Positions 1-64,000 of a stretch of DNA of 64,000 nucleotides are shown in pieces. Where the stretch lies: the NCBI GenBank assembly GCA_963575645.1, contig OY754464.1, forward strand, positions 30,519,501 to 30,583,500, written 5' to 3'. Origin of the DNA: Xanthostigma xanthostigma. Its lineage: Eukaryota; Arthropoda; Insecta; Raphidioptera; Raphidiidae. Position numbers and translations under genes: made by a program. The notes beneath the pieces are model-generated. The model worked only from the letters and a program-made list of their open reading frames with translations, searched no databases and was not told the DNA's origin. The first letter of the stretch is position 1; every line of letters starts with the position of its first letter.

Positions 1-966
1 ATATTTTCCAACTGAGACACAAAAAACTGGGTTATCATAGCACGATAACGTTCCCCATTCACTATTACTGAATTACCTGACTAGTCTTCGAAATCGGCCC
101 AATTATTCCTCCAAACAGTGACACGTTTTGAATGCATTGCTTTCTCATGGATCATTCGTAGATTTTCTGAACCTCAAATGCGGCAGTTTTGCCTGTTAAC
201 GAAGCCATGAAATAGGCCTCATCAAAATGGCGCGCAGTTCAAATCTTACACTCTTATTGAAACACTCTTTATTATCCATGACGCAGTCATTTATTTTCAA
301 AGAGATTGCGACGCAAAATTTTTATCATTCCGGGTTTTTAGAAAAATGTAACCATGCTGCCTTAACGTCGGTAATATATAACGTATGTACAATAACATAC
401 CTGTGAAATCATGAAATGTATATCCTCTCACTTTAGTCATTCACCTGTCCGAAAGATACAATGCTTCTCAGTTTGATTTTATACTTTGATGGCATTTCCT
501 GTATTGTTTTTATAGAAAAGTAGACACAAAATTGACAGACAAACGATTTAAAAATATGAATATTTTTTTTTAAATCAGTTCTTTGCCTAAAAATATTTTT
601 GCACGATTACAATATAAATAATTAAAGTAGTGTTCTTAATAATGTACCATCTGAATCTTTTTTGTTAAAATTTCTTCACAGTTAAATTATATTATTACAA
701 ATTTTACGATTTTGGTTCTACTGTCTAGATGCGTTATAACGAATTTACCTAATACATAAAATTAAAGTTTAAATTGTTTTACATCATATGGCCAAATATG
801 GTTTGCCAGGAGTCAGCGACATTGAACTGGAATTTTTAAATATTTTATAGGATCTTCAGAGTGGCGACAAAAAAATTAATAAACGACCTAGCGGTAAAGT
901 TTCATGCAAAATCTAGATTAAATAGGTACATCAGTTAGGTTTAATATAACATGGTAATGCGCGTCT
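1..966. other. gene-free AT-rich DNA
   Basis: I see no credible coding region, RNA gene or structured repeat here. Reading frames are short and full of stops. Confidence 0.5.
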
Positions 967-1078
967 TGACCCCCCCGACAAAATACCCGCTACAAAATAT
1001 CCTTCGACACAATATTCCCCGACAAAATATCATCTTGACAAAATATCCTACGGGAAAAGTATCCGCCGAGATAAAAAC
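967..1078. repeat. degenerate short tandem repeat (GACAAAATATCC-like)
   Basis: The motif GACAAAATATCC or a close variant recurs about six times at 12-18 base spacing, with drifting copies such as GACACAATATTCC. It borders directly on the longer tandem repeat that follows. Confidence 0.6.
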
Positions 1079-1081
1079 ACG

Positions 1082-1340
1082 TACGGGGCCTTGTCAATGC
1101 GATGGCGTTTTTTTTTTTGCGCAGTGAAAAGGGGAAAGCGTTTGAAGTGTGTTCTTTAAAAAACAATTACGGGGTCGTGTCGATGCAAAGGCGTTTTTAT
1201 TTTGCGCAGTGAAAAACGGAAGGCGTTTGGGAAGAGTTCTTTAAAAAAAATTATGGGGTCGATGCGATGGCGTTTTTTTGCGCATTGAAAAGGGGAAAGC
1301 GTTTGGGGGGAGTTCTCTAAAAAACAATTACGAGGTCGTG
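1082..1340. repeat. tandem repeat, about three units of 77-86 bp
   Basis: Three successive units share the order ACGGGGTCGTG, a GATGGCGTTTTT block, GCGCAGTGAAAA, GGGGAAAGCGTTTG and TTCTTTAAAAAACAATTA. The units differ by point changes and T-run length. The minus-strand open frame across them is a by-product of the repeat and not a gene. Confidence 0.8.
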
Positions 1341-1475
1341 TATACAAAGTGAGATAGTAATACAGTAATTTTTAATATTTTGTTGGGGCATGTTATGTTT
1401 TATCGCGGGATGAAAACGCACGAAATCTATAACATAATAGATAATCTAGAATTTTCCCAAGTATATAGGTTTTCA

Positions 1476-1640
1476 AGGCCGGAGTTGGTCCAAATCTTCT
1501 TGGTTTCCAGGCTTGAAGATCGTACTCTATTAGTAGTTCTACCTGAAGTGACATCTACAACTACGGTAGACGCAACGTCAGGTAGAAATGCTAATTGATC
1601 ACAGCCTACAACCCCGGAAACTAAGAAGATTTGAAATCGA
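1476..1640. mobile_element. palindromic MITE, family A (copy 1)
   Basis: The two ends are imperfect inverted repeats: TCTTGGTTTCCAGGCTTG at the left and CCCCGGAAACTAAGAAGA at the right, with TTCTACCT and AGGTAGAA further in. A better preserved copy lies at 50078-50300, and homology with it starts upstream at the GGCCGGAGTTGGTCCAAAT block. It has no coding capacity. The superfamily is not determined. Confidence 0.7.
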
Positions 1641-2305
1641 AATCTTAGTTTTTTAATTCGATTCATTTTAAACAAAACTAACACTAAATATATATGCCAA
1701 GATTAAAAAAGAATCAAAATATAAAATTCCGTTAATAACTTTACATATTTTAGAACTCACGTTGTAGTTTCAGCATTTTATATCGTAGAAAATAAATATT
1801 ATTGCTTATTTTTTATTTCATCCGCCCGAAAACTCTACGTTCCGCTATTTTAAAATTTTATCCTAAGTTTTACCAATCTGGTAACCTTACGGTTAACTGT
1901 TTATCAATTTTATTCCAAAGTTTGATTTACATTACAATATACATATTGCGTTATGTAGCATTTGTAACGCAACCAATAAAGCGTTATAACATGAATGAGT
2001 GGGAATAGCATGTACCATGTTTGTAATATATTAGGTCTCAACGCGACGGTTCAAAGGGCCAACTGAGACGGTGTGAGTCTGTGACTTTGAATTCCCTTGG
2101 CTCTACTTCAGTGCCAGTTTCTGTTTAGTCTCTACAGTTCCCTAGTTCAAAAGGCGAGTGTGAAGTTGTTGAACTGAGTTGTTAAAAATAAGGCAGATAA
2201 TATAAAATTCACGTTTTTATTTTAGAATTATACAATCGTTTCCGTATGGTCATTCATTGACCATTGAAAATTGATTCAAAATTCACGTGTGACAAATGCG
2301 ACTTA
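1641..2305. other. no feature recognised
   Basis: AT-rich sequence; the open frame near 1802-2008 has no recognisable motif and is probably chance. Confidence 0.4.
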
Positions 2306-2710
2306 AGGCCGGTGCACAGGAGGTTGAATTTGCCGCTAGATTCCGTGCAAGATTTGACTACTAGTTTTCTAGCGCTGGTTTTCTTGATTGCTGTTATGTG
2401 CTCGCTTCACAAGAGACGTCTTTTCAAGCTTGCTTTGTAGATAGATTCGGTGCGCGCGCAGTGATAGAACGGTAACAAAAGTGGAAATTTATTGTCTCTG
2501 AACAGAACACATACTATAGCACATTGTGGGCGTTTGTTACACGTGATAAGATACTGTTACCTGGTTGGTTCTTGCTCAGAGCAGACAAATTTTAAAATCC
2601 ATCTTGTGAACTAGCAGGCGAGTCCGCAGTGACGTCATTTCCAGCTTCGTACCCAGCCTTCCGGCCAGCAGAAATCCAAGCAGTGTTTCTAGCCTCATCT
2701 GCAGCGACCT
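2306..2710. mobile_element. PIF/Harbinger-like MITE, family H (copy 1)
   Basis: A 405-bp element whose ends are AGGCCGGTGCACAGGAGG and a complementary CCTCATCTGCAGCGACCT, flanked on both sides by TTA. A TTA target duplication is the hallmark of PIF/Harbinger elements. Three further copies lie at 12981-13379, 44532-44984 and 59220-59659. No transposase is encoded, so it would need a partner in trans. Confidence 0.75.
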
Positions 2711-3592
2711 TTACATATTCGAAAAGCACACGCAGCGCCTGAAGATTACGATTCTCTCAACTTGACTGCCAGGACTCTATAACTTCCTCTTTCATCGATA
2801 ATAATTATTGTTATAAAGTTTATATTCCGTTGAGAAACTCTCACCTCCCAGAGATATGAACACCTCCTCCACAACAAAATTGACCATTATAATATGAAGG
2901 TTTCCACATCACACTCAGTGTTTTCCAAATTATTACAGGCAAGTGTCTCTTTAACGCTACATACCGCTGGCCTGGAGAGAGCGATGTCAGTACATACCCT
3001 ACAGTCAAGTTAAAGAAGCGCTAAACTCAATAATGTACATTGTACATCGCTCTCAGTGGTATAGAAGCGGCATTATTTGACCTCAGACCAGCGGTGCTTT
3101 TTTTTCAGTTTCGGAAACGAAAGATAGAACTTCCCGACACGGATGTGTATAAAAAAACTAATAATTTATTAAAAAAAAAAAAGATACCAGCCTATGATTT
3201 TGAGTTTTCTATTGCGTTATTAAATACATACATAATATAATATCGAAGAATCTCGTTAGAGATACTTTTCTGTGCTAAATGCCGACGAATCTCTAACGTA
3301 TTCTTATACATTGATTTTGCCTGTCTCCCATATAACGCCGTGTATATGAGCCAAGTTTCCAGGTTTTATAGTTCTGTGACCACGTGACTTTCATATCATC
3401 GATTTTTCGTTATTGTATATAAGTTTTATTGTAGGTACTTTAAAATGGCAGTGGACCCATGTAGCTCTTAAACTGTAGTGCCGCTCAGTGAAAATTGCTT
3501 CAGTCAAATTACATTAACATGAGACTGTAAAGCATCTTCTATATTGTTGTTAACTCAATGAATTGTTGCATTTCCCCGAAATCTATATTAAT
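2711..3592. other. no gene recognised
   Basis: AT-rich sequence with no supported coding region. A short inverted repeat of GAATCTC/TCTCTAACG type lies near 3247-3300. Confidence 0.4.
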
Positions 3593-4480
3593 ACTAGCGG
3601 TCCGGTCCAGCTTCGCCCGGATTTGTGGATTACCTATTAAACATTGACAGTATTATGAGGTATCGGACATTTTTTTTATAAAATTATTATAGCGGACTCG
3701 GTAAAACAATGATACACAAAAAACTAAACGCATGCGTTTTTTTATCGTATTGTTTGTCTATTAAACACATGTGTCGTGGAATTAATATGTAGTTATCCGA
3801 TTTGTTTTTGAACAAATAGCTTTGAGCAAATATTTAACAATTATCGCTATTTGGTATACTAAATCAGGAACTCTTTAATCATGAGACCTATAGCTTTCTA
3901 TGCCTGCTGTGTTTCGAAATGGACCGTTATCTGGCGCACGCGAGTGGCGCTGCTATCACTACCTGGGAAAACTTCGGTTCTTTCCACCTGTGTGCATTAC
4001 CCAGTAGCTGACGCCCTATTGTTTCATGCGACGGATATCGGTCCACCGCTACGCTCGAGCTGGTTCTCCTTATTATGATTTATTGTGAATTATAGACGCT
4101 CAACAGCTGAGGTCATCAGCGTACTTCGTGGTTTACATTGTCAGAGAAGAGAGACTGTGTAGAAGTTTATTTCTAATGGAACAGTGTGGCCGGAAATTTT
4201 AGTTTGTCTTGTTTCTGTTAGATGACAGAACGATTAAGGTTTAGTGTCGCTATACAGATGTTGCTATTGTTTCATATTATGTAAATTAGCTTAGAAGCAA
4301 ACAAACAGGTTTTTTGAGAAAATACCGTAATTGTGTACAAAAAAAATAATAAAAACTATCCTATAGCCTAAGTTGCACCAAGCAAGACACATTTACAAAA
4401 TTTCATTAAAATCTGTGCAGTGGTTTCGGAGATAAGCGCGGCTAAAATTGTGACACGGGAATTTTATATATTATATAGAT
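3593..4480 (+). mobile_element. SINE/LINE-type repeat, ACTAGCGGTCC family (copy 1)
   Basis: The left edge ACTAGCGGTCCGGTCCAGC and the right edge (AAATTTCATTAAAATCTG, then GTTTCGGAGATAAGCGCGGC and a TATATAT tail) match the layout of widespread insect non-autonomous retroelements: a CGCCCGG head and a tail reading like 'fits with a change in the sign of the bases at the cleavage target'. Related heads occur at 15895, 27790 and 34169. The middle has diverged or contains unrelated insertions. Confidence 0.5.
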
Positions 4481-4943
4481 TATATTTGCTGTGGATGGAT
4501 TTTTACACAGTTGAGTTTAGGGTTCATTGAAGTTTTAAAAGCATACTTACAATTTACTAATGTTGGTTTTGAAGAAGAAAACTAATAAATTGTGTCATTA
4601 ATTCCATAAACTATAACACATCAAGAGATAGCAAATATAACAAGGTCTAAGAGTTGTTTTTATTTTTTTATTTTATAAATCTTATTTCTTCGTTTTAAAT
4701 CACAAAATTGTTTTGTTATATTTTTTTTTAAGTTAATCCTCTTCTTTAGGTTTATTGTTATGTAATGCGTTGCAAACACCTTTCTGGAGTAAACAACTAT
4801 ACATACTACAGATTTAGAAGATTTTCAAAATTGTTCTCGATAAAGGAAAAGCATTTGCTACAACGAAAATATAAATGCGATTTGAACTTTCTAAGAAAAA
4901 TTGTTAGGAGTGAAAATGCGCTCAGTGAATTTAAATTCTTTTA
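4481..4943. other. no feature recognised
   Basis: AT-rich sequence with no coding or repeat signal that I can support. Confidence 0.4.
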
Positions 4944-5000
4944 AAATACAGGTGTAGCCACCGTTCGCTACATTGTTAAGAAACACCCATTGTTACATTG
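4944..5000. repeat. half copy of the 11442 palindromic element
   Basis: GTTAAGAAACACCCATTGTT and the neighbouring GTAGCCACCGTTCGCTAC match one arm of the palindrome at 11442-11592. The second arm is absent here. Confidence 0.65.
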
Positions 5001-5030
5001 CATATTAGAAAAATTTATTTCTCAAATAAT

Positions 5031-5102
5031 GTCACCATCGGGATACGAACCCCGAATCTTTCCACTATCGCGGCGGACTGAGTTACATTACTCCACAGTG
5101 AC
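5031..5102 (-). tRNA. tRNA-like sequence (relic or SINE head)
   Basis: Read on the minus strand this 72-nt stretch folds roughly as a tRNA: GTCACTG pairs with the 3' GGTGAC region, GAGT/ACTC forms a D stem, TCCGC/GTGGA forms an anticodon stem around a 7-nt loop, and GGTTCGTATCC matches the RNA polymerase III B box. The base before the anticodon is G where U is required, and two pairs of the T stem are lost, so it is more likely a pseudogene or the head of a SINE than a working tRNA. Confidence 0.35.
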
Positions 5103-5444
5103 ACAACAAGATCAATTCATCATTCTAATATATAGCAATTTGTAACTGTTTATTTCACATCATGCGAGAGCTAATTTTATTTTAGGTAACGCTAGATATG
5201 AACCTTCACAGAAGCGAGAGTTATAGGTGAATCAAAGATGAAAATGTTTCATAATTATTATTATTTTAAAATATTTGATACATAAATATATTTCATTGTT
5301 TTGACTGTAACTACTTTCGATATATGATATTCAGTTTAGATCAATTTAAATTTACCGTATGTCTTATTTTTGAACTGCATATTATGTTGTTTGGTGAAAT
5401 TGACAATAATTTCCAAACTTTATAAATTTTCATTATAAAAATAC

Positions 5445-5731
5445 AAATAAATAAAATTGTCGACCAATTTTTTTCAGACTATAGGTATATTGAAAAAATT
5501 AATATAAAAATATAAATCAATATAACAAAAGATGACGTTTCGATCCGAATTTGGAGCTTCTTCAGAAATATCTAAAAAATATATAAAAATTAATTAGTAC
5601 TAGCTACTTATTTTCTAATAAATGCAAGATTGAACGATAGGTTGAATGATTAATCTGAAAAAAATTGGTCGACAATTTTATTTATTTGAAGAGTAGGTAC
5701 TCTATTCAGACATTAATCAAAGATTTGAAAA
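5445..5731. mobile_element. Penelope-associated repeat, GTCGACCA family (copy 1)
   Basis: Bounded by inverted copies of AAATAAAATTGTCGACCAAT, with an inner GACGTTTCGATCCGAATTTG segment and an outer CAGACATTAATCAAAGA. Other copies are at 52176-52380, 55148-55347 and 56339-56494, with a scrap at 23781-23830. The inner segment resembles the hammerhead-like cores described in Penelope-like retroelements. No protein is encoded. Confidence 0.6.
5533..5564 (-). other. hammerhead-ribozyme-like core
   Basis: On the minus strand the order CTGAAGA, a short hairpin (stem GCTCC/GGATC imperfect, AAAT in the loop), GAAAC, GTC follows the hammerhead core rule CUGANGA - stem II - GAAA - GUH. Stems I and III are very short or unclear, as in minimal hammerheads of Penelope-like elements. 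Self-cleavage is inference. Confidence 0.4.
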
Positions 5732-6710
5732 ATAGTTAAAGCTTACAAAACTATGATTTATGTACAAAATAAATTCTCACTGGACAAATGGGATTTCATT
5801 TAGCAGCAGCATTATCTCTCTTCTCTTCACATAGGTAACAGAAAAATCATCTGTAAATAGAAAATGTCAAACAGCATACATAACTAAATAAACACTACAA
5901 AAATAGGGGGGTGCGTCGATTTCAAGGGCGTTTGTTCAGCTGTGTTTGAAATTATATTTTTATGCGACGTTTCTGAGTAAGTACTATGAACAAAACTTTA
6001 GAGTCTGAAAACGCGTTTGCAATATGACACATCATTTTGTAATAATATCTTGTCAAAGCACGCGTGATAGCTTTTTTATGAGGTTAGGACATTCAATTTC
6101 TCTCTTTATCACCGTTTTCTTTACACTTTTGTTTTATTTTGTTATTTTATCTTATCTGTGTGTATAATACCTACAATCTAGGTGGACGATTATTTTGAAT
6201 GATTTACATAATCGAATAAAGTACTAATGAGACATTGTGATCGATTATGAAATTAGTAAGTGAGCAGTGTCATAACCGAATTATTATTTCGCGAGCTTGT
6301 CAAAGCAAAAACAAACGGCGTAGTATGGTGTCGCGGTACACTTTACTCGTTCTAATGGTCTCAGACCGGTCAATCGAATATATTTCTTCCGTATATTTGT
6401 TTAAACTTTTAAAGTACTAGTGGCCAAATTCGAAATAAATGAAACCAATAACTAAAAAGAAGAAAATAAGTCAGAAAGCCTCGACATGCAGTAGGCGGGG
6501 ACCCATTAAAAACAAAAGAATGAGACAAATAGATCCCCTCTCCCCAGCTGCTACGTGTTGACATTTTCCGACTTGTTTTCTTCTTTTCAGTTATTAGTTT
6601 CATGTTTATGCAGTAGAGTTTCTTGTTTTTTTTTTAAATAAATAATTTTTATTTTCTTCCTTTTAATTAGTCCTTTTTTCCCATTCCAATTTTTACTACA
6701 AAAAAAAACT
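5732..6710. other. no gene recognised
   Basis: AT-rich sequence without a supported gene. The minus-strand frame at 6409-6603 has no recognisable motif. Confidence 0.4.
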
Positions 6711-6763
6711 TTTAGTTTGTGTCAAAATGGTAGTTTTATGCTACCATTTTGACACAAACTAAA
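6711..6763. repeat. perfect short inverted repeat
   Basis: Two 23-bp arms (TTTAGTTTGTGTCAAAATGG...) are separated by 7 bases and touch the left end of the next MITE, so it may be a filler palindrome produced at insertion or part of the element. Confidence 0.8.
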
Positions 6764-6985
6764 AAAAAATTGGTTGTCTGTAAAGTCGGTTTACGGACGA
6801 TAGTTTTACGTGATAACGTATTCCGTAATACATAACCTAAATTTTAGTAGCTGTCAAACTTGGGCCGAAGCATATTGCACTCTCGCTTGCACGCACAGGG
6901 TCAGGCGGAACGCTAGGAACGTTACACTTTTTCGTACGTGCAGCTGGTGTTTCATCAATTTATAAAACGTTATCACGTCAAAAAT
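6764..6985 (-). mobile_element. MITE family B, complete copy, reverse orientation
   Basis: About 220 bp running from ATTGGTTGTCTGTAAAGTCG to TTATCACGTCAAAAATTT. Both ends carry ACGTGATAACGT or its complement, and the middle holds the block GCACGCACAGGGTCAGGCGG. A complete forward copy is at 40201-40402. The family also occurs split at 19734-20722 and truncated at 38895. Confidence 0.75.
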
Positions 6986-7253
6986 TTCTTTTTGCATAAA
7001 AGTGTTATAATTATACCTATATTTAGTATTGGCTATTGATAAGCTTTTATTTGATACCCATATTGTTACAATAACAATGTTTTATGCCTATCCTTTCTTT
7101 TTTGTTAGCAGACCCCATATTTAAATATCACATCCTATGTGACTCCGGCAATTAAGACGAAGTCAAAGACACATCATTCTTTAAAACCCATCACGCCGTT
7201 TAGGCTACAGAGCGTGCCAACGAAATTGAGATACATATTATGTCCATACCCAC

Positions 7254-8022
7254 TAGAGAATACAATCTCGAGAATGTTTTTCAATCCCGGGATTACGGGA
7301 TTTTTGATGCGTAATCCCGGGATCCCGGGGCTATCCCGGGATTAGACTATGTGGTTTCTAATTGGGCTCAAATGAAAAAAACTTGAGTAATTTCTTAAAA
7401 AATGTTTTTAAAATCGTTGCACAACACAAATCACAATATAGTAAGAAAAGAAAATAGACAAAACAAAAAAAAATTACTTTTGCAAGAAATAAAAAAGACA
7501 ACACAAAAAAACTATTTAGAATTTAGAAAATACAATCGCAGAAATATCAAAGCATCCAATGTTTGACTTCCAAGCCTGCTTCGTAGTTTATTGCCAACAT
7601 AAGCTGAAAACGCTCGATCAGGTACTGCGCTCGTTGGAGGAATAGACAATAGATACTTATATGGCGTTTCTAAGTGATATCCACGAACTCCTCCATTTTC
7701 GAACATGGCTTATTTCACGTCTAATACTATTTGCCAACCCTGTTCATTTTGTACTTGTACTTCAGGATCTGGAGATATATTCTTACATATCGTACCGCGT
7801 ATTTAAGGCTTGTTTTTGTCGTTATGCGTAATAAATAATATTAATATAATCTAGGCAAGGTAATTGTCAAGGCGCAACGGATTACGGAATGCAAACTAGA
7901 TCTGTTTTTGGCAATGACGAAAATCCCGAGATTAGCCAAGTACGATCCCGGGATTTTCGGGACTAGATAACGGCCGGGATCCCGGGATCCCGAGATTTAG
8001 GATCCCGGGATTGTATTCTCTA
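7254..8022 (-). mobile_element. non-autonomous hAT transposon with transposase relic
   Basis: The ends are TAGAGAATACAATC and its complement GATTGTATTCTCTA. The flanking octamers ATACCCAC (7246-7253) and ATACCCTA (8023-8030) agree at six of eight positions, which fits the 8-bp target duplication of hAT elements. Several GATCCCGGGAT subterminal motifs lie near both ends. The 769-bp body keeps only the transposase tail on the minus strand, so it is an internal deletion derivative. Confidence 0.8.
7512..7706 (-). pseudogene. hAT transposase C-terminal dimerisation domain fragment
   Basis: The 64-residue frame contains YLLSIPPTSAVPDRAFSA followed by LRSRLGSQTLDALIFLRLYF. The hAT dimerisation domain typically reads LLSIPATSxxSERxFS..., then RSRL....LDALVFLR, so the match is specific. 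In the full enzyme it ends the transposase and mediates multimer formation on DNA. The catalytic DDE part and the zinc finger are missing, so this is a remnant inside the deleted element at 7254-8022. Confidence 0.8.
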
Positions 8023-8030
8023 ATACCCTA

Positions 8031-8689
8031 ATTCTCTAATACATAGGTATATACACTCGAAAAACATTACCCTCCTTCAGGAGCAGTAGGGTAAAAAATG
8101 TGGTTTTGTTTAAAACAGACTTTACGTTTTGCTTCTGTAAACTGAGTCGATAGTAGCGTAAGCACACAAAGGACGCATATAGGTAATACATTAAAATCGC
8201 AATTGATATCAGCAAGTGGCTACCAATGATGCACAAGTACACCTCTTCCGTTCAAAGGAAATAAGGAATATGGCAGATTTCAGATGAGATATCTCTGTAA
8301 CTATTTGTATGACTTGTTCATATGAACTAAAAGTTACATACTGAATGTACTCTATGACTATACTGTATATATTTTACATATCATAAAGACATACACCTAG
8401 TAGGTATCTACGTAAAAACATAGTGCATACTAAGTAGTTCTGTGAACAGTAAATCTCGCTCCGTGACTCCGTCGGTGTTTCAAAACAAAACACAGGCCAA
8501 GGCATACCAACGTGAAAGCGAACGTGAACTTGTTCAACACACGGATGACAATACAATGACACACACCTGTAGACGGGCAGTACGCGCGGGCAAATTTTTG
8601 AACCAGAATTGTAAGTGGTGACTGAAAAAGGAATTAATAGTACCGGATTGTACATCGAAGTTGCAAATAAGTTTATAATAGTAAAAAAA
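8031..8689. other. no gene recognised
   Basis: The open frames here (for instance minus 8374-8655) show no domain. ATTCTCTAATAC next to the hAT target site repeats once more at 8031-8042. Confidence 0.4.
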
Positions 8690-8845
8690 ATATTTTTTTG
8701 TTATGTAACTACAAATTTACAGTTATCAAATTTTTCCCTTTACGGGTGCTATAAGACGTTGCTTCTTGCTAAATTTCATGATTCTAGGTCAACGGGAAGT
8801 ACCATATATATTTTGATTCCCTTGCGAGTGTCAAAATATGCAAAA
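8690..8845 (-). repeat. fragment of the GTTGACCTAGAATC repeat (LINE 3' UTR type)
   Basis: GCTTCTTGCTAAATTTCATG followed by ATTCTAGGTCAACGGGAAGT is the reverse complement of a repeat often seen in insect (notably lepidopteran) genomes. A forward relative lies at 25860-26270. Confidence 0.5.
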
Positions 8846-8850
8846 TATGT

Positions 8851-9456
8851 TTGATTTTTTCACAACTCCAAGGAAGTGTGCTTTCGACATTACTATTTAT
8901 GTGTTACGTGAACGACCTACCAAATTGCATAAAAGCAGACAATATAATTATGTTAGCAGATGATATAACTGTGTCGATAGCAGCACCATTCCTAAAAGAA
9001 TTGAAGGAAAAAGTTAAAAAAGTTTTCCAAGACTTTATAAAGTGGTGCGAAAGAAATCATTTAGTGATAAATATTGATAAGACAACCTTACGCTTGAAAA
9101 AGGATAGCTCATTAAGTGATACGTATTTTACTGTGAATAATGCGGCAATAAAGGAAAAAAACAAAACAAAAATATTAGGTTTGCTTATGGATAATACATT
9201 AAAATGGGATGAACACGTAGATACTGTATGCAACAAACTAAATTCTCAACATTTCCAAATCAGAAATCTAAAACGAAAAGTAGATCAACAAACTCTATTG
9301 AGTGTTTATTATTCATTAGTATTGTCCACGGTAAAATACGGCATTATTTTTTGGGCAAACAGCACAACAGTACTAGAGTTTATATACACCCAGAAACGAA
9401 TCATAAGGTTAATTTTCAACTTGAAGCCTAGAGAAACCAATTTTAATTATTATTGA
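8851..9456 (+). pseudogene. Jockey/CR1-like LINE reverse transcriptase, 5'-truncated fragment
   Basis: The 201-residue frame holds the palm half of a non-LTR reverse transcriptase: QGSVLSTLLFMCYVNDLP (family usual QGSVLGPLLF.LYINDLP), then the catalytic box as LADDI where YADD is usual, then FIKWCERNHLVINIDKT and ILGLLMDNTLKWDEHV, typical of the thumb side. The upstream fingers and the endonuclease are absent. GP to ST and Y to L changes at conserved sites suggest a dead copy. The CTTATCTTATCTTATT tail just after it is a LINE-type 3' tail. The start is only the first ATG; the homology is continuous from there. Confidence 0.85.
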
Positions 9457-9461
9457 ATCAG

Positions 9462-9500
9462 CAATAAATTATTATCTTAGCTTATCTTATCTTATTACAG
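9462..9500 (+). repeat. LINE 3' microsatellite tail (TTATC)n
   Basis: AATAAATTATTATCTTAGCT followed by CTTATCTTATT closes the reverse transcriptase fragment and marks the 3' end of the insertion. The LINE at the window end has a comparable ATCTATCT tail. Confidence 0.7.
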
Positions 9501-9564
9501 ACCTGAGTATTTTATATTAATTTCAACTTGATACCTTCACGCCTTCCTGAGAAAAAAAATTCTT

Positions 9565-9632
9565 GACAGACAGACGGACATCAAAGTGATATTATATAGG
9601 GTTCCTTTTTTTCCTTTTGAGGTACGGAACCT
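9565..9632 (-). repeat. end fragment of the TAGGGTTCCGTACC repeat, reversed
   Basis: GACAGACAGACGGACAT, then TATAGGGTTCC...GAGGTACGGAACC is the reverse of the 5' end of the composite repeat whose complete copy is at 60912-62383. Confidence 0.6.
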
Positions 9633-9639
9633 TAAAAAT

Positions 9640-11441
9640 TACAATACCATTGTCAAATTACAAGTTACAATAATTATCAGTTGAAAACTTATACAAAAAT
9701 ATCCAAATATACCTCGTCTAATGAATTTGGGTATTTTGCTAACAGTGTCTTCTTAACTTTTTTTCGGGAAAGCAGTCAACTTCTATTTTTTAATTTGTGG
9801 CAAGTCGTTACATTGACGCATTGCATGTAAATATTTATCAGATTTTTGCACATCCCGCTAATTATCGCTTATCGCGTCAGAGCTGAGTTTCGTTCATAAA
9901 AGTAGTTATATCTAGGTTAATTTCGCACGAAATCCATTCAAATTGTGGGTTTTTGAAAAGAAGAGATTCTACTCTGTGAAACGAAATCACTTTTAGATTG
10001 ATTCGAGTTCATAATTTCTCCTAAAATTGTGTAACTGTCGGTTGATCTGTACATTTTCTCCTCGTTCCCATTATTTAAGAGTTTATTTAAATAAATATTA
10101 CGGAGGATAAGAATGGATTAGTACTGTATGTAATCTATAATACATTAAACTCAGTAAGTGGGATCTGGATCACTGAGGCACCACTTTTACTAGTAATATT
10201 TTTGTGTTTCTGTCATTTTGCGCCAAAAAATTCTATTAATGAGTAAAATTCTATCTCCACTGAGAATGTCGTACATTACCTCTATAAGTGACATTATTTT
10301 AACCAGATTCTTAGAAAATGTGGTCACATACATTATAGATCGTGTCAAATTTAACGGAATAAAGATTATTAAAGTAGCTTAGTGTGTGACTTATTCCACG
10401 TTACTTCTACAAATGAAACATCGGCTTTTTTTACCTAGCTAAGTAGGAAACTCGATAAGTGAGATAACTCTTTTAGTGGGAATAAATTGACGGTCCCTTG
10501 CAATCTCACTTATCCAGGTATGTCTGTATTCTCATTGCTTGGTGAGTCGCGCATCTGCCATTGCAATCATGAAATGCATGTGGCGTCGTTTTAAAATTTA
10601 AACATTGCTGTAATCATGTTCTCAACTCACTTCTGAATACTGTTCATGTTCATACACATACGTGATTCTGTTCTATTAAATATTTCAATGTATATCAACA
10701 TTGAAAGTACTTTTTTGAAAAAAATCCTACAATTTAGCCGTAATGGTGTTAGAATTTAGATCAAAACAAATATGGATTAGGTATCTACCGATATTCAAAA
10801 TATTTTGTAGCTGGCTTTGAAGGCTCCTAATCCGTAACCTATTTTTTTGTTTTTGGCTTTTGCAGTAGAAACTCTATAATTAGAACTTCAAGGGAAATGC
10901 TAAATATTTCGAGTAATGGAGTTTCCGACTTACCAAGAATTTTGTTCAAACAGACATAAACTTTGAGTTGTTGAGGCTGTAAATTGTAGGTACACTTACT
11001 TCGAGATGTAGAGTTCTCAAGATTGGAGCATCGTATTAGAGGGTGTAATGTAGTGATTTCGTTTTATTTAGTTCGAGTTACAGAGTTAAAATAATTTTAC
11101 TTATTTTGTCTTTTGAGTTTCCGCGGAAGGGGATAGCTAATTTCTTAAACATAGAGAGGATTTCGACTTAACAAGGTTCGAAATACATTAACACAAAATA
11201 TTTCTAAAACTATATATAATAGTTGTGTCCTCTTCAAGAGACCTGTAAGCAGTTTTACTAGAATTGAAAAACTGTTTTTTTTTGTTTACTCGGCATATAG
11301 GTATAGCTATTCCCATTCATTTTCGTGAAAACCAATTTCAAAATTCGGAACCGTTCCAAAAGTAAAACCGAGCGTATCAAGACAAGTATTATGTGTTGTT
11401 TAGATGAGTTTAGTTACAGTTAGTAATTATAATAGGTATAT
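9640..11441. other. gene-free region with possible decayed DNA transposon
   Basis: No coding region is supported. Scattered motifs such as CTCGATAAGTGAGATAACTC, CTCACTTATCCAGG and CTCTATAATTAGAACTTC resemble the end language of pogo/Tigger elements, but I cannot define ends or target duplications. Confidence 0.3.
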
Positions 11442-11592
11442 TACAGAGTAGCTACTGTTTGCTACAATTGTTAAGAAACACCCATTGTTACAACGCTATC
11501 AACATAGAAAAAATAAACTATTTTTTCTATGTTGATAGCGTTGTAACAATGGGTGTTTCTAAACAATTGTAGCAAACAGTAGCTACTCTGTA
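11442..11592. mobile_element. near-perfect 151-bp palindrome (foldback MITE)
   Basis: Two arms of about 72 bp start TACAGAGTAGCTACTGTTTG and meet at a 5-base centre near 11517. One base is missing in the right arm (TTCTAAACAA against TTGTTAAGAA), otherwise they match. The arms are still near-identical, which suggests a recent insertion. A single arm is found at 4944-5000. Confidence 0.85.
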
Positions 11593-12980
11593 TTATGTGT
11601 TGTCTTAAATAGAATAGTTGAAAGGTGTGCTAAATAAATAATGTTGTCCGTAATTAGATTTGTTCCAATAAAATACCAAAATTGAGGGAAAGTTTGGTTG
11701 AGGAACAATAAAAAAAGCTTTACCAATGTTTTACTTATTATCATTTTAAATTTCACATGCACATTACAAGTCCTAAGCTTAAATGAAATATATTTTTTTA
11801 ATGCCACTTTTACATAATATAATAATTTTAAAGAAATTACGTTTGAGAAGTACGCTTTAGTTTGTATGTTGAACTGTTTTGTTAAACGTTTATTATTGTA
11901 AATAAATAATTTCCACCACGAACTGGAACAGTTTTGTTACAATATATAATTGATTAGTAAATTTAAAAATTTGAAATCGTATTAAAAATTCGCGGAAAAA
12001 TGATCCAGCGTGGGAAAAGGGATGATTATTTATTTCTATCACATTTTCACTGTCAAATTTTATTAAAATAATCACTCATCAAAATTTGTCGACTTAATTT
12101 ATCATTCTCGAATTTAAATTAGAGTTTTTTTAGAATAATCGACGCTACTGATAATTATTATGAACGTAAATAAACACTTAACTGAATTAAGAAAAACTAT
12201 TTTTTCTAGCCGCGAACTCATTTATAATAATAAGCACGTAAACTTGTAATGTTTTATTGGAAGACATAAAAATGCATATGGAATTATTAAGCCAATAACA
12301 CGGTCATATTAGACTGTGACCGAGTTGAAAGAATGAACGCTCTGACGTCACGTTCTGAGCATAGCACGATCATTTATGGTAATCTTGGAGGTAGCGTGCG
12401 AAGAGCTCGTACTATGTTATTTTATTGCTGCATCAATATAGATTGTAAACATTTATAAATTTGCTACAAAATATTTTCAACATTCCTCGCTACATACAAA
12501 TATGGTCACAAGGCAGAGTGACTTAAGTAGATCAGCTTTCCTAATAATGATAATTACATTTTTTTAGATTTATTTTTCCGTTCTGTTTTCTCTAGTATTT
12601 TGTATAAACGTTAGTCTATCAAATTCAAATAACATTTTAAAACTGCACTTTAACACTTCAATAGGCACGCGGTTACTGTTTAGTGTTTACCTAGATTGGC
12701 TTATTTTTTATGTAAGAAATGAGCGATAATATTAAAAATAGTGTAGCAAGTACTGTTACATTCACTCTCTCTCTCTCTTTTGTAATATTGTCAAAATTCG
12801 TTCGTTTTGCGTTTTGTTACCGATAGTTGAAGACGTAGTTGAATCGTCAACTAGTTAATTCTAAAAACAGAACCCGATGTTTTGTTGATGAGCGAATAAC
12901 AGTTCATTTAACTGGTTCGTTGAATGATTGAATCAACTCACACTACTAGTTTCAACTTTCGATCTTCGTGATTTAAGTTA
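11593..12980. other. no gene recognised
   Basis: AT-rich sequence. A CRE-like TGACGTCA lies near 12343 within a slightly less AT-rich stretch (12300-12420), and a CT microsatellite at about 12766-12780. None of these defines a gene. Confidence 0.4.
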
Positions 12981-13379
12981 AGGCCGCTGCACACGAGGCT
13001 AAAAACGCTGCTAGATTCCTTGCTAGATTTGCCTACTATTTTTCAAGCTTGTTTTGTGGATAGTTCTGATGCACGCGCAGTGACAGTTCGAATATAAACA
13101 CAGAGCAAAACGTGTCTGTTGTCTGACTTTGAGCAGAATGACACCACGTTGGTTTGTGGTCGTTTGTTCAATTGCCCACGTGATAAGATACTGCTTCCTG
13201 ATTGGTTCTTGCTCATACCTAGCAGCAGATCTAGCAGGGAAAATAGTCCCTGTTCTAATTTTAAAACCTATCTTGTGAGTTAGCAGGCCAGCCCGCAGTG
13301 ACGTCATTTTCAGCTTCGTACCCAGCCTACCGGCCAGCAAAACTCCTAGCAGCGTTTCTAGCCTCGTGTGCAGCGGTCT
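12981..13379. mobile_element. PIF/Harbinger-like MITE, family H (copy 2)
   Basis: The best preserved copy: AGGCCGCTGCACACGAGGCT at the left, AGCCTCGTGTGCAGCGGTCT at the right, and TTA on both flanks (12978-12980, 13380-13382). Subterminal CGCTGCTAGATTCCTTGC and AGCAGCGTTTCTAG are also inverted. A minus-strand frame inside is not related to any transposase motif I know. Confidence 0.85.
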
Positions 13380-14445
13380 TTAGATTACGCTGCTAGAAAT
13401 TGATCTGTACTGTAAAGGTGCTTATCATGTGCCCTAAAATATGCCACAAAGAGTGCGAGAATTTTTCACGAAAATTCGTTTATACCAGGCTTGCGTTCTG
13501 CTCGCGAACTGCTCACGAAGTGGTTTTAGAAACCTGAGTCCCAATATAGACGGAATCACGTATTTCCTACTCTATTTGTTTTCAGCTACTTTACTCACGT
13601 ATTTTTAAGTTTTTAGTCTCCATTTCACACGCAAAGTGTCTCCTCCTACGCTGCTTAGCCAATGGAAAAAGTTTGACAACGTTTAACCTCAAATTAACAA
13701 AGGCATTTTCTGATTGATTTATCACTGCCACAAAGTGAGGAGGAAGGAGAAATTGAAAATGCATGTGTCGATTAGTCTCGACAGGTTGAAAATACATGAT
13801 TTCTAATGTAGCTAGCAAATAAAAAATACGAATTTTGGAGTCACAAATAAAAAATTTAAATCTCCTAAATATGATTGATTTCCTAACTATCACAAAGTGT
13901 TTTTATGACCATTAATATAGCATCTTGATAAAATTTGATTCGTTATTATTCTTTATAATGCATATAATCATAGGTAGTTATCGGGATTAATTAAAAAAAA
14001 TATAAGAAAATTTTTTATTACTGACTTTTTTTATTACACTATACCTAGTCTATACATTTATTACGTTAATTTACCAATTATTTTACAAAGAAATAAGCAC
14101 ATCGTACCTATATAATTATTATTAATTTTTGTTTCTTGATAAAAAGAAGAATTATAATATCGTATATTTATAAAGATTTATACTTTTTTTGTTGAGTTTT
14201 ATTATATCAAATTATGTAAAAAAAAAACATTTTGAAATTACTTCATCAATTTGTAAATTATAAATTGATGAAATGATAAAAATAATAAGAAATAAAACAA
14301 ATTAAAGTACAGCATATTTAAAGCAAAATACTTTTCAACAATGGAGATAATATTATTATGATGATGTTAAATTTTAAAGAAAATAAACACTGAAGTAATA
14401 GACAAAAACGAATATGGAAAGAGAGAGAGAGAGAGTCGTAATTAC
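13380..14445. other. no gene recognised
   Basis: The 100-residue minus frame at 13591-13893 has no domain. A GA microsatellite lies at about 14419-14435 beside the possible exon, and a small inverted repeat (CATCAATTTGTAAATTATAA) near 14240-14275. Confidence 0.4.
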
Positions 14446-14535
14446 CGTCTGGTGTCTAGACATATCATCAGTGTAGTCAAGTCTCCCTGCTGGATAATCA
14501 TCTTTCTTTATTTGAGTGCTCTTGTCACCAAAACA
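14446..14535 (-). CDS. possible orphan internal exon (30 codons)
   Basis: On the minus strand, CTGACAG precedes and GTAATT follows a 90-nt open stretch, giving a phase 0-0 exon of 30 residues. Its composition is hydrophilic and protein-like (STQIKKDDYPAGRLDY, then TDDMSRHQT), unlike the Phe/Ile/Tyr-rich chance frames around it. A stop codon lies just upstream in frame, as expected outside an exon. The acceptor has a poor pyrimidine tract and no neighbouring exon was found, so it may be an isolated exon of a gene with very long introns, a retrocopied piece or chance. I do not recognise the protein. Confidence 0.3.
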
Positions 14536-15894
14536 CTGTCAGTGTAGCTATTCTGATTACTTTACAAAAATATTAACTTTCCTTAATATTCAAATATAAT
14601 ATTCGTTATCTTTTGAATAACAAGCTGTACAAAACTTTTGGACTCTTTTAATGGGAACTGAAAACTTACTTTTTGAGAAACTAATAATCTTGTTCAAAAA
14701 CTTTAAATGATATACATATACTTAAATAGCTACTACATCTTACTGATGAGAATATTAAAAGCTATAAAATGAAACATTTAATTTAACATTTCAAATTCTT
14801 ATAAATGTCATAAGAAAAAGAAAAAAGTATAAACATCTAAACTAGATAATTTAATGATTTTTTCATTTTAGTAAATACACGCTCGACATTTTTTAATACA
14901 ATAGCAAACATTTAAATCAATGAACAGATTAGATAAAAAAAAACAATCAGCTGCTTTACTTATTTTAACAAGTAGTTTTTTGGGGATTTATTATTTAGCC
15001 TTTAAGATCAAACTCAATAGAATATAGTATATCTTGGAAAATAGAGTCAACTACGGTCTATCACCCAAGACTTTAATTATATGTTAAAAGAAAATGGGAT
15101 AATTCCTAATATGACAGCCACCACTATCGACGCCCGTTTACAAATCTATTTGAAGATGCATTGTGTTTAGTGAGTACGAGATTCGGTGTAAAGATACCGA
15201 GAAACGATGTGCATTCATCAGTAAGGGGTGTAGGTAGATCTAGGTATCATGCACGCATGTGAAGTCTGGCCCAATAGTCATCGGTAAAAACTACTCGAAT
15301 GAAGCACCAGCAGTATAGGCCTGTTACACACTGATCCAATGCTCCTTGGTAAATAATAGCTTCGAGCAACATTAATATTATCTGGGAGTGGGGCATATTA
15401 TCTACAGACTACAGAGGAAAAAAAAGAAAACACGTATAAGAAGATGGTGGGTGGTTTCTTTTAAATTGTCGAGGTGTTGCATAAGAAGTTATTTACTCTA
15501 AAAAATGCCATTTTTTGGGACGCACGGAAATATTTAATGGATCGTAATGATTCAATTTAATATATGTATATGGGAAAAACAAAGAACATTAACTACAAAA
15601 TAAAACTGGAATTTTCAGTTAACTCTTAAATTTATACGGGTGTAATCATTCGTCAAGATCAATAAAAATAAAAACTTAAAAATCGCTAACAAAAAGACAT
15701 CCTAATTTCACATCGTGTGTCCGTTCCATGATTCAAATTTCTATAGATACAGACTTCATTGAATTTGAAGTTACGCAAGAAAGGTACAATCGTACAGAAA
15801 TCCGGCATTTAACCACGCAACTAATATAATAATTATAATTTTATACTTATTATACTTGTATTGTATTACTATGTATTTTTTATACATGATATAT
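14536..15894. other. no gene recognised
   Basis: AT-rich; a moderately complex stretch at 15050-15350 has no open frame or known motif. Confidence 0.4.
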
Positions 15895-16180
15895 TAGCGG
15901 TTCCACCCGGTTTCAACTGGGTGAAAAAAAACGAATAGGGGAGGGAACATGAGTACGCACGTTCATCTTAGTTTACCGAGATGAATGATCGGAGTTACCG
16001 TTCAAAAGTTTTTCTTGGACGGATAAATTTTACATTTTGCAACATTTTTCATTATATAGCCTCGATAAATAAACTATCCAACAAACATTTTTTTTTTTCA
16101 ATTCGAACCAGTAGTTCCTGAGATTAGCGCATTCAACCAAACAAACAAACTCTTCAGCTTTATATATTATTATAGATATA
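15895..16180 (+). mobile_element. SINE/LINE-type repeat, TAGCGGTCC family (copy 2)
   Basis: Head TAGCGGTTCCACCCGGTTTC, then GAGTACGCACGTTCATCTTA, GATCGGAGTTACCGTTCAAA, TTTTCATTATATAGCC and the tail CAGTAGTTCCTGAGATTAGC followed by AAACTCTTCAGCTTTATAT. Essentially full length but with an internal deletion relative to the copy at 34169. Confidence 0.75.
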
Positions 16181-17804
16181 GGTATATCGCATTGCATTAA
16201 ATATCCGAATTGTTGACAACAGTAATTGAACACTATAAAAACACGAGCACGAGTGACGCGACACGAGAAAAGTGGTATTATAGCTGGCGTTCTTCGATAA
16301 ATATTCGACCAAACTCATTAGAAGATCGTTAAGCAAGACGGTTCCTTTAGTTCGGGTTGGTACCTGATCGGTACTGGCCATTCTCTTTGACCAGATCCAA
16401 TATCTTCCAGTTTCCAATTATGTGACGATCATTGCTATTGGTGAAGCGACCACACTACTCGCCCATAACGAGTCTTGGAAAGTATTGGACCAGGCTGGAC
16501 TGAGTGTGACCTCAGCTTGAGGACACCACCGAAGCACTATAAGGCAGCCCTCCTGGTATATGTGTATAATATAACGTTTTTATTTTAAAGTCTAATTCGA
16601 TACGCTTGACTGCTACTTCAATCCATATCTGATCGCCGGAACACTGAAATGCTCCACGCAGTTCAAGCAAAAGGAGAATATGTACGCAAGAATCGCCATT
16701 TGCCTACAAAAATAACAGCACGTGAATTATTTGGGTAAATAATGTAGGTTCACATGTTTTCCACGGTGTTCCTAGTTCCATTTTTAATTTAATGATTTCA
16801 TGCTAATATAACCGTCTTTGAAAAATATCGTTAAGTAAATTTTAACATAAAATTGGATTTAATAGTTCGTTTTATTTCATATTTCTTTGTAGACTCATGC
16901 TCTGTTTCTGATACAGCTTTAAGTTTTAAATCTAGATTTAAGAATGTTATTTGTTTTCATTCAAATAGAGATATTCATTTAATTGAAAACAAGTGTATCA
17001 GAAACCGAACATCAGACTTGTGCCTGTTCTTCGTTTATTCAAAAGTCTTGTGCATTGTAAATCTATGTGGTAAGTTATACTCTACCTTCTAGCCGCGTTC
17101 TCTAAAGACTGAAAAGCGCATTGTCTGTATCTTCAATCAACGTGTAAGCGGCGTGGAACTCTGATGATCTGACGCATTTGATGCGCAAGCAACCAGATAT
17201 TTAGATTAATTGTTTTATAGTTTTAATAGTGAATCTTTTATGGCACAATTACAGTATAGGATATAAAATACAAATACGTAAACATTCAATTGTCATCTAT
17301 ATTCTATAATCTATATAAAATTAAAATATATGTATACGAGTATAATGCAGACGGTGTATAATTGAAATGTTATGATTGTCTGATGAAGAATTAATATATT
17401 ACCTAATAATGTTGCTATGAAACAATAATCAATTAATTTTATCTATACCTATTCCTCTATCCCCCGAAATCACTTCATATTGAAATCATAAGGATCGAAA
17501 AAAAATTTTAAGTAAAAGAGGTTTTAGCCTCTGAGGAGAAGGGAACACAAAATTTCATTAATTTATAAGGTTTTTTTATGTTAGCTGAAAATTTATTTTT
17601 GTTATTAAACGTTGGAGAAAGTTGCATAAGCCCTATTGTACGAGTATTTCGTATTTTTGTTGATTGTAAGTTTCCTGTTAAGGAAAACTACCAAATATGG
17701 TGACTAATCAATGCAGAAGTTACCTACGCGTGCACTTTTTTATAACTAGTCTTCTTTTGCTGAACAAAATGACTCAGTTTTGCCTGAATTCAGTTTTATT
17801 TTCC
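16181..17804. other. no gene recognised
   Basis: The 85-residue minus frame at 16160-16417 and the plus frame at 16853-17092 lack recognisable motifs. The segment 16380-16560 is less AT-rich and may be an old transposon scrap. Confidence 0.35.
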
Positions 17805-17848
17805 ATTTGTCGAAGTAAAGTTAGTAGAACTTTACTTCGACAAATAAT
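17805..17848. repeat. short perfect inverted repeat
   Basis: ATTTGTCGAAGTAAAGTT and its exact complement are separated by a few bases. It sits just beyond a reverse transcriptase relic. Confidence 0.75.
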
Positions 17849-17869
17849 ACGGCTTTCTGTAGTCTGTTA

Positions 17870-18007
17870 ACAACCATTCAGGACGTCAGGATTTTGTTAG
17901 AAGTGCTGTATCGCCACTAAACAGTGATTATGACATTATTGGCACGCGGAATGTCGTTAACATAAATATTACAAGGTACTGGTCCGGAAATGGATCCTTG
18001 CAAGTTG
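17870..18007 (-). pseudogene. Jockey-like LINE reverse transcriptase scrap
   Basis: Minus-strand translation gives LQGSISGPVPCNIYVNDIP, matching the LINE motif PQGSVLGPxLFNIYxxDIP, followed by RANNVIITV, then a stop and a frame change after which SGDTALLTKS continues where YADDTALLT is expected. The catalytic box is destroyed and the fragment is only about 45 codons. It is a decayed retrotransposon piece, too short for ordinary frame finding. Confidence 0.65.
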
Positions 18008-19733
18008 AAGGGATTCGCCGCGTGTAGAGGATTTAATGCCACGAATTTATATTACAAACTGTCTGTATTATTTATCAGGAAATAGATAAATCAGTTCCGG
18101 CGAAGATTGAAATTACATTGTTCTGTGAATCAGTTCCAAGTTGCTACTAACATGCTTACTGTATACCTATGTCTTTTGCCCTGGATTGAATGCTTTGTTG
18201 TCACTCAGTTACCATTTCTGTGAAATTAAACTATCTATTGCCAGAATTTGTTCTAAATTTGCCTGAAGTTTTGTCTATAGTCGAGATGTACGCTTTTTGA
18301 AAGTAGGTTATATGTTTGTTTTCCTTGAACATGTTTTATAGTCTTCGTACCGTGAATACTTTACTGCGCCATGCACGTGAATAGTAATAATGGCGAAATT
18401 TGTGTAGTAATTGAATGACGGCGTTGCTGGTCATACATCTGCAAGAAAACATGTAGATCTAAAAGAGATAGTGTTTGAGAAAACGATGAAATTCAAACAA
18501 TTTTAACATTGTACAATATTGGTATAGCTGAGTCCCTCCACGTGGATACTGGCACGAATTCCTCCCTGCTTGTAAATGTATTTGTCATGAAATGTCATTC
18601 ATTTGTCTAAAAGTGGAATGCGATGTTGGAAGACAATTTTATAATTACAACATAATATCCAATGAAATGTTCATTTTATTAAGAAATTGTGTTGAAATGC
18701 TAAGTAGTAAATTTTTTTGTTCGAATACAAATACTGTTAACAACGCTAATCATTAAAAATCAATTATTTATGGTGCTATTTTGTATGGTTAACATAAGAA
18801 TTTACATTTTTTTGTCATTTTCTAACAAATTTAACATTAATAAAAATAATAATAAATGTTTATTGCCCTAAATGTACAAATTTAGGCAATAGAGACAGAA
18901 TCAAACTACAGTTTGATCTTCCTCCTGCCCCTGTACATATGACTTGAGACAGTACATTAATTATAAAATCACATTTACAAAAACAAAAATTAAAAATCTA
19001 GTTACATAAGCTAGAGTGAGATATAGATTTAACAGCGCCGTTCGTTTTAACATTAACCATACAGAATAGCGTCATTAAAACCGTTGCATAGCAAAAACAC
19101 ATTCAACAAATATATCTTTTGTACTCTATTCATAGTCTGTTCTGGTTGAAAGATAAATTATGTATTGGAAACTAATATTATTCTGCTAATATTATGTTAA
19201 TCACTAAACAAACAATGCCAGGGTTGAAATAAAAGCAGCACATTTCGTCATGACATGATTTATTTCTAAAAACCTGTTTAAACATACAAGTGAAGCGACC
19301 ACTGTAGCAAAGTCTACCCCATAAAGCTAAAGAAAAAAACATTTATAGCAAGGATTTAATGTTTAGAGAAATGAAAAACGGATTGTTGAGTTATGCACTA
19401 AATAATTTTTTTTTAATAATTTTTAGAATAAAATTACTCATACAGCAAAAATAATTTATATAATAACATCCAATAACAAAAACATAAGTAAAATTTTATA
19501 AAAGACTACAGACGGTAGAGACTCTATATCGTTGGGATTCCTTATGATTAGATTTTTAGCCTCTTTTTCTTTGCAATATTTCGTTACACTTTCAATCTCA
19601 AAATCGGATTTATCCTATCGTGCGAAAAAAAGTTGTGCCCGAAAAACGACCATTACTTAGTAAGAACTTTATATACTTAGCACTTACACATAAAGTTCGA
19701 ACTAAATATTAGTCAGTAATTTTCATTAACTTC
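18008..19733. other. no gene; possible LINE 3' end
   Basis: AATAATAATAAATGTTTATT at about 18842-18862 looks like the reverse of a LINE 3' tail, followed to about 19000 by more complex sequence that might be its 3' untranslated region. Otherwise no feature. Confidence 0.3.
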
Positions 19734-19869
19734 TTAGTTTTTGACGTGATAACGTCTTATAAATTGATGAATCACCAATCTTATAAATTGATAAAACACC
19801 GACTGCATGCACGAAAAAGTGTAACGTAACGTTCCTAACGCGTAACGTTCCGCCTGACCCTGTGCGTGC
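19734..19869 (+). mobile_element. MITE family B, left half of an interrupted copy
   Basis: TTTTTGACGTGATAACGTCT through CCTGACCCTGTGCGTGC matches the left part of the complete copy at 40201. An internal CTTATAAATTGATGAA...CACC block is duplicated. The right half resumes at 20645. Confidence 0.75.
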
Positions 19870-20644
19870 TTTTTGCTAATTTCTCGCTCAATTTAAATCA
19901 GATCGGTTTGAAACCAGTCTTAAACGAAAGAGGAGAACATTTTACATAGATTTCGTATAACAGAATTTGCCTAAACAGTTTTTTTATACAAATTTATATA
20001 GAAAGATAGCTGTATAAATGCAATGTTGTCTAATGCATGACGCGACGCGGTCGGTCGTCTTTGTTTGCCGTAGGTACATGGAAATTAGAAAATAACGTAT
20101 GTCTTGGTCTTAACATGAAAACGGCTGCATTTCTATTGTTTAATTCAATTTTTTGACATTAGTATTTTGTGAAATGCAACGCCTTCTAAGTTAACTATTG
20201 GAATAACTAATTATTATTAGAACATAATACTTTGACAGTTGCAAACGTCACTTTTGACATTTCTTATCATTCCGACACCAAGGATAAGCGGATTGAAACC
20301 AAATTTTGGGAGGATGTTTGATGTGCAAATATGAAGTGGCCTATTGTTTTTGGGGAACATCGGCGCATGCGTAAAAGAATATATCTCTTATAATGATGTT
20401 TTATATAATAATAATATAGTTTTTAAAACGGTTTTTACTCTATCTATTTTTACTAGAAATTTTTGTAAATTTTTTGGGGAAAATCGGCGCATGCGCAAAA
20501 GAGATACATGCCATAGTTGTTTTTTATATAATAATAGTGTACTTTTTATAGTGTTTTATTATTCTACTTAATAAAATTTACCTAAATTTGAAGCGAAAGA
20601 TGCAATATCATAGATTCGAATTATTATAATTATTATATAAATTT
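19870..20644 (+). mobile_element. fragment of the composite repeat nested in MITE B
   Basis: TTTCTCGCTCAATTTAAATC, GCAACGCCTTCTAAGTTAAC and two CGGCGCATGCG units match successive parts of the complete element at 60912-62383. Its position between the halves of MITE B shows either insertion into it or that both travel together (see finding). Confidence 0.7.
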
Positions 20645-20722
20645 AGGTTATGTATTACGGAATACGTTATCACGTAAAACTATCGTCCGTAAACCGACTT
20701 TACAGACAACCAATTTTTTTTT
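20645..20722 (+). mobile_element. MITE family B, right half
   Basis: GGTTATGTATTACGGAATAC, then ACGTTATCACGTAAAACTAT and CTTTACAGACAACCAATTTT is the right end that pairs with 19734-19869. Confidence 0.75.
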
Positions 20723-22509
20723 GTTCTTATTCATTTTTTTCCAAAAAGCAATAATTTTGTGGGTACATGTTATTTTACATCGAATTCCGAATTCAATTTG
20801 ATACATAATCCTTAAAGAGTTCAGATGTCGGAATAAGATATGCGTAACATCTTTGATATACACATTTGCCCAGCTTTTCTCCTTAAACCGGATCTGTACG
20901 TACTATAAGGTAAACACATTATGTTATATTAGTATGCATGTATTCAACGCAAAACATGTGATTTATTCTATTGAAATTTGTAAAGCAAATAAATTGTACC
21001 TATACCTATTATCGAAAAACTAATGTAATTTTGTGGATATTCGTTAAAATTTGAAAATAAATACGTAATAGAAATATAAACGAAAATCCGCGTGTAATTA
21101 TACCTCAGCTATTACTTCAAATATAAACGTTGAATCATAATAGATATGATCTCACGTAAATACAATTTATATTATATACAATTATATGTACTCGGTAGGT
21201 TACCATTTCAAATCCACAAGTAGAATTATAATTTACTTTCCAAAATTTCACATTATTTTTTCGTTTTGACGTTCCACGAGTCCTAAAAACATATTTTTGG
21301 AAAAAAAGTCTATTCGTCTGTGAGCACCAGCAAATGGCTGAGTGGATTGAAACCAAATTTTTTTCGGATGTTTAACATGTAAGTATCTAATAGGTAATGA
21401 CTAAAATTCTAAAAGAAAAAATATATTTAGAAAAATACGCTTTCATATTATAATATCAACTTATCAAAAGTAGAAAACATATTTCTTCTCTTCTATCATG
21501 AGTACTTATCAGAGACATTTAATATAAGGAGACACAACATCCCATTCATAAAACACGATTTGTTTATAATCATACATAGTTTCACAGTTTTAAATAAGTT
21601 GGAAAGAGATGGCTTTAAAAAGGCAACGTTGTAACGGAAGCTTCTTCAGCATTATCTTAACCAGGGGCGTATGGTTTTTTCGGGATTATTAAAAACAAGA
21701 ATTTTTAACGTAAATTAAAAATATATTTTGTGTTAATGGAATATTCATATAACATTAGAACATACCTAACAATTGTAAAGCCAGGTTTTACAATATTTAT
21801 TTAATAAAAGGAACAAAATTTACTTGAATATCAGTTAGAAGTAATTAATACTGGAGAGGTTCTAGACGCAATAGAAACTGATTTTACGTTTTATTAAAAT
21901 AATTTACTCTAGAAGATAAAATTTGGTATGTAATTTGAATCATAAAGATTTTAACGTGATTTGTTTTATCGCATATAATCTGGTGGTCAAAGCATTTTAA
22001 TTGCCAAACGTCACTGTGTAGTAAAGTGGCATTTTACTAAACGATTTTAAATGCAATAATGTGCCTTTACTAACAAATGAGAATAATAAACTGGCCACGT
22101 GCGAGTAGAACTTGCGAGGAGAGGGTATGTACCATTCCGTTTTTTGTGAAAACTTTAATACTTAAGATTTTCGTTTTAGTTTTCCTGTAAACTATAAGAG
22201 GGGGCCCTATATTCGCTATTTTTTCCAAATTTTAGACTCAGTAGTTTTGGAGTGAAGGATTTCGGTACTGGGTACATATTAAATATTTATTCTTTCTTTT
22301 GTACCTGACCGCTAAGGTAGGGCAATTTCCGTATCTATATATTTTTTAGTTATTTTGAGTAGGTAATAAAAGACAACATCGGATTTTTCTTATATTATTT
22401 ATTACATATTATCACAAGAAATTTTTAGACAATAATCAGTCTTAGATATAATAATTATTAATGGCATAATTAAAGACTACTGCAAATAAGTTGAGTTTAT
22501 TTGTTTTAC
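20723..22509. other. no intact gene; composite-repeat scrap at 21240-21420
   Basis: GAGTGGATTGAAACCAAATT followed by CGGATGTTTAACATG matches the middle of the composite repeat (compare 51745-51900). The rest is AT-rich without signal. AATAAA at about 22396 in minus orientation could serve the THAP relic. Confidence 0.4.
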
Positions 22510-23069
22510 CTGTAAGATAAACGATCAGTAAAAACTGTGGTATTAAATTGGGGATCAGCATCTGGTCTTATTTGCCTTCGTCCACTTAGTTGAGTAGTCA
22601 TAATATCGCTCCGATCAAAATAATCTGAACAAATTTGAGCAAACTTTTTGACATGCTGGTTTCGTAAATCCAAAATATCATCCATCTTTGTCTGCGCTCA
22701 TGATTTACAGGAAAGCTACAACAATATAAATAAACATTAAAGTATACTAAAATGTGCTGTAAAAGGTAAACGAAATGTTTACCTTCGAAAAATCTAGGTT
22801 TAGTAAATAAGTCCAACAAAATTATCTATTCAGCTTAAAGATGGGAAATCTAGCTTAGAATTTAACAATCATTTTTTTAATCCTCCATCAAGATATTTTT
22901 TAAAGAAGTGCACATGTAAAATTGTTTTTGCAATAATTTAATAAAAATAATTTTTAACTACGTCTACACCACTGCTTAACTTAAAAAAAACATATCTTAC
23001 TTACCGCCGAAATATCAATCCGGGATTAGAATAATCCATTTTTTTGCAAACTACGCACTGCCGAACCAT
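22510..23069 (-). pseudogene. THAP-domain zinc-finger gene, two exons, frameshifted
   Basis: Exon 1 (23069 down to 23005) begins MVRQCVVCKKMDYSNPGLIF and ends at a perfect GTAAGT donor. Exon 2 (22715 down to 22510) follows a TTGTTGTAG acceptor and continues in phase with RFPVNHERRQRW, giving the FxRFP...R..W core of a THAP domain. A shift of one base near 22682 is then needed to read ILDLRNQHVKKFAQICSDYF and RRQIRPDADP, the THAP C-terminal half. The zinc ligands are C5, C8 and C50, but the last ligand is Tyr (CSDYF, usual CSxHF). A GTAAAA donor closes exon 2. THAP domains bind DNA and occur in P-like transposases and host regulators; which one this came from is unclear. Frameshift plus ligand loss point to a pseudogene. 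Confidence 0.75.
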
Positions 23070-23925
23070 TGTAAATTGTCAATACTAATAAAAAAAAAAA
23101 TGAAAAATACTTGATTTTCGCAAAATGTCACACAAAGCACATAGCAACACTGCAACTTCCGTAATGACAATAAAAGGAATGCATTGAATGAAAAGTGAAT
23201 CATGCGTTCATGCAGTGTTGTCACATGTATTTTCCAACAGATGCATTTAATATAAGTTATATACCCTTCGTCTTCAGCTCGCCGAAGTTTGTCAACGTTG
23301 AATTCTGATAGAAACGGTGTATGATCAGGTTAAAATGTAAACAGTTGGATCTGCTTATATTAAATATCTCTGGTACTTATACATATTTCACTAAATTCAT
23401 CGAGTGCTTCGTGTTTTTAAACGTTATAGAAAAAAAGAAATGTATTTCTACTTTTTAGTGCACTAATTTTTTTAAATAATATATATTTTTTTCCAAAAAG
23501 CGCCTTTCTTGTTCATTATGTTATAAAAATAACAGTTCTTATAATTTCTTTAAAAAAGAAAAAAACACTTGAAAACCCGATTCGACCAGCAGCTTCGAAG
23601 ATTTAGTACTGACCTTTTAAATAACAAATTTAGTTAAAAAAAACAACGAATTTACGAATACATTCGTTTTCAGTGTAGTGTTCTATTTACATACATCTGT
23701 GAAATGTGATCCATTTTTTACGACAAAAACATATAGTTTTATACAAATCTTTGATTATTGTATTAATTTCATATTGTTTGTTAATATATTGTCTGAAAAA
23801 TTGGTCGATAATTTTATTTATTGATATAGTTTTATATTTACGAATTAGTTATAGAACACAGGTCTGTATAAAATTCATTTCTTGTGTCTTTAAAATAGTT
23901 GGAAAAACACTGAATATGATTAAAA
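23070..23925. other. no gene recognised
   Basis: AT-rich. The region above 23069 would be the promoter side of the THAP relic; no core promoter motif is evident. ATTGTCTGAAAAATTGGTCG at about 23788 is a scrap of the GTCGACCA repeat. Confidence 0.4.
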
Positions 23926-24155
23926 AAAAATAAAATATAGTTTAAAAAAAACTAAAAAACACGCTTTATATCGGACTAAAAAGTAAAAAATAATTGTTTT
24001 AAAATAAGCTTAAAAAGCGTTGGGCGCTCGATGTACGAAAATGTGGAACAAAGCGCCCCACGCTTTTTAAGCTTATTTTAAAACAATTATTTTTTACTTT
24101 TTAGTCCGATATAAAGCGTGTTTTTTAGTTTTTTTTAAACTATATTTTATTTTTC
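23926..24155. mobile_element. foldback element with about 103-bp arms
   Basis: The left arm (23926-24028) starts AAAATAAAATATAG and the right arm (24052-24155) is its complement, nearly perfect, around a 23-base loop. The inner ends carry AAAAAGCGTTGGGCGCT and AGCGCCCCACGCTTTTT. No coding. Confidence 0.85.
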
Positions 24156-24168
24156 ACTTTTTTAGTTT

Positions 24169-24634
24169 GAGGATCTATAAAAGAATTTATTAATCCTGGG
24201 GGTCCTAATAAGGATAATGGGAAACTGTTATCAAATTATTGCATTGTCATCGGTCCTTGATACGTATGCAAAGTTTCAAATTAATCAGACTTCGGGAAAT
24301 TGGTGAAAATAAAGCGTTTACTACAGAGGATCTATAAAAGAATTTATTAATCCTGGGGGTCCTAATAAGGATAATGGGAAACTGTTATCAAATTATTGCA
24401 TTGTCATCGGTCCTTGATACGTATGCAAAGTTTCAAATTAATCAGACTTCGGGAAATTGGTGAAAATTATGCTCAAAGATTTAAAAGAATTTATTAATCC
24501 TGGGGGTCCTAATAAGGATAATGGGAAACTGTTATCAAATTATTGCATTGTCATCGGTCCTTGATACGTATGCAAAGTTTCAAATTAATCAGACTTCGGG
24601 AAATTGGTGAAAATTATGCTCAAAGATTCCGTTA
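24169..24634. repeat. near-identical triplication of about 145-157 bp
   Basis: The block from AAAAGAATTTATTAATCC through CTTCGGGAAATTGGTGAAAA occurs three times (starting about 24177, 24334 and 24482) with no difference that I can see. Linkers differ: AAAGCGTTTACTACAGAGG after copy 1 and TTATGCTCAAAGAT after copies 2 and 3. The tail continues GACATACATACATAG, typical of retroelement ends. Confidence 0.9.
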
Positions 24635-24649
24635 CGGACATACATACAT

Positions 24650-25090
24650 AGTTAGTTACATACATAGTTACAACCCAAACTAATATAAAGCGTTTAAAAA
24701 CAGAATATCTGCCACAAAATTTTCAAATTAGTCGTTATAAAATAAAATTTAAGTATTGTGAAATTTGAAACAAAATGTGACCGCAAGTCCATTAGTGTTT
24801 TTGCACGCGAACAATTGATTCAAAGCGGTTTTATAAATGACAATTGTATTTGCTAAGCGGGGCTTGAACTGAATACAATTGTGTAAAATTATAAATATCA
24901 TGTATTGGATTGCCGTTGCCCGTTATAGTACGTGCATTTGCTTATTTTCCATCCTGCCGCTACAGTTTCGTCTGAGGCCTGAGCATTCGATTCACCAAAC
25001 AAATTTAAAGAACTCATTCACAATTGCGTTAGATAATTACCAAAGCAAATGTATTAGAATATTATGATATTATATATACCATATATGATT
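24650..25090. other. no gene recognised
   Basis: AT-rich flank between the triplication and the Harbinger-like element; the short frame at 24879-25067 has no motif. Confidence 0.4.
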
Positions 25091-25091
25091 C

Positions 25092-25653
25092 CAAAGGCGG
25101 CTGCAGCAACCGACTGCAACTGCAGGCTGCAGACGGCAACCGCAAACGTGCTGTTGCCTGCGGTTGGACCAATGTAGAATGCAGCGACAGATTTCGGCGG
25201 CAGTTGGTTTTTCCGTGAATGATGACGGACGATTTTGACGTTCCCGGTACTATTTTGAGCCTTTTGTTGGAAGAGGAAGATGACGATGACTTTTTGTTAC
25301 TGTATACCAGAAAAAGAAGAAAGCTCACGATGACTTTATTCAGAAATAGACCAGATGAAGGAAGTTATTCAATGGTGATTAAAAAGCATTTGTTAAGTGA
25401 CGAAAAAATATTCAGAAGCTATTGCCGTTTAAATAGCGTGGCCTGTGTCATAAATAACTGGATATTTAGCCACCAAATTAATCAGTTTTTCCTCGTCGGC
25501 GCCCGAAAAACACATTTTTCACGTGTTATCACTTATGCAGTTGGCGACACTACTATGCAGTCGACGACACTACTGGTTCAGGAGCAGTGGTGCGGTCCGC
25601 AGTCGCGGCAAGCTACGACGGCAGGCGACAGTGCCGCCGCGCTCCGAATGCAT
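25092..25653 (+). mobile_element. PIF/Harbinger-like element with GC-rich ends (probable)
   Basis: Both edges are rich in GCAGTCG/GCAACCG-type repeats: AAGGCGGCTGCAGCAACCGA at the left and GCAGTCGCGGCAAGCTACGA then GGCAGGCGACAGTGCCGCC at the right, roughly inverted to each other. Between them lies a frame resembling the N-terminus of Harbinger-type proteins. Exact ends and target duplication could not be fixed. Confidence 0.5.
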
Positions 25654-25713
25654 TTAATAGAAAACGGTAACAGAACCGTCACAGTTTTGCGCAGTAGCTC
25701 AAAAACCGAATAA
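25219..25713 (+). CDS. Harbinger-transposase-like N-terminal fragment
   Basis: The 164-residue frame starts with an acidic/Leu-rich segment (LSLLLEEEDDDDFLLL, residues 13-28), then RKRRK (31-35), then PDEGSYSMVIKKHLLSDEKI and FRSYCRLN (45-72). This order, an acidic helix, a basic patch and G-x-Y/F...L...D...F..Y.R, is that seen at the start of PIF/Harbinger transposases and related host proteins. From about residue 90 the frame runs through the GC-rich terminal repeat and no DDE nuclease follows, so it is an internally deleted copy. The second ATG could equally be the start. A host gene of this family is less likely. Confidence 0.5.
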   Translation: MMTDDFDVPGTILSLLLEEEDDDDFLLLYTRKRRKLTMTLFRNRPDEGSYSMVIKKHLLSDEKIFRSYCRLNSVACVINNWIFSHQINQFFLVGARKTHFSRVITYAVGDTTMQSTTLLVQEQWCGPQSRQATTAGDSAAALRMHLIENGNRTVTVLRSSSKTE

Positions 25714-25759
25714 AACAGTTTTAGCTACTGCACAAGACGGTGACGGTTCTGTTACCATT
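25663..25759. repeat. inverted repeat, about 41-bp arms
   Basis: AACGGTAACAGAACCGTC with TTTTGCGCAGTAGCT is mirrored by AGCTACTGCACAAGACGGTG then ACGGTTCTGTTACCATT around a 15-base loop. It directly follows the right edge of the Harbinger-like element and overlaps the end of its reading frame. Confidence 0.75.
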
Positions 25760-25859
25760 CTCAGACAGTTTGGAACAGAGCTTAAAAGTGTTTGTAGAGG
25801 CGGTTTTAAATATCTGACTTAAACTTGCACAAAACGGTTCCTAATCTTGAAATTTAGTA

Positions 25860-26270
25860 TGAAAGAAGGTCCCATAGCACAAGTAAAGAGATAAATCCGA
25901 AAATCATTAGTTTCTAATTGTATGTGGAATTATCACGTGATATACTTTAGAGTTCCGTCAAGAGCTTTTTCTCAGAATTGAATTTAATATCAGATACTAA
26001 GATTTACAATACCACAGAATTATAAAAATTCGAGCTGTTATACATTATGCAATAAAAAGATACGGCCTTTAATAAATCATGTATTTTGATAGACACATTG
26101 ACACTTTCATCAAAATCTATTACCTACTTCCCGTTGACCCAGAATCTTCAAAGCTGGCACGAAATAATGTCTTGCGGCACAAATAATGGAAACAATCCGA
26201 AAACCATTAATTTCTAATTCTGTGTATGTAGAAAAGTAATTTTTAACCGACTTCAAAAAAGAGAAGGTTA
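25860..26270 (+). repeat. GTTGACCTAGAATC / CGACTTCAAAAAAG repeat, decayed
   Basis: ACTTCCCGTTGACCCAGAAT and, at the right end, TTTAACCGACTTCAAAAAAG followed by GAGAAGGTT are signatures of a repeat (LINE 3' region) known from many insects, especially Lepidoptera. Two diverged versions of the block ATCCGAAAATCATTAGTTTC lie at about 25892 and 26196. Confidence 0.55.
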
Positions 26271-26312
26271 TATTATGTTCGATGCTATTTTATTATGTAC
26301 TAGTCGTTACCC

Positions 26313-26580
26313 GCAACTTTGCACGCGATTGGGCCGGAACACGGATGCGTTCCCATTATTTGGCATGTAGTTACGCCTTTCTCGACGTAGACCTCCTCTT
26401 CAGAGGGTGCAAAAAGGTGAATAGTTTACAAATCAACACGGATGTCAGTTTCAAGGTTTACTGGACGTGAATGTCATCAATTTTGAAATTTATTAGGGGG
26501 GGTCTACGTCGAGAAAGGAGTAACTATGTGCCAAATAATGGGAATGCATCCGTGTTTCGTCTCAATCGCGTTATTAGATA
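26313..26580. mobile_element. repeat with 65-bp inverted arms (GTCTACGTCGAG type)
   Basis: Left arm 26323-26390 (ACACGGATGCGTTCCCATTA...TTCTCGACGTAGACC) and right arm 26507-26571 (GGTCTACGTCGAGAAAGGAG...) are complementary. The head ACTAGTCGTTACCCGCAACT is a usual SINE start. The right arm recurs at 55785-55870. Confidence 0.7.
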
Positions 26581-27789
26581 AAATGTTTATTGAATTACAA
26601 CAATAATAAAAATTTACCACACCATTTTAATTTTGTACCTGTCAATAATGTTATTTGTAGCTAGGTAGACAGTATATTTTATTAATATTATTATCTGTTA
26701 TTATATATATAAAACATGTTATAGATTTAATCATGTTCAATATGTGATATTTTTAATGTACCAAACCTACATTACAGTGAATTAAATAGTTGTATATTTT
26801 ACCGCTAAAATTGTTTCAATGTAAATTTTATACTCGGTTAAACTTACAATCTGATAGGGTGTCGAAATACATTTCAGGCACTTTTTGTTCCGTTGAAACC
26901 AAAAGGAGGGAAAGAAATTCAAAATTTTTACAGCACGTATTATAGACACATTTTGTTTATAAAATAATGACACTCGCGGAGTTTGGCGAGTCCGGTATGG
27001 CGGAACCAATTTTTGTTACATGTTTCAATAGCTTCAAAAATGCCCTTAGAACGCGAACGTAAAAAAATTGAAAATTATCTTCGAAACACACGGGTTTAAT
27101 AAGTTTTCATTTCTGTTAAATTATTTTAATTTTTTGTTCATATTCTAAACAAATATTGAACAATAAGAAGTTACTATAGGTAATAAGTTACAGTTCGAAG
27201 TATGGTATCCTTCATAATATGGATTTTGTATGATGTTAAAAAAATGTGAAATAAAACTTAAATCAGCACCCATTACGCTCGAACAATAATGCTTTTTTTT
27301 TCTTTTTGTCTGTAGTGAAACGAGCAGACGCAAAAGTATTTACCGATTCATTTAATTATTTTGTTTTATTGTTCGTTGTGTTATTCGTGTTCAAAATAAA
27401 CAGAATCGTTGTCGTTGTTTTATTGTTTTTGCGTGCAGTTTGTTTGACGCGAGAACAAGTTATCTTTTTACATCTATTTACACAAACGTACATACAAAAC
27501 CATGTGTTTAATTATAAATAATCAACAAGTACATTTAAACAGTCGTTTACTAAACCTTGTTTTTCAGTTTTCACGTAAAAAAACAACCATACATTGTTAA
27601 CTCACCTTTTCCCTCTTTTTCCTCATATTTCTTTAATTTCTTTTTCGACGTCCTCGTTTTCTTTATTTTGCCTATCATGAATTTTAATATTAAGACAAAA
27701 ATAGCGTAAAGCTTCGCACAGAAAACCGTAAAGAAGAACCAAACAGAGGGAGCGCTTGGAGTGGAGACAGATCATAAATTTTATAATCA
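26581..27789. other. no gene recognised
   Basis: AT-rich; short frames such as minus 26782-27009 have no motif. Confidence 0.4.
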
Positions 27790-28031
27790 ACTAGCGGTCC
27801 CGCCCGGTTTCACCCAGGTGCAAAAGAACGAATAGGGTGGAGGGACATGAGTACGCGCGTTCATCTCAGTTTACTAAGATGAATGTTGTGTTCAAATTTC
27901 ATTATGATCGGAGTTACCGTTCAAAAGTTTTTGTCGGACGGACAAATTTTCAGTTATATATTTTTCAACATTTTTCATTGATGCTCCGCTCCTATTGGTC
28001 GTAGCGTGATATTATATAGCCTATAGCCTTC
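27790..28031 (+). mobile_element. SINE/LINE-type repeat, TAGCGGTCC family (copy 3, truncated)
   Basis: ACTAGCGGTCCCGCCCGGTT through GTAGCGTGATATTATATAGC matches copy 4 and stops after CCTATAGCCTTCC. It shows the undisturbed site GCGTGATATTATATAGCC, which proves what was inserted in copy 4. Confidence 0.8.
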
Positions 28032-28325
28032 CATGACAAAAAAAAATTACCGCTATATTGCCATCTTGCAACCCTATTGCGATCTGTGGATGAAAGTAAA
28101 AAACTAATATCGCTATTAAAAAATAGGGGTTGGTGGTAGAACGGTGAAAATTTAGTGTTATAAATATTTTTAGTGGAAAATCATAACAAAAATTTAAAAA
28201 TATCTGGAGAGAGCCACCCTTAGCACCTAGGATCTTATTTTCAGACTTACCAAGTATACACAAAAAAATTTATAAAAATCAGTCAAGCCGTTCTGGATGA
28301 GTTCGATAACAAACACTGTGACACG

Positions 28326-28576
28326 AGTTCAAAAACTAAAACCCGACTACTGAAAAGTATGAAACAAGGAAATATTCTCATCTGAGGACAGCCGTGGTCG
28401 TATGCCACCTACCTTAAAAAAAACAATACATTTTAACAATAGTAAGCGATCATAAGCTTTAGGGTAAGGGCGCCATATGACCATATATATGAGGTGGCAT
28501 ATGACCACGGCTATCCTCAGATGAGAATATTTTCTTGTTTCATACTTTTAAGTAGTCGGGTTTTAGTTTTTGAACT
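28326..28576. mobile_element. foldback MITE with 86-bp arms
   Basis: AGTTCAAAAACTAAAACCCG...GCCGTGGTCGTATGCCACCT is mirrored by AGGTGGCATATGACCACGGC...CGGGTTTTAGTTTTTGAACT with few mismatches and an 80-bp loop. No reading frame. Confidence 0.85.
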
Positions 28577-30056
28577 TAATTATGATTTAAGATATGTAAT
28601 CATGACGTTTTTATATTTTCCTGCAAATGCGTTTTATACTTAATATTACAATATGATCAAATAGCTGATAAATAAGCTGCAAAATGAAATATCTCGAGTA
28701 TAAATCGATATAAAATCATGAAAATATTTTTTCTAAATTAGTTAACTTTTTTACACGCGATTTTTCGTTGTTTTCATTCGAAAGTTCGTCTTTGTTGAAT
28801 AAAAAAACCTATACATAGCGCAAAATAAATAATTGTAACTTATAATAGGTACATATCTGACTACTTATAAAATGTCAATATCACATTTTAAAGTTGCAAT
28901 ATTGAAAATCAAAGGTACGTGCCTGCAGCGGAAAACACCTATTTTCTAAATTGGACAAACTTCAAAGGCCTGTATTTCCAAAAATATTTTATTCTAATTT
29001 TTTTTGCTGAACAAGTATTTTAGATAAACCCTTTAGTATGCTATCCAAGTATTTTATTTTTTTAACAAATTCTTTATGTGTCATCAAATGATTGAAAACC
29101 TGCGCAGTGCTCCAATGTAGAGTTACATACATAATTGTTAAAGTACTTAAAATTTTTTTGGAATACACGTAATACTTCAAGAAAATGATACTTTTTCATC
29201 TGAAATTGCTTTCATATCATTTGCCTGTCCCAGCCATTTCCGTACAGCGCGCGCGTTCCCACACGCTTATTCCAATGTAAGAACGCGATCGACGCGTCAT
29301 TTTGTAACCTTAGTAAACAAATTTCTGCTCGCTCAAATTTCATGTGAAAAAAATGTGTTACGCATGTTTCCTTAGTAAAATTTTCCGTTCTTCCCAATGG
29401 CGCTATTGATATTTTTCCAAAAAAATATTTCAAAAGTTGTTAATTCAAAACCACGTCTTTGCGCCTAGATTGTTTAATACAAATTTTTTCAGGAAAAATC
29501 TCGCGGTGGCGTTTTGATATTTTATTCTACACACCTTCCCAAATACGTTTCACAAGGAATCGTGTAGAAGAGAAATTTTTCGAAGTGAAAATCTAATTTT
29601 ACCCCACGATCAAGCAAACAAAATCATTTCAGGGAAGCTCTATAAGCCTTACGAGTTTTTGTTTCGCAATTGTCAGTCATAAAGTTAATATATAGCAAGT
29701 CACGTTCGTAGTTTAACTATTAATAGTTTTATTTAATGTTGTATTGTTATATTATATTTTATTGATTTCAAAATTACTGTGCATTTATAGCTTGTGACTA
29801 CAACTGGGCACTACAATAATATAATACAATTGATACAAACTATATATATTAAATGATTTTTTTAGCTTTAGCCTTACAAAAGACGAATTTATATTTATAT
29901 TATTGCTGTGTGTTTTACGTCCGAGGTTAGGTCAAGTAAATCAATTGCTCAAATTGTGAATATTCTACTTGTTTCATGTAAAAAATTTATCCAATTGCGT
30001 AACGGGGCCATTCCAACTTCGAAAATATTAACATTTAGCTTAAGCAACGAATAATT
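28577..30056. other. no gene recognised
   Basis: AT-rich. A slightly GC-richer patch at 29220-29300 (GCGCGCGCGTTCCCACACGC) is unassigned. Confidence 0.4.
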
Positions 30057-31222
30057 CTAGATGGAAAAGTCGAAAGCAGAACATTTGACTTAGGAACTTT
30101 GTTTGGACTAGTTAGGAGATAAACATACTAAAAGTCCTTACCCCTCCGAGGTACTCCCGAAGGGGGGGAGCACAAAGAAGGTCCCGTTTTTTGGTATTTT
30201 GCTTTCATCTCGAAAACGGTACGTCGTACGAAATTTTGTTGGAATACATAATGAAAGCTGATAAAATTCTCTACAGCTTTAGTTTTCACACTTTTTATCT
30301 ATCTCCAATCTTTGCCTAGCTATGAGCTCCGAAAAATGGTCGATTTTCAAAAATGTGTTAAATTCTCTGTAGCACATTGTAACAATACGAATTTGTCAAA
30401 ATCATTTCGTATCGCTCATCCACACTATTAAAAACACCCACACACTATTAAAAAATAACATAAGCTGGGAGTACCTCCGCACAGGGCCCTCTTTCCCACT
30501 GGGCACTCTGGCACGTGCCCAGGGCCCCGCGATCGATAGGGACCCCCTAGTTTAATGGTATACTAAGTACCTAAACTGTTTTAAACAAAAATCATCAGTG
30601 AACTATTTTTCATATACTTATTTTTTTTGTGTCCTTCATGTTAAAATTGGGAACGTGATCCTTTTAAATATATGCATTTTATATCACATTCCTCGACTTA
30701 GAATCTAGAACCTTGTTTATCTATTTTCTTTGTCTATTCTAACAAAATAGTGCTCTGTTAAGGTCATAGGGGCCCCATAATCCTAATGTGCCCAGGGCCT
30801 TCAATAGGTTAAAGCTTATGTTATTTTTTAATAGTGTGTGGGTGTTTTTAATAGTTTGGATGAGCGATACGAAATGATTTTGACAAATTCGTATTGTTAC
30901 AATGTGCTACAGAGAATTTAACACATTTTTGAAAATCGACCATTTTTCGGAGCTCATAGCTAGGCAAAGATTGGAGATAGATAAAAAGTGTGAAAGCTAA
31001 AGTTGTAGAGAATTTTATCAGCTTTCATTATGTATTACAACAAAATTTCGTACGACGTACCGTTTTCGAGATGAAAGCAAAAAACCAAAAAACGGGACCT
31101 TCTTTGTGCTCCCCCCCTTCGGGCGTACCTCAGAGGGGCAAGGACTTTTAGTATGTTTATCTCCTAACTAGTCCAAACAAAGTTCCTAAGTCAAATGTTC
31201 TGCTTTCGACTTTTCCATCTAG
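30057..31222. mobile_element. long inverted repeat, two 410-bp arms
   Basis: The arms 30057-30466 and 30813-31222 are complementary over about 410 bp with roughly a dozen differences. The outer ends are CTAGATGGAAAAGTCGAAAG and its complement, the inner ends CACACTATTAAAAAATAACA. The 346-bp loop contains its own diverged element (GGGCACTCTGGCACGTGCCC, CAGGGCC). No coding frame is present. A transcript across it would form a long hairpin. Confidence 0.9.
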
Positions 31223-31740
31223 ATGCCCCTTATGACTAAACTCATTGACTAAACTAATTAGACACATTATATGATTAAGAAAAGAAAATTCCTTTTCCAA
31301 GAAAAATAAAGCAATGATTGTGTCTCGTGGGAATTGGGCTTAAGTCATAAGCAAATCAGTCGGATCAAGTTAAGTGTTGTATATGTTACAGACCGTAATT
31401 ATGTAAAATCAGATCATATATAAACAGCCCCTGCTGTATGTGTACGGGTTATATTACGCTGACCGTATGTTTATATAACTTGTTTTTTTCACATACGAAC
31501 TGGACCGCATATAAGAGGACTGTCGCGCTTCAGATTATATGTTTCAATTTATATGTTTCAATCTGGTATTTATAGATTTCGTAAATTTATTGTTGGTGGT
31601 GAATTCTGAATTCTTTTTTTGGTAAATGTTATAGATTTAGTTACAGAAAATCAAAAACACCGATAAGTTATAGAAGAAGATTTTGAAAATGTTGTTACCG
31701 CGTTGGTACTTACTAAACACAAAGCAAATTATTTCAAAAT
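31223..31740. other. no gene recognised
   Basis: AT-rich spacer between two long inverted repeats; nothing recognised. Confidence 0.4.
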
Positions 31741-33706
31741 ACAGTGTAAATCCTCTATAACAAAACTCAAGGAACCGAGGGTATCCTTTCGTTATAAGGA
31801 GTTTTATTTATATATTTTTGTTTTGAAAGAAAAAAATAGTGTAAGGTCACAAATACACTTTTTTCATTTTCATAACTAGATATACACATGGTATACATCA
31901 ATTTCTTAAATGGTAGCCATAGAAGATGAAGTAAAACCAAAACGCCTTCCAATATTACTTTTTTCACCTTTTTCTATTGCACAATTAATCAAAGAGACCT
32001 TTTTGTCAACACACAAAATATTCTTTTGCTAGTCATGTTTACAATTCAAGTCAGTTAACTGATAGTACGAAAGTGGGTTTCGCATTTCACCCTAAACTTA
32101 TCACAATGCGTGCCTACACATTAAGGATTATTATCGGTAAAATGTAAAACGATAATAAATGTATATTGATGCCCATTAACCAAACAAAAAGAACACAGAT
32201 GTCTAAACAAAGTCGACGTATTGTTTCGTTATAAAGGATGACCATTACGTTATAGAAAACATTTAAATATGCATGGGTATACATTTAAAGCCTTTCTATA
32301 ATATATAGACCAGTTCAGTTAGCCTAAAATCAAGTGAAAAAGGGACAAAATTAATAACAGAAAACAAATGATGAGGAAGGAAAGAAACTGCCGTCAGAAA
32401 TACAGAAACCAAAAATTCAAATGCGTAAAAGGCCGGAGGGATGTAGGGGGCACGTTTTAGGGGTCAAACGTGGTTTTTCGTTATTTCCGGCGAAAGTTGA
32501 CCTCCAATCGAAAAATATTGCATGGCAATGTTGTAGGTATTAAAAGGATCTACAACTTTTATGAATATAATTTTTTCACATAACCTTTAAGATTCAGAGA
32601 AATATCGAAAAAACCGTGTTTTTCGTTTTTAATTTTTTTCTCCTGCAAAAATGATTTTTTTTTTCATGAAATTTTCAGGAGACTTACCTTTCAATGTCTT
32701 TAATAAGCTGTAATTTTTTCGAATAAAAAAATTAATTTGCCAATGTAATATTAACAAAAAACCGAAAAATTACCCCTAACTTCAACCTAAAAAAGTAATG
32801 TAAAAATTTCAGATTTTCAAAAATCTTAGGATGGGGTTTCCTTCGTTAAAATGTCTACTTTCAGATGGTGTATTACATTTATTAATGTAACATTGAATTC
32901 CCCTTTGATGAATGATTTTAACTGTACATTAATGTACAGTTAAAATCATTCATCAAAGGGGAATTCAATGTTACATTAATAAATGTAATACACAATCTGA
33001 AAGTAGACATTTTAACTGTACATTAATGTACAGTTAAAATCATTCATCAAAGGGGAATTCAATGTTACATTAATAAATGTAATACACAATCTGAAAGTTG
33101 ACATTTTAACGAAGGAAACCTCAACCTAAGATTTTTGAAAATTTGAAATTTTTACATTACTTTTTAGGTTGAAGTTAGGGATAATTTTTCGGTTTTTTGT
33201 TAATATTACATTGGCAAATTGATTTTTTTATTCGAAAAAATTACAGCTTATTAAGGACATTGAAAGGTAAGTCTCCTGAAAATTTCATGAAAAAAAATCA
33301 TTTTTGCAGGAGAAAAAAATTAAAAACGAAAAATTCGGTTTTTTCGATATTTCTCTGAATCTTTAAGGTTATGTGAAAAAATTATATTCATAAAAGTTGT
33401 AGATCCTTTTAATACCTACAACATTGCCATGCAATATTTTTCGATTTGAGGTCAACTTTCGCCGGAAATAACGAAAAACCACGTTTGACCCCTAAAACGC
33501 GCCCCCCCATCCCTTCGGCCTTTTACGCATTTGAATTTTTGGTTTCTGTATTTCTGACGGCAGTTTCTTCCCTTCCTCATCATTCGTTTTCTGTTATTAA
33601 TTTTGTCCTTGTCAAAAGCTAACTGCACTGGTCTAATAGTAAACCAACTAATCTCGAACAATATCTATGCTATAGAGAGTTTTTCGTTATAAAGGGTTTA
33701 CACGTA
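31741..33706. mobile_element. pogo/Tigger-like non-autonomous element hosting a nested insertion
   Basis: The left end TACAGTGTAAATCCTCTATA followed by ACAAAACTC and the right end TTCGTTATAAAGGGTTTACA are inverted versions of the CAGTGTAAACCCTCTATAACGA-type ends of pogo/Tigger elements. Further GTTTCGTTATAAAGGA motifs lie near 32223 and 33683. The element is split by the long inverted repeat at 32306-33635. No transposase domain remains. Confidence 0.55.
32306..33635. mobile_element. long inverted repeat with arms of about 620 bp
   Basis: The ends are TAGACCAGTTCAGTTAGC and GCTAACTGCACTGGTCTA, and the arms stay complementary nearly to the centre. At the centre the segment AACTGTACATTAATGTACAG through GAAAGTAGACATTTT is duplicated (about 32930-33014 and 33015-33100), so the hairpin tip is lopsided. 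The element at 53074-54588 has related ends. No coding. Confidence 0.9.
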
Positions 33707-33889
33707 TAATCGTTCATAATTTAGTAAATTCCTAAAGAAAAGAAAGTTTTCCTTTAGATTGTTGGCTATAACTCATTAATTACACATGAACCCTATAGGT
33801 TTTAAGAAATGTACCTGTAAAACTAAATGCCAATCAAACTTTGTGCTTGTCGAAAAAATAATGTACAATGTAGGTACAATAAATAAAAT

Positions 33890-34130
33890 TTTTATTTTAT
33901 TTTTATCATAAAGAGCTAAAGTTTGTAAGTTTGGATGTAGGAGGTAATTTCTGAAACTACTCATCCGATTTCAAATTTTTTTCACTAATCTTCAGAATGA
34001 ACATGGGCTATATATTATCGCGTTAACATAAAAGAACTTTTCGTGAAAACCGATTTTGCAACGTAAGTCAACGAAAACACGGTGGCAATCTACAAATTAG
34101 GGCGAAACAGGACGGGGCCGCTAGTGCATG
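33890..34130 (-). repeat. retroelement 3'-region scrap
   Basis: CATAAAGAGCTAAAGTTTGT, then GTAATTTCTGAAACTACTCA, GGGCTATATATTATCG and GGGGCCGCTAGTG reads as the reverse of a SINE/LINE 3' region that ends ACTAG...; it directly precedes the next copy of the TAGCGGTCC family. Confidence 0.45.
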
Positions 34131-34387
34131 ATAGAGTTAAATACGTTCATCAGTTTTATACCTATATTACTAGCGGTCCCGCCCAGTTTCACCCGGGTGC
34201 AAAAGAACGAATGAGGGGAGGGACATGAGTACGCACATTCATCTTAGTTTACCGAGATGAATGCTGTGTCCAAATTTCATGATGATCGGAGTTACCGTTC
34301 AAAAGTTTTTGTCGTACGGACATATTTTGAGTTACATTTTGGAATATTTTTCATTGATGTTCTGCTCCTATTGGTCGTAGCGTGATA

Positions 34388-35356
34388 GAGTCATGTGGGT
34401 CAAGTGTGCGCATTTAAACTTTGGCGCTTCAAAAACTCGAAAATTATTTGTAGAATGAAACAAAACTGTGTTAATTAGTAAGACTGTTTATTTGCAATCA
34501 ACTTAGACACAATAATAGTATTGTCAGTAGCTTATATTTTAAGAAAACTATAGAAAACAAAGACCGTTCTTTACGCGCACACTTGCCCCAGTGTAGGGGT
34601 ATGTGTGCGCAGCACTGTGGGTAAGTGTACGCAACAACAAAAAAAGAAATAATGAGCTATATATTTTTAGAACATAAACAATATTATATAATTATTAAAA
34701 TTTTCATCATAGGTACTTAAAGTAATCAACATAATAATCATCTTAAATCAAAATATGAGATCAACTTGAACTTAGAAATCCTTATCTACTTCGTCATATA
34801 TGTATCACAAATAAAAGTGCCGTGTTCTAAGCTGGTGCACTGTTCGTGCCACCAGGCTCCACAAAGGCTACATTCAATCCAGTCTCGAGGCATTTTGAAT
34901 TTATATTTGTACTCTGAAACAAAACATAGCAAATGTACAAAGATATGCATGCGCACACTTACACGACAGGTTTCTGAGCACACTTAACTCAAACCATCGA
35001 AACAGAATTGTATGAATGTCGTTGATTGTTGCGTCATCATAACAACTTAAACACTGGCAAATAACAAACTAGATATTATGTTGCACTTGATAGCAAATAG
35101 CATATTTATAAAAAGTTTACATGACTACAAAAGATTACGCGTCAAATGTGACAAAATATCTTAAATATTTTAGCAAAAATCTTCATTTAGGTGTCAGATC
35201 AAAATGGCACGCGAGCAGCCGCTGTGATGCGAGCGCTTCGCAGGACGTCCCGCGGGGTACTCGAGAGGGGGGTGGCCGTTCCTTAGCTCTATATAGTTTT
35301 CGAGATATTTTGAATGCGCACACTTAGACGCTGCGCACACTTGACCCACATGACTC
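34388..35356 (-). mobile_element. pogo-type DNA transposon, deleted, with TA target duplication
   Basis: A perfect 25-bp inverted repeat (GAGTCATGTGGGTCAAGTGT then GCGCA) bounds 969 bp, and TA flanks both ends. The empty site is preserved in the related repeat at 28003-28020. Extra GCGCACACTT motifs lie near both ends, as transposase-binding subterminal repeats often do. The minus strand keeps a PHD-like finger typical of pogo/Tigger transposases; most of the enzyme is gone. Confidence 0.85.
34786..34983 (-). pseudogene. PHD-like zinc finger, C-terminal relic of a pogo transposase
   Basis: The 65-residue frame ends with WIECSLCGAWWHEQC, then TSLEHGTFICDTYM. The pattern C-x2-C, W-x-H-x2-C, F-x-C fits the half PHD finger found at the C-terminus of many insect pogo/Tigger transposases; the last Cys is replaced (CDTY, usual C..C). 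The helix-turn-helix and DDD catalytic domains that should precede it are absent. The first half of the frame is probably not coding. Its place inside a TA-flanked inverted-repeat element supports the assignment. Confidence 0.65.
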
Positions 35357-35479
35357 TACTATATAGCCTATAGCCTTCCTCGATAAATAGGCTGTCCAAC
35401 AAAAAAAAATTCAATACGAACCAGTAGTTCCTGAGATTAGCGCGTTCAACTAAACAAACAAACAAACTCTTCAGCTTTA

Positions 35480-36676
35480 TTAGGCGCGAATAGCGTAATA
35501 GTACGAGAGCCCACGACCAAAACCATGTATCATCGTTTTACGGCCAAAACCGTATGAAGTCGTTAGATTAGATGATCCTGAACCCTACTAGGTGAGGGGT
35601 AACGGTCAGAAGTGTAGCAACTGCGTGGGAGGCCATTTCTGCTATGTCAAAAAAAATAGGCAGACAGTATTATCGTATTACGTCTGATATTGAAAATGTA
35701 CATAGATTTTGTCATTTTATGACGAAAATGTTTGTTTTCAGACATTTTGCACGTAGCATATGGCCTGAGCGCATTTTTGAAAATGTCAAAAAATTTAGCC
35801 GAACTGTATTATAGCAACCCGGTTCAATTTTTTTTTAAACTTTTTGTATGGCTTCCGGGATTGCTAAAATACTGTTTTCAGACATTTCCGATGTCGCCTT
35901 GTGTGTGTGCAAAAAATTGCGAAATAAACAAATGGGGTGAAATGAAGGTGATGAATGGGGATATAAGAATTGTCGATGAAAAAATTAGAACTGGAAAATT
36001 ACCGTTATACAATTAAAACCAGGGACAACCCATAATTTTGCCGAAAATTTACTATGTAGAATGTAAATGTAATGTAAATGTTCGGATTATCGAAAAGTTG
36101 TCTGATTAGTAAGGTGCTACACTGAATTTGTCTGATATAAATTTTTTCTATATCTGGACAACTTATTTTATCACGTCTAACAATTTTCAGACGAATTGCT
36201 ATGTTACCGATCGGTAAAATTTCTTAACGTTTTCAAAACGGTCTTAAAATTTAATGTGCTCACATTTTCTTCTGAAAAATGATTCTTTCGCATAAACTGA
36301 CCCAAATTCACTCGTGAAAAGGATTTTCAGACGTTTTGCTATGATACTTTTTTTTTGTCTCATTTCTAATTTTTTTAAGTGGTCTCCCGGGTACACGCTA
36401 CGCTAGTGGCGTCTGAAAAACGTGTTTTCCATATCTTAGAGCTATCATTCAACTACATTCTGAAAATCAGACGGATTGCTATGATACAGTTTGGTAAAAT
36501 TTATTGACATTTTTGAAAATTTGGTTAGGTCTGACGATACACGGAAAATTTCTGATATTGCGATTTTCGGGTTCAGGATAATCGAATCTATCAATTTGAT
36601 GCGGTTTTCGTCGTATTGCTATGAGACAAAAATTTTGGTCGTGGGCTCTCGTACTATAAGCTAAAGCGCCTATATG
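35480..36676. mobile_element. 1.2-kb TIR element with internal 137-143-bp degenerate repeats
   Basis: Its ends pair over about 43 bp: TTAGGCGCGAATAGCGTAAT then AGTACGAGAGCCCACGACCA at the left, and TGGTCGTGGGCTCTCGTACT then ATAAGCTAAAGCGCCTATA at the right. Inside, a motif like TTTTCAGACGNATTGCTATG recurs at about 35741, 35878, 36190, 36328, 36465 and 36608, mostly 137-143 bp apart. The frame at 35732-36016 is a shadow of this repeat. No transposase motif. Confidence 0.75.
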
Positions 36677-36689
36677 TACTCGCTTTGTC

Positions 36690-36720
36690 TGTGAATCTGT
36701 GAATCTGTGAATCTGTGAGT
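36690..36720. repeat. 8-bp tandem repeat (TGTGAATC)n
   Basis: Three copies of TGTGAATC and a variant TGTGAGTC in a row, beside the right end of the previous element. Confidence 0.9.
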
Positions 36721-37060
36721 CACGCTTTTTGTATCCAGCGTACAGCCCAAACGCCTTAACCGATTTTAAAAAACTTTTTTTTGTTCGATTCGTCTCCGGG
36801 TAACTTAAATCCTAACGTCGCCCGATTTTTGAATTTTTGTCCCAGAGGGGAGAAAATTAGGAAAAAAAAAGTTTTTTTGCTTATTTCTCGCTCAATTTAA
36901 ATCAGATCGGTTTGAAACCAGTCTTAAACGAAAGAGGAGAACATTTTACATATATTTCGTGTAACAGAATTTGCCCAAACAGTTTTTTTATCCCGATTTA
37001 TATAGAAATAAATTCATTTTATACATAATTATATAGAAATGAATTCAATTTAATTGTTGC
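36721..37060 (+). repeat. composite-repeat segment (TTTCTCGCTCAATTTAAATC)
   Basis: TTTCTCGCTCAATTTAAATC, GGTTTGAAACCAGTCTTAAA and AACAGAATTTGCCCAAACAG match 19870-20000 and 61130-61260. The sequence upstream (CAAACGCCTTAACCGATTTT) is a general 'fits a receptor-free' retroelement 3' phrase also seen in SINEs. Confidence 0.65.
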
Positions 37061-37301
37061 ACGGTTTAACATGACAATTTAAAATACGAGCACCAAGGTA
37101 ATTTGAAATAGAAAGGATTGATTTTTAACTTCCCGCTTTAAAAAAAAAAAAAAAAAATTTTTTTTTTTTCAAAAATCGGGAAGTTATTGGTTTCACCCCG
37201 ATTTTCGAAAATCGAGTTTTCGCCAGATCTCGACGTTTTGGGGTCCTAGGAAGCTATTGAAACTATTTTGGCGATGATGTCCGTAGGGCTGTATGTATGG
37301 A

Positions 37302-37302
<1 letters not shown>

Positions 37303-37341
<39 letters not shown>

Positions 37342-37342
37342 A
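37303..37342. repeat. microsatellite (GT)n-(GTAT)n
   Basis: An uninterrupted run of about 14 GT units passes into TATGTATGTATGTA. Confidence 0.95.
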
Positions 37343-37539
37343 ACCTTTTATATCTTTTGAACGGAGTGTCCGACTGAAACGTGGTTTGCGGCATCTGACG
37401 TGATCTTGGTGAACTTAGACTTCCTGAAAATTTGAAACGATTCGGCCCAAAAAATTTTGAGAAATCTTAAAAAAACAAGTTTCAAAAATTTTTAAAAATT
37501 TGTTTTTGTAAAAAATTTTCTAAACTACTAAACCGATTA

Positions 37540-38150
37540 ATTTCAAAAACTAATCAGCTCTTCTCCTTAACAAACTGCGTCGATTTCCGCAAACCGCATC
37601 AAAATCGGTTCATTTGTTCACGAGAAACCGTGAACGAAAAAATCGTAAAAAAGTGTTTTTTTAAAATGACTCTTAAAATTGTTATCAGATTGATTTTTTT
37701 GTAATAAATTACTTTCTTAAGCTAAAAAAACTGCGTCGATCGCCGCAAACCATATCAAAATTGGTTCATTTGTTCATGAGATAACGTGAACGAAAAATTA
37801 GGAAAAAAGTAATTTTTTAAAATTACTCGTAAAATTCTTATCAAATCGATTTTTTTGTAATAATTTACTTTCTTAGGTTAAAAAAACTGCGTCGATTGCA
37901 GCAAACCGCATCAAAATCGGCTCATTTGTTCACGAGATATCGTGAACGAAAAATTTTTAAAAAGTGTTTTTTTTTAAATTTCTCGTAAAATTCCTATGAG
38001 ATCGATTTTTCTGTATAAAATTACTTTTTAAGGTTAAAAAATTGCGTCGACTGCCGCAAATCGCATCAAAATCGCTTCATTTGTTCATGAGATATCGTGA
38101 ACGAAAATTTCGTAACAAAGTGTTTTTTTTTGAGCTCGAAGAGCTAAAAA
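37540..38150. repeat. 156-bp tandem repeat, about four units
   Basis: ACTGCGTCGAT occurs at 37574, 37730, 37886 and (as ATTGCGTCGAC) 38041, a spacing of 155-156 bp. Each unit continues with CCGCAAACCGCATCAAAATC, TTCATTTGTTCACGAGA and a CGTGAACGAAAAA stretch. Units are some 80-85 percent alike by eye. Confidence 0.85.
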
Positions 38151-38215
38151 ATAAACTTCTTGCTATATTTGACATATTTTTGAGCGTTTTGAACTCGAAA
38201 ATAGCGGGAAGTTAC

Positions 38216-38589
38216 AGGGATGGCCTGCAGGGTCAAACTACTTTTCAAATTTTTTTTTAAGTTGGACTAAGTCTAAACCAATTCTGAAAATTTTAGGGGG
38301 GGTTGCCCGATTATTTATATAAATAAATGACTTCAAAAGTAGGCATATTTAACATTGGCTTTATGGTAAAACGGTAGATGGATGATATGTTTTCATTGAT
38401 TTCTCCAAAACTAGTCGGTGGAAATTAAAAAAAAACTATTTAAATTAAAATTAAAACATTAATAAATTATTGAAAACAAAAAAACCCGTTGTGCCCGACT
38501 AATTAAAAAGATATTTAATTAAATAAATATCTTTTTAATTATAAATAAATATTAAAAAAAGGCAAGCCTTTCATTTAAAATTGCCTTGG
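38216..38589. other. no feature recognised
   Basis: AT-rich spacer; a short AAAGATATTTAATTAAATAAATATCTTT palindrome lies near 38510-38540. Confidence 0.4.
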
Positions 38590-38894
38590 TAGTACTAAAA
38601 TAAAAAGTTTGCATTTGTTCAAAAACGAATGCCACTATAAATATTGGTAAAATGCAACGCCTTCTGAGTTAACAATTTGAATAACTAATTTAGAACATAA
38701 AACTTTGACAGTTGCAAACGTCATTTTTGACATTTCTTACCATTCCGACACAACGGATGATCGGATTGTAACCAAATTTTGGGAGGATGTTTGATATGCA
38801 AATATAAAGTGATTTATTGTTTTTTTGGGGAACATCGGCGCATGCGCAAAAGAGTATATCTTTTATAATGTTGTTTTATAAAATAATAATATAG
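38590..38894 (+). repeat. composite-repeat middle segment
   Basis: GCAACGCCTTCTGAGTTAAC, GACAGTTGCAAACGTCATTT, ACCAAATTTTGGGAGGATGT and CGGCGCATGCGCAAAAGAG match the 61430-61630 part of the complete element. Confidence 0.75.
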
Positions 38895-39062
38895 TTTTTG
38901 ACGTGATAACGTCTTATAAATTGATGAAACACCAATCTTATAAATTGATAAAACACCGGCTGCATGTACGAAAAAGTGTCACGTTCCGAAATCTGTCCCG
39001 TTCCGAAATCTGTACCGTTCCAAAATCTGTCCCGTTCCGAAATGTGTCACGTTCCGCCTGAC
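38895..39062 (+). mobile_element. MITE family B, truncated copy with 17-bp internal tandem repeat
   Basis: AGTTTTTGACGTGATAACGT starts the copy. Instead of the usual single ACGTTCCG block, a 17-bp unit CGTTCCGAAATCTGTCC occurs four times exactly in register (38982-39049) before CGTTCCGCCTGA. The right end is missing, replaced by the 120-bp array. Confidence 0.8.
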
Positions 39063-39154
39063 TTAAATATGATATTCGAGCGGCAGATATCATCAACCGA
39101 TTGAGATGAAAATTTGTATACACGTTTAGTTTGAATGACAATGCATGGTTAGCT

Positions 39155-40165
39155 GTATGACGTCACTCTAAATCCAATATGGCGGACTTCTAAAGATGGC
39201 GGACTAATTTTATTATGCTTTCCTACAATATGGGTATCAAATGAAAGGGCTTGCTGAGAATAACTCGAAAAATATAGTGACGTCACTCTAAATCCAATAT
39301 GGCGGACTTCTAAAGATGGCGGACTAATTTTATTATGCTTTCCTACAATATGGGTATCAAATGAAAGGGCTTGCTGAGAATAACTCGAAAAATATAGTGA
39401 CGTCACTCTAAATCCAATATGGCGGACTTCTAAAGATGGCGGACTAATTTTATTATGCTTTCCTACAATATGGGTATCAAATGAAAGGGCTTGCTGAGAA
39501 TAGCCCGAAAAATAAAGTGACGTCACTCTAAATCCAATATGGCGGACTTTTAAAGATGGCGGACTAATTTTATTATGCTTTCCTACAATATGGGTATCAA
39601 ATGAAAGGGCTTGCTGAGAATAACTCGAAAAATAAAGTGACGTTACACTAAATCCAATATGGCGGACTTCTAAAGATGGCGGACTAATTTTATTATGCTT
39701 TCTTACAATATGGGTATCAAATGAAAGGGCTTGCTGGGAATAACTCGAAAAATATAGTGACGTCACTCTAATTCCAATATGGCGGACTTCTAAAGATGGC
39801 GGACTAATTTTATTATGCTTTCCTATAATATGGGTATCAAATGAAAGGGCTTGCTGAGAATAACTCGAAAAATAAAGTGACGGCACTCTAAATCCAATAT
39901 GGCGGAATTCTAAAGATGGCGGACTAATTTTATTATGCTTTCCTACAATATGGGTATCAAATGAAAGGGCTTTCTGAGAATAACTCGAAAAATAAAGTGA
40001 CGTCACTCTTAATTCAATATGGCGGACTTCTAAAGATGGCGGACTAATTTTATTATACTTTCCTACAATATGGGTATCAAATGAAAGGGCTTGCTGAGAA
40101 TAACTCGAAAAATAAAGTGACTTTAGTTTAAATCCAATATGGCGGACTTCTAAAGATGGCGGACT
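39155..40165. repeat. 120-bp tandem array, about 8.4 units
   Basis: The unit GTGACGTCACTCTAAATCCA, ATATGGCGGACTTCTAAAGA, TGGCGGACTAATTTTATTAT, GCTTTCCTACAATATGGGTA, TCAAATGAAAGGGCTTGCTG, AGAATAACTCGAAAAATATA repeats with exact 120-bp spacing and only one to a few changes per unit. Since 120 is divisible by three, one minus-strand frame stays open over seven units (285 codons, 40-residue period). I read this as a minisatellite, not a protein. A scrap of the unit recurs near 41080-41110. Confidence 0.95.
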
Positions 40166-40200
40166 AAGTTTTTGACGTCAAGAGGGGTTTAAAAAAAAAA

Positions 40201-40402
40201 GTTTTTGACGTGATAACGTCTTATAAATTGATGAAACACCAGCTGCACGCACGAAAAAGTGTAACGTTCCGTAACATTCCGCCTGACCCTGTGCGTGCAA
40301 GCGAGAGCGCAGTAATGTATTATTAAATATGATATTGAGCGGAATACGTTATCACGTAAAACTATCGTCCGTAAACCGACTTTACAGACAACCAATTTTT
40401 TA
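40201..40402 (+). mobile_element. MITE family B, complete forward copy
   Basis: GTTTTTGACGTGATAACGTC to ACAGACAACCAATTTTTT, with GCCTGACCCTGTGCGTGCAA in the middle. The ends share ACGTGATAACGT/ACGTTATCACGT. It is the forward counterpart of 6764-6985. Confidence 0.8.
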
Positions 40403-40760
40403 TAACGGCTTATTATTCTGCATATTTTACTAGAAATTTTTGTAATTTTTTTTGGGGATAATCGGCGCATGCGCAAAAGATATTATATGCTATGATGTTT
40501 TTTATATAATAATAGTAAACTTTTCATAAATGATTATTATTCTATATGTTTTACAAGAAAGTTTTGTAATTTATTTTTCGGGAAAATCGGCGCATGCGCA
40601 ACAGAGAAAGAAGTACCTACCTTTCAATGTTGTTTTTTTATAATTATGATATACTTACATGTCATAACAGTTTATTAGCCTGTATATTTTTACAAGATAG
40701 TCATGAAAAAATGTGTTTTTCTAAATTTGTACTTAGTTTCAGAAATATTTTGAAAATAAA
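40403..40760 (+). repeat. composite-repeat units (CGGCGCATGCGC)
   Basis: Two CGGCGCATGCGCAAAAGA-type units at about 40462 and 40589 with intervening CATAAATGATTATTATTCTA correspond to the tandem core of the element at 60912-62383. Confidence 0.7.
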
Positions 40761-43349
40761 AAAAATCTAATGTTAGTTTGTTCCGTAGATGTTAGTTAGG
40801 TATTTGACAAGCATTCTTTGTTTATTTTTAACATCATAACGTGATAACATATAGAAAACCATGAACACGAACAGCAAATTTTATAATGTTTAGTGGTAAC
40901 TATACGCGTTACTATACGCGTTAACGGAAATTTTATTTTCTTTGTTATTATATGTCAAATGTCAATATTATAATTTATTAGTTGGAAAGGCCCCATAATC
41001 TAATTGCTGCAATTTGTTCGACTAGATTAAATTAACTAAAGCTTTGAAATTTCACACACATGCAAGTCTGGTGACAATGTATATATCCAATATGGCGGAT
41101 GCCCCAAGATGACGGAATACCTTTTCCTTCTCAACCATCTTGAATAAAATAATCAAATAATTTTTATAATTTATTGTCATAATAGTTAAAATTTTGAAAG
41201 ACTATAAAAACAAGAAAAATAAAATACTAATAAAAAGAAAGTTTTTATTGAAATGTACCAAAAAGAAAATATAATTTTTATAATTTAGGGTCACAATTAT
41301 ATTATTAATTGTGACTAATAAACGATCATAGAGTTTACAGCTAACGCTTTTATATTTATGAACCTAAATTAATTATTAATAAATTATTAAAATGATTTTT
41401 TCCTTTCTGTGTTTCAATACTTTCAACTGTTATTTTTTTATTAGATTAAGTTAATTAAATTATATTATTAAGCTCAAAGTGTCGTTAAAAATATACATCA
41501 ATTTTCGAACATAACGTTGGGGTATATTATGTAAAATTCGCGCCTTGTAATTCTTGAATTACTTGTGTCTTCAGACAATATTTTATATATTAGTATAGAT
41601 ATGGCGTTGCCATGACTTCTCTATTACAAACCCTCTCTTCCAAATTTCCTAATTTCACAATGGGCACAAATTATTTGAATATTAGCGTCGTTTGGATTCG
41701 TCGGGATATTGAATACATCTTTTTTAACCTTTGCACAAAATCAAGGTGCTCTTTTTGCCTTTTACTATCTGTAAAAGAAATATTAATTTATTATTAAAGT
41801 CTGGAATCATTATCATGATAAATAAATTTAAAAGTTAACCTATGTAGTTAACGTGCTTTTTGTAAACTTCAAAGTAGATTAATTTTAATTAAATTTTGTA
41901 CTCAGACAATCAAACACGTTTTTTTTGTTGTTTTCAGGAAATATTGTCTGAAAAAATGTGAGTGGAAGAGATTCATTTTACTAATTTAAAAGAGCTGGCA
42001 AAAACATAAGCGGCAATAAATTTTTTATATTCACGAATTAATATATAAGGGCTGCAAATGAGCTCACTAAATTAGTCAGTGGTGGAGATGATTTATATTT
42101 GTTTAAAAATATTAGTTATCGAATGTAAATATAAAGAAGGAAACATAATCAAATCAATTGTTTTATAATGATTTATGAATAGTAACAATGAAAATTATAA
42201 GTCTAAATAATATTTTGAGAGAAATACAAGACCGAATATCTTGCACTTTATTTTTTAGCATACAGTTTTCTAGTTATTCCTAGTCTCCTGAATTTCGATT
42301 GCTTTGCTTTTAAAAACAAAAAGTTTTCAACTCGAGTACCTAAACTACGCGTTAAAATGAAAATTTAAGCGATGAATTAAAACGGATTTTCGTAAAATTA
42401 AAAATGTCTGGTTTGAATTAAGGATGGATGAGGTGTACAGTCGCAGATAACAACGTCAAATTGTCTCAAAATTTCTATTTCGGTACAATTTGTTAGACTG
42501 GAACACATGAGTACATAAGTGTACGTATGAGTGAGTAACTAGCATCGAAGATATCGTAACAGCGTCGCAATAGTTCATATGCACTTATTTTTTTAATATT
42601 TTTAATAGATTATTTAGTCAACCATAATACGGGAAAAAATTGATAATCATTTAAAAATGTAATATTATCATAAGAAAAAAAATATTAAATTTCCCATTCA
42701 AAAATAGACAGTTTAAACAATCGGCCATGTTCGCGGGCTTATGTGACGTCATGATATATAATGCATGTTAACCTCATGATGTCAAATTGTCAATGTCACT
42801 GTAATGAAGTTTATATTTTGTTGTTTTGTCTAAATACTGACATAATCTTATTGTGAGACGACACAGTCGTCATGGAAACTGTTGTTGATACACTGACGTC
42901 ACGCTGCGTTTTGAAAATTTGAAAATACCGCATATTTTCTACATTTATTTTTTATTATTTGTATTTTTTTCAGTGATAAGAATAATAAAATAACCATTAC
43001 GATATGATCAGGAACTAAAATATATTTCTAAATAAAAATTTAAACCAATTTGAACAGTAATTAAAACTTCTAATTTCATTGGTCAGCTGCCAAAACTAAG
43101 CCGTAGTTTGGTAAAAATGTTTATAAACTCTGTACTCTTTGAGTGAGCTGTTGTCAAGTGTGAATACACATTTTATAAAATACTTTAATACTATTCAGCA
43201 ATAATTATTTTTTCCTGTTATTTTCAACGTGACAATAGATAAAGTTTTGAACAGAGATTTGTGGCTATAACATATTCTAAAAATTTCGAATTTTTCTCGG
43301 TGATATTTCATAGTTTTAGCGGCATTAAACTATGAATGCGTAATTTTTC
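40761..43349. other. no gene recognised
   Basis: AT-rich. ATCCAATATGGCGGATGCCC near 41087 is a stray piece of the 120-bp repeat. Frames such as 41612-41797 have no domain. Confidence 0.4.
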
Positions 43350-43608
43350 CATAATAATAATAATAATTTCCTTTAACTCCTAAGTGGAGCATAGGGCATG
43401 AAAATTTTTTTCTAGTCCTATTCTTTGCCATATTTTTGACTTGAATCCAGGTAGTTCCTTGTTCCATAAGTTCTTCACGAACAGTTGTTGTCCATGCAGG
43501 ATATTTTTGGTCTTCCTCTTTTTCGATATCCCTGTGGGTTCTAATCCAAGGCTTTGTCGTCATCTGTCTTTAGCAGCGTGCGTCCAATCCAATTCCATTT
43601 CCTACGTT
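43350..43608 (-). pseudogene. RTE-like LINE, 3'-terminal coding scrap
   Basis: The minus strand encodes RRKWNWIGRTLLKTDDD, then (after a stop and frame change) NPQGYRKRGRPK, then TTVREELMEQGTTWIQVKNM and AKNRTRKKF. These are the successive phrases that close the ORF of RTE-type LINEs (RKWRWIGH.LR, NPQGKRKRGRPK.TW, W..v...A.NR.RWR). The AATAATAATAATAA run at 43350-43366 is its 3' tail. At least one stop and one frameshift break it. Confidence 0.75.
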
Positions 43609-44531
43609 TTATTATAGTTATACAGATTTGTTCAAGGCATGCACGTTTCCAAAGTTAGTTGTTCGAGACGTGTTCGTACCATTTACCTTGAGGATTGTTC
43701 TGAGATATTTGTTTATGAAGATTTGCAGAAGTTTCATAATTATAAAATTTTCAAACGAGTTAATAAACCGTTCTGACATTATGGGTACTCATTCCTGATA
43801 TATTAAGAAATAAGTTGACTAAATTTCATTCATTTCTCGATGATTTGATATACCCCTCATTATACATCTTTAAATAATTAATGTAATATATTGTAATCAC
43901 TAATCAGGGTTTAAACTCCAATAAAGGCAGCTGTCAGAGTAGGCGACCAACAATGTCTTTGGAGAGATCATGTGGATAATATAATCGTGTGTTCACTGTT
44001 CAGTATGAATCAAATGACGTCATCCCCTCGAACCCTACCACTGCACTGTGACGAAACGGTTCCTATACACAACTTGAAGCTGTCGCGTGGAAACCAATTT
44101 CGCTTATAGGCGTATAAATGAACACCTCGAGTGGGTAAAGTAGGTACCTCATTTTACCGACCGAGTGAATGAGCTCCTCGTTCTCTCGGTGGTTCAGAAG
44201 GATAACGCCCGACCGTTCGTTCGTTCGATGCCGAGGGTGGGTGTGCGGGAGACGGCGTCGCCGGTCGGTTGGCGTCTGGAATGAGAGATGAAATGAGAGA
44301 GGTTTGCCTAGCTGATTCTATAACTACATACACCACCGGAAACGGGAATGCGATATCATAGTATTTCACAAAATGTTATTTCCCGTTTTAATATCAAATG
44401 TCGGATATTGGTTTCAAAGCAAATCTGTATGATTAATATCTCACAGCTGATTTAATCTATTAATCTATTGCTTACTGTAGTAACTTGTTTTACTATTTTC
44501 TTATTAAAAAAAAACTTCCAGGGTATTCTTA
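43609..44531. other. no gene proven; GC-richer stretch 44090-44345
   Basis: 44150-44345 is markedly GC- and CpG-richer than its surroundings (GACGGCGTCGCCGGTCGG) and is preceded by GGCGTATAAATGAA, a TATA-like motif at 44112. It could be a promoter and 5' exon or a transposon piece. No donor site or conserved protein was found; the minus frame at 44154-44369 is unrecognised. Confidence 0.3.
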
Positions 44532-44984
44532 AGGTTGGTTTTGCCGCTAGAATCGTTGCTTGATTTTGCTGCTAGGTTCCAAGCATGTTGTGGTGGATTT
44601 CGTAATGGTTTTTATGCTTTGGCTTCACACGATGCGAAACTGGATTTTCAGATGCTATTGGTGCGCGCGCAGTAACAGCTCAAATGTTGACAAAACTGGA
44701 TGTTTATCGTCTCTGAACAGAATACACACTATGACGCCATGTTTGTTTATGAAGTTTTCCCATGTTGCCCACGTGACAAGTTTCTATTTTATGATTTTTT
44801 CATGCTAAAAGTCAGTACAGAAACAAGCATAAAATAGCCCCGGTTGTAATTTTGAAATCCAGTCACGCACAAGAGCCCGCAGTGACTTTATTTCCATCAT
44901 CGTAGTCAGTACGGCAATGTGCTGATTGCCGTGCTGACCAAGCAGTGATTCCAGCGGAAAAACGAGCCTCGTGTGCAGCGGCCT
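44532..44984. mobile_element. PIF/Harbinger-like MITE, family H (copy 3)
   Basis: The right end GCCTCGTGTGCAGCGGCCT is intact; the left end AGGTTGGTTTTGCCGCTAGA is diverged, with TTA before it. Shared internal blocks include GCGCGCGCAGTAACAGCTCA and GCCCGCAGTGAC. The frame at 44560-44808 lies wholly within it and is not a gene. Confidence 0.75.
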
Positions 44985-46080
44985 TAGTATTATTTATTAA
45001 TCTTGTGCAGCACCTGATTTTTTCTTGTGAACTCAAGTCAAACCAAAGAATCGCATGATTCTTTTAGAATTATGGTAGTAATTTGATAAATGAATGATGA
45101 GGAGCGTTAACTCTAAAAACACATGATACCTAAGTATTTATTATTTGGGCTAAAAGCGGAGATATTGAAACTATGAAAAACACTGGTCACAGTATCAAAC
45201 CCTGCCGAAAAAATGGTTTACATAAATACAATAAAGTATTGTGTGGCATTTTAAAAACATAAGAAATTTTAAATTGGTCGACAAAGTGAAAAATTGGTTT
45301 ATAAACTAAACATATTTTTCCTTTCTGACGAGTGATTTTTTTAATTAATATTTATCGACAGATTTTTTTTCAAGATGTCTGTTAAAATATTGCTGAGTTG
45401 CAGAACGCATTGTCAGAAAATCTGGTTTAAGAATGATCATAGATCTCCATAAGAATAGCATTGTGAAATATTAAATCGATTCTGCTTCAAAACTAATGGA
45501 TATATATTTCAATTTTTAGTTCAATTTCCATCTCCAAACAACTTCTTTTTTTGTAGATCAATAATTTGTTGTTGTGTGAGTGGAATCCAATGTTCTACAT
45601 AACAAGGAACTTCACAACTTGTGTAAAAGTGTAATTATATGATTATAATCTGAGGTCATTATTAAATCATATTTTAGCAACTCTTAATTCTGCAATCCAG
45701 CATGAATGTATTAAATTAACTTGTGCTTTGTTCAACAGCTCAGTGTAGGACTAGATCATGTCAATGACATCGTTATATTAATAGTGTCAAACCATTGCTC
45801 TATTTTTCCGGTAACTGCCCTGGGATATTCCAAATAATTGACTGAAGAGAGTACTCGACAACCGTAGGTTTATTTGGTACACTTATTTCAGGATTGTTAG
45901 ATAAAAATAAACCAATAATTTCAAATTATTTATCTTAACACGAAATTATCTAGTTAGAAACAATTCGTGCAAAACGATAACAAGCTAGATAGGTTTCGGT
46001 ACTTTGTAGATCTAAAATCTACAAAACAGAGTTCATTTTGTAATATCTATCTGTAGACAGAGTTTTGAACGGTTTGTCAC
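44985..46080. other. no gene recognised
   Basis: AT-rich. AAATTGGTCGACAAAGTGAA near 45272 may be a scrap of the GTCGACCA repeat. Confidence 0.4.
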
Positions 46081-46183
46081 CACCACGTCCTAACTTTCGT
46101 TTCAATCTTTTCCTCACTCCACTGCTTCAGGCTTTTGTTTGTCATCGCTTCTTCTGCATCTTCACGCCAATTACGTCTAGGCA
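46081..46183 (-). pseudogene. possible LINE 3' coding scrap
   Basis: Minus-strand reading gives MPRRNWREDAEEAMTNKSLK then QWSEEKIETKVRTWW. The R-R-x-W-R-x-D-x-E-E-A-M pattern resembles the C-terminal part of some LINE ORF2 proteins. It is short and uncertain. Confidence 0.25.
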
Positions 46184-46299
46184 TTTTTCAATTCTGTAAT
46201 AACTAGGTCAAAATTTCTCACATAGAAGTACTTAACGATAAAAATCGATGCAGGAAAAAGGTTGTCCTGCCTAGTTAAACTGAACAATCTTTCGTATGT

Positions 46300-46680
46300 T
46301 TGTACAAAGCCAAAAGGTTTGGACTAGTGCGGTTGAATCGCGTACAGTTTGAACATTTCTGCGGTAAGGGAATGCTGTGTCAGTGTGCGAGTATGGAGCC
46401 ATGCCTAGCACTAAAGCAGTTATGGTGTAGAAGTGAGCGAGAGAGACAAGGAGAGGATATTAAAGCCGATACGTATATGTGTGTGATGAAGAGCGAGCGA
46501 GAGAGCAAAGCCTCCACCGCGACCGTCTGGGTGTGGCCGTCGCCCGCACGCGACGAAGGATCGATAGCGGAGTCCCCGACTCTGTGTCGAACCGCGCATC
46601 ACAACCTGTCGAGGGTTGTCACTGTCAGTCCGAAGCTTCGCAAGTTCTCTCAGGCACTTTGGGTTTTACTATAATATATA
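46300..46680. other. GC-richer stretch with GAGA motifs
   Basis: Less AT-rich and CpG-containing (CCGTCGCCCGCACGCGACGA) with GAGCGAGAGAGAC near 46434 and GAGCGAGCGAGAGAGC near 46490, which resemble GAGA-factor sites of insect promoters. Overlapping frames exist on both strands (124 residues plus, 60 minus) but none has a known motif. A CTGCGGTAAGG possible donor lies at 46344. Confidence 0.3.
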
Positions 46681-49600
46681 ATAAAATAAAGTTGCAATGG
46701 GTACTCACGGCTGAAGTCATTGATTTGAGACGACTTTGCTCAAGTCAGATTTTAATAGTAGCCTATTGGTGAAAAAGTTAGGCTTGCGGAGTCATAATGA
46801 TAACACAGCCTTTATGAGAGTGTTTACTTTTACGCGATAGTAAGCAGAACTTTTTAAACAGTACCGTTATTAATATTCATAATTTCAACAAACAAATTAA
46901 AATTGCCTTTCTGTTTTGCAAACAAGCCAGTTAACAGACCAAACTATTGGGCTTTGAAATTGTATAACAGATGACTTAAAAAAATTGAAATATTGGGCGC
47001 AAAAGATCTGAAGTTTGATCCCAAAGGACAAGTCTGTCCTTAACCAGTGGAGTTAAACCTTCCGGGTTTATTTCTCTATAATTCATAACATGTCCACAAT
47101 TTCGTTCTGCGTGCGAGATTCCTTGTGACTATAGCATATTGCCATATTATAAATACAATCAATAAGCATAAGTGCATGTCTGTCCGGCAAGTGTGAACAA
47201 AGACATAACCAACTATAAATCCAACGACTTCCGAACCGATTTCTTCGCGGGCGGCAGGTGGTGACAAACCGCCCGTTGAAACGTGTTGGACAAAATATGT
47301 GAACATGCCATACGTACTAATAAGCCACAAGCCGATAAAGCATTGTTCCGGCGACCGACTAGTGTAAAAGAGCTCTAAAGATTAACCAAGCCTGAAGCGT
47401 CTGAAGAATCTGATGCGTCTCGTCTGACGAAGACGATTGAATTTCCAATTAGGTTGTACCGTGTGCGAGAGTTGTTTGCATATCAACAAGAAAACACTGT
47501 GTGATAATAGAAAAGACCCATCTTCAATATTTTTTGTAGATTGGTAGTAACAAAGTGAAAGTAGAACAACATTGAAGATATCTCCAGAATCGCGTTAAAT
47601 TTGATATAGTTATCCGAAATTTAGCTTATAATTTACGTTCGTAGTGTACTATTAACAAAAGTAAATTATTTAAAATTAAAAATATCAAATTTTTATTTTT
47701 GCAAACTTAAATTATGGTGAAAACGTGTATTTCTATCATTCTTGCTCATCCAGAAGAGACGTTTCCATAACAGTTAATTCTTTTCTTCTAGTCAACTCAA
47801 GAAGTGACTTATTTTTTGTAATATAGTTCGCGTAATGTAACGCATACTTGCCCCATGCATAAAATCTTTGCCGCTTATAAGTGTATGATTCAGATCTTAA
47901 GTTTTTAATATAGAATGTTGACATCCCTTGGAGTTCATACCGCATTAAGCGGACAAAACAAAGAAACGCCGATCTATTGTATGAAAGTAACCATCTTTAT
48001 GTATGTAGAAAGACGAAGAAAGAAAATCGATACCCAAAGTATACTCTACATCTCTAGCCGCTTGTCCAACGAAGCGAAGATCTTTTTGATGCTTTCTATA
48101 CTCTGCAGTCAAGTTTTACAATTGAAGCTGCTTCTTCGAGAAAAAAATCAAATAAGACTGTTTGCAGTAAGTATAGTAAAAAAAATATATATTATAAAAT
48201 CAAACTTATTTTATTTACCAGCTTCAGGCTATTGTAGATTTCCACTTTTAAAAAAGAATATCTGTATCTAACTATAATATTAAAAAAAGGTTGAGTAGGC
48301 TTTGATAAATATTAAAAGTCAAGGTTGCTAGACTAATAGGTTGCCTTGCTTCTTACATTTTGAATTGAGTTCACCCTTTACCGTCTTGGATATGAAAACA
48401 CATGCTAAGTACCTATTCTTTTATGAACTAATATAATTATACAACCAACAAGTTTATTGGTTGTCGAAAGCAAATAGAACTGCAAAATATATTATAATAT
48501 AATGTTATTATATAGATTATAGAGTAATTGATAGATTTGTCAACACTATTACTGATAAATTAAAAATATAACTTTGGAGTTGCTAGGTTATTATAAATCT
48601 GTTTTTAATCCACTTGAACAGTTCAAGAGATTGGGAGGTTTAATTTGTAAGTCAGTAATATCAAGCTTGGTAATTTTTTACTCCTAAAAGTTTTAGAATA
48701 AATATTATATCAAAGTAAACTAAGAAAAGTCGGTAGCATAAGTTAAACATTGTACTTTGTTAGAGAAATCTTAATATCATTTCGTTATAGATACAATCTA
48801 ATTGCTACTAATGAAATCCCTTGTGAGTTCATTTAATGCTTCTTAGTTTCGTTTACGTTAATTAAACATCAAATCGTAAACAGTTTTGAACAATGCAAGT
48901 CGTAATGTTGATCGAAGTTAATAAAGTCCTTCAGAAAATATTTTCCACAACTGTTATATGATGTTATGAATAGCTAGCCAGTTCTGTTCTTTAGAACTGG
49001 CATCTATATCCTCTTATATTAGTGTGTGCAGACAGAGATAAAACTATCTGTAAATTGAGTAAAAAGAAGATCGCTCGGAAATGAAACGGCGAAAGAGGAC
49101 AGAAAAGAAGGATACATACAATCGTGCGAAATAACTTTTCCGTGAATGGGATAAAGAAGTTATGTGTTTGAGGGTGTATATATGAGAAAGGAAATAACGT
49201 TTAATATACATCAAACAAAGACGCAAAGAAGAGGGAAAAAAGCAAGACGCCTCGAGGACGAGTGAATGTGTGTGTACGTGTATGTGTGTTGTAAAAGTTT
49301 TTGGATAATAGATAGAACCGAACCAGGAATGGATCAGAAAGAGGACTTGTAAAGGGAGATGAAAAAAAGATGGAACATTGTTAGGGTGTATAAAAACAGT
49401 CGACTACCGACAGAGATGAATATAAAAGAGGGGAACGATGTGGAAAAATGTTGTTGCTGAGAATGGACGCAAATTTAGAGTGCGCGAAACGGGAAATAAT
49501 AAAAGATAAATGTATGGTAGCAGAGCCCGCTGTGGTGAGATATGATGGGTTGAGGCGGGAAGGGAGTTGTTGTAGTTGGTTGCGCTTTGAAGCACAGTTA

Positions 49601-50077
49601 GAAAAGAGCTCTTCGCGTGTATAGCTATGCATGCTATACCTCTATCTACCTATGTATAATGTACCTACAACATATTATATGCTTCCCTGTAACAGCAGTC
49701 TCTAACCTTATAGACCGTACAGTGATATAAAAAATCACGATTAAGCTTCGGCCAGTGATTTATGGTGACGAACGCAGTGCAATATTTTTGGTAGCTATCG
49801 TAATTACACAAAGAAGACTGAAGAGGTTCTTACCTATAAAGCCTATACGCTTTGCTGTTAGAGCATATCATACAAGCATCACGATCAGCATTTGTGTCGA
49901 AGCTGGAGAGTCTCCAACTCTCCATTCATGTATGGGAGACATTCATTAGAAAACAAACCAAACAGCTAGCTCATGAGAAAGACCCATTACGAAATAGCTT
50001 TCAAATTCGTTGCAAACACAGACTTTACAAGAAAAAAAAAATAGAATAACATTATTATCCAAGTGTGTAGGCTTTAA
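46681..50077. other. no gene recognised
   Basis: Mostly AT-rich. 47220-47330 is GC-richer with an unrecognised 84-residue minus frame. 49020-49620 is strongly purine-biased on the plus strand, with TATAAAA at about 49389, but I cannot support a gene. Frames at 47736-47945 and 47915-48271 show no domain. Confidence 0.35.
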
Positions 50078-50300
50078 TGGCCGGTGTTGTTCCAAATATT
50101 TTTGGTTTCCGGGCTTGTAGGCCGTGGTTCATTGGTATTTCTACCTAACTGCAGTAGATATTATCAAGGGCGATGTGGTATTGGACGAAGTGTCCTTCTA
50201 GGTTGCTCACATCGCCTTTGGTAATGTCTACCGCAGTTGTAGACGAACCATCAGGTAGAAATACCAATGAACCACGGCCTACAAGCCCGGAAACCAAGAA
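50078..50300. mobile_element. palindromic MITE, family A (copy 2)
   Basis: TTTGGTTTCCGGGCTTGTAG, GCCGTGGTTCATTGGTATTT and CTACCT at the left are mirrored exactly by AGGTAGAAATACCAATGAAC, CACGGCCTACAAGCCCGGAA and ACCAAGAA at the right, about 53 bp per arm. An inner GGCGATGTGGTATTG / CACATCGCC pair extends the fold. Copy 1 is at 1476-1640. Confidence 0.85.
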
Positions 50301-51173
50301 TAGATGAGAATTACATTTTATTAATATAATTATAAAGAAAATCAGCATAAACTATTTAATGTATAGATTTCTTTAAAAAAATACAATTCTTCTGATATGT
50401 AAGTGATAAAATGGGTTTCTGAAAAGTTCTTGAAAATCCCAGTATCAAATTTGAATAAAAAATAAGGTATGAAATTGGTGGTATTTAGCGAATTCATAAA
50501 AAAGAGCGTCTTTTACGAAAGAAAGTCCTATAACAAACATCGCCTAGATACAATTAATAAGGGATTCAAACGTGTTATTCGGATTTTAGAGCTGAATTAG
50601 TGATACAAATAATAAATACACTAATTTACTGACACATGAAAAATATATAAGCTTTTTCTGAATTCTCTGTGTCTTGACTATGCCGAACATATTCGAGGTG
50701 TCAGACATTTTAAATGGTTCATGTTATTTGGCAGAGAACATTATTTTAGCGTTTTGGTTGAAGTTTTTAAGCTATCCAATTAAAAAAACAAACAGTATCT
50801 ATAAATTTTTACATATGTCGTCAAAGCGACATCTTTCGGAAAATTTAGAGGGAAAACGCCCCAAAATCAAAAAAGTCATAGAGGAAATAGGTGTCAGACT
50901 AGGCCTAATGAAGCCATATACACAGTTTGGGGAGAGTATGTGTCGGTAAAATTTTTGCCGACGGGCACTCTGACTATATTATGTTCAATCAATCATATAC
51001 TAATTCATAGGAACTATTTTTTGTAATTAAGTTAATTGATTGAGTTGTCAATATATTAAATGTATTTGAAATGTAAAACAAACAACCATAAAACAGTGAA
51101 AGTCTATTTGTAGTGACATCATAATATTTTCTGTGTGATGCGTATTAAACAATTAACTGGGACATTGCTAACA
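50301..51173. other. unrecognised region with a 91-codon frame
   Basis: The plus frame at 50674-50949 encodes a 91-residue peptide with a basic C-terminal half (KRPKIKKVIEEIGVRLGL). I recognise no domain. It might be a decayed exon or chance; the neighbouring sequence gives no splice context. Confidence 0.25.
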
Positions 51174-51290
51174 ATGTTTAAATCTATAAGGATTTGTATG
51201 GTGCAATTACGTCTTTATATCATTTGTTTCTCGACTTGGTGACATATTCTTAGCTCACCAAAAACATAAATGTGAAAAAAGGGGCCAAAT
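51174..51290 (+). pseudogene. gustatory receptor pseudogene, exon 1 start
   Basis: An ATG followed after a one-base frame change by DLYGAITSLYHLFLDLVTYS aligns with ELYGAIAPLYYFSKFLGVVTYS near the start of the intact receptor at 56986; the nucleotide match (TTGTATGG[TC]GCAATT, TTGGTGACATATTCTTA) is clear. Homology fades into stops after about 51290. It lies in the same orientation as the intact gene, 5.8 kb upstream, so it looks like the first part of a decayed tandem duplicate. Confidence 0.7.
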
Positions 51291-51744
51291 TCTCTTCAAA
51301 ATTGTGTTTTGTTATCTTAAAAAAATAACTGAAATGTAGAAAGTATGCCAAGTTACTTGCCCATACGTTTTAGTAGTGTTTTGATAAGCACAAAAAAATA
51401 TTGTGCGAACTGGTAAATTTGCAGGTGAAACTTGGCAAGTTTTCATTAAAGATGTGAACATTATTGAGACCCTTGAAAACTTGCCGAGTTTGACTTGTAA
51501 ATTTATAAAGAACTAGGAAACATTTCAAGGTGAGCCGTAATTTTGAAATTTTACTGTTACAAAAATTTCTGATTATTTTTGTATTCCATTTCTTTACATC
51601 TAGCCTTTTTTTCTTAAAAAAATATATAGTTAAGTGATTAAAACTATGTATAGATATTTGCAAGAAATTCAAAGCTTTGATATGTGTCTCTGTGTAACAT
51701 CATTGACTTTTTACCATTCCAACACCATAAGTGGGGAATGGTAC

Positions 51745-52170
51745 TAATTTATGTCAAAATTCACGCTTCAAAATTTTGCAATATCTTTTCGTTTCGAGCT
51801 TCCCCGAATTCAAAAAACATATTTTTTGAAAAGGTCTGTATGAGCAAATTCAAACCATGTCTGGATGTTTGATATGCAAATATGAAGAGCCCTATTGTTT
51901 TTGGGGAAAATAGGCGCATGCGCAAAAGAGACATATGCTGTAACGTTGTTTGTTATATAATGATAGTATACATTTCATAACGGTTTATTATTTTGTTTAT
52001 TTTTTAAGAAACTTTTGCAAAAAAAAATTTTCTCCAAACTTTATAGTTTCAGAAATATTTTGAAAGTAAAAAAAAAAAATGTAAGTTGTTCTTTCGCTCT
52101 GTAGATCTGTCAGAGAGATATTAGCTGGGTATGCTTTGATTATTTTTTACATAACGTGATAACATATTAA
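51745..52170 (+). repeat. composite-repeat fragment inserted in receptor pseudogene
   Basis: AAACCATGTCTGGATGTTTG, GATATGCAAATATGAAGAGC and GGCGCATGCGCAAAAGAGAC match 61540-61640 and 21240-21420. It sits between the two surviving pieces of the receptor pseudogene. Confidence 0.7.
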
Positions 52171-52175
52171 AGAGA

Positions 52176-52380
52176 TTACAAATCTTTGATTAACGTCTGA
52201 ATAGAACTCTTCAAATAAATAAAATTGTCGACCATTATATTTTTTAGATATTTCTGAAGAAAATCCAAATCCGGATCGAAACGTCATCTTGTGTTATATT
52301 GATTTGTATTTTTGTTATTTTTTGTCAATATATGGTCTGATAAAAATTGATCGACAATTTTATTTATTTAAAGAGATTAC
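52176..52380. mobile_element. Penelope-associated repeat, GTCGACCA family (copy 2)
   Basis: AATCTTTGATTAACGTCTGA, AAATAAATAAAATTGTCGAC at the left and GATCGACAATTTTATTTATT at the right, with the hammerhead-like core inside on the plus strand. Confidence 0.7.
52254..52285 (+). other. hammerhead-ribozyme-like core
   Basis: CTGAAGA (52254-52260), hairpin ATCC-AAATCC-GGAT, CGAAAC (GAAA at 52278-52281) and GTC (52283-52285). Stem II has lost one pair relative to the copies at 5533 and 55217. Confidence 0.4.
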
Positions 52381-52533
52381 CATGCGAACGAATAGCAAAT
52401 ATAATATTTAATACTAGCCGTTACCCACGACACCGCACGCCTTAACAGAAATTTAATTTCTAATTTCTATATTATAATATGTCAAATCTGGATTAATATT
52501 TTTGACGTTAGAATAGTACCATTTCCCAAATGG

Positions 52534-52637
52534 CTGGACTTTTTTCTATTGTGTACGTGTGCAAAAATACTGCGAATTATCATTATTATTGTCATTATTC
52601 CTATCAGGATTCGGATAGTTCTGAATTGGAACTTATG
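52534..52637 (+). pseudogene. gustatory receptor pseudogene, end of exon 1 plus exon 2
   Basis: GLFSIVYVCKNTA matches LCTFVYMCRNTA at the end of exon 1 of the intact receptor. After a short gap and CCTATCAG, the residues QDSDSSELELM match QDLDSFELKHM of exon 2, followed by GTACGT in the place of the intact gene's GTAAGT donor (52638). The exon 1 donor and the first half of exon 2 are lost. With 51174-51290 it forms one broken gene split by transposons. Confidence 0.75.
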
Positions 52638-52831
52638 GTACGTACTAACGAAATGAAGTATTCGATGAAAAAATCGTCCAGAAAATAAAGTGCAAATTCT
52701 TTATTTTTTGGAAATATGGAGCACTAACCATTTTTTTATATAATAGGTGTGATAACTCAGTGAAATTTTTACTGAAAAGTACGTTGGATTTACCAAAAAC
52801 GAAAAAAGATTCGAATTGCTCTATACTATAA

Positions 52832-53063
52832 CAGGCCTGGGCAAATGGCGGCCCGCGAAGCATTTTAGAAAAATAGTAGCGGAAATAGAATGCGGGGACT
52901 TTTTTTGCACTCAGAATGCGGAAATAGAAGTGAACCTTTTTTTTTTTGGTCTCTGAATGCGGAAATAGAATGTGAGGACCTTTTTTTTTCGTCAGCCATC
53001 CGGCCCGCGGTCAAATTTTCATCAGCTATGTGGCCCGCCGATCAAAAGATTTGCCCGCCCCTG
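52832..53063. mobile_element. hAT-type MITE (GCGGCCCGCG ends)
   Basis: Left end CAGGCCTGGGCAAATGGCGG, right end GGGCAAATC complement ending GCCCGCCCCTG. The flanking octamers TACTATAA and CTCTATAA agree at six of eight positions. Inside, a roughly 45-bp unit with GAATGCGGAAATAGAATG and a T-run is repeated three times. The frame 52890-53123 only follows this repeat. Confidence 0.7.
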
Positions 53064-53073
53064 CTCTATAATA

Positions 53074-54588
53074 TAGCCCAGTCAATGCACGGTTTCCCTA
53101 GCAGCTCTACCAAACAGCACTGATTAGCACCAAAATTTGGCTGTAGGTTCTACTTACCCTCTACTTCAAAGTTGTTAATTTTCCGAGGGCTGCTTTTACC
53201 CTGGGGGTGGACACCACCCCTTCTCGAGGATGAAACATTTTTTATTAAAAATAAGTACGGGAATGGATAGATTGACTAATTCTAAGCAACTTTTTAAAGT
53301 TTTTACTTAAAGTCAATACTTTTCGACTTATTCGAGAGTGGAAACACGTATATTAAAACAGGAATCTTTTTCATCAGTGTTGTAATATACGTGTTTTGAT
53401 AACTGTAAAAATTTGTGATTGGGTATTTTAACCATAACTCGCTTAGTTTTTGAGCTATCAAGTTCAACAAAAAAGCATTTTGTATGGGTTTTTTCAAGAG
53501 CTATCAGCTGATGTAAACTATTTTTTTAAGCTCTTATTTTTTAAAAGGTTTGAGCTGAAAAAGCTTGAACAAGTTACTATTTGCGAACATATGCAAACTT
53601 GAAACGGCCATAAATCTTACTCAACTTTTATCGTACAGAATATGAAAAAAAACCAAATTTTTTAGAAAAAAACTACAATTTTTAACTCTTCAAAATCTGT
53701 CGTATCTTTCATAGTTTTTCAGTTATTTTTAAAGAAAGGCAATTTTTTGCAAACTTGCAAAAATGCTCTCTTCACTTCAAGCTCAATTTTTTTCAAAACT
53801 AAGCACTTTAAACCGGTCAAACTTATGGGGCATATTAAAAATACATAAATAAAGTAAATTGAAAAGTGGAAGCAATCATTTTCAATTGAGGTGGTAATTA
53901 GGGGATGATTTTCACATTTTTGCCGCCAAAAAAAGAGAGACCAATTTTGTTTTCGTCATAACTCGCTTAATTTTGATAAAAGGAACTTTCATAAAAAAAT
54001 TAGGTTTTGTCAAGCACTTCAAAAAAAGTTCTATGAGTTTTCCCCGAAAAATGCATTGTTTTTTATTGATTGTTTTTTATGGATACGTTAAAATTTTTGA
54101 TTTTGGCGTTTGACGAAGAAGAACCAACCTTTAACAAGCTAATTACTCCGTTAGTATTGGGTCTAATGATATTTTAAATCCAGTATTTTTGTTTTTTTAT
54201 AAGCTACATTTTTACAACGAACGATTTTTTTCATAAAATACTTATTTTCAGTTGTTCATGCAAAACCGTCTGAAAACGTGCTTTTTTGGTGAAAAATTGA
54301 CGTTTCCACTCTGAAATAAGTCAAAAAGTATTGACTTTAAGTAAAAACTTTACAGAACAAAAGCTGCTTAGAATTAGTCAATCTATCCATTCCTTATTTT
54401 TAATAAAAAAATGTTCATAATCGAGAAAGAGTGGCGTCCACCCCCAGACTAAAAGGAACCCTCGGCACATTGAGAACTTTGAAGTAGAGGGTAAGTAGAA
54501 CCTACAGCCAAATTTTGGTGCTAATCGGTACTGTTTGGTAGAATTGCCAGGTTTGGCCGTTTTTTCCGTGCATTACTGGACTGGTCTA
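53074..54588. mobile_element. long inverted repeat, arms about 270 bp, TAGACCAGT ends
   Basis: Left arm to about 53345 and right arm from about 54301 are complementary, for example CAAATTTTGGCTGTAGGTTC with its mirror at about 54506 and AGTCAATACTTTTCGACTTA with its mirror. Ends read TAGCCCAGTCAATGCACGG and, on the other strand, TAGACCAGTCCAGTAATGCA. These resemble the ends of 32306-33635. The 950-bp loop has no coding frame. It abuts the target site of the preceding hAT element. Confidence 0.85.
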
Positions 54589-55147
54589 CCGCAAATAGCA
54601 ATAATTATCATATTCACACATCTATCATATGATCTACACACACGACGTACTTCTGCTCAAGAGTCGAAATTGCTAGTGTTTACACTTTTAGTTCGACACT
54701 GAAGTACCAAACAGAACACCGTATCCTAACACTTATGTATAACAGACACATTAGTGTCAAAAGTGTTAACACTTTTTAGTTCGCACGATAACTCTCAACA
54801 CAATTAAACGATATAAACGAAATTTGGTCCACATGTTGGAATATGTCACCATACGACGCCTATTTAATATGGAACTAATCGGACCATTCTTAAGAATGGT
54901 TTTTAGAAGTTGATAAATGTTTTGTGTACAAAAATATCAAAATAATTCTCAGAATTGTTCCAAAATTGAAATTTAACCCTTTAGTAAAGGTCAAAATGTG
55001 ATGCTAAAATTGTAATAAAAACAACCTGGCAAAACCGGAAATAAATATACTAGTTTGCGAATACGAATTTATACTGAAAGGTGTATTTAACAATGGTGCA
55101 GATGTTGGATTGATAATAATAATAATGTTTCAACTAAGAATAAAATT
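54589..55147. other. no gene recognised
   Basis: GTGTCAAAAGTGTTAACACT near 54754 is locally palindromic; the rest shows nothing that I can support. Confidence 0.4.
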
Positions 55148-55347
55148 TCAATAAATAAAATTATCGACCAATTTTTCAGACAATATATTAACAAACAATA
55201 TAAAATTAATACATTAACGTTTCAATCCGGATTTGGATCTTCTTCAGAATTGATCTAAAAATATAAAAATAATTAATAATTAAATATAAATTGGTCGATA
55301 ATTTTATTTATTGAAGAGTTCTAATCAGACGTTAATCAAACATTAAG
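55148..55347. mobile_element. Penelope-associated repeat, GTCGACCA family (copy 3)
   Basis: TCAATAAATAAAATTATCGA at the left and ATTGGTCGATAATTTTATTT at the right bound a 200-bp copy; the hammerhead-like core is on the minus strand at 55217-55247. CAGACGTTAATCAAACATTA follows as in the other copies. Confidence 0.75.
55217..55247 (-). other. hammerhead-ribozyme-like core
   Basis: On the minus strand: CTGAAGA, hairpin AGATCC-AAAT-CCGGAT, TGAAAC and GTT. Stem II is intact, but the cleavage triplet is GUU in place of GUC and the base before GAAA is changed. Confidence 0.35.
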
Positions 55348-55459
55348 AATAAAATTATTATTTTAAAGGGTGTATTAGTGGGCTATTTTTTTTATTTTGT
55401 CCCAAAATAAACTTAAGTTCACGTACGATAGGCGCAATACCCGTATTAGCAAATCTAAA

Positions 55460-55870
55460 TATATAAAAGGAAACCGTGACTCACTGACTGACTGACTGAC
55501 TGATCTATCAACGCACAGCTCAAACCACTAGACGGATTGGGCTGAAATTTTGAACTCAGATAATTATTATGACGCAGGCATCCGCTAAGAACAGATTTTT
55601 GAAAATTCAACTCCTAAAAAGGTGTAAGAGGGGTTCAAAATGTGCATGCAGAAATCATATAAGACTCGAAAGTGCGCAGGATTACTCCTGCTAACAAATA
55701 AACACATGTATCATGCTTTTTCAAAAACAACCCTTTCCAAGGTTTGTTAGGACGTTGATCACGTGAATGCCATCGATTCTGAAATTTATTAGGGGGGTCT
55801 ACATCGAGAAAGGAGTAACTATGCCAAATAATGCATCCGAATTTCGTCTTAATCGTGCGAAGCCGCGAGT
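55460..55870 (+). mobile_element. retroelement 3' segments with GACT microsatellite
   Basis: AAAGGAAACCGTGACTCACT runs into (GACT)n at 55485-55505 and CTAGACGGATTGGGCTGAAA, a known insect SINE/LINE 3' phrase. From 55785 GGGGGGTCTACATCGAGAAA matches the right arm of 26507-26571 and ends AGCCGCGAGTAACGGCTAGT. Confidence 0.6.
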
Positions 55871-56000
55871 AACGGCTAGTACACTATATTGTCAGCAGGG
55901 TTTTGGCACTGCGACCCGAGTTTTTTTTTTTTTTTGTTTATCGTTGTACCCTAACATAGTTCCTAAACCGAAAAGAACCAACGTTACCTGCCTTGTTTTA

Positions 56001-56709
56001 TCTTCTAATATATAAAATTCTCGTGTCACAGTTTTCGTTGCCAAACTCCTCCGAAACGGCTTGACGGATTTTGATGAAATTTTTTGTGCTTATCCGGTAT
56101 CTATGAGAATCGGCCAACATCTATTTTTCATCCCACTAAATGTTAGGTGTAGTCCACCCTTAAATTTTTTTTCTTCCTTTGATTATAATTATTATTAAAG
56201 ACACGAATTTTTTTTAAAATTCGTATCCATGGTTTTAAAATATAAACAGCCTTATGTATGATTTGAAAAAATTCTGTCAAAAATTAAAAAAACATTGATT
56301 TATAATAAACCATTGTGCGAGTCATTAGGATCAGTTTTTCTGACAATTATATTGACAAAAATATGTAATTATAATTCAATAAATTTATTGAATTATATTT
56401 ATATATTGTCAATATAATTGTTAGAAAAATTGGTCGATAATTTATTTATTGAAGAGTACTAATCAGACGTTAATCAAAGATTCAAATATTCCCATTCGTT
56501 CTTTTGCACCGGGCACGACGGCGCAGCCGGAGTTCTCGACATACACACATATACGTCCATGTATATTTTAAAATAAATAAAATAGATAGATAGATGTTCC
56601 AATTAAATTGTTTTATTATTTCACTTTATACGTAGCGAAGCACGTACAGGGCCGCTATATATATATATATTATACTGTTAGGCGGTACGAAGTTCGCCGG
56701 GTCCGCTAG
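56001..56709 (+). mobile_element. non-autonomous Helitron
   Basis: The 5' end TCTTCTAATATATAAAATTC followed by TCGTGTCACAGTTTTCGTTG and ACTCCTCCGAAACGG is a well-known Helitron start in insects, and the base before it is A (56000). The 3' end has a hairpin GGCG...CGCC (56681-56698), then GGGTCCGCTAG, the CTAG terminus, followed by T (56710), as expected for insertion between A and T. The 709-bp body has no Rep/helicase and carries a nested GTCGACCA repeat (56339-56494). It ends 277 bp before the receptor start codon. Confidence 0.85.
56339..56494. mobile_element. Penelope-associated repeat, GTCGACCA family (copy 4, partial)
   Basis: GACAATTATATTGACAAAAA and its mirror ATATATTGTCAATATAATTG form a hairpin; TTGGTCGATAATTTATTTAT and CAGACGTTAATCAAAGATTC mark the family. 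It lies inside the Helitron. Confidence 0.65.
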
Positions 56710-56985
56710 TTTTTCTATAATATAGCTTCATTTACAAATTAATTATTATAAAAAAATGAGAAAATATCTGGAAAATGATAAATGGAATGGTCTGAGTTAT
56801 GGCATAGTATTGAAAAGCGAAAGTTTAAACGCATTATTTTTATTAGCTTGTTTTTTGATCGCAAGTTTAGATAGGTTTCAGACACTTGATTAATTAAATT
56901 CATTGATCAATTGTTATAAGAACCTTTAAATGTCACAAAAGCTAGAATAAAACGCAGTTGTAGTCACCGAAGCTTTTTTTAAACG

Positions 56986-59794
56986 ATGGTTCAGCCTATG
57001 GAATTGTATGGCGCAATTGCCCCTTTATATTATTTCTCGAAATTTCTCGGTGTGGTGACGTATTCTTATGGAAAAGATTCGAATGGAAAAAAATGTTACA
57101 AAACCAATTATTTGTTTGGTTTTTTTGTTGGTATAACGAGACTATGTTTCTTTATCTACGTAAATTTTCATAGTACAACAAACCAAAATACGAGTATTAC
57201 AGAAAAATACAGTGGCGTTGTTGGAAAAAAAGCCAGTGTTACATTTATGTCAACGATTTTTTTAATATGGGTGGCTACGAAAATTATAGCATTGCTTTTG
57301 GGGTTTTTTCGTCAAGAAAATGATATCAATGTGTACAAAAGATTAGCTGAAATTGACAAAAATATCGAAACTTTAGGAGTAAAAATCGATAACGGCTGTT
57401 TAAGAACAGTTGCCATTACAGCAATATTTCAAGTTATCTTTCTGAGTACGATTTTGAATTTCACATCCTTGGTAAAAAGTATATTTTATGGAGATTTTGA
57501 TTTTACTTTTATTATAATAGTTGAAATGTTCGGTGCGTGCATTTCAATATCAGTTACAACAATTTTTAATGTTAATTTATGGATATTGAAGCGCAATTTT
57601 AATTTGATAAATAATGTCACAATTGATATGATAAAATTAACAGCATGGAACAGAAAAGCCTCAACCATTAAAGACCGACACTCAAAAGAAACAGAATTAA
57701 ACAAAATCAGACAAATATCAATTATTCATAAAGAATTGATCAGCATTTCAAAAACAGTGAATCGCAATTTTGGCATCATACTGCTTCAAAAAATCTTGAT
57801 TATTTGGCTAAGTTTGCTTTATGCAATTTATTTTTCTTACAAATATATAGTTTGGTTCATAAAAACTAATGATTATAAACGATTGGACGAAACTACGATT
57901 TATCACTTTCTCTATAACATCATCGATTTGTGTACTTTTGTGTATATGTGCAGAAATACTGCAAAGGAAGTAAGTGGAGATAAACAAAATTTAAAATTGA
58001 TACTAACAAAATTTAATTTAATGCATATTTTTTAGGGTAACCGTTTATCATTGCTAGTACATCGTTTGAGTAGTACCTGTCAAGATTTGGATAGTTTTGA
58101 ATTAAAACATATGGTAAGTCGACAGATATGACCCTGTAGACTTTTAAAATGATACGAAATCTCGCATTCGACCTCTCTAACATCCATATATCTAAAATAA
58201 AAGGGCGTGTTCCGACATATCACCCAGTACACTGGCCAGTGCTAATAACGTCATGAATCCAATGCCATAATTGTACTGGTGTGCCACCATATTGTATTGC
58301 TGAGACAGGTGTGACGTGTGTTCGAGATAGTTTCACGTTTAGATATTTCGTCTGTACAAGTTAATCTGAACGTGAAACTATCTCGTACCTAACACATTTT
58401 TTTCCACTTGTCCAAATGCAATCATATGATTTGCAACTAGAAGTTTCACTTCTGTAATGCGTTCTCGTATAACACATTTTTAATTTTTTCGCAGGTTTAC
58501 TGCAAATAATAAATAAGAAAACACAAGCAGATAACAAATTGTTTGCAGGTTTATTGCAAATATTGTTTTTTTATTTTCGCAGGTTTACTGCAAAGGTTGT
58601 TTTTTTAGCTCAAGTATTATTCTGATAAATTAGTCAAAACTTTTAATTACAATAGGTATACTTTTAAAAATAAAAAAATAAATAAAAAAAACAAATTATT
58701 GCGCGCACCTCACGGTAATCGAATCCGGGCGACCGCGTGGTATGCCAGCATTCTACCACTTACGACCAATGCTTATAAAAGATCATTGTCTATATAGTAT
58801 AATTTCGTGACAAATTCTGTTACATAGGGAAACGAGTTTACCCCCGTATTTACAAAAGTATATTCACTTCAAAAAAGAAAAAATTCAAAATGTGTAAACA
58901 TTGTATTTTAAAGAGGTATTTCAATACAGTCGCGGTGGAGCCAATGACTTCATCACTGTTGTACAGTCGAACGAGGCGCAGCCCCGTGCGACAAGACTGT
59001 TATACGGTGAAATCGAAGGCTGCCGTGTTGGATATCAATAGTGCGCAAAGCCACGGGTAGCAGCTATTATGTTATAATGTATTATTTTTCAGATAGAGAA
59101 CGTTTCGTCCGATTTGCATTGCAGAAAACTTAATTTTACCGTATTTGAAATATTTCAAATTGATTACGAATTTATTCAATCGGTACGTAACACATTTTAT
59201 ACTAATTTTCATTAATTAAAGGCCGCTGCACACGAGGCCAGAAACGCTGCTAGATTCCTTGCTAGATTTGCCTACTAGTTTTCTAGCGCTGGTTTTCGTG
59301 ATTGCTGTTAAGTGCTTGCTTCACACGAGATTATTTTTCAAGTTTGTTTTGTGGATAGATCTGATGCACGCGCAGTGACAGTTCGAATATAAACACAGAG
59401 CAAAACTGGTCTGTTGTCTGACTCTGAGCAGAATGACGCCACGTTGGTTTGTTGGCGTTTGTTCAAGTCCTACGTGACAAGATACTGCATCCTGATTGGT
59501 TCTTGCTCATACTTAGCAGCAAATCTAACAGGAAATATAGCCCTTGTTTTTATTTTAAAACCTATCTTGTGATCTAGCAGGCCAGCCCGCAGTGACATCA
59601 TTTCTAGTTTCGTACCCAGCCTACCGGCTAGCAGAACTCCTAGCAGCGTTTATAGCAGCTGTTTCTTATTGTTGCAATTAAAGTGTTCTTATAATTTTCT
59701 TTCTATTTCAGTTTTTTGCTTTCTGTTTTAGATTGTTGGAACGTTAGCTACTTACTTGATTATATTTGTACAATTTGACCTACAGGTTACATAA
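56986..59794 (+). CDS. insect gustatory receptor, four exons, apparently intact
   Basis: Exons: 56986-57969, 58036-58113, 59093-59182 and 59732-59794 (stop TAA), all joined in phase 0, giving 404 residues, the usual length for the family. Donors are GTAAGT, GTAAGT and GTACGT; acceptors TTTTTTAG, TTTTTCAG and TGTTTTAG; intron 1 is 66 bp with a consensus TACTAAC branch site at 58001. Hydrophobic segments fall near residues 42-60, 85-107, 140-162, 172-200, 264-290, 303-322 and 379-399, as in seven-transmembrane chemoreceptors. The loop phrase LAEIDKNIETLG (120-131) and the C-terminal TYLIIFVQF (391-399, family signature TYhhhhhQF) are diagnostic. The product would be a ligand-gated taste channel subunit in the dendrite of gustatory neurons; the ligand cannot be told. 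The start (AAACGATGG) fits the homologous pseudogene start. Introns 2 and 3 carry insertions. Confidence 0.9.
58114..59092 (+). other. receptor intron 2 with repeats
   Basis: This 979-bp intron holds a short inverted repeat (CGAGATAGTTTCACGTT at 58322 and its mirror at 58370), three copies of a CGCAGGTTTACTGCAAA-type motif (58491, 58543, 58579) and a retroelement end reading GCGCAAAGCCACGGGTAGCA near 59042. A tRNA-like sequence is listed separately. Confidence 0.65.
58705..58772 (-). tRNA. degenerate tRNA-Gly-like sequence inside receptor intron 2
   Basis: On the minus strand GCATTGGTCGTAAGTGGTAG then AATGCTGGCATACCACGCGG and CCCGGATTCGATTACCG follow tRNA-Gly closely. The acceptor stem keeps about five of seven pairs, the anticodon stem and loop are altered (ACC where GCC is usual) and the T stem is imperfect. 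It is most likely a tRNA pseudogene or SINE head. Confidence 0.5.
59220..59659. mobile_element. PIF/Harbinger-like MITE, family H (copy 4) in receptor intron 3
   Basis: AGGCCGCTGCACACGAGGCC, preceded by TAA, opens the copy and GCTAGATTCCTTGCTAGATT follows as in copy 2. The right end stops at TAGCAGCGTTTATAGC, so the last 20 bases are lost. It accounts for most of the 549-bp intron between exons 3 and 4. Confidence 0.85.
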
Positions 59795-60190
59795 TTTTTT
59801 CGACAATTTTCTTGGTGTTATCTGGCCTGAAATAATAAAAATGTAGTAGATAATGTGTGTCAATTGCAACTTTGCGTAAAACAATGAAATTTAAATAGTT
59901 TTGTAGTAAAACCTCCTATAGAAGTAATCTGCACTTTGTTTGATCTCGATACGTTAACTCTTTCGCTTTGAACGAGGAGGTCATATTTGACTTTTTCGCA
60001 TTTTGACATTTTCATATTTGACAAAAAACGGTGAGGAATTTTGGAATAACTTATATATCTTGAATGTGTGGGGAAACCAATTCCAAAAAAATATATTAAA
60101 AGTATGTTAAAACACTTTCGTTTAATGAGCAGCTTTCGTATACATAATACATCATCAGATTAAATCTTTCTACAATCAAATTAAGAACAG
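59795..60190. other. receptor 3' flank, no further gene seen
   Basis: AATAATAAAAATG about 35 bp after the receptor stop could act as a variant polyadenylation signal; a canonical AATAAA is not present close by. No other feature. Confidence 0.4.
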
Positions 60191-60329
60191 AAAAAATATA
60201 TTTACAATTATTTACTTAGAGTGTAATATTGTATTACTTACAAAGTTTTGAGAATAATCAAACTTTTTTCTCAAAACTTTGTAAGTAATATAATATTATA
60301 CTCTAAATAATTGTAAATATATATTTTTT
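60191..60329. mobile_element. foldback repeat, about 62-bp arms
   Basis: AAAAAATATATTTACAATTA...TTACTTACAAAGTTTTGAGA is mirrored by TCTCAAAACTTTGTAAGTAA...TAATTGTAAATATATATTTT, with two small differences. Confidence 0.8.
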
Positions 60330-60382
60330 GAAAATAAGTTGCCTCAGCTATCAAATTTGAAAGTTTTTCAATAAGATATATT

Positions 60383-60854
60383 CAGACGCGGATCTAGGCT
60401 TTCGGGGCCAATGGGCCTATTGAAGTCGACGGCGCCCCATTTTTTGTTAGATAAAGAATATTTCAATTGCTGTTTATAAAGTTCATTTTTAATAACATCA
60501 AAGTCAGAATTGAAACTTGGTAACCTGATTAAACAAATAATATTAAAAAAGGACCCAAACAATTGTGAAAATTCACCCCAAAAATCGTCAAAATACGCCC
60601 AAAAATTGTTAAAATAACCCAAAATTTTATCAAAATTCGCCCAAAGAATTGTTAAAATTCATCAAAAAAAATCGTCAATATTCACCCATAATAATGATAA
60701 TCTTTAAAATTAACATTTTTTTACTATACGATAAGTGCTTATTATTAATGAAAAAGTATTAAATATTTATGATGAAAAATCAATTATTATAGACCCTTAA
60801 TACTTGGAGGCCCAGGGCTTAAGCCCTATTAGTCCCTGTGTAGATCCGCCCCTG
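60383..60854. mobile_element. hAT-type MITE with perfect 8-bp target duplication
   Basis: GATATATT flanks both ends exactly (60375-60382 and 60855-60862). The left end CAGACGCGGATCTAGGCTTT and the right end TAGATCCGCCCCTG are an imperfect inverted pair of the CAGGGGCGGATC type common in insect hAT elements. An internal run of about 20-bp units (AAAATTCGCCCAAAGAATTG type) spans 60550-60690 and creates the spurious 84-codon minus frame. No transposase. Confidence 0.9.
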
Positions 60855-60911
60855 GATATATTGTTTAAATACAAGGCACACTTCCTAAATTGCATTACCA
60901 AACATTGTTTT

Positions 60912-62383
60912 TAGGGTTCCGTACCCGAAGGTCAAACGGGACCCTATTACTAAGCCTCCGCTGTCCGTCTGTCTGTCCGTCTGTCTGTCAGCGGGCTGTA
61001 TCTCAAGAACCGTAATAGGTAGAGAGTTGAAATTTTTACAGAGTATGTATTTCTATTGCCGCTAGAACAACAAATAATTAAAAAACCCCCAAAACTCCCC
61101 AAAGAGGAGCAAATTCAGTTTTTTGCTTATAAGTCGCTCAATTTAAATCAGATCGTTTCGAGACCTGTCTTAAACGAAAGAGCAGAAAATTTTACATAGA
61201 TTTTGTATAACAGAATTCGTCGAAACACTTTTTTTATACAGCTTTATATAGAAATAAAATGTATAAATTCAATTTTGTCTAATCCATAGCATACACGGGG
61301 ATCGTCTGTCTTCGTTTGTTGCATACTGTACTATGGGAATTTAAAAATTGCGTATGTTTTGTCTTAAAAAAAAGATTGCATTTGTTCAAAAACGAATGTC
61401 ATTTCAAATCTTTTGACATTAGTGCAACGCCTTCTGAGTTAACGATTTGAATAACTAATTTTAATTATTAGAACATATTGCTTTGACAGATGCAAACGTC
61501 ATTTTTGACATTTTTTACCATTCCAACACCATGGATGAGCGGAATGAAACCAAATTTTGGGAGGATATTTGATATGCAAATATGAAGAGGCCTATTGTTT
61601 TTGAGAGACGTCGGCGCAAGCGCAAAAGAAATATATATTATAATGTTGTTTTTATAAGATAATAGTATACTTTTCATAACGGCTTATTATTTTGTTTTAC
61701 AGGAGTTTTGTAAAATAAATTTTTGAAAAAAATCGGCGCATGCGTAGAAGAAATATATACTATAAGGCTGGTTTTTATATAATAACGGCATACTTTTCAT
61801 AACGGTTTATTATTCTATCTATGTTTACAAAAGTTTTGTAAATTTTTTGGGAAAAATTGGCGCATGCGCAAAAGAAATATATGCAATAAAGTTGTTTTAT
61901 ATAATAATAGTATATATTTCATAATGGTTTAAAAGAAAGTTTTGTAAAAAGTTTTAAGGGGGAAAGGCGGCGCATGCGCAGAAGAGATATGTGCTATAAC
62001 ATTGTTTTTATATAATAATGGTATATTTTTCATAATGGTTTAATATTCTAAAGTTTTGTATATTTTTTTTTTTGGGGGAAATCGGCGTATGCGCAACAGA
62101 GATATTTGCCATAACGTTGTTATTTGATATAATGGTATATTTATCAAAACTTTATATTATTTTATTCTACAAGAAATTTTTGTAAAAAAAGTGTTTATAA
62201 TATAAAAACGCCGGGGTGTATTATTGTAAAATTTCACGCCTTGAAATTCTTGAACTACTTGCATACTCCCACTGGTTACATATTGTTATAGCGCCTCTCT
62301 TGTTTCTTTTACAAAAGTATTTAAAAAGTACATAGTGTACGGAACCCTTCGTGTGCGAGTCCGACTCACACTTGACCGGTTTT
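60912..62383 (+). mobile_element. composite repeat TAGGGTTCCGTACC...ACTTGACCGGTTTT, complete copy
   Basis: The 5' end TAGGGTTCCGTACCCGAAGG is followed by (GTCTGTCC)n and GGCTGTATCTCAAGAACCG; the 3' end reads TACGGAACCCTTCGTGTGCG, AGTCCGACTCACACTTGACC and GGTTTT, matching a repeat widespread in insects, especially Lepidoptera. The body holds the blocks found as fragments at 19870, 21240, 36840, 38590, 40403 and 51745, and five CGGCGCATGCGC units at 61612, 61734, 61858, 61968 and 62083 (110-124 bp apart). No protein is encoded. It is the key for reading the other fragments. Confidence 0.8.
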
Positions 62384-62387
62384 ATTA

Positions 62388-63836
62388 TAACCTGTGACGG
62401 ATGACGAAATCATTAGGATTGTCCACAAATTAAAGGACACTATGTCTTGTGGCATCGATCAAATACCAACTAAAGTGATAAAGTTTGTGATTCCTCTTAT
62501 TGTAAATTTTCTATCGTATTTCAGAAATTTATCTTACGTGCAAGGCAGTTATCCTTCAAACTTAAAAACTTCTCTGATCAAACCGATTTATAAGAAAAAT
62601 GATCGTCATAATGTGGCAAACTACAGACCGATCGCACTAATAAGCATTTTTGCAAAAATATTCGAAAGTGCAACTTACAATAGACTAATGAATTTCGTCA
62701 AGGTAAATAACATATTAACTGAGTGCCAGCATAGTTTTTGACCAAATCTCTCAACGTGTACGGCATGTTGCCATTTCATTCAGCATATCTTGCAACAATT
62801 AGACCATAATAAATATTTCGCCGTTTTGCTGTTTGATTTAACGTCCGCATTCGATACTGTAAATCACTCCTTTCTGTATAAAAAATTGTCGAATTTAGGA
62901 ATTCGAGGAAAAGCACTTGAATGGTTCCAGTCATATTTAAATAATCGTTGTATGATGATCAATATCAACGGCTACAAGTCTGGCACATATGACACTCCGA
63001 TCGGAGTACCTCAAAGAAGCAACTTAGGGCCCATAATATTTTTACTATATATAAATGATCTTCCACAACATATTTCTATTGGTCAAGTCATCATGTATGC
63101 CGACGACACATCGGTGATAATATCAGCCAAAGATACCAAGGAACTTACAGACAGCATTCAAGTCGTCCTAGAAGAATTTATCGCTTGGTGTGAAAAAAAT
63201 CATCTAATAGTCAATTTAAGTAAAACTAATTATATTGTTTTTGATAGACAAAATTGCGATATTTCCAACTTCAATATCCCTCATCAGAATAATGACATAT
63301 CAAAGCTGCTCAGTTCGAAATTCTTAGGTATTTCCATTGACTCGGGATTAAAATGGACTATTCAAATTGAAGGTGTTTGCAAAAGACTCAACACAGTGTG
63401 CTACTACATTAAATCATTAAGGCATATCTTTGATAGTGATGATTTGATGTCTGTGTACTACTCGTTTGCCTACAGCGCCATGAAATTTTGTGTTGTTATT
63501 TGGGGGCACGCATCGGAATCTATCCGAATTTTTAGATGTCAGAAGAGAATTCTTCGACTAATTTTTAATTTGAACAAACGACAATCGTGCAGACAACTGT
63601 TTATTCATAAAAAAATTTTGACATTTTACGCTCTGTATATTTTTGATCTCATTGTATATATTAAGCAAAATCTGAATAGTCTAAATCTGATATCCGACAT
63701 ACACAATCATAATATCCGTAATAATAATAATATTTACATCGGTCGATACAGAACTACAAGATATAGAAACAGCCCACTCTGTAAAGGTGCAGATTATTAT
63801 AACACGCTACCTCCTGAGATCAAAGATATAATATAG
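62388..63836 (+). pseudogene. Jockey/CR1-like LINE reverse transcriptase, one internal stop
   Basis: A reverse transcriptase of about 480 codons begins mid-domain at DDEIIRIVHKLKDTMSCGID, right after the composite repeat, so the 5' part (endonuclease) is missing. Motifs in order: KPIYKKNDRHNVANYRPIAL, the QHSF block, FDLTSAFDTVNHSFLYKKL, GVPQRSNLGPIIFLLYINDL (usual GVPQGS), MYADDTSVI with the catalytic YADD intact, and the thumb FLGISIDSGLKW. A TGA at 62739-62741 interrupts the frame at a position where the family has Arg, consistent with a CGA to TGA change; the frame continues unbroken after it to a stop at 63834. Otherwise little decayed, so young. Confidence 0.9.
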
Positions 63837-64000
63837 AATTTAGACGTTTTTAAAAGAAAAGTTAGAACATTATTAATAAACAGTTGTCCGTACGATTCGA
63901 ATTTTATTTTTTAATAATAATTTTATTGAATGTTATTGTATATTGTATTGACGTATTGCACCCTTTTATTTTGGAAATACAAATAAATTAATATCTATCT
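63837..64000 (+). mobile_element. LINE 3' untranslated region and tail, cut by window end
   Basis: A short 3' UTR ends with AAATACAAATAAATTAATAT then CTATCT, the beginning of a simple-sequence tail like that of the fragment at 9462-9500. The true 3' end lies beyond the window. Confidence 0.7.

What the first reader, a model, noticed from the sequence alone, without database searches (positions are those of the whole stretch)
56986..59794. Intact four-exon gustatory receptor hidden by introns
Only the first exon is visible as a long open frame. Three small phase-0 exons with consensus splice sites complete the seventh transmembrane segment and the TYLIIFVQF signature, giving a 404-residue receptor with no defect that I can see. 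It is the one convincing functional host gene of the window. Seen: frames, splice sites, branch site. Known: the TYhhhhhQF motif and phase-0 3' introns of insect gustatory receptors. Inferred: function.
Basis: partly seen in the sequence, partly recalled or inferred. Interest (0 to 1): 0.8.

Follow-up and report, generated by a model that had tools for sequence, protein, structure and literature searches.

The report
Relocated intact insect taste-receptor gene
This is an ordinary four-exon insect taste-receptor gene that looks intact and selected, and that apparently moved alone to another chromosome from a tandem array of its relatives; the gene type is well known, and only its relocation is mildly unusual.

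Summary
Four exons, three GT-AG phase-0 introns and a 404-aa product match Pfam 7tm_7 over nearly the whole profile (111.8 bits, E 6e-32). Exon 1 alone is predicted to fold like the solved receptors Gr43a and BmGr9.

The closest relatives found in the same genome form a tandem array on another chromosome, C8; the best is 71% identical (285 of 400 residues). Six of seven array genes gave models with the same three introns. A tree of first exons nests the window gene inside that array. Introns, about 270 bp of 5' flank and part of the 3' flank are shared with the array copy g68, so this was a DNA-level copy, not a retrocopy.

Selection supports function: pooled post-duplication dN/dS is 0.46, clearly below 1, but the window branch alone is borderline (p about 0.02-0.08). 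Expression and ligand are untested.

By layout it fits the published Type 1 (3-4 exons, ~400 aa) bitter receptors (PMC4817054, passages). New member of a known kind; modest interest.

The parts
56986..57969 (+). Exon 1 (328 codons): N-terminus and TM1-TM6 region of the receptor
   Evidence: Open frame; 7tm_7 52.2 bits alone; start codon aligned with array genes; predicted fold matches Gr43a/BmGr9
57970..58035 (+). Intron 1, phase 0, GTAAGT...TTTTAG, 66 nt
   Evidence: same codon position in six array genes, 63 and 67 nt in g53 and g49
58036..58113 (+). Exon 2 (26 codons, GNRLSLLVHRLSS...)
58114..59092 (+). Intron 2, phase 0, 979 nt; only its ends align with the array copy g68
59093..59182 (+). 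Exon 3 (30 codons, IENVSSDLHCRKLNF...)
59183..59731 (+). Intron 3, phase 0, 549 nt
59217..59656 (.). Dispersed MITE-like repeat of about 440 bp inside intron 3
   Evidence: 39 other near-full copies at 90-93% identity among the 71 listed matches; 40 of 4802 first-look candidates were scored; short terminal inverted match 13 of 14; 'MITE-like' is my reading
59732..59794 (+). Exon 4: TM7 end with TYLIIFVQF pore motif, and stop
56718..56985 (+). 5' flank shared with array gene g68 (197 of 230 aligned bases identical), likely promoter; a 37-nt stretch just before the ATG is absent from g68
   Evidence: promoter role inferred
59868..59955 (+). 3' flank blocks shared with g68 (45 of 49 and 33 of 41 matches), likely 3' UTR
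   Evidence: UTR role inferred

Best explanation
It is an intact, protein-coding gustatory receptor gene with the layout of the four-exon 'Type 1' bitter class. It most likely arose when one member of a tandem array on chromosome C8 was copied as DNA, with introns and about 270 bp of upstream sequence, into chromosome C1. The product should be a seven-helix subunit of a tetrameric ligand-gated cation channel in taste neurons: a ligand (probably a plant compound) binds in the pocket of the helix bundle and moves the last helix, so that Q398/F399 of TYLIIFVQF open the pore. Shown here: gene model, family membership, relation to the array, retained introns and flank, overall coding constraint. 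Inferred: expression, tetramer and gating (from BmGr9), bitter-type ligand.
For: Gene model and motif; 7tm_7 111.8 bits over 13-402; C-terminal sequence match to BmGr9 entries, E 0.0011 and 0.0066; predicted exon-1 fold (pLDDT 84.5, pTM 0.83) whose 9 of 9 PDB matches at E <= 0.001 are Gr43a or BmGr9. Array on C8: 7 first exons, 6 complete models with the same three introns. Tree: window gene sister to g68 at 100/99, inside the C8 genes, with forks around it at 90/90 and 100/99. Post-duplication dN/dS 0.464 against 1, 2dlnL about 20.9; window branch 0.37-0.48. Coding gaps between window gene and g68: 2 in 400 codons (whole codons by construction, but both frames read through), against 7 gaps, none a multiple of 3, in the 5' flank. 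Neutral survival of the open frame: 2.65%, or 0.1% and less, of 4000 simulations, depending on branch length. Gating: passages of PMC11062906. Type 1 class: passages of PMC4817054.
Against: For the window branch alone, dN/dS of 1 is not firmly rejected: 2dlnL 2.98 (p about 0.08), or 5.62 (p about 0.02) when g68 has its own ratio; 3.2 in a six-gene run. No transcript evidence was available. No reference bitter receptors could be searched, so the clade is inferred from gene layout. BmGr9's aromatic-bridge Phe333 aligns with Lys286 and its Gln445 with Asp400 (read by hand), so gating details may differ. One array member (g32) gave no exons 2-4.
Confidence: 0.88

Rival explanations
1. A recently silenced copy: the frame is still open but the gene is no longer expressed or selected.
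For: Window-branch dN/dS alone is 0.37-0.48 and rejects 1 only at p about 0.02-0.08; it sits away from its array, with a dispersed repeat in intron 3 and retrotransposon fragments elsewhere in the window.
Against: No stop, frameshift or splice lesion in 404 codons and three introns; under neutrality 2.65% of simulations stayed open at 0.063 changes per site and 0.1% or fewer at 0.12-0.152; its branch is shorter than that of g68; the 5' flank changed less than four-fold sites (34 of 225 against 32 of 86, p 4e-5).
Confidence: 0.1
2. A processed retrocopy of an array gene.
For: It lies away from its close relatives, on another chromosome.
Against: All three introns are kept at the array's positions, and intron edges and the 5' flank align with g68.
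Confidence: 0.01
3. The C1 locus is the older home, and g68 on C8 is the copy that moved.
For: The g68 branch is about twice as long, and the window gene keeps the short intron 1 also seen in g49 and g53, whereas g68 has about 800 nt more there.
Against: The other relatives at 43% or more of first-exon identity are on C8, on one strand, and the window gene nests among them; g68 lies between g49 and g53. The short intron only shows that the insertion came after the copying.
Confidence: 0.05
4. A receptor for sugar or fructose rather than bitter-type compounds.
For: The only solved sequences matched are BmGr9 entries.
Against: The match is weak (E 0.0011) and C-terminal only; the fructose-contacting Phe333 aligns with Lys (read by hand); it belongs to an array of diverged four-exon genes of the layout described for Type 1 bitter receptors.
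Confidence: 0.04

Closest known systems
Lepidopteran 'Type 1' bitter gustatory receptors (for example BmorGR58; PMC4817054, passages)
   Same: About 400 aa, four exons and three introns
   Different: This copy stands away from its array on another chromosome; no ligand known; clade placement against BmorGR58 not tested
BmGr9 / Gr43a fructose receptors (PDB 8uvt, 8vc1, 8jm9, 8zdz)
   Same: Predicted fold of exon 1, C-terminal sequence, TYhhhhhQF pore motif
   Different: Low identity; aligned aromatic-bridge Phe is Lys, and Gln445 is Asp, in the window gene (read by hand)
C8 array gene g68 (C8:47788541-47785108, minus strand)
   Same: 71% identical protein (285 of 400), same introns, shared 5' and 3' flank
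   Different: Other chromosome; about 800 nt extra in intron 1; lacks the 37 nt before the ATG; longer branch

Membership tests
Insect gustatory receptor family (7tm_7) | Profile match to 7tm_7 over the whole domain | tested here: met
   111.8 bits, cut-off 26.6, profile 3-369 of 370
Insect gustatory receptor family (7tm_7) | TYhhhhhQF motif in the last transmembrane helix | tested here: met
   T391-F399 TYLIIFVQF; motif as given in PMC11062906 and PMC9998090 (passages); hydropathy peak at 381-399
[quoted passage not shown]
   pattern stated in PMC9998090 (passages)
Insect gustatory receptor family (7tm_7) | Receptor fold with seven transmembrane helices | tested here: inconclusive
   Exon-1 part predicted and matched to Gr43a/BmGr9; TM7 exon supported by sequence only; the spliced protein was not folded
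Insect gustatory receptor family (7tm_7) | Ligand-gated cation channel activity | not testable with these tools
   Needs expression in cells
Type 1 bitter-type gustatory receptor | About 400 aa encoded in 3-4 exons | tested here: met
   404 aa, 4 exons; definition from PMC4817054 (passages)
Type 1 bitter-type gustatory receptor | Falls in the bitter clade of a receptor tree with reference sequences | not tested
   No annotated insect receptor set was among the collections offered
Fructose receptor (Gr9/Gr43a) | Aromatic bridge Tyr-Phe on S5 | tested here: not met
   Aligned residues are Y285-K286, read by hand from the alignment, with BmGr9 numbers set by its QF motif at 443-444; Y285 invariant and K286 at least 90% in 21 rows

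The most novel reading that the evidence does not exclude
The copied unit is a self-sufficient taste gene: about 230 bp of upstream sequence went with it and has changed less than silent sites, so the moved receptor may be driven by this compact promoter outside the array, and may be expressed in a different neuron or stage from its C8 sister.
Probability: 0.25. Interest if true: 0.45.

Novelty: new member of a known kind. Interest (0 to 1): 0.25.

Why it matters
Lepidopteran taste receptors are reported to expand by tandem duplication (passages of PMC9339325). A moved copy that kept its introns and upstream sequence and stayed intact is a small natural experiment on whether a short promoter is enough to run such a gene away from its array. 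It also shows that a tool-free reading of raw sequence placed three small exons exactly where the paralogues have them.

Tried and rejected
A loose six-frame tblastn of single exons against the C8 array gave too much noise and was replaced by a splice-aware search. A retrocopy origin was rejected because the introns are kept. I asked whether C1 might be the sex chromosome: Period and one of two TIM loci lie on C3 about 0.8 Mb apart, which, from recalled knowledge of lepidopteran Z chromosomes, makes C3 the likelier Z. A lipoprotein family that I recalled as lepidopteran gave one weak match (28.5 bits, cut-off 25), so the order Lepidoptera is inferred, not proven. Array gene g32 gave no exons 2-4 and was left out of the codon analysis. 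The 90 bases before the ATG of the six array genes were printed; by eye only g68 resembles the window gene there, so whether the 37 nt were gained here or lost in g68 is open. No Rfam family reached its cut-off and ARAGORN found no tRNA in the window. A paper search for gustatory receptor, Lepidoptera, interchromosomal and duplication together gave 0 papers; this is one narrow search, not proof of absence.

The tree and the fold used the window exon 1 plus 20 of the 29 other loci fetched (L009 is the window itself). Left out were L023 (a stop), L033 and L037 (first-exon matches not included), and six partial pieces, two of them (L027, L034) the window's own small exons. The regions L043-L045, L050 and L051 were fetched but not analysed. 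Not answered: repeat searches of the genome with window 56500-56985 and with intron 2, because the server was busy each time.

Full report
Observation. The gene model was rebuilt from the sequence. Exons 56986-57969, 58036-58113, 59093-59182 and 59732-59794 are each a multiple of three; the introns of 66, 979 and 549 nt are all GT-AG and phase 0; the product has 404 residues. Only exon 1 is a long open frame (349 aa, running into intron 1). Against 7tm_7 the spliced protein scores 111.8 bits (E 6.1e-32, residues 13-402 on profile positions 3-369 of 370); exon 1 alone scores 52.2 bits, so the small exons double the score.

More than chance. Peptides of exons 2-4 from three of the six array gene models were used to rank candidate exons between 57970 and 61500. 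The array exons had been found with window peptides, so the test is not independent. The shared splice positions and the shuffle control still make chance very unlikely. An acceptor six bases further in (exon start 59099) ranks second for exon 3 and would remove two residues; it is a possible minor variant.

Relatives. The genome (G000, 623 Mb, 28 contigs; window at C1:30519501-30583500) gives 112 exon-level 7tm_7 matches, one of them the window gene; the tool calls such counts lower bounds. The closest to the window gene form an array on C8, minus strand, about 47.77-47.80 Mb, with first exons 68, 53, 49, 46, 43, 32 and 30% identical; first-exon matches in other clusters on C10 and C7 are mostly at 23-29%. 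Six of the seven C8 genes give full four-exon models with the three introns at homologous codons and the same phase; all 18 introns chosen are GT-AG. For the seventh (32%) exons 2-4 were not found. Intron 1 is 66 nt in the window gene, 67 and 63 nt in g49 and g53, and 863 nt in g68.

History. A maximum-likelihood tree of 21 first exons puts the window gene with g68 (100/99), inside the C8 genes; the fork that joins this pair to g53, g49 and g46 has 90/90, the fork that adds g43 has 100/99, and all C8 rows plus the window gene are split from the rest at 99/97. Five prime of the ATG, 56718-56985 aligns with g68 (197 of 230 aligned bases, seven gaps of 1, 2, 1, 2, 1, 1 and 37). Similarity starts a few bases after what looks by eye like a repeat end near 56709; the search that would have tested this repeat did not complete. 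Three prime, two blocks between 59868 and 59955 align. Intron edges align; the interiors of introns 2 and 3 do not. Most of intron 3 (59217-59656) is a dispersed repeat: 39 other near-full copies at 90-93% are among the 71 matches listed, from 40 scored of 4802 first-look candidates. So the unit was copied as DNA with its introns and upstream region. That the intron 3 repeat arrived later is inferred from its absence in g68; its loss there is not excluded.

Selection. Pairwise dN/dS between window gene and g68 is 0.37 (dS 0.43). In a seven-gene codon model (one topology, my own script) the window branch has a ratio of 0.478 (2dlnL against 1 = 2.98), or 0.368 when g68 has its own ratio (2dlnL 5.62); both post-duplication branches together have 0.464 (2dlnL 20.9). 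With one degree of freedom, worked out by hand, these are p of about 0.08, 0.02 and 5e-6. A six-gene run gave 0.466 and 2dlnL 3.2 for the window branch. The window branch alone is therefore suggestive, not decisive. Two further signs help. Simulated neutral change, starting from the present sequence and without indels, left the frame open in 2.65% of 4000 runs at 0.063 changes per site, and in 0.1% or fewer at 0.12-0.152. Window gene and g68 differ by only two gaps in 400 codons, each two codons long (a protein alignment, so gaps are whole codons by construction, but both frames read through), while the 5' flank has seven gaps, none a multiple of three. The flank itself differs at 34 of 225 aligned bases against 32 of 86 four-fold sites (Fisher p 4.4e-5). 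That hints at a constrained promoter, although only the alignable part is counted.

Mechanism. Exon 1 was folded from an alignment of 21 contiguous first-exon translations (pLDDT 84.5, pTM 0.83). All 9 PDB matches at E <= 0.001 are Gr43a or BmGr9; Orco, olfactory receptors and Gr64a follow. Residues 251-400 match BmGr9 by sequence (E 0.0011). In BmGr9 the Gln and Phe of TYhhhhhQF form the pore gate, and an S5 Tyr-Phe bridge links ligand pocket and pore (passages of PMC11062906). By hand from the alignment, the window protein has Q398 and F399, the bridge Tyr as Y285 (invariant in 21 rows), Lys286 in place of the bridge Phe, and Asp400 in place of Gln445. A cation channel gated in the same way, with a different ligand contact, is the likeliest mechanism. 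This is inference from homology.

Placement. Helicoverpa work defines Type 1 bitter receptors as about 400 aa in 3-4 exons, with BmorGR58 (four exons, three introns) representing most Bombyx bitter receptors (passages of PMC4817054). GR genes generally, not universally, keep three 3' phase-0 introns (passages of PMC9998090). Tandem growth of bitter clades, and SINE repeats near GR clusters, are reported for Spodoptera (passages of PMC9339325); GRs spread over 23 and 20 chromosomes are reported in two Phthorimaea species (passages of PMC11102633). The gene fits this picture. I found no survey of how often single receptor copies move between chromosomes (five paper searches), so I cannot say how rare the move is.

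Limits. There are no expression data. No annotated insect receptor set was searchable, so the bitter clade is inferred from layout. Some repeat searches did not complete.

Noticed in passing
window 39152-40006 (- strand): Open frame of 285 aa built of repeated units (TSLYFSSYSQQALSFDTHIVGKHNKISPPSLEVRHIGFRV); a protein-like tandem repeat with an FNIP hit of 31 bits (cut-off 21, no single stretch passing) that looks like an artefact of the repeat.
   Followed up: partly
window 8851-9456 and 62394-63836 (+ strand): Reverse-transcriptase fragments of retrotransposons: RVT_1 at 35.1 bits (8851-9453) and 78.6 bits (62790-63833); 62394-62738 looks related by eye but had no Pfam hit.
   Followed up: partly
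window 60193-60329: Long inverted repeat: 65-nt arms, 82% complementary, 7 nt apart, just downstream of the receptor gene.
   Followed up: no
G000 C10:6.89-7.10 Mb: Very large run of 7tm_7 matches to the C-terminal third of the profile only, many with stops in the matched stretch: another receptor array, perhaps with decayed members or matches running over introns.
   Followed up: no
G000 C8:47776080-47775133: Array member g32 has a long first exon but no recognisable exons 2-4 before the next gene; possibly truncated.
   Followed up: partly
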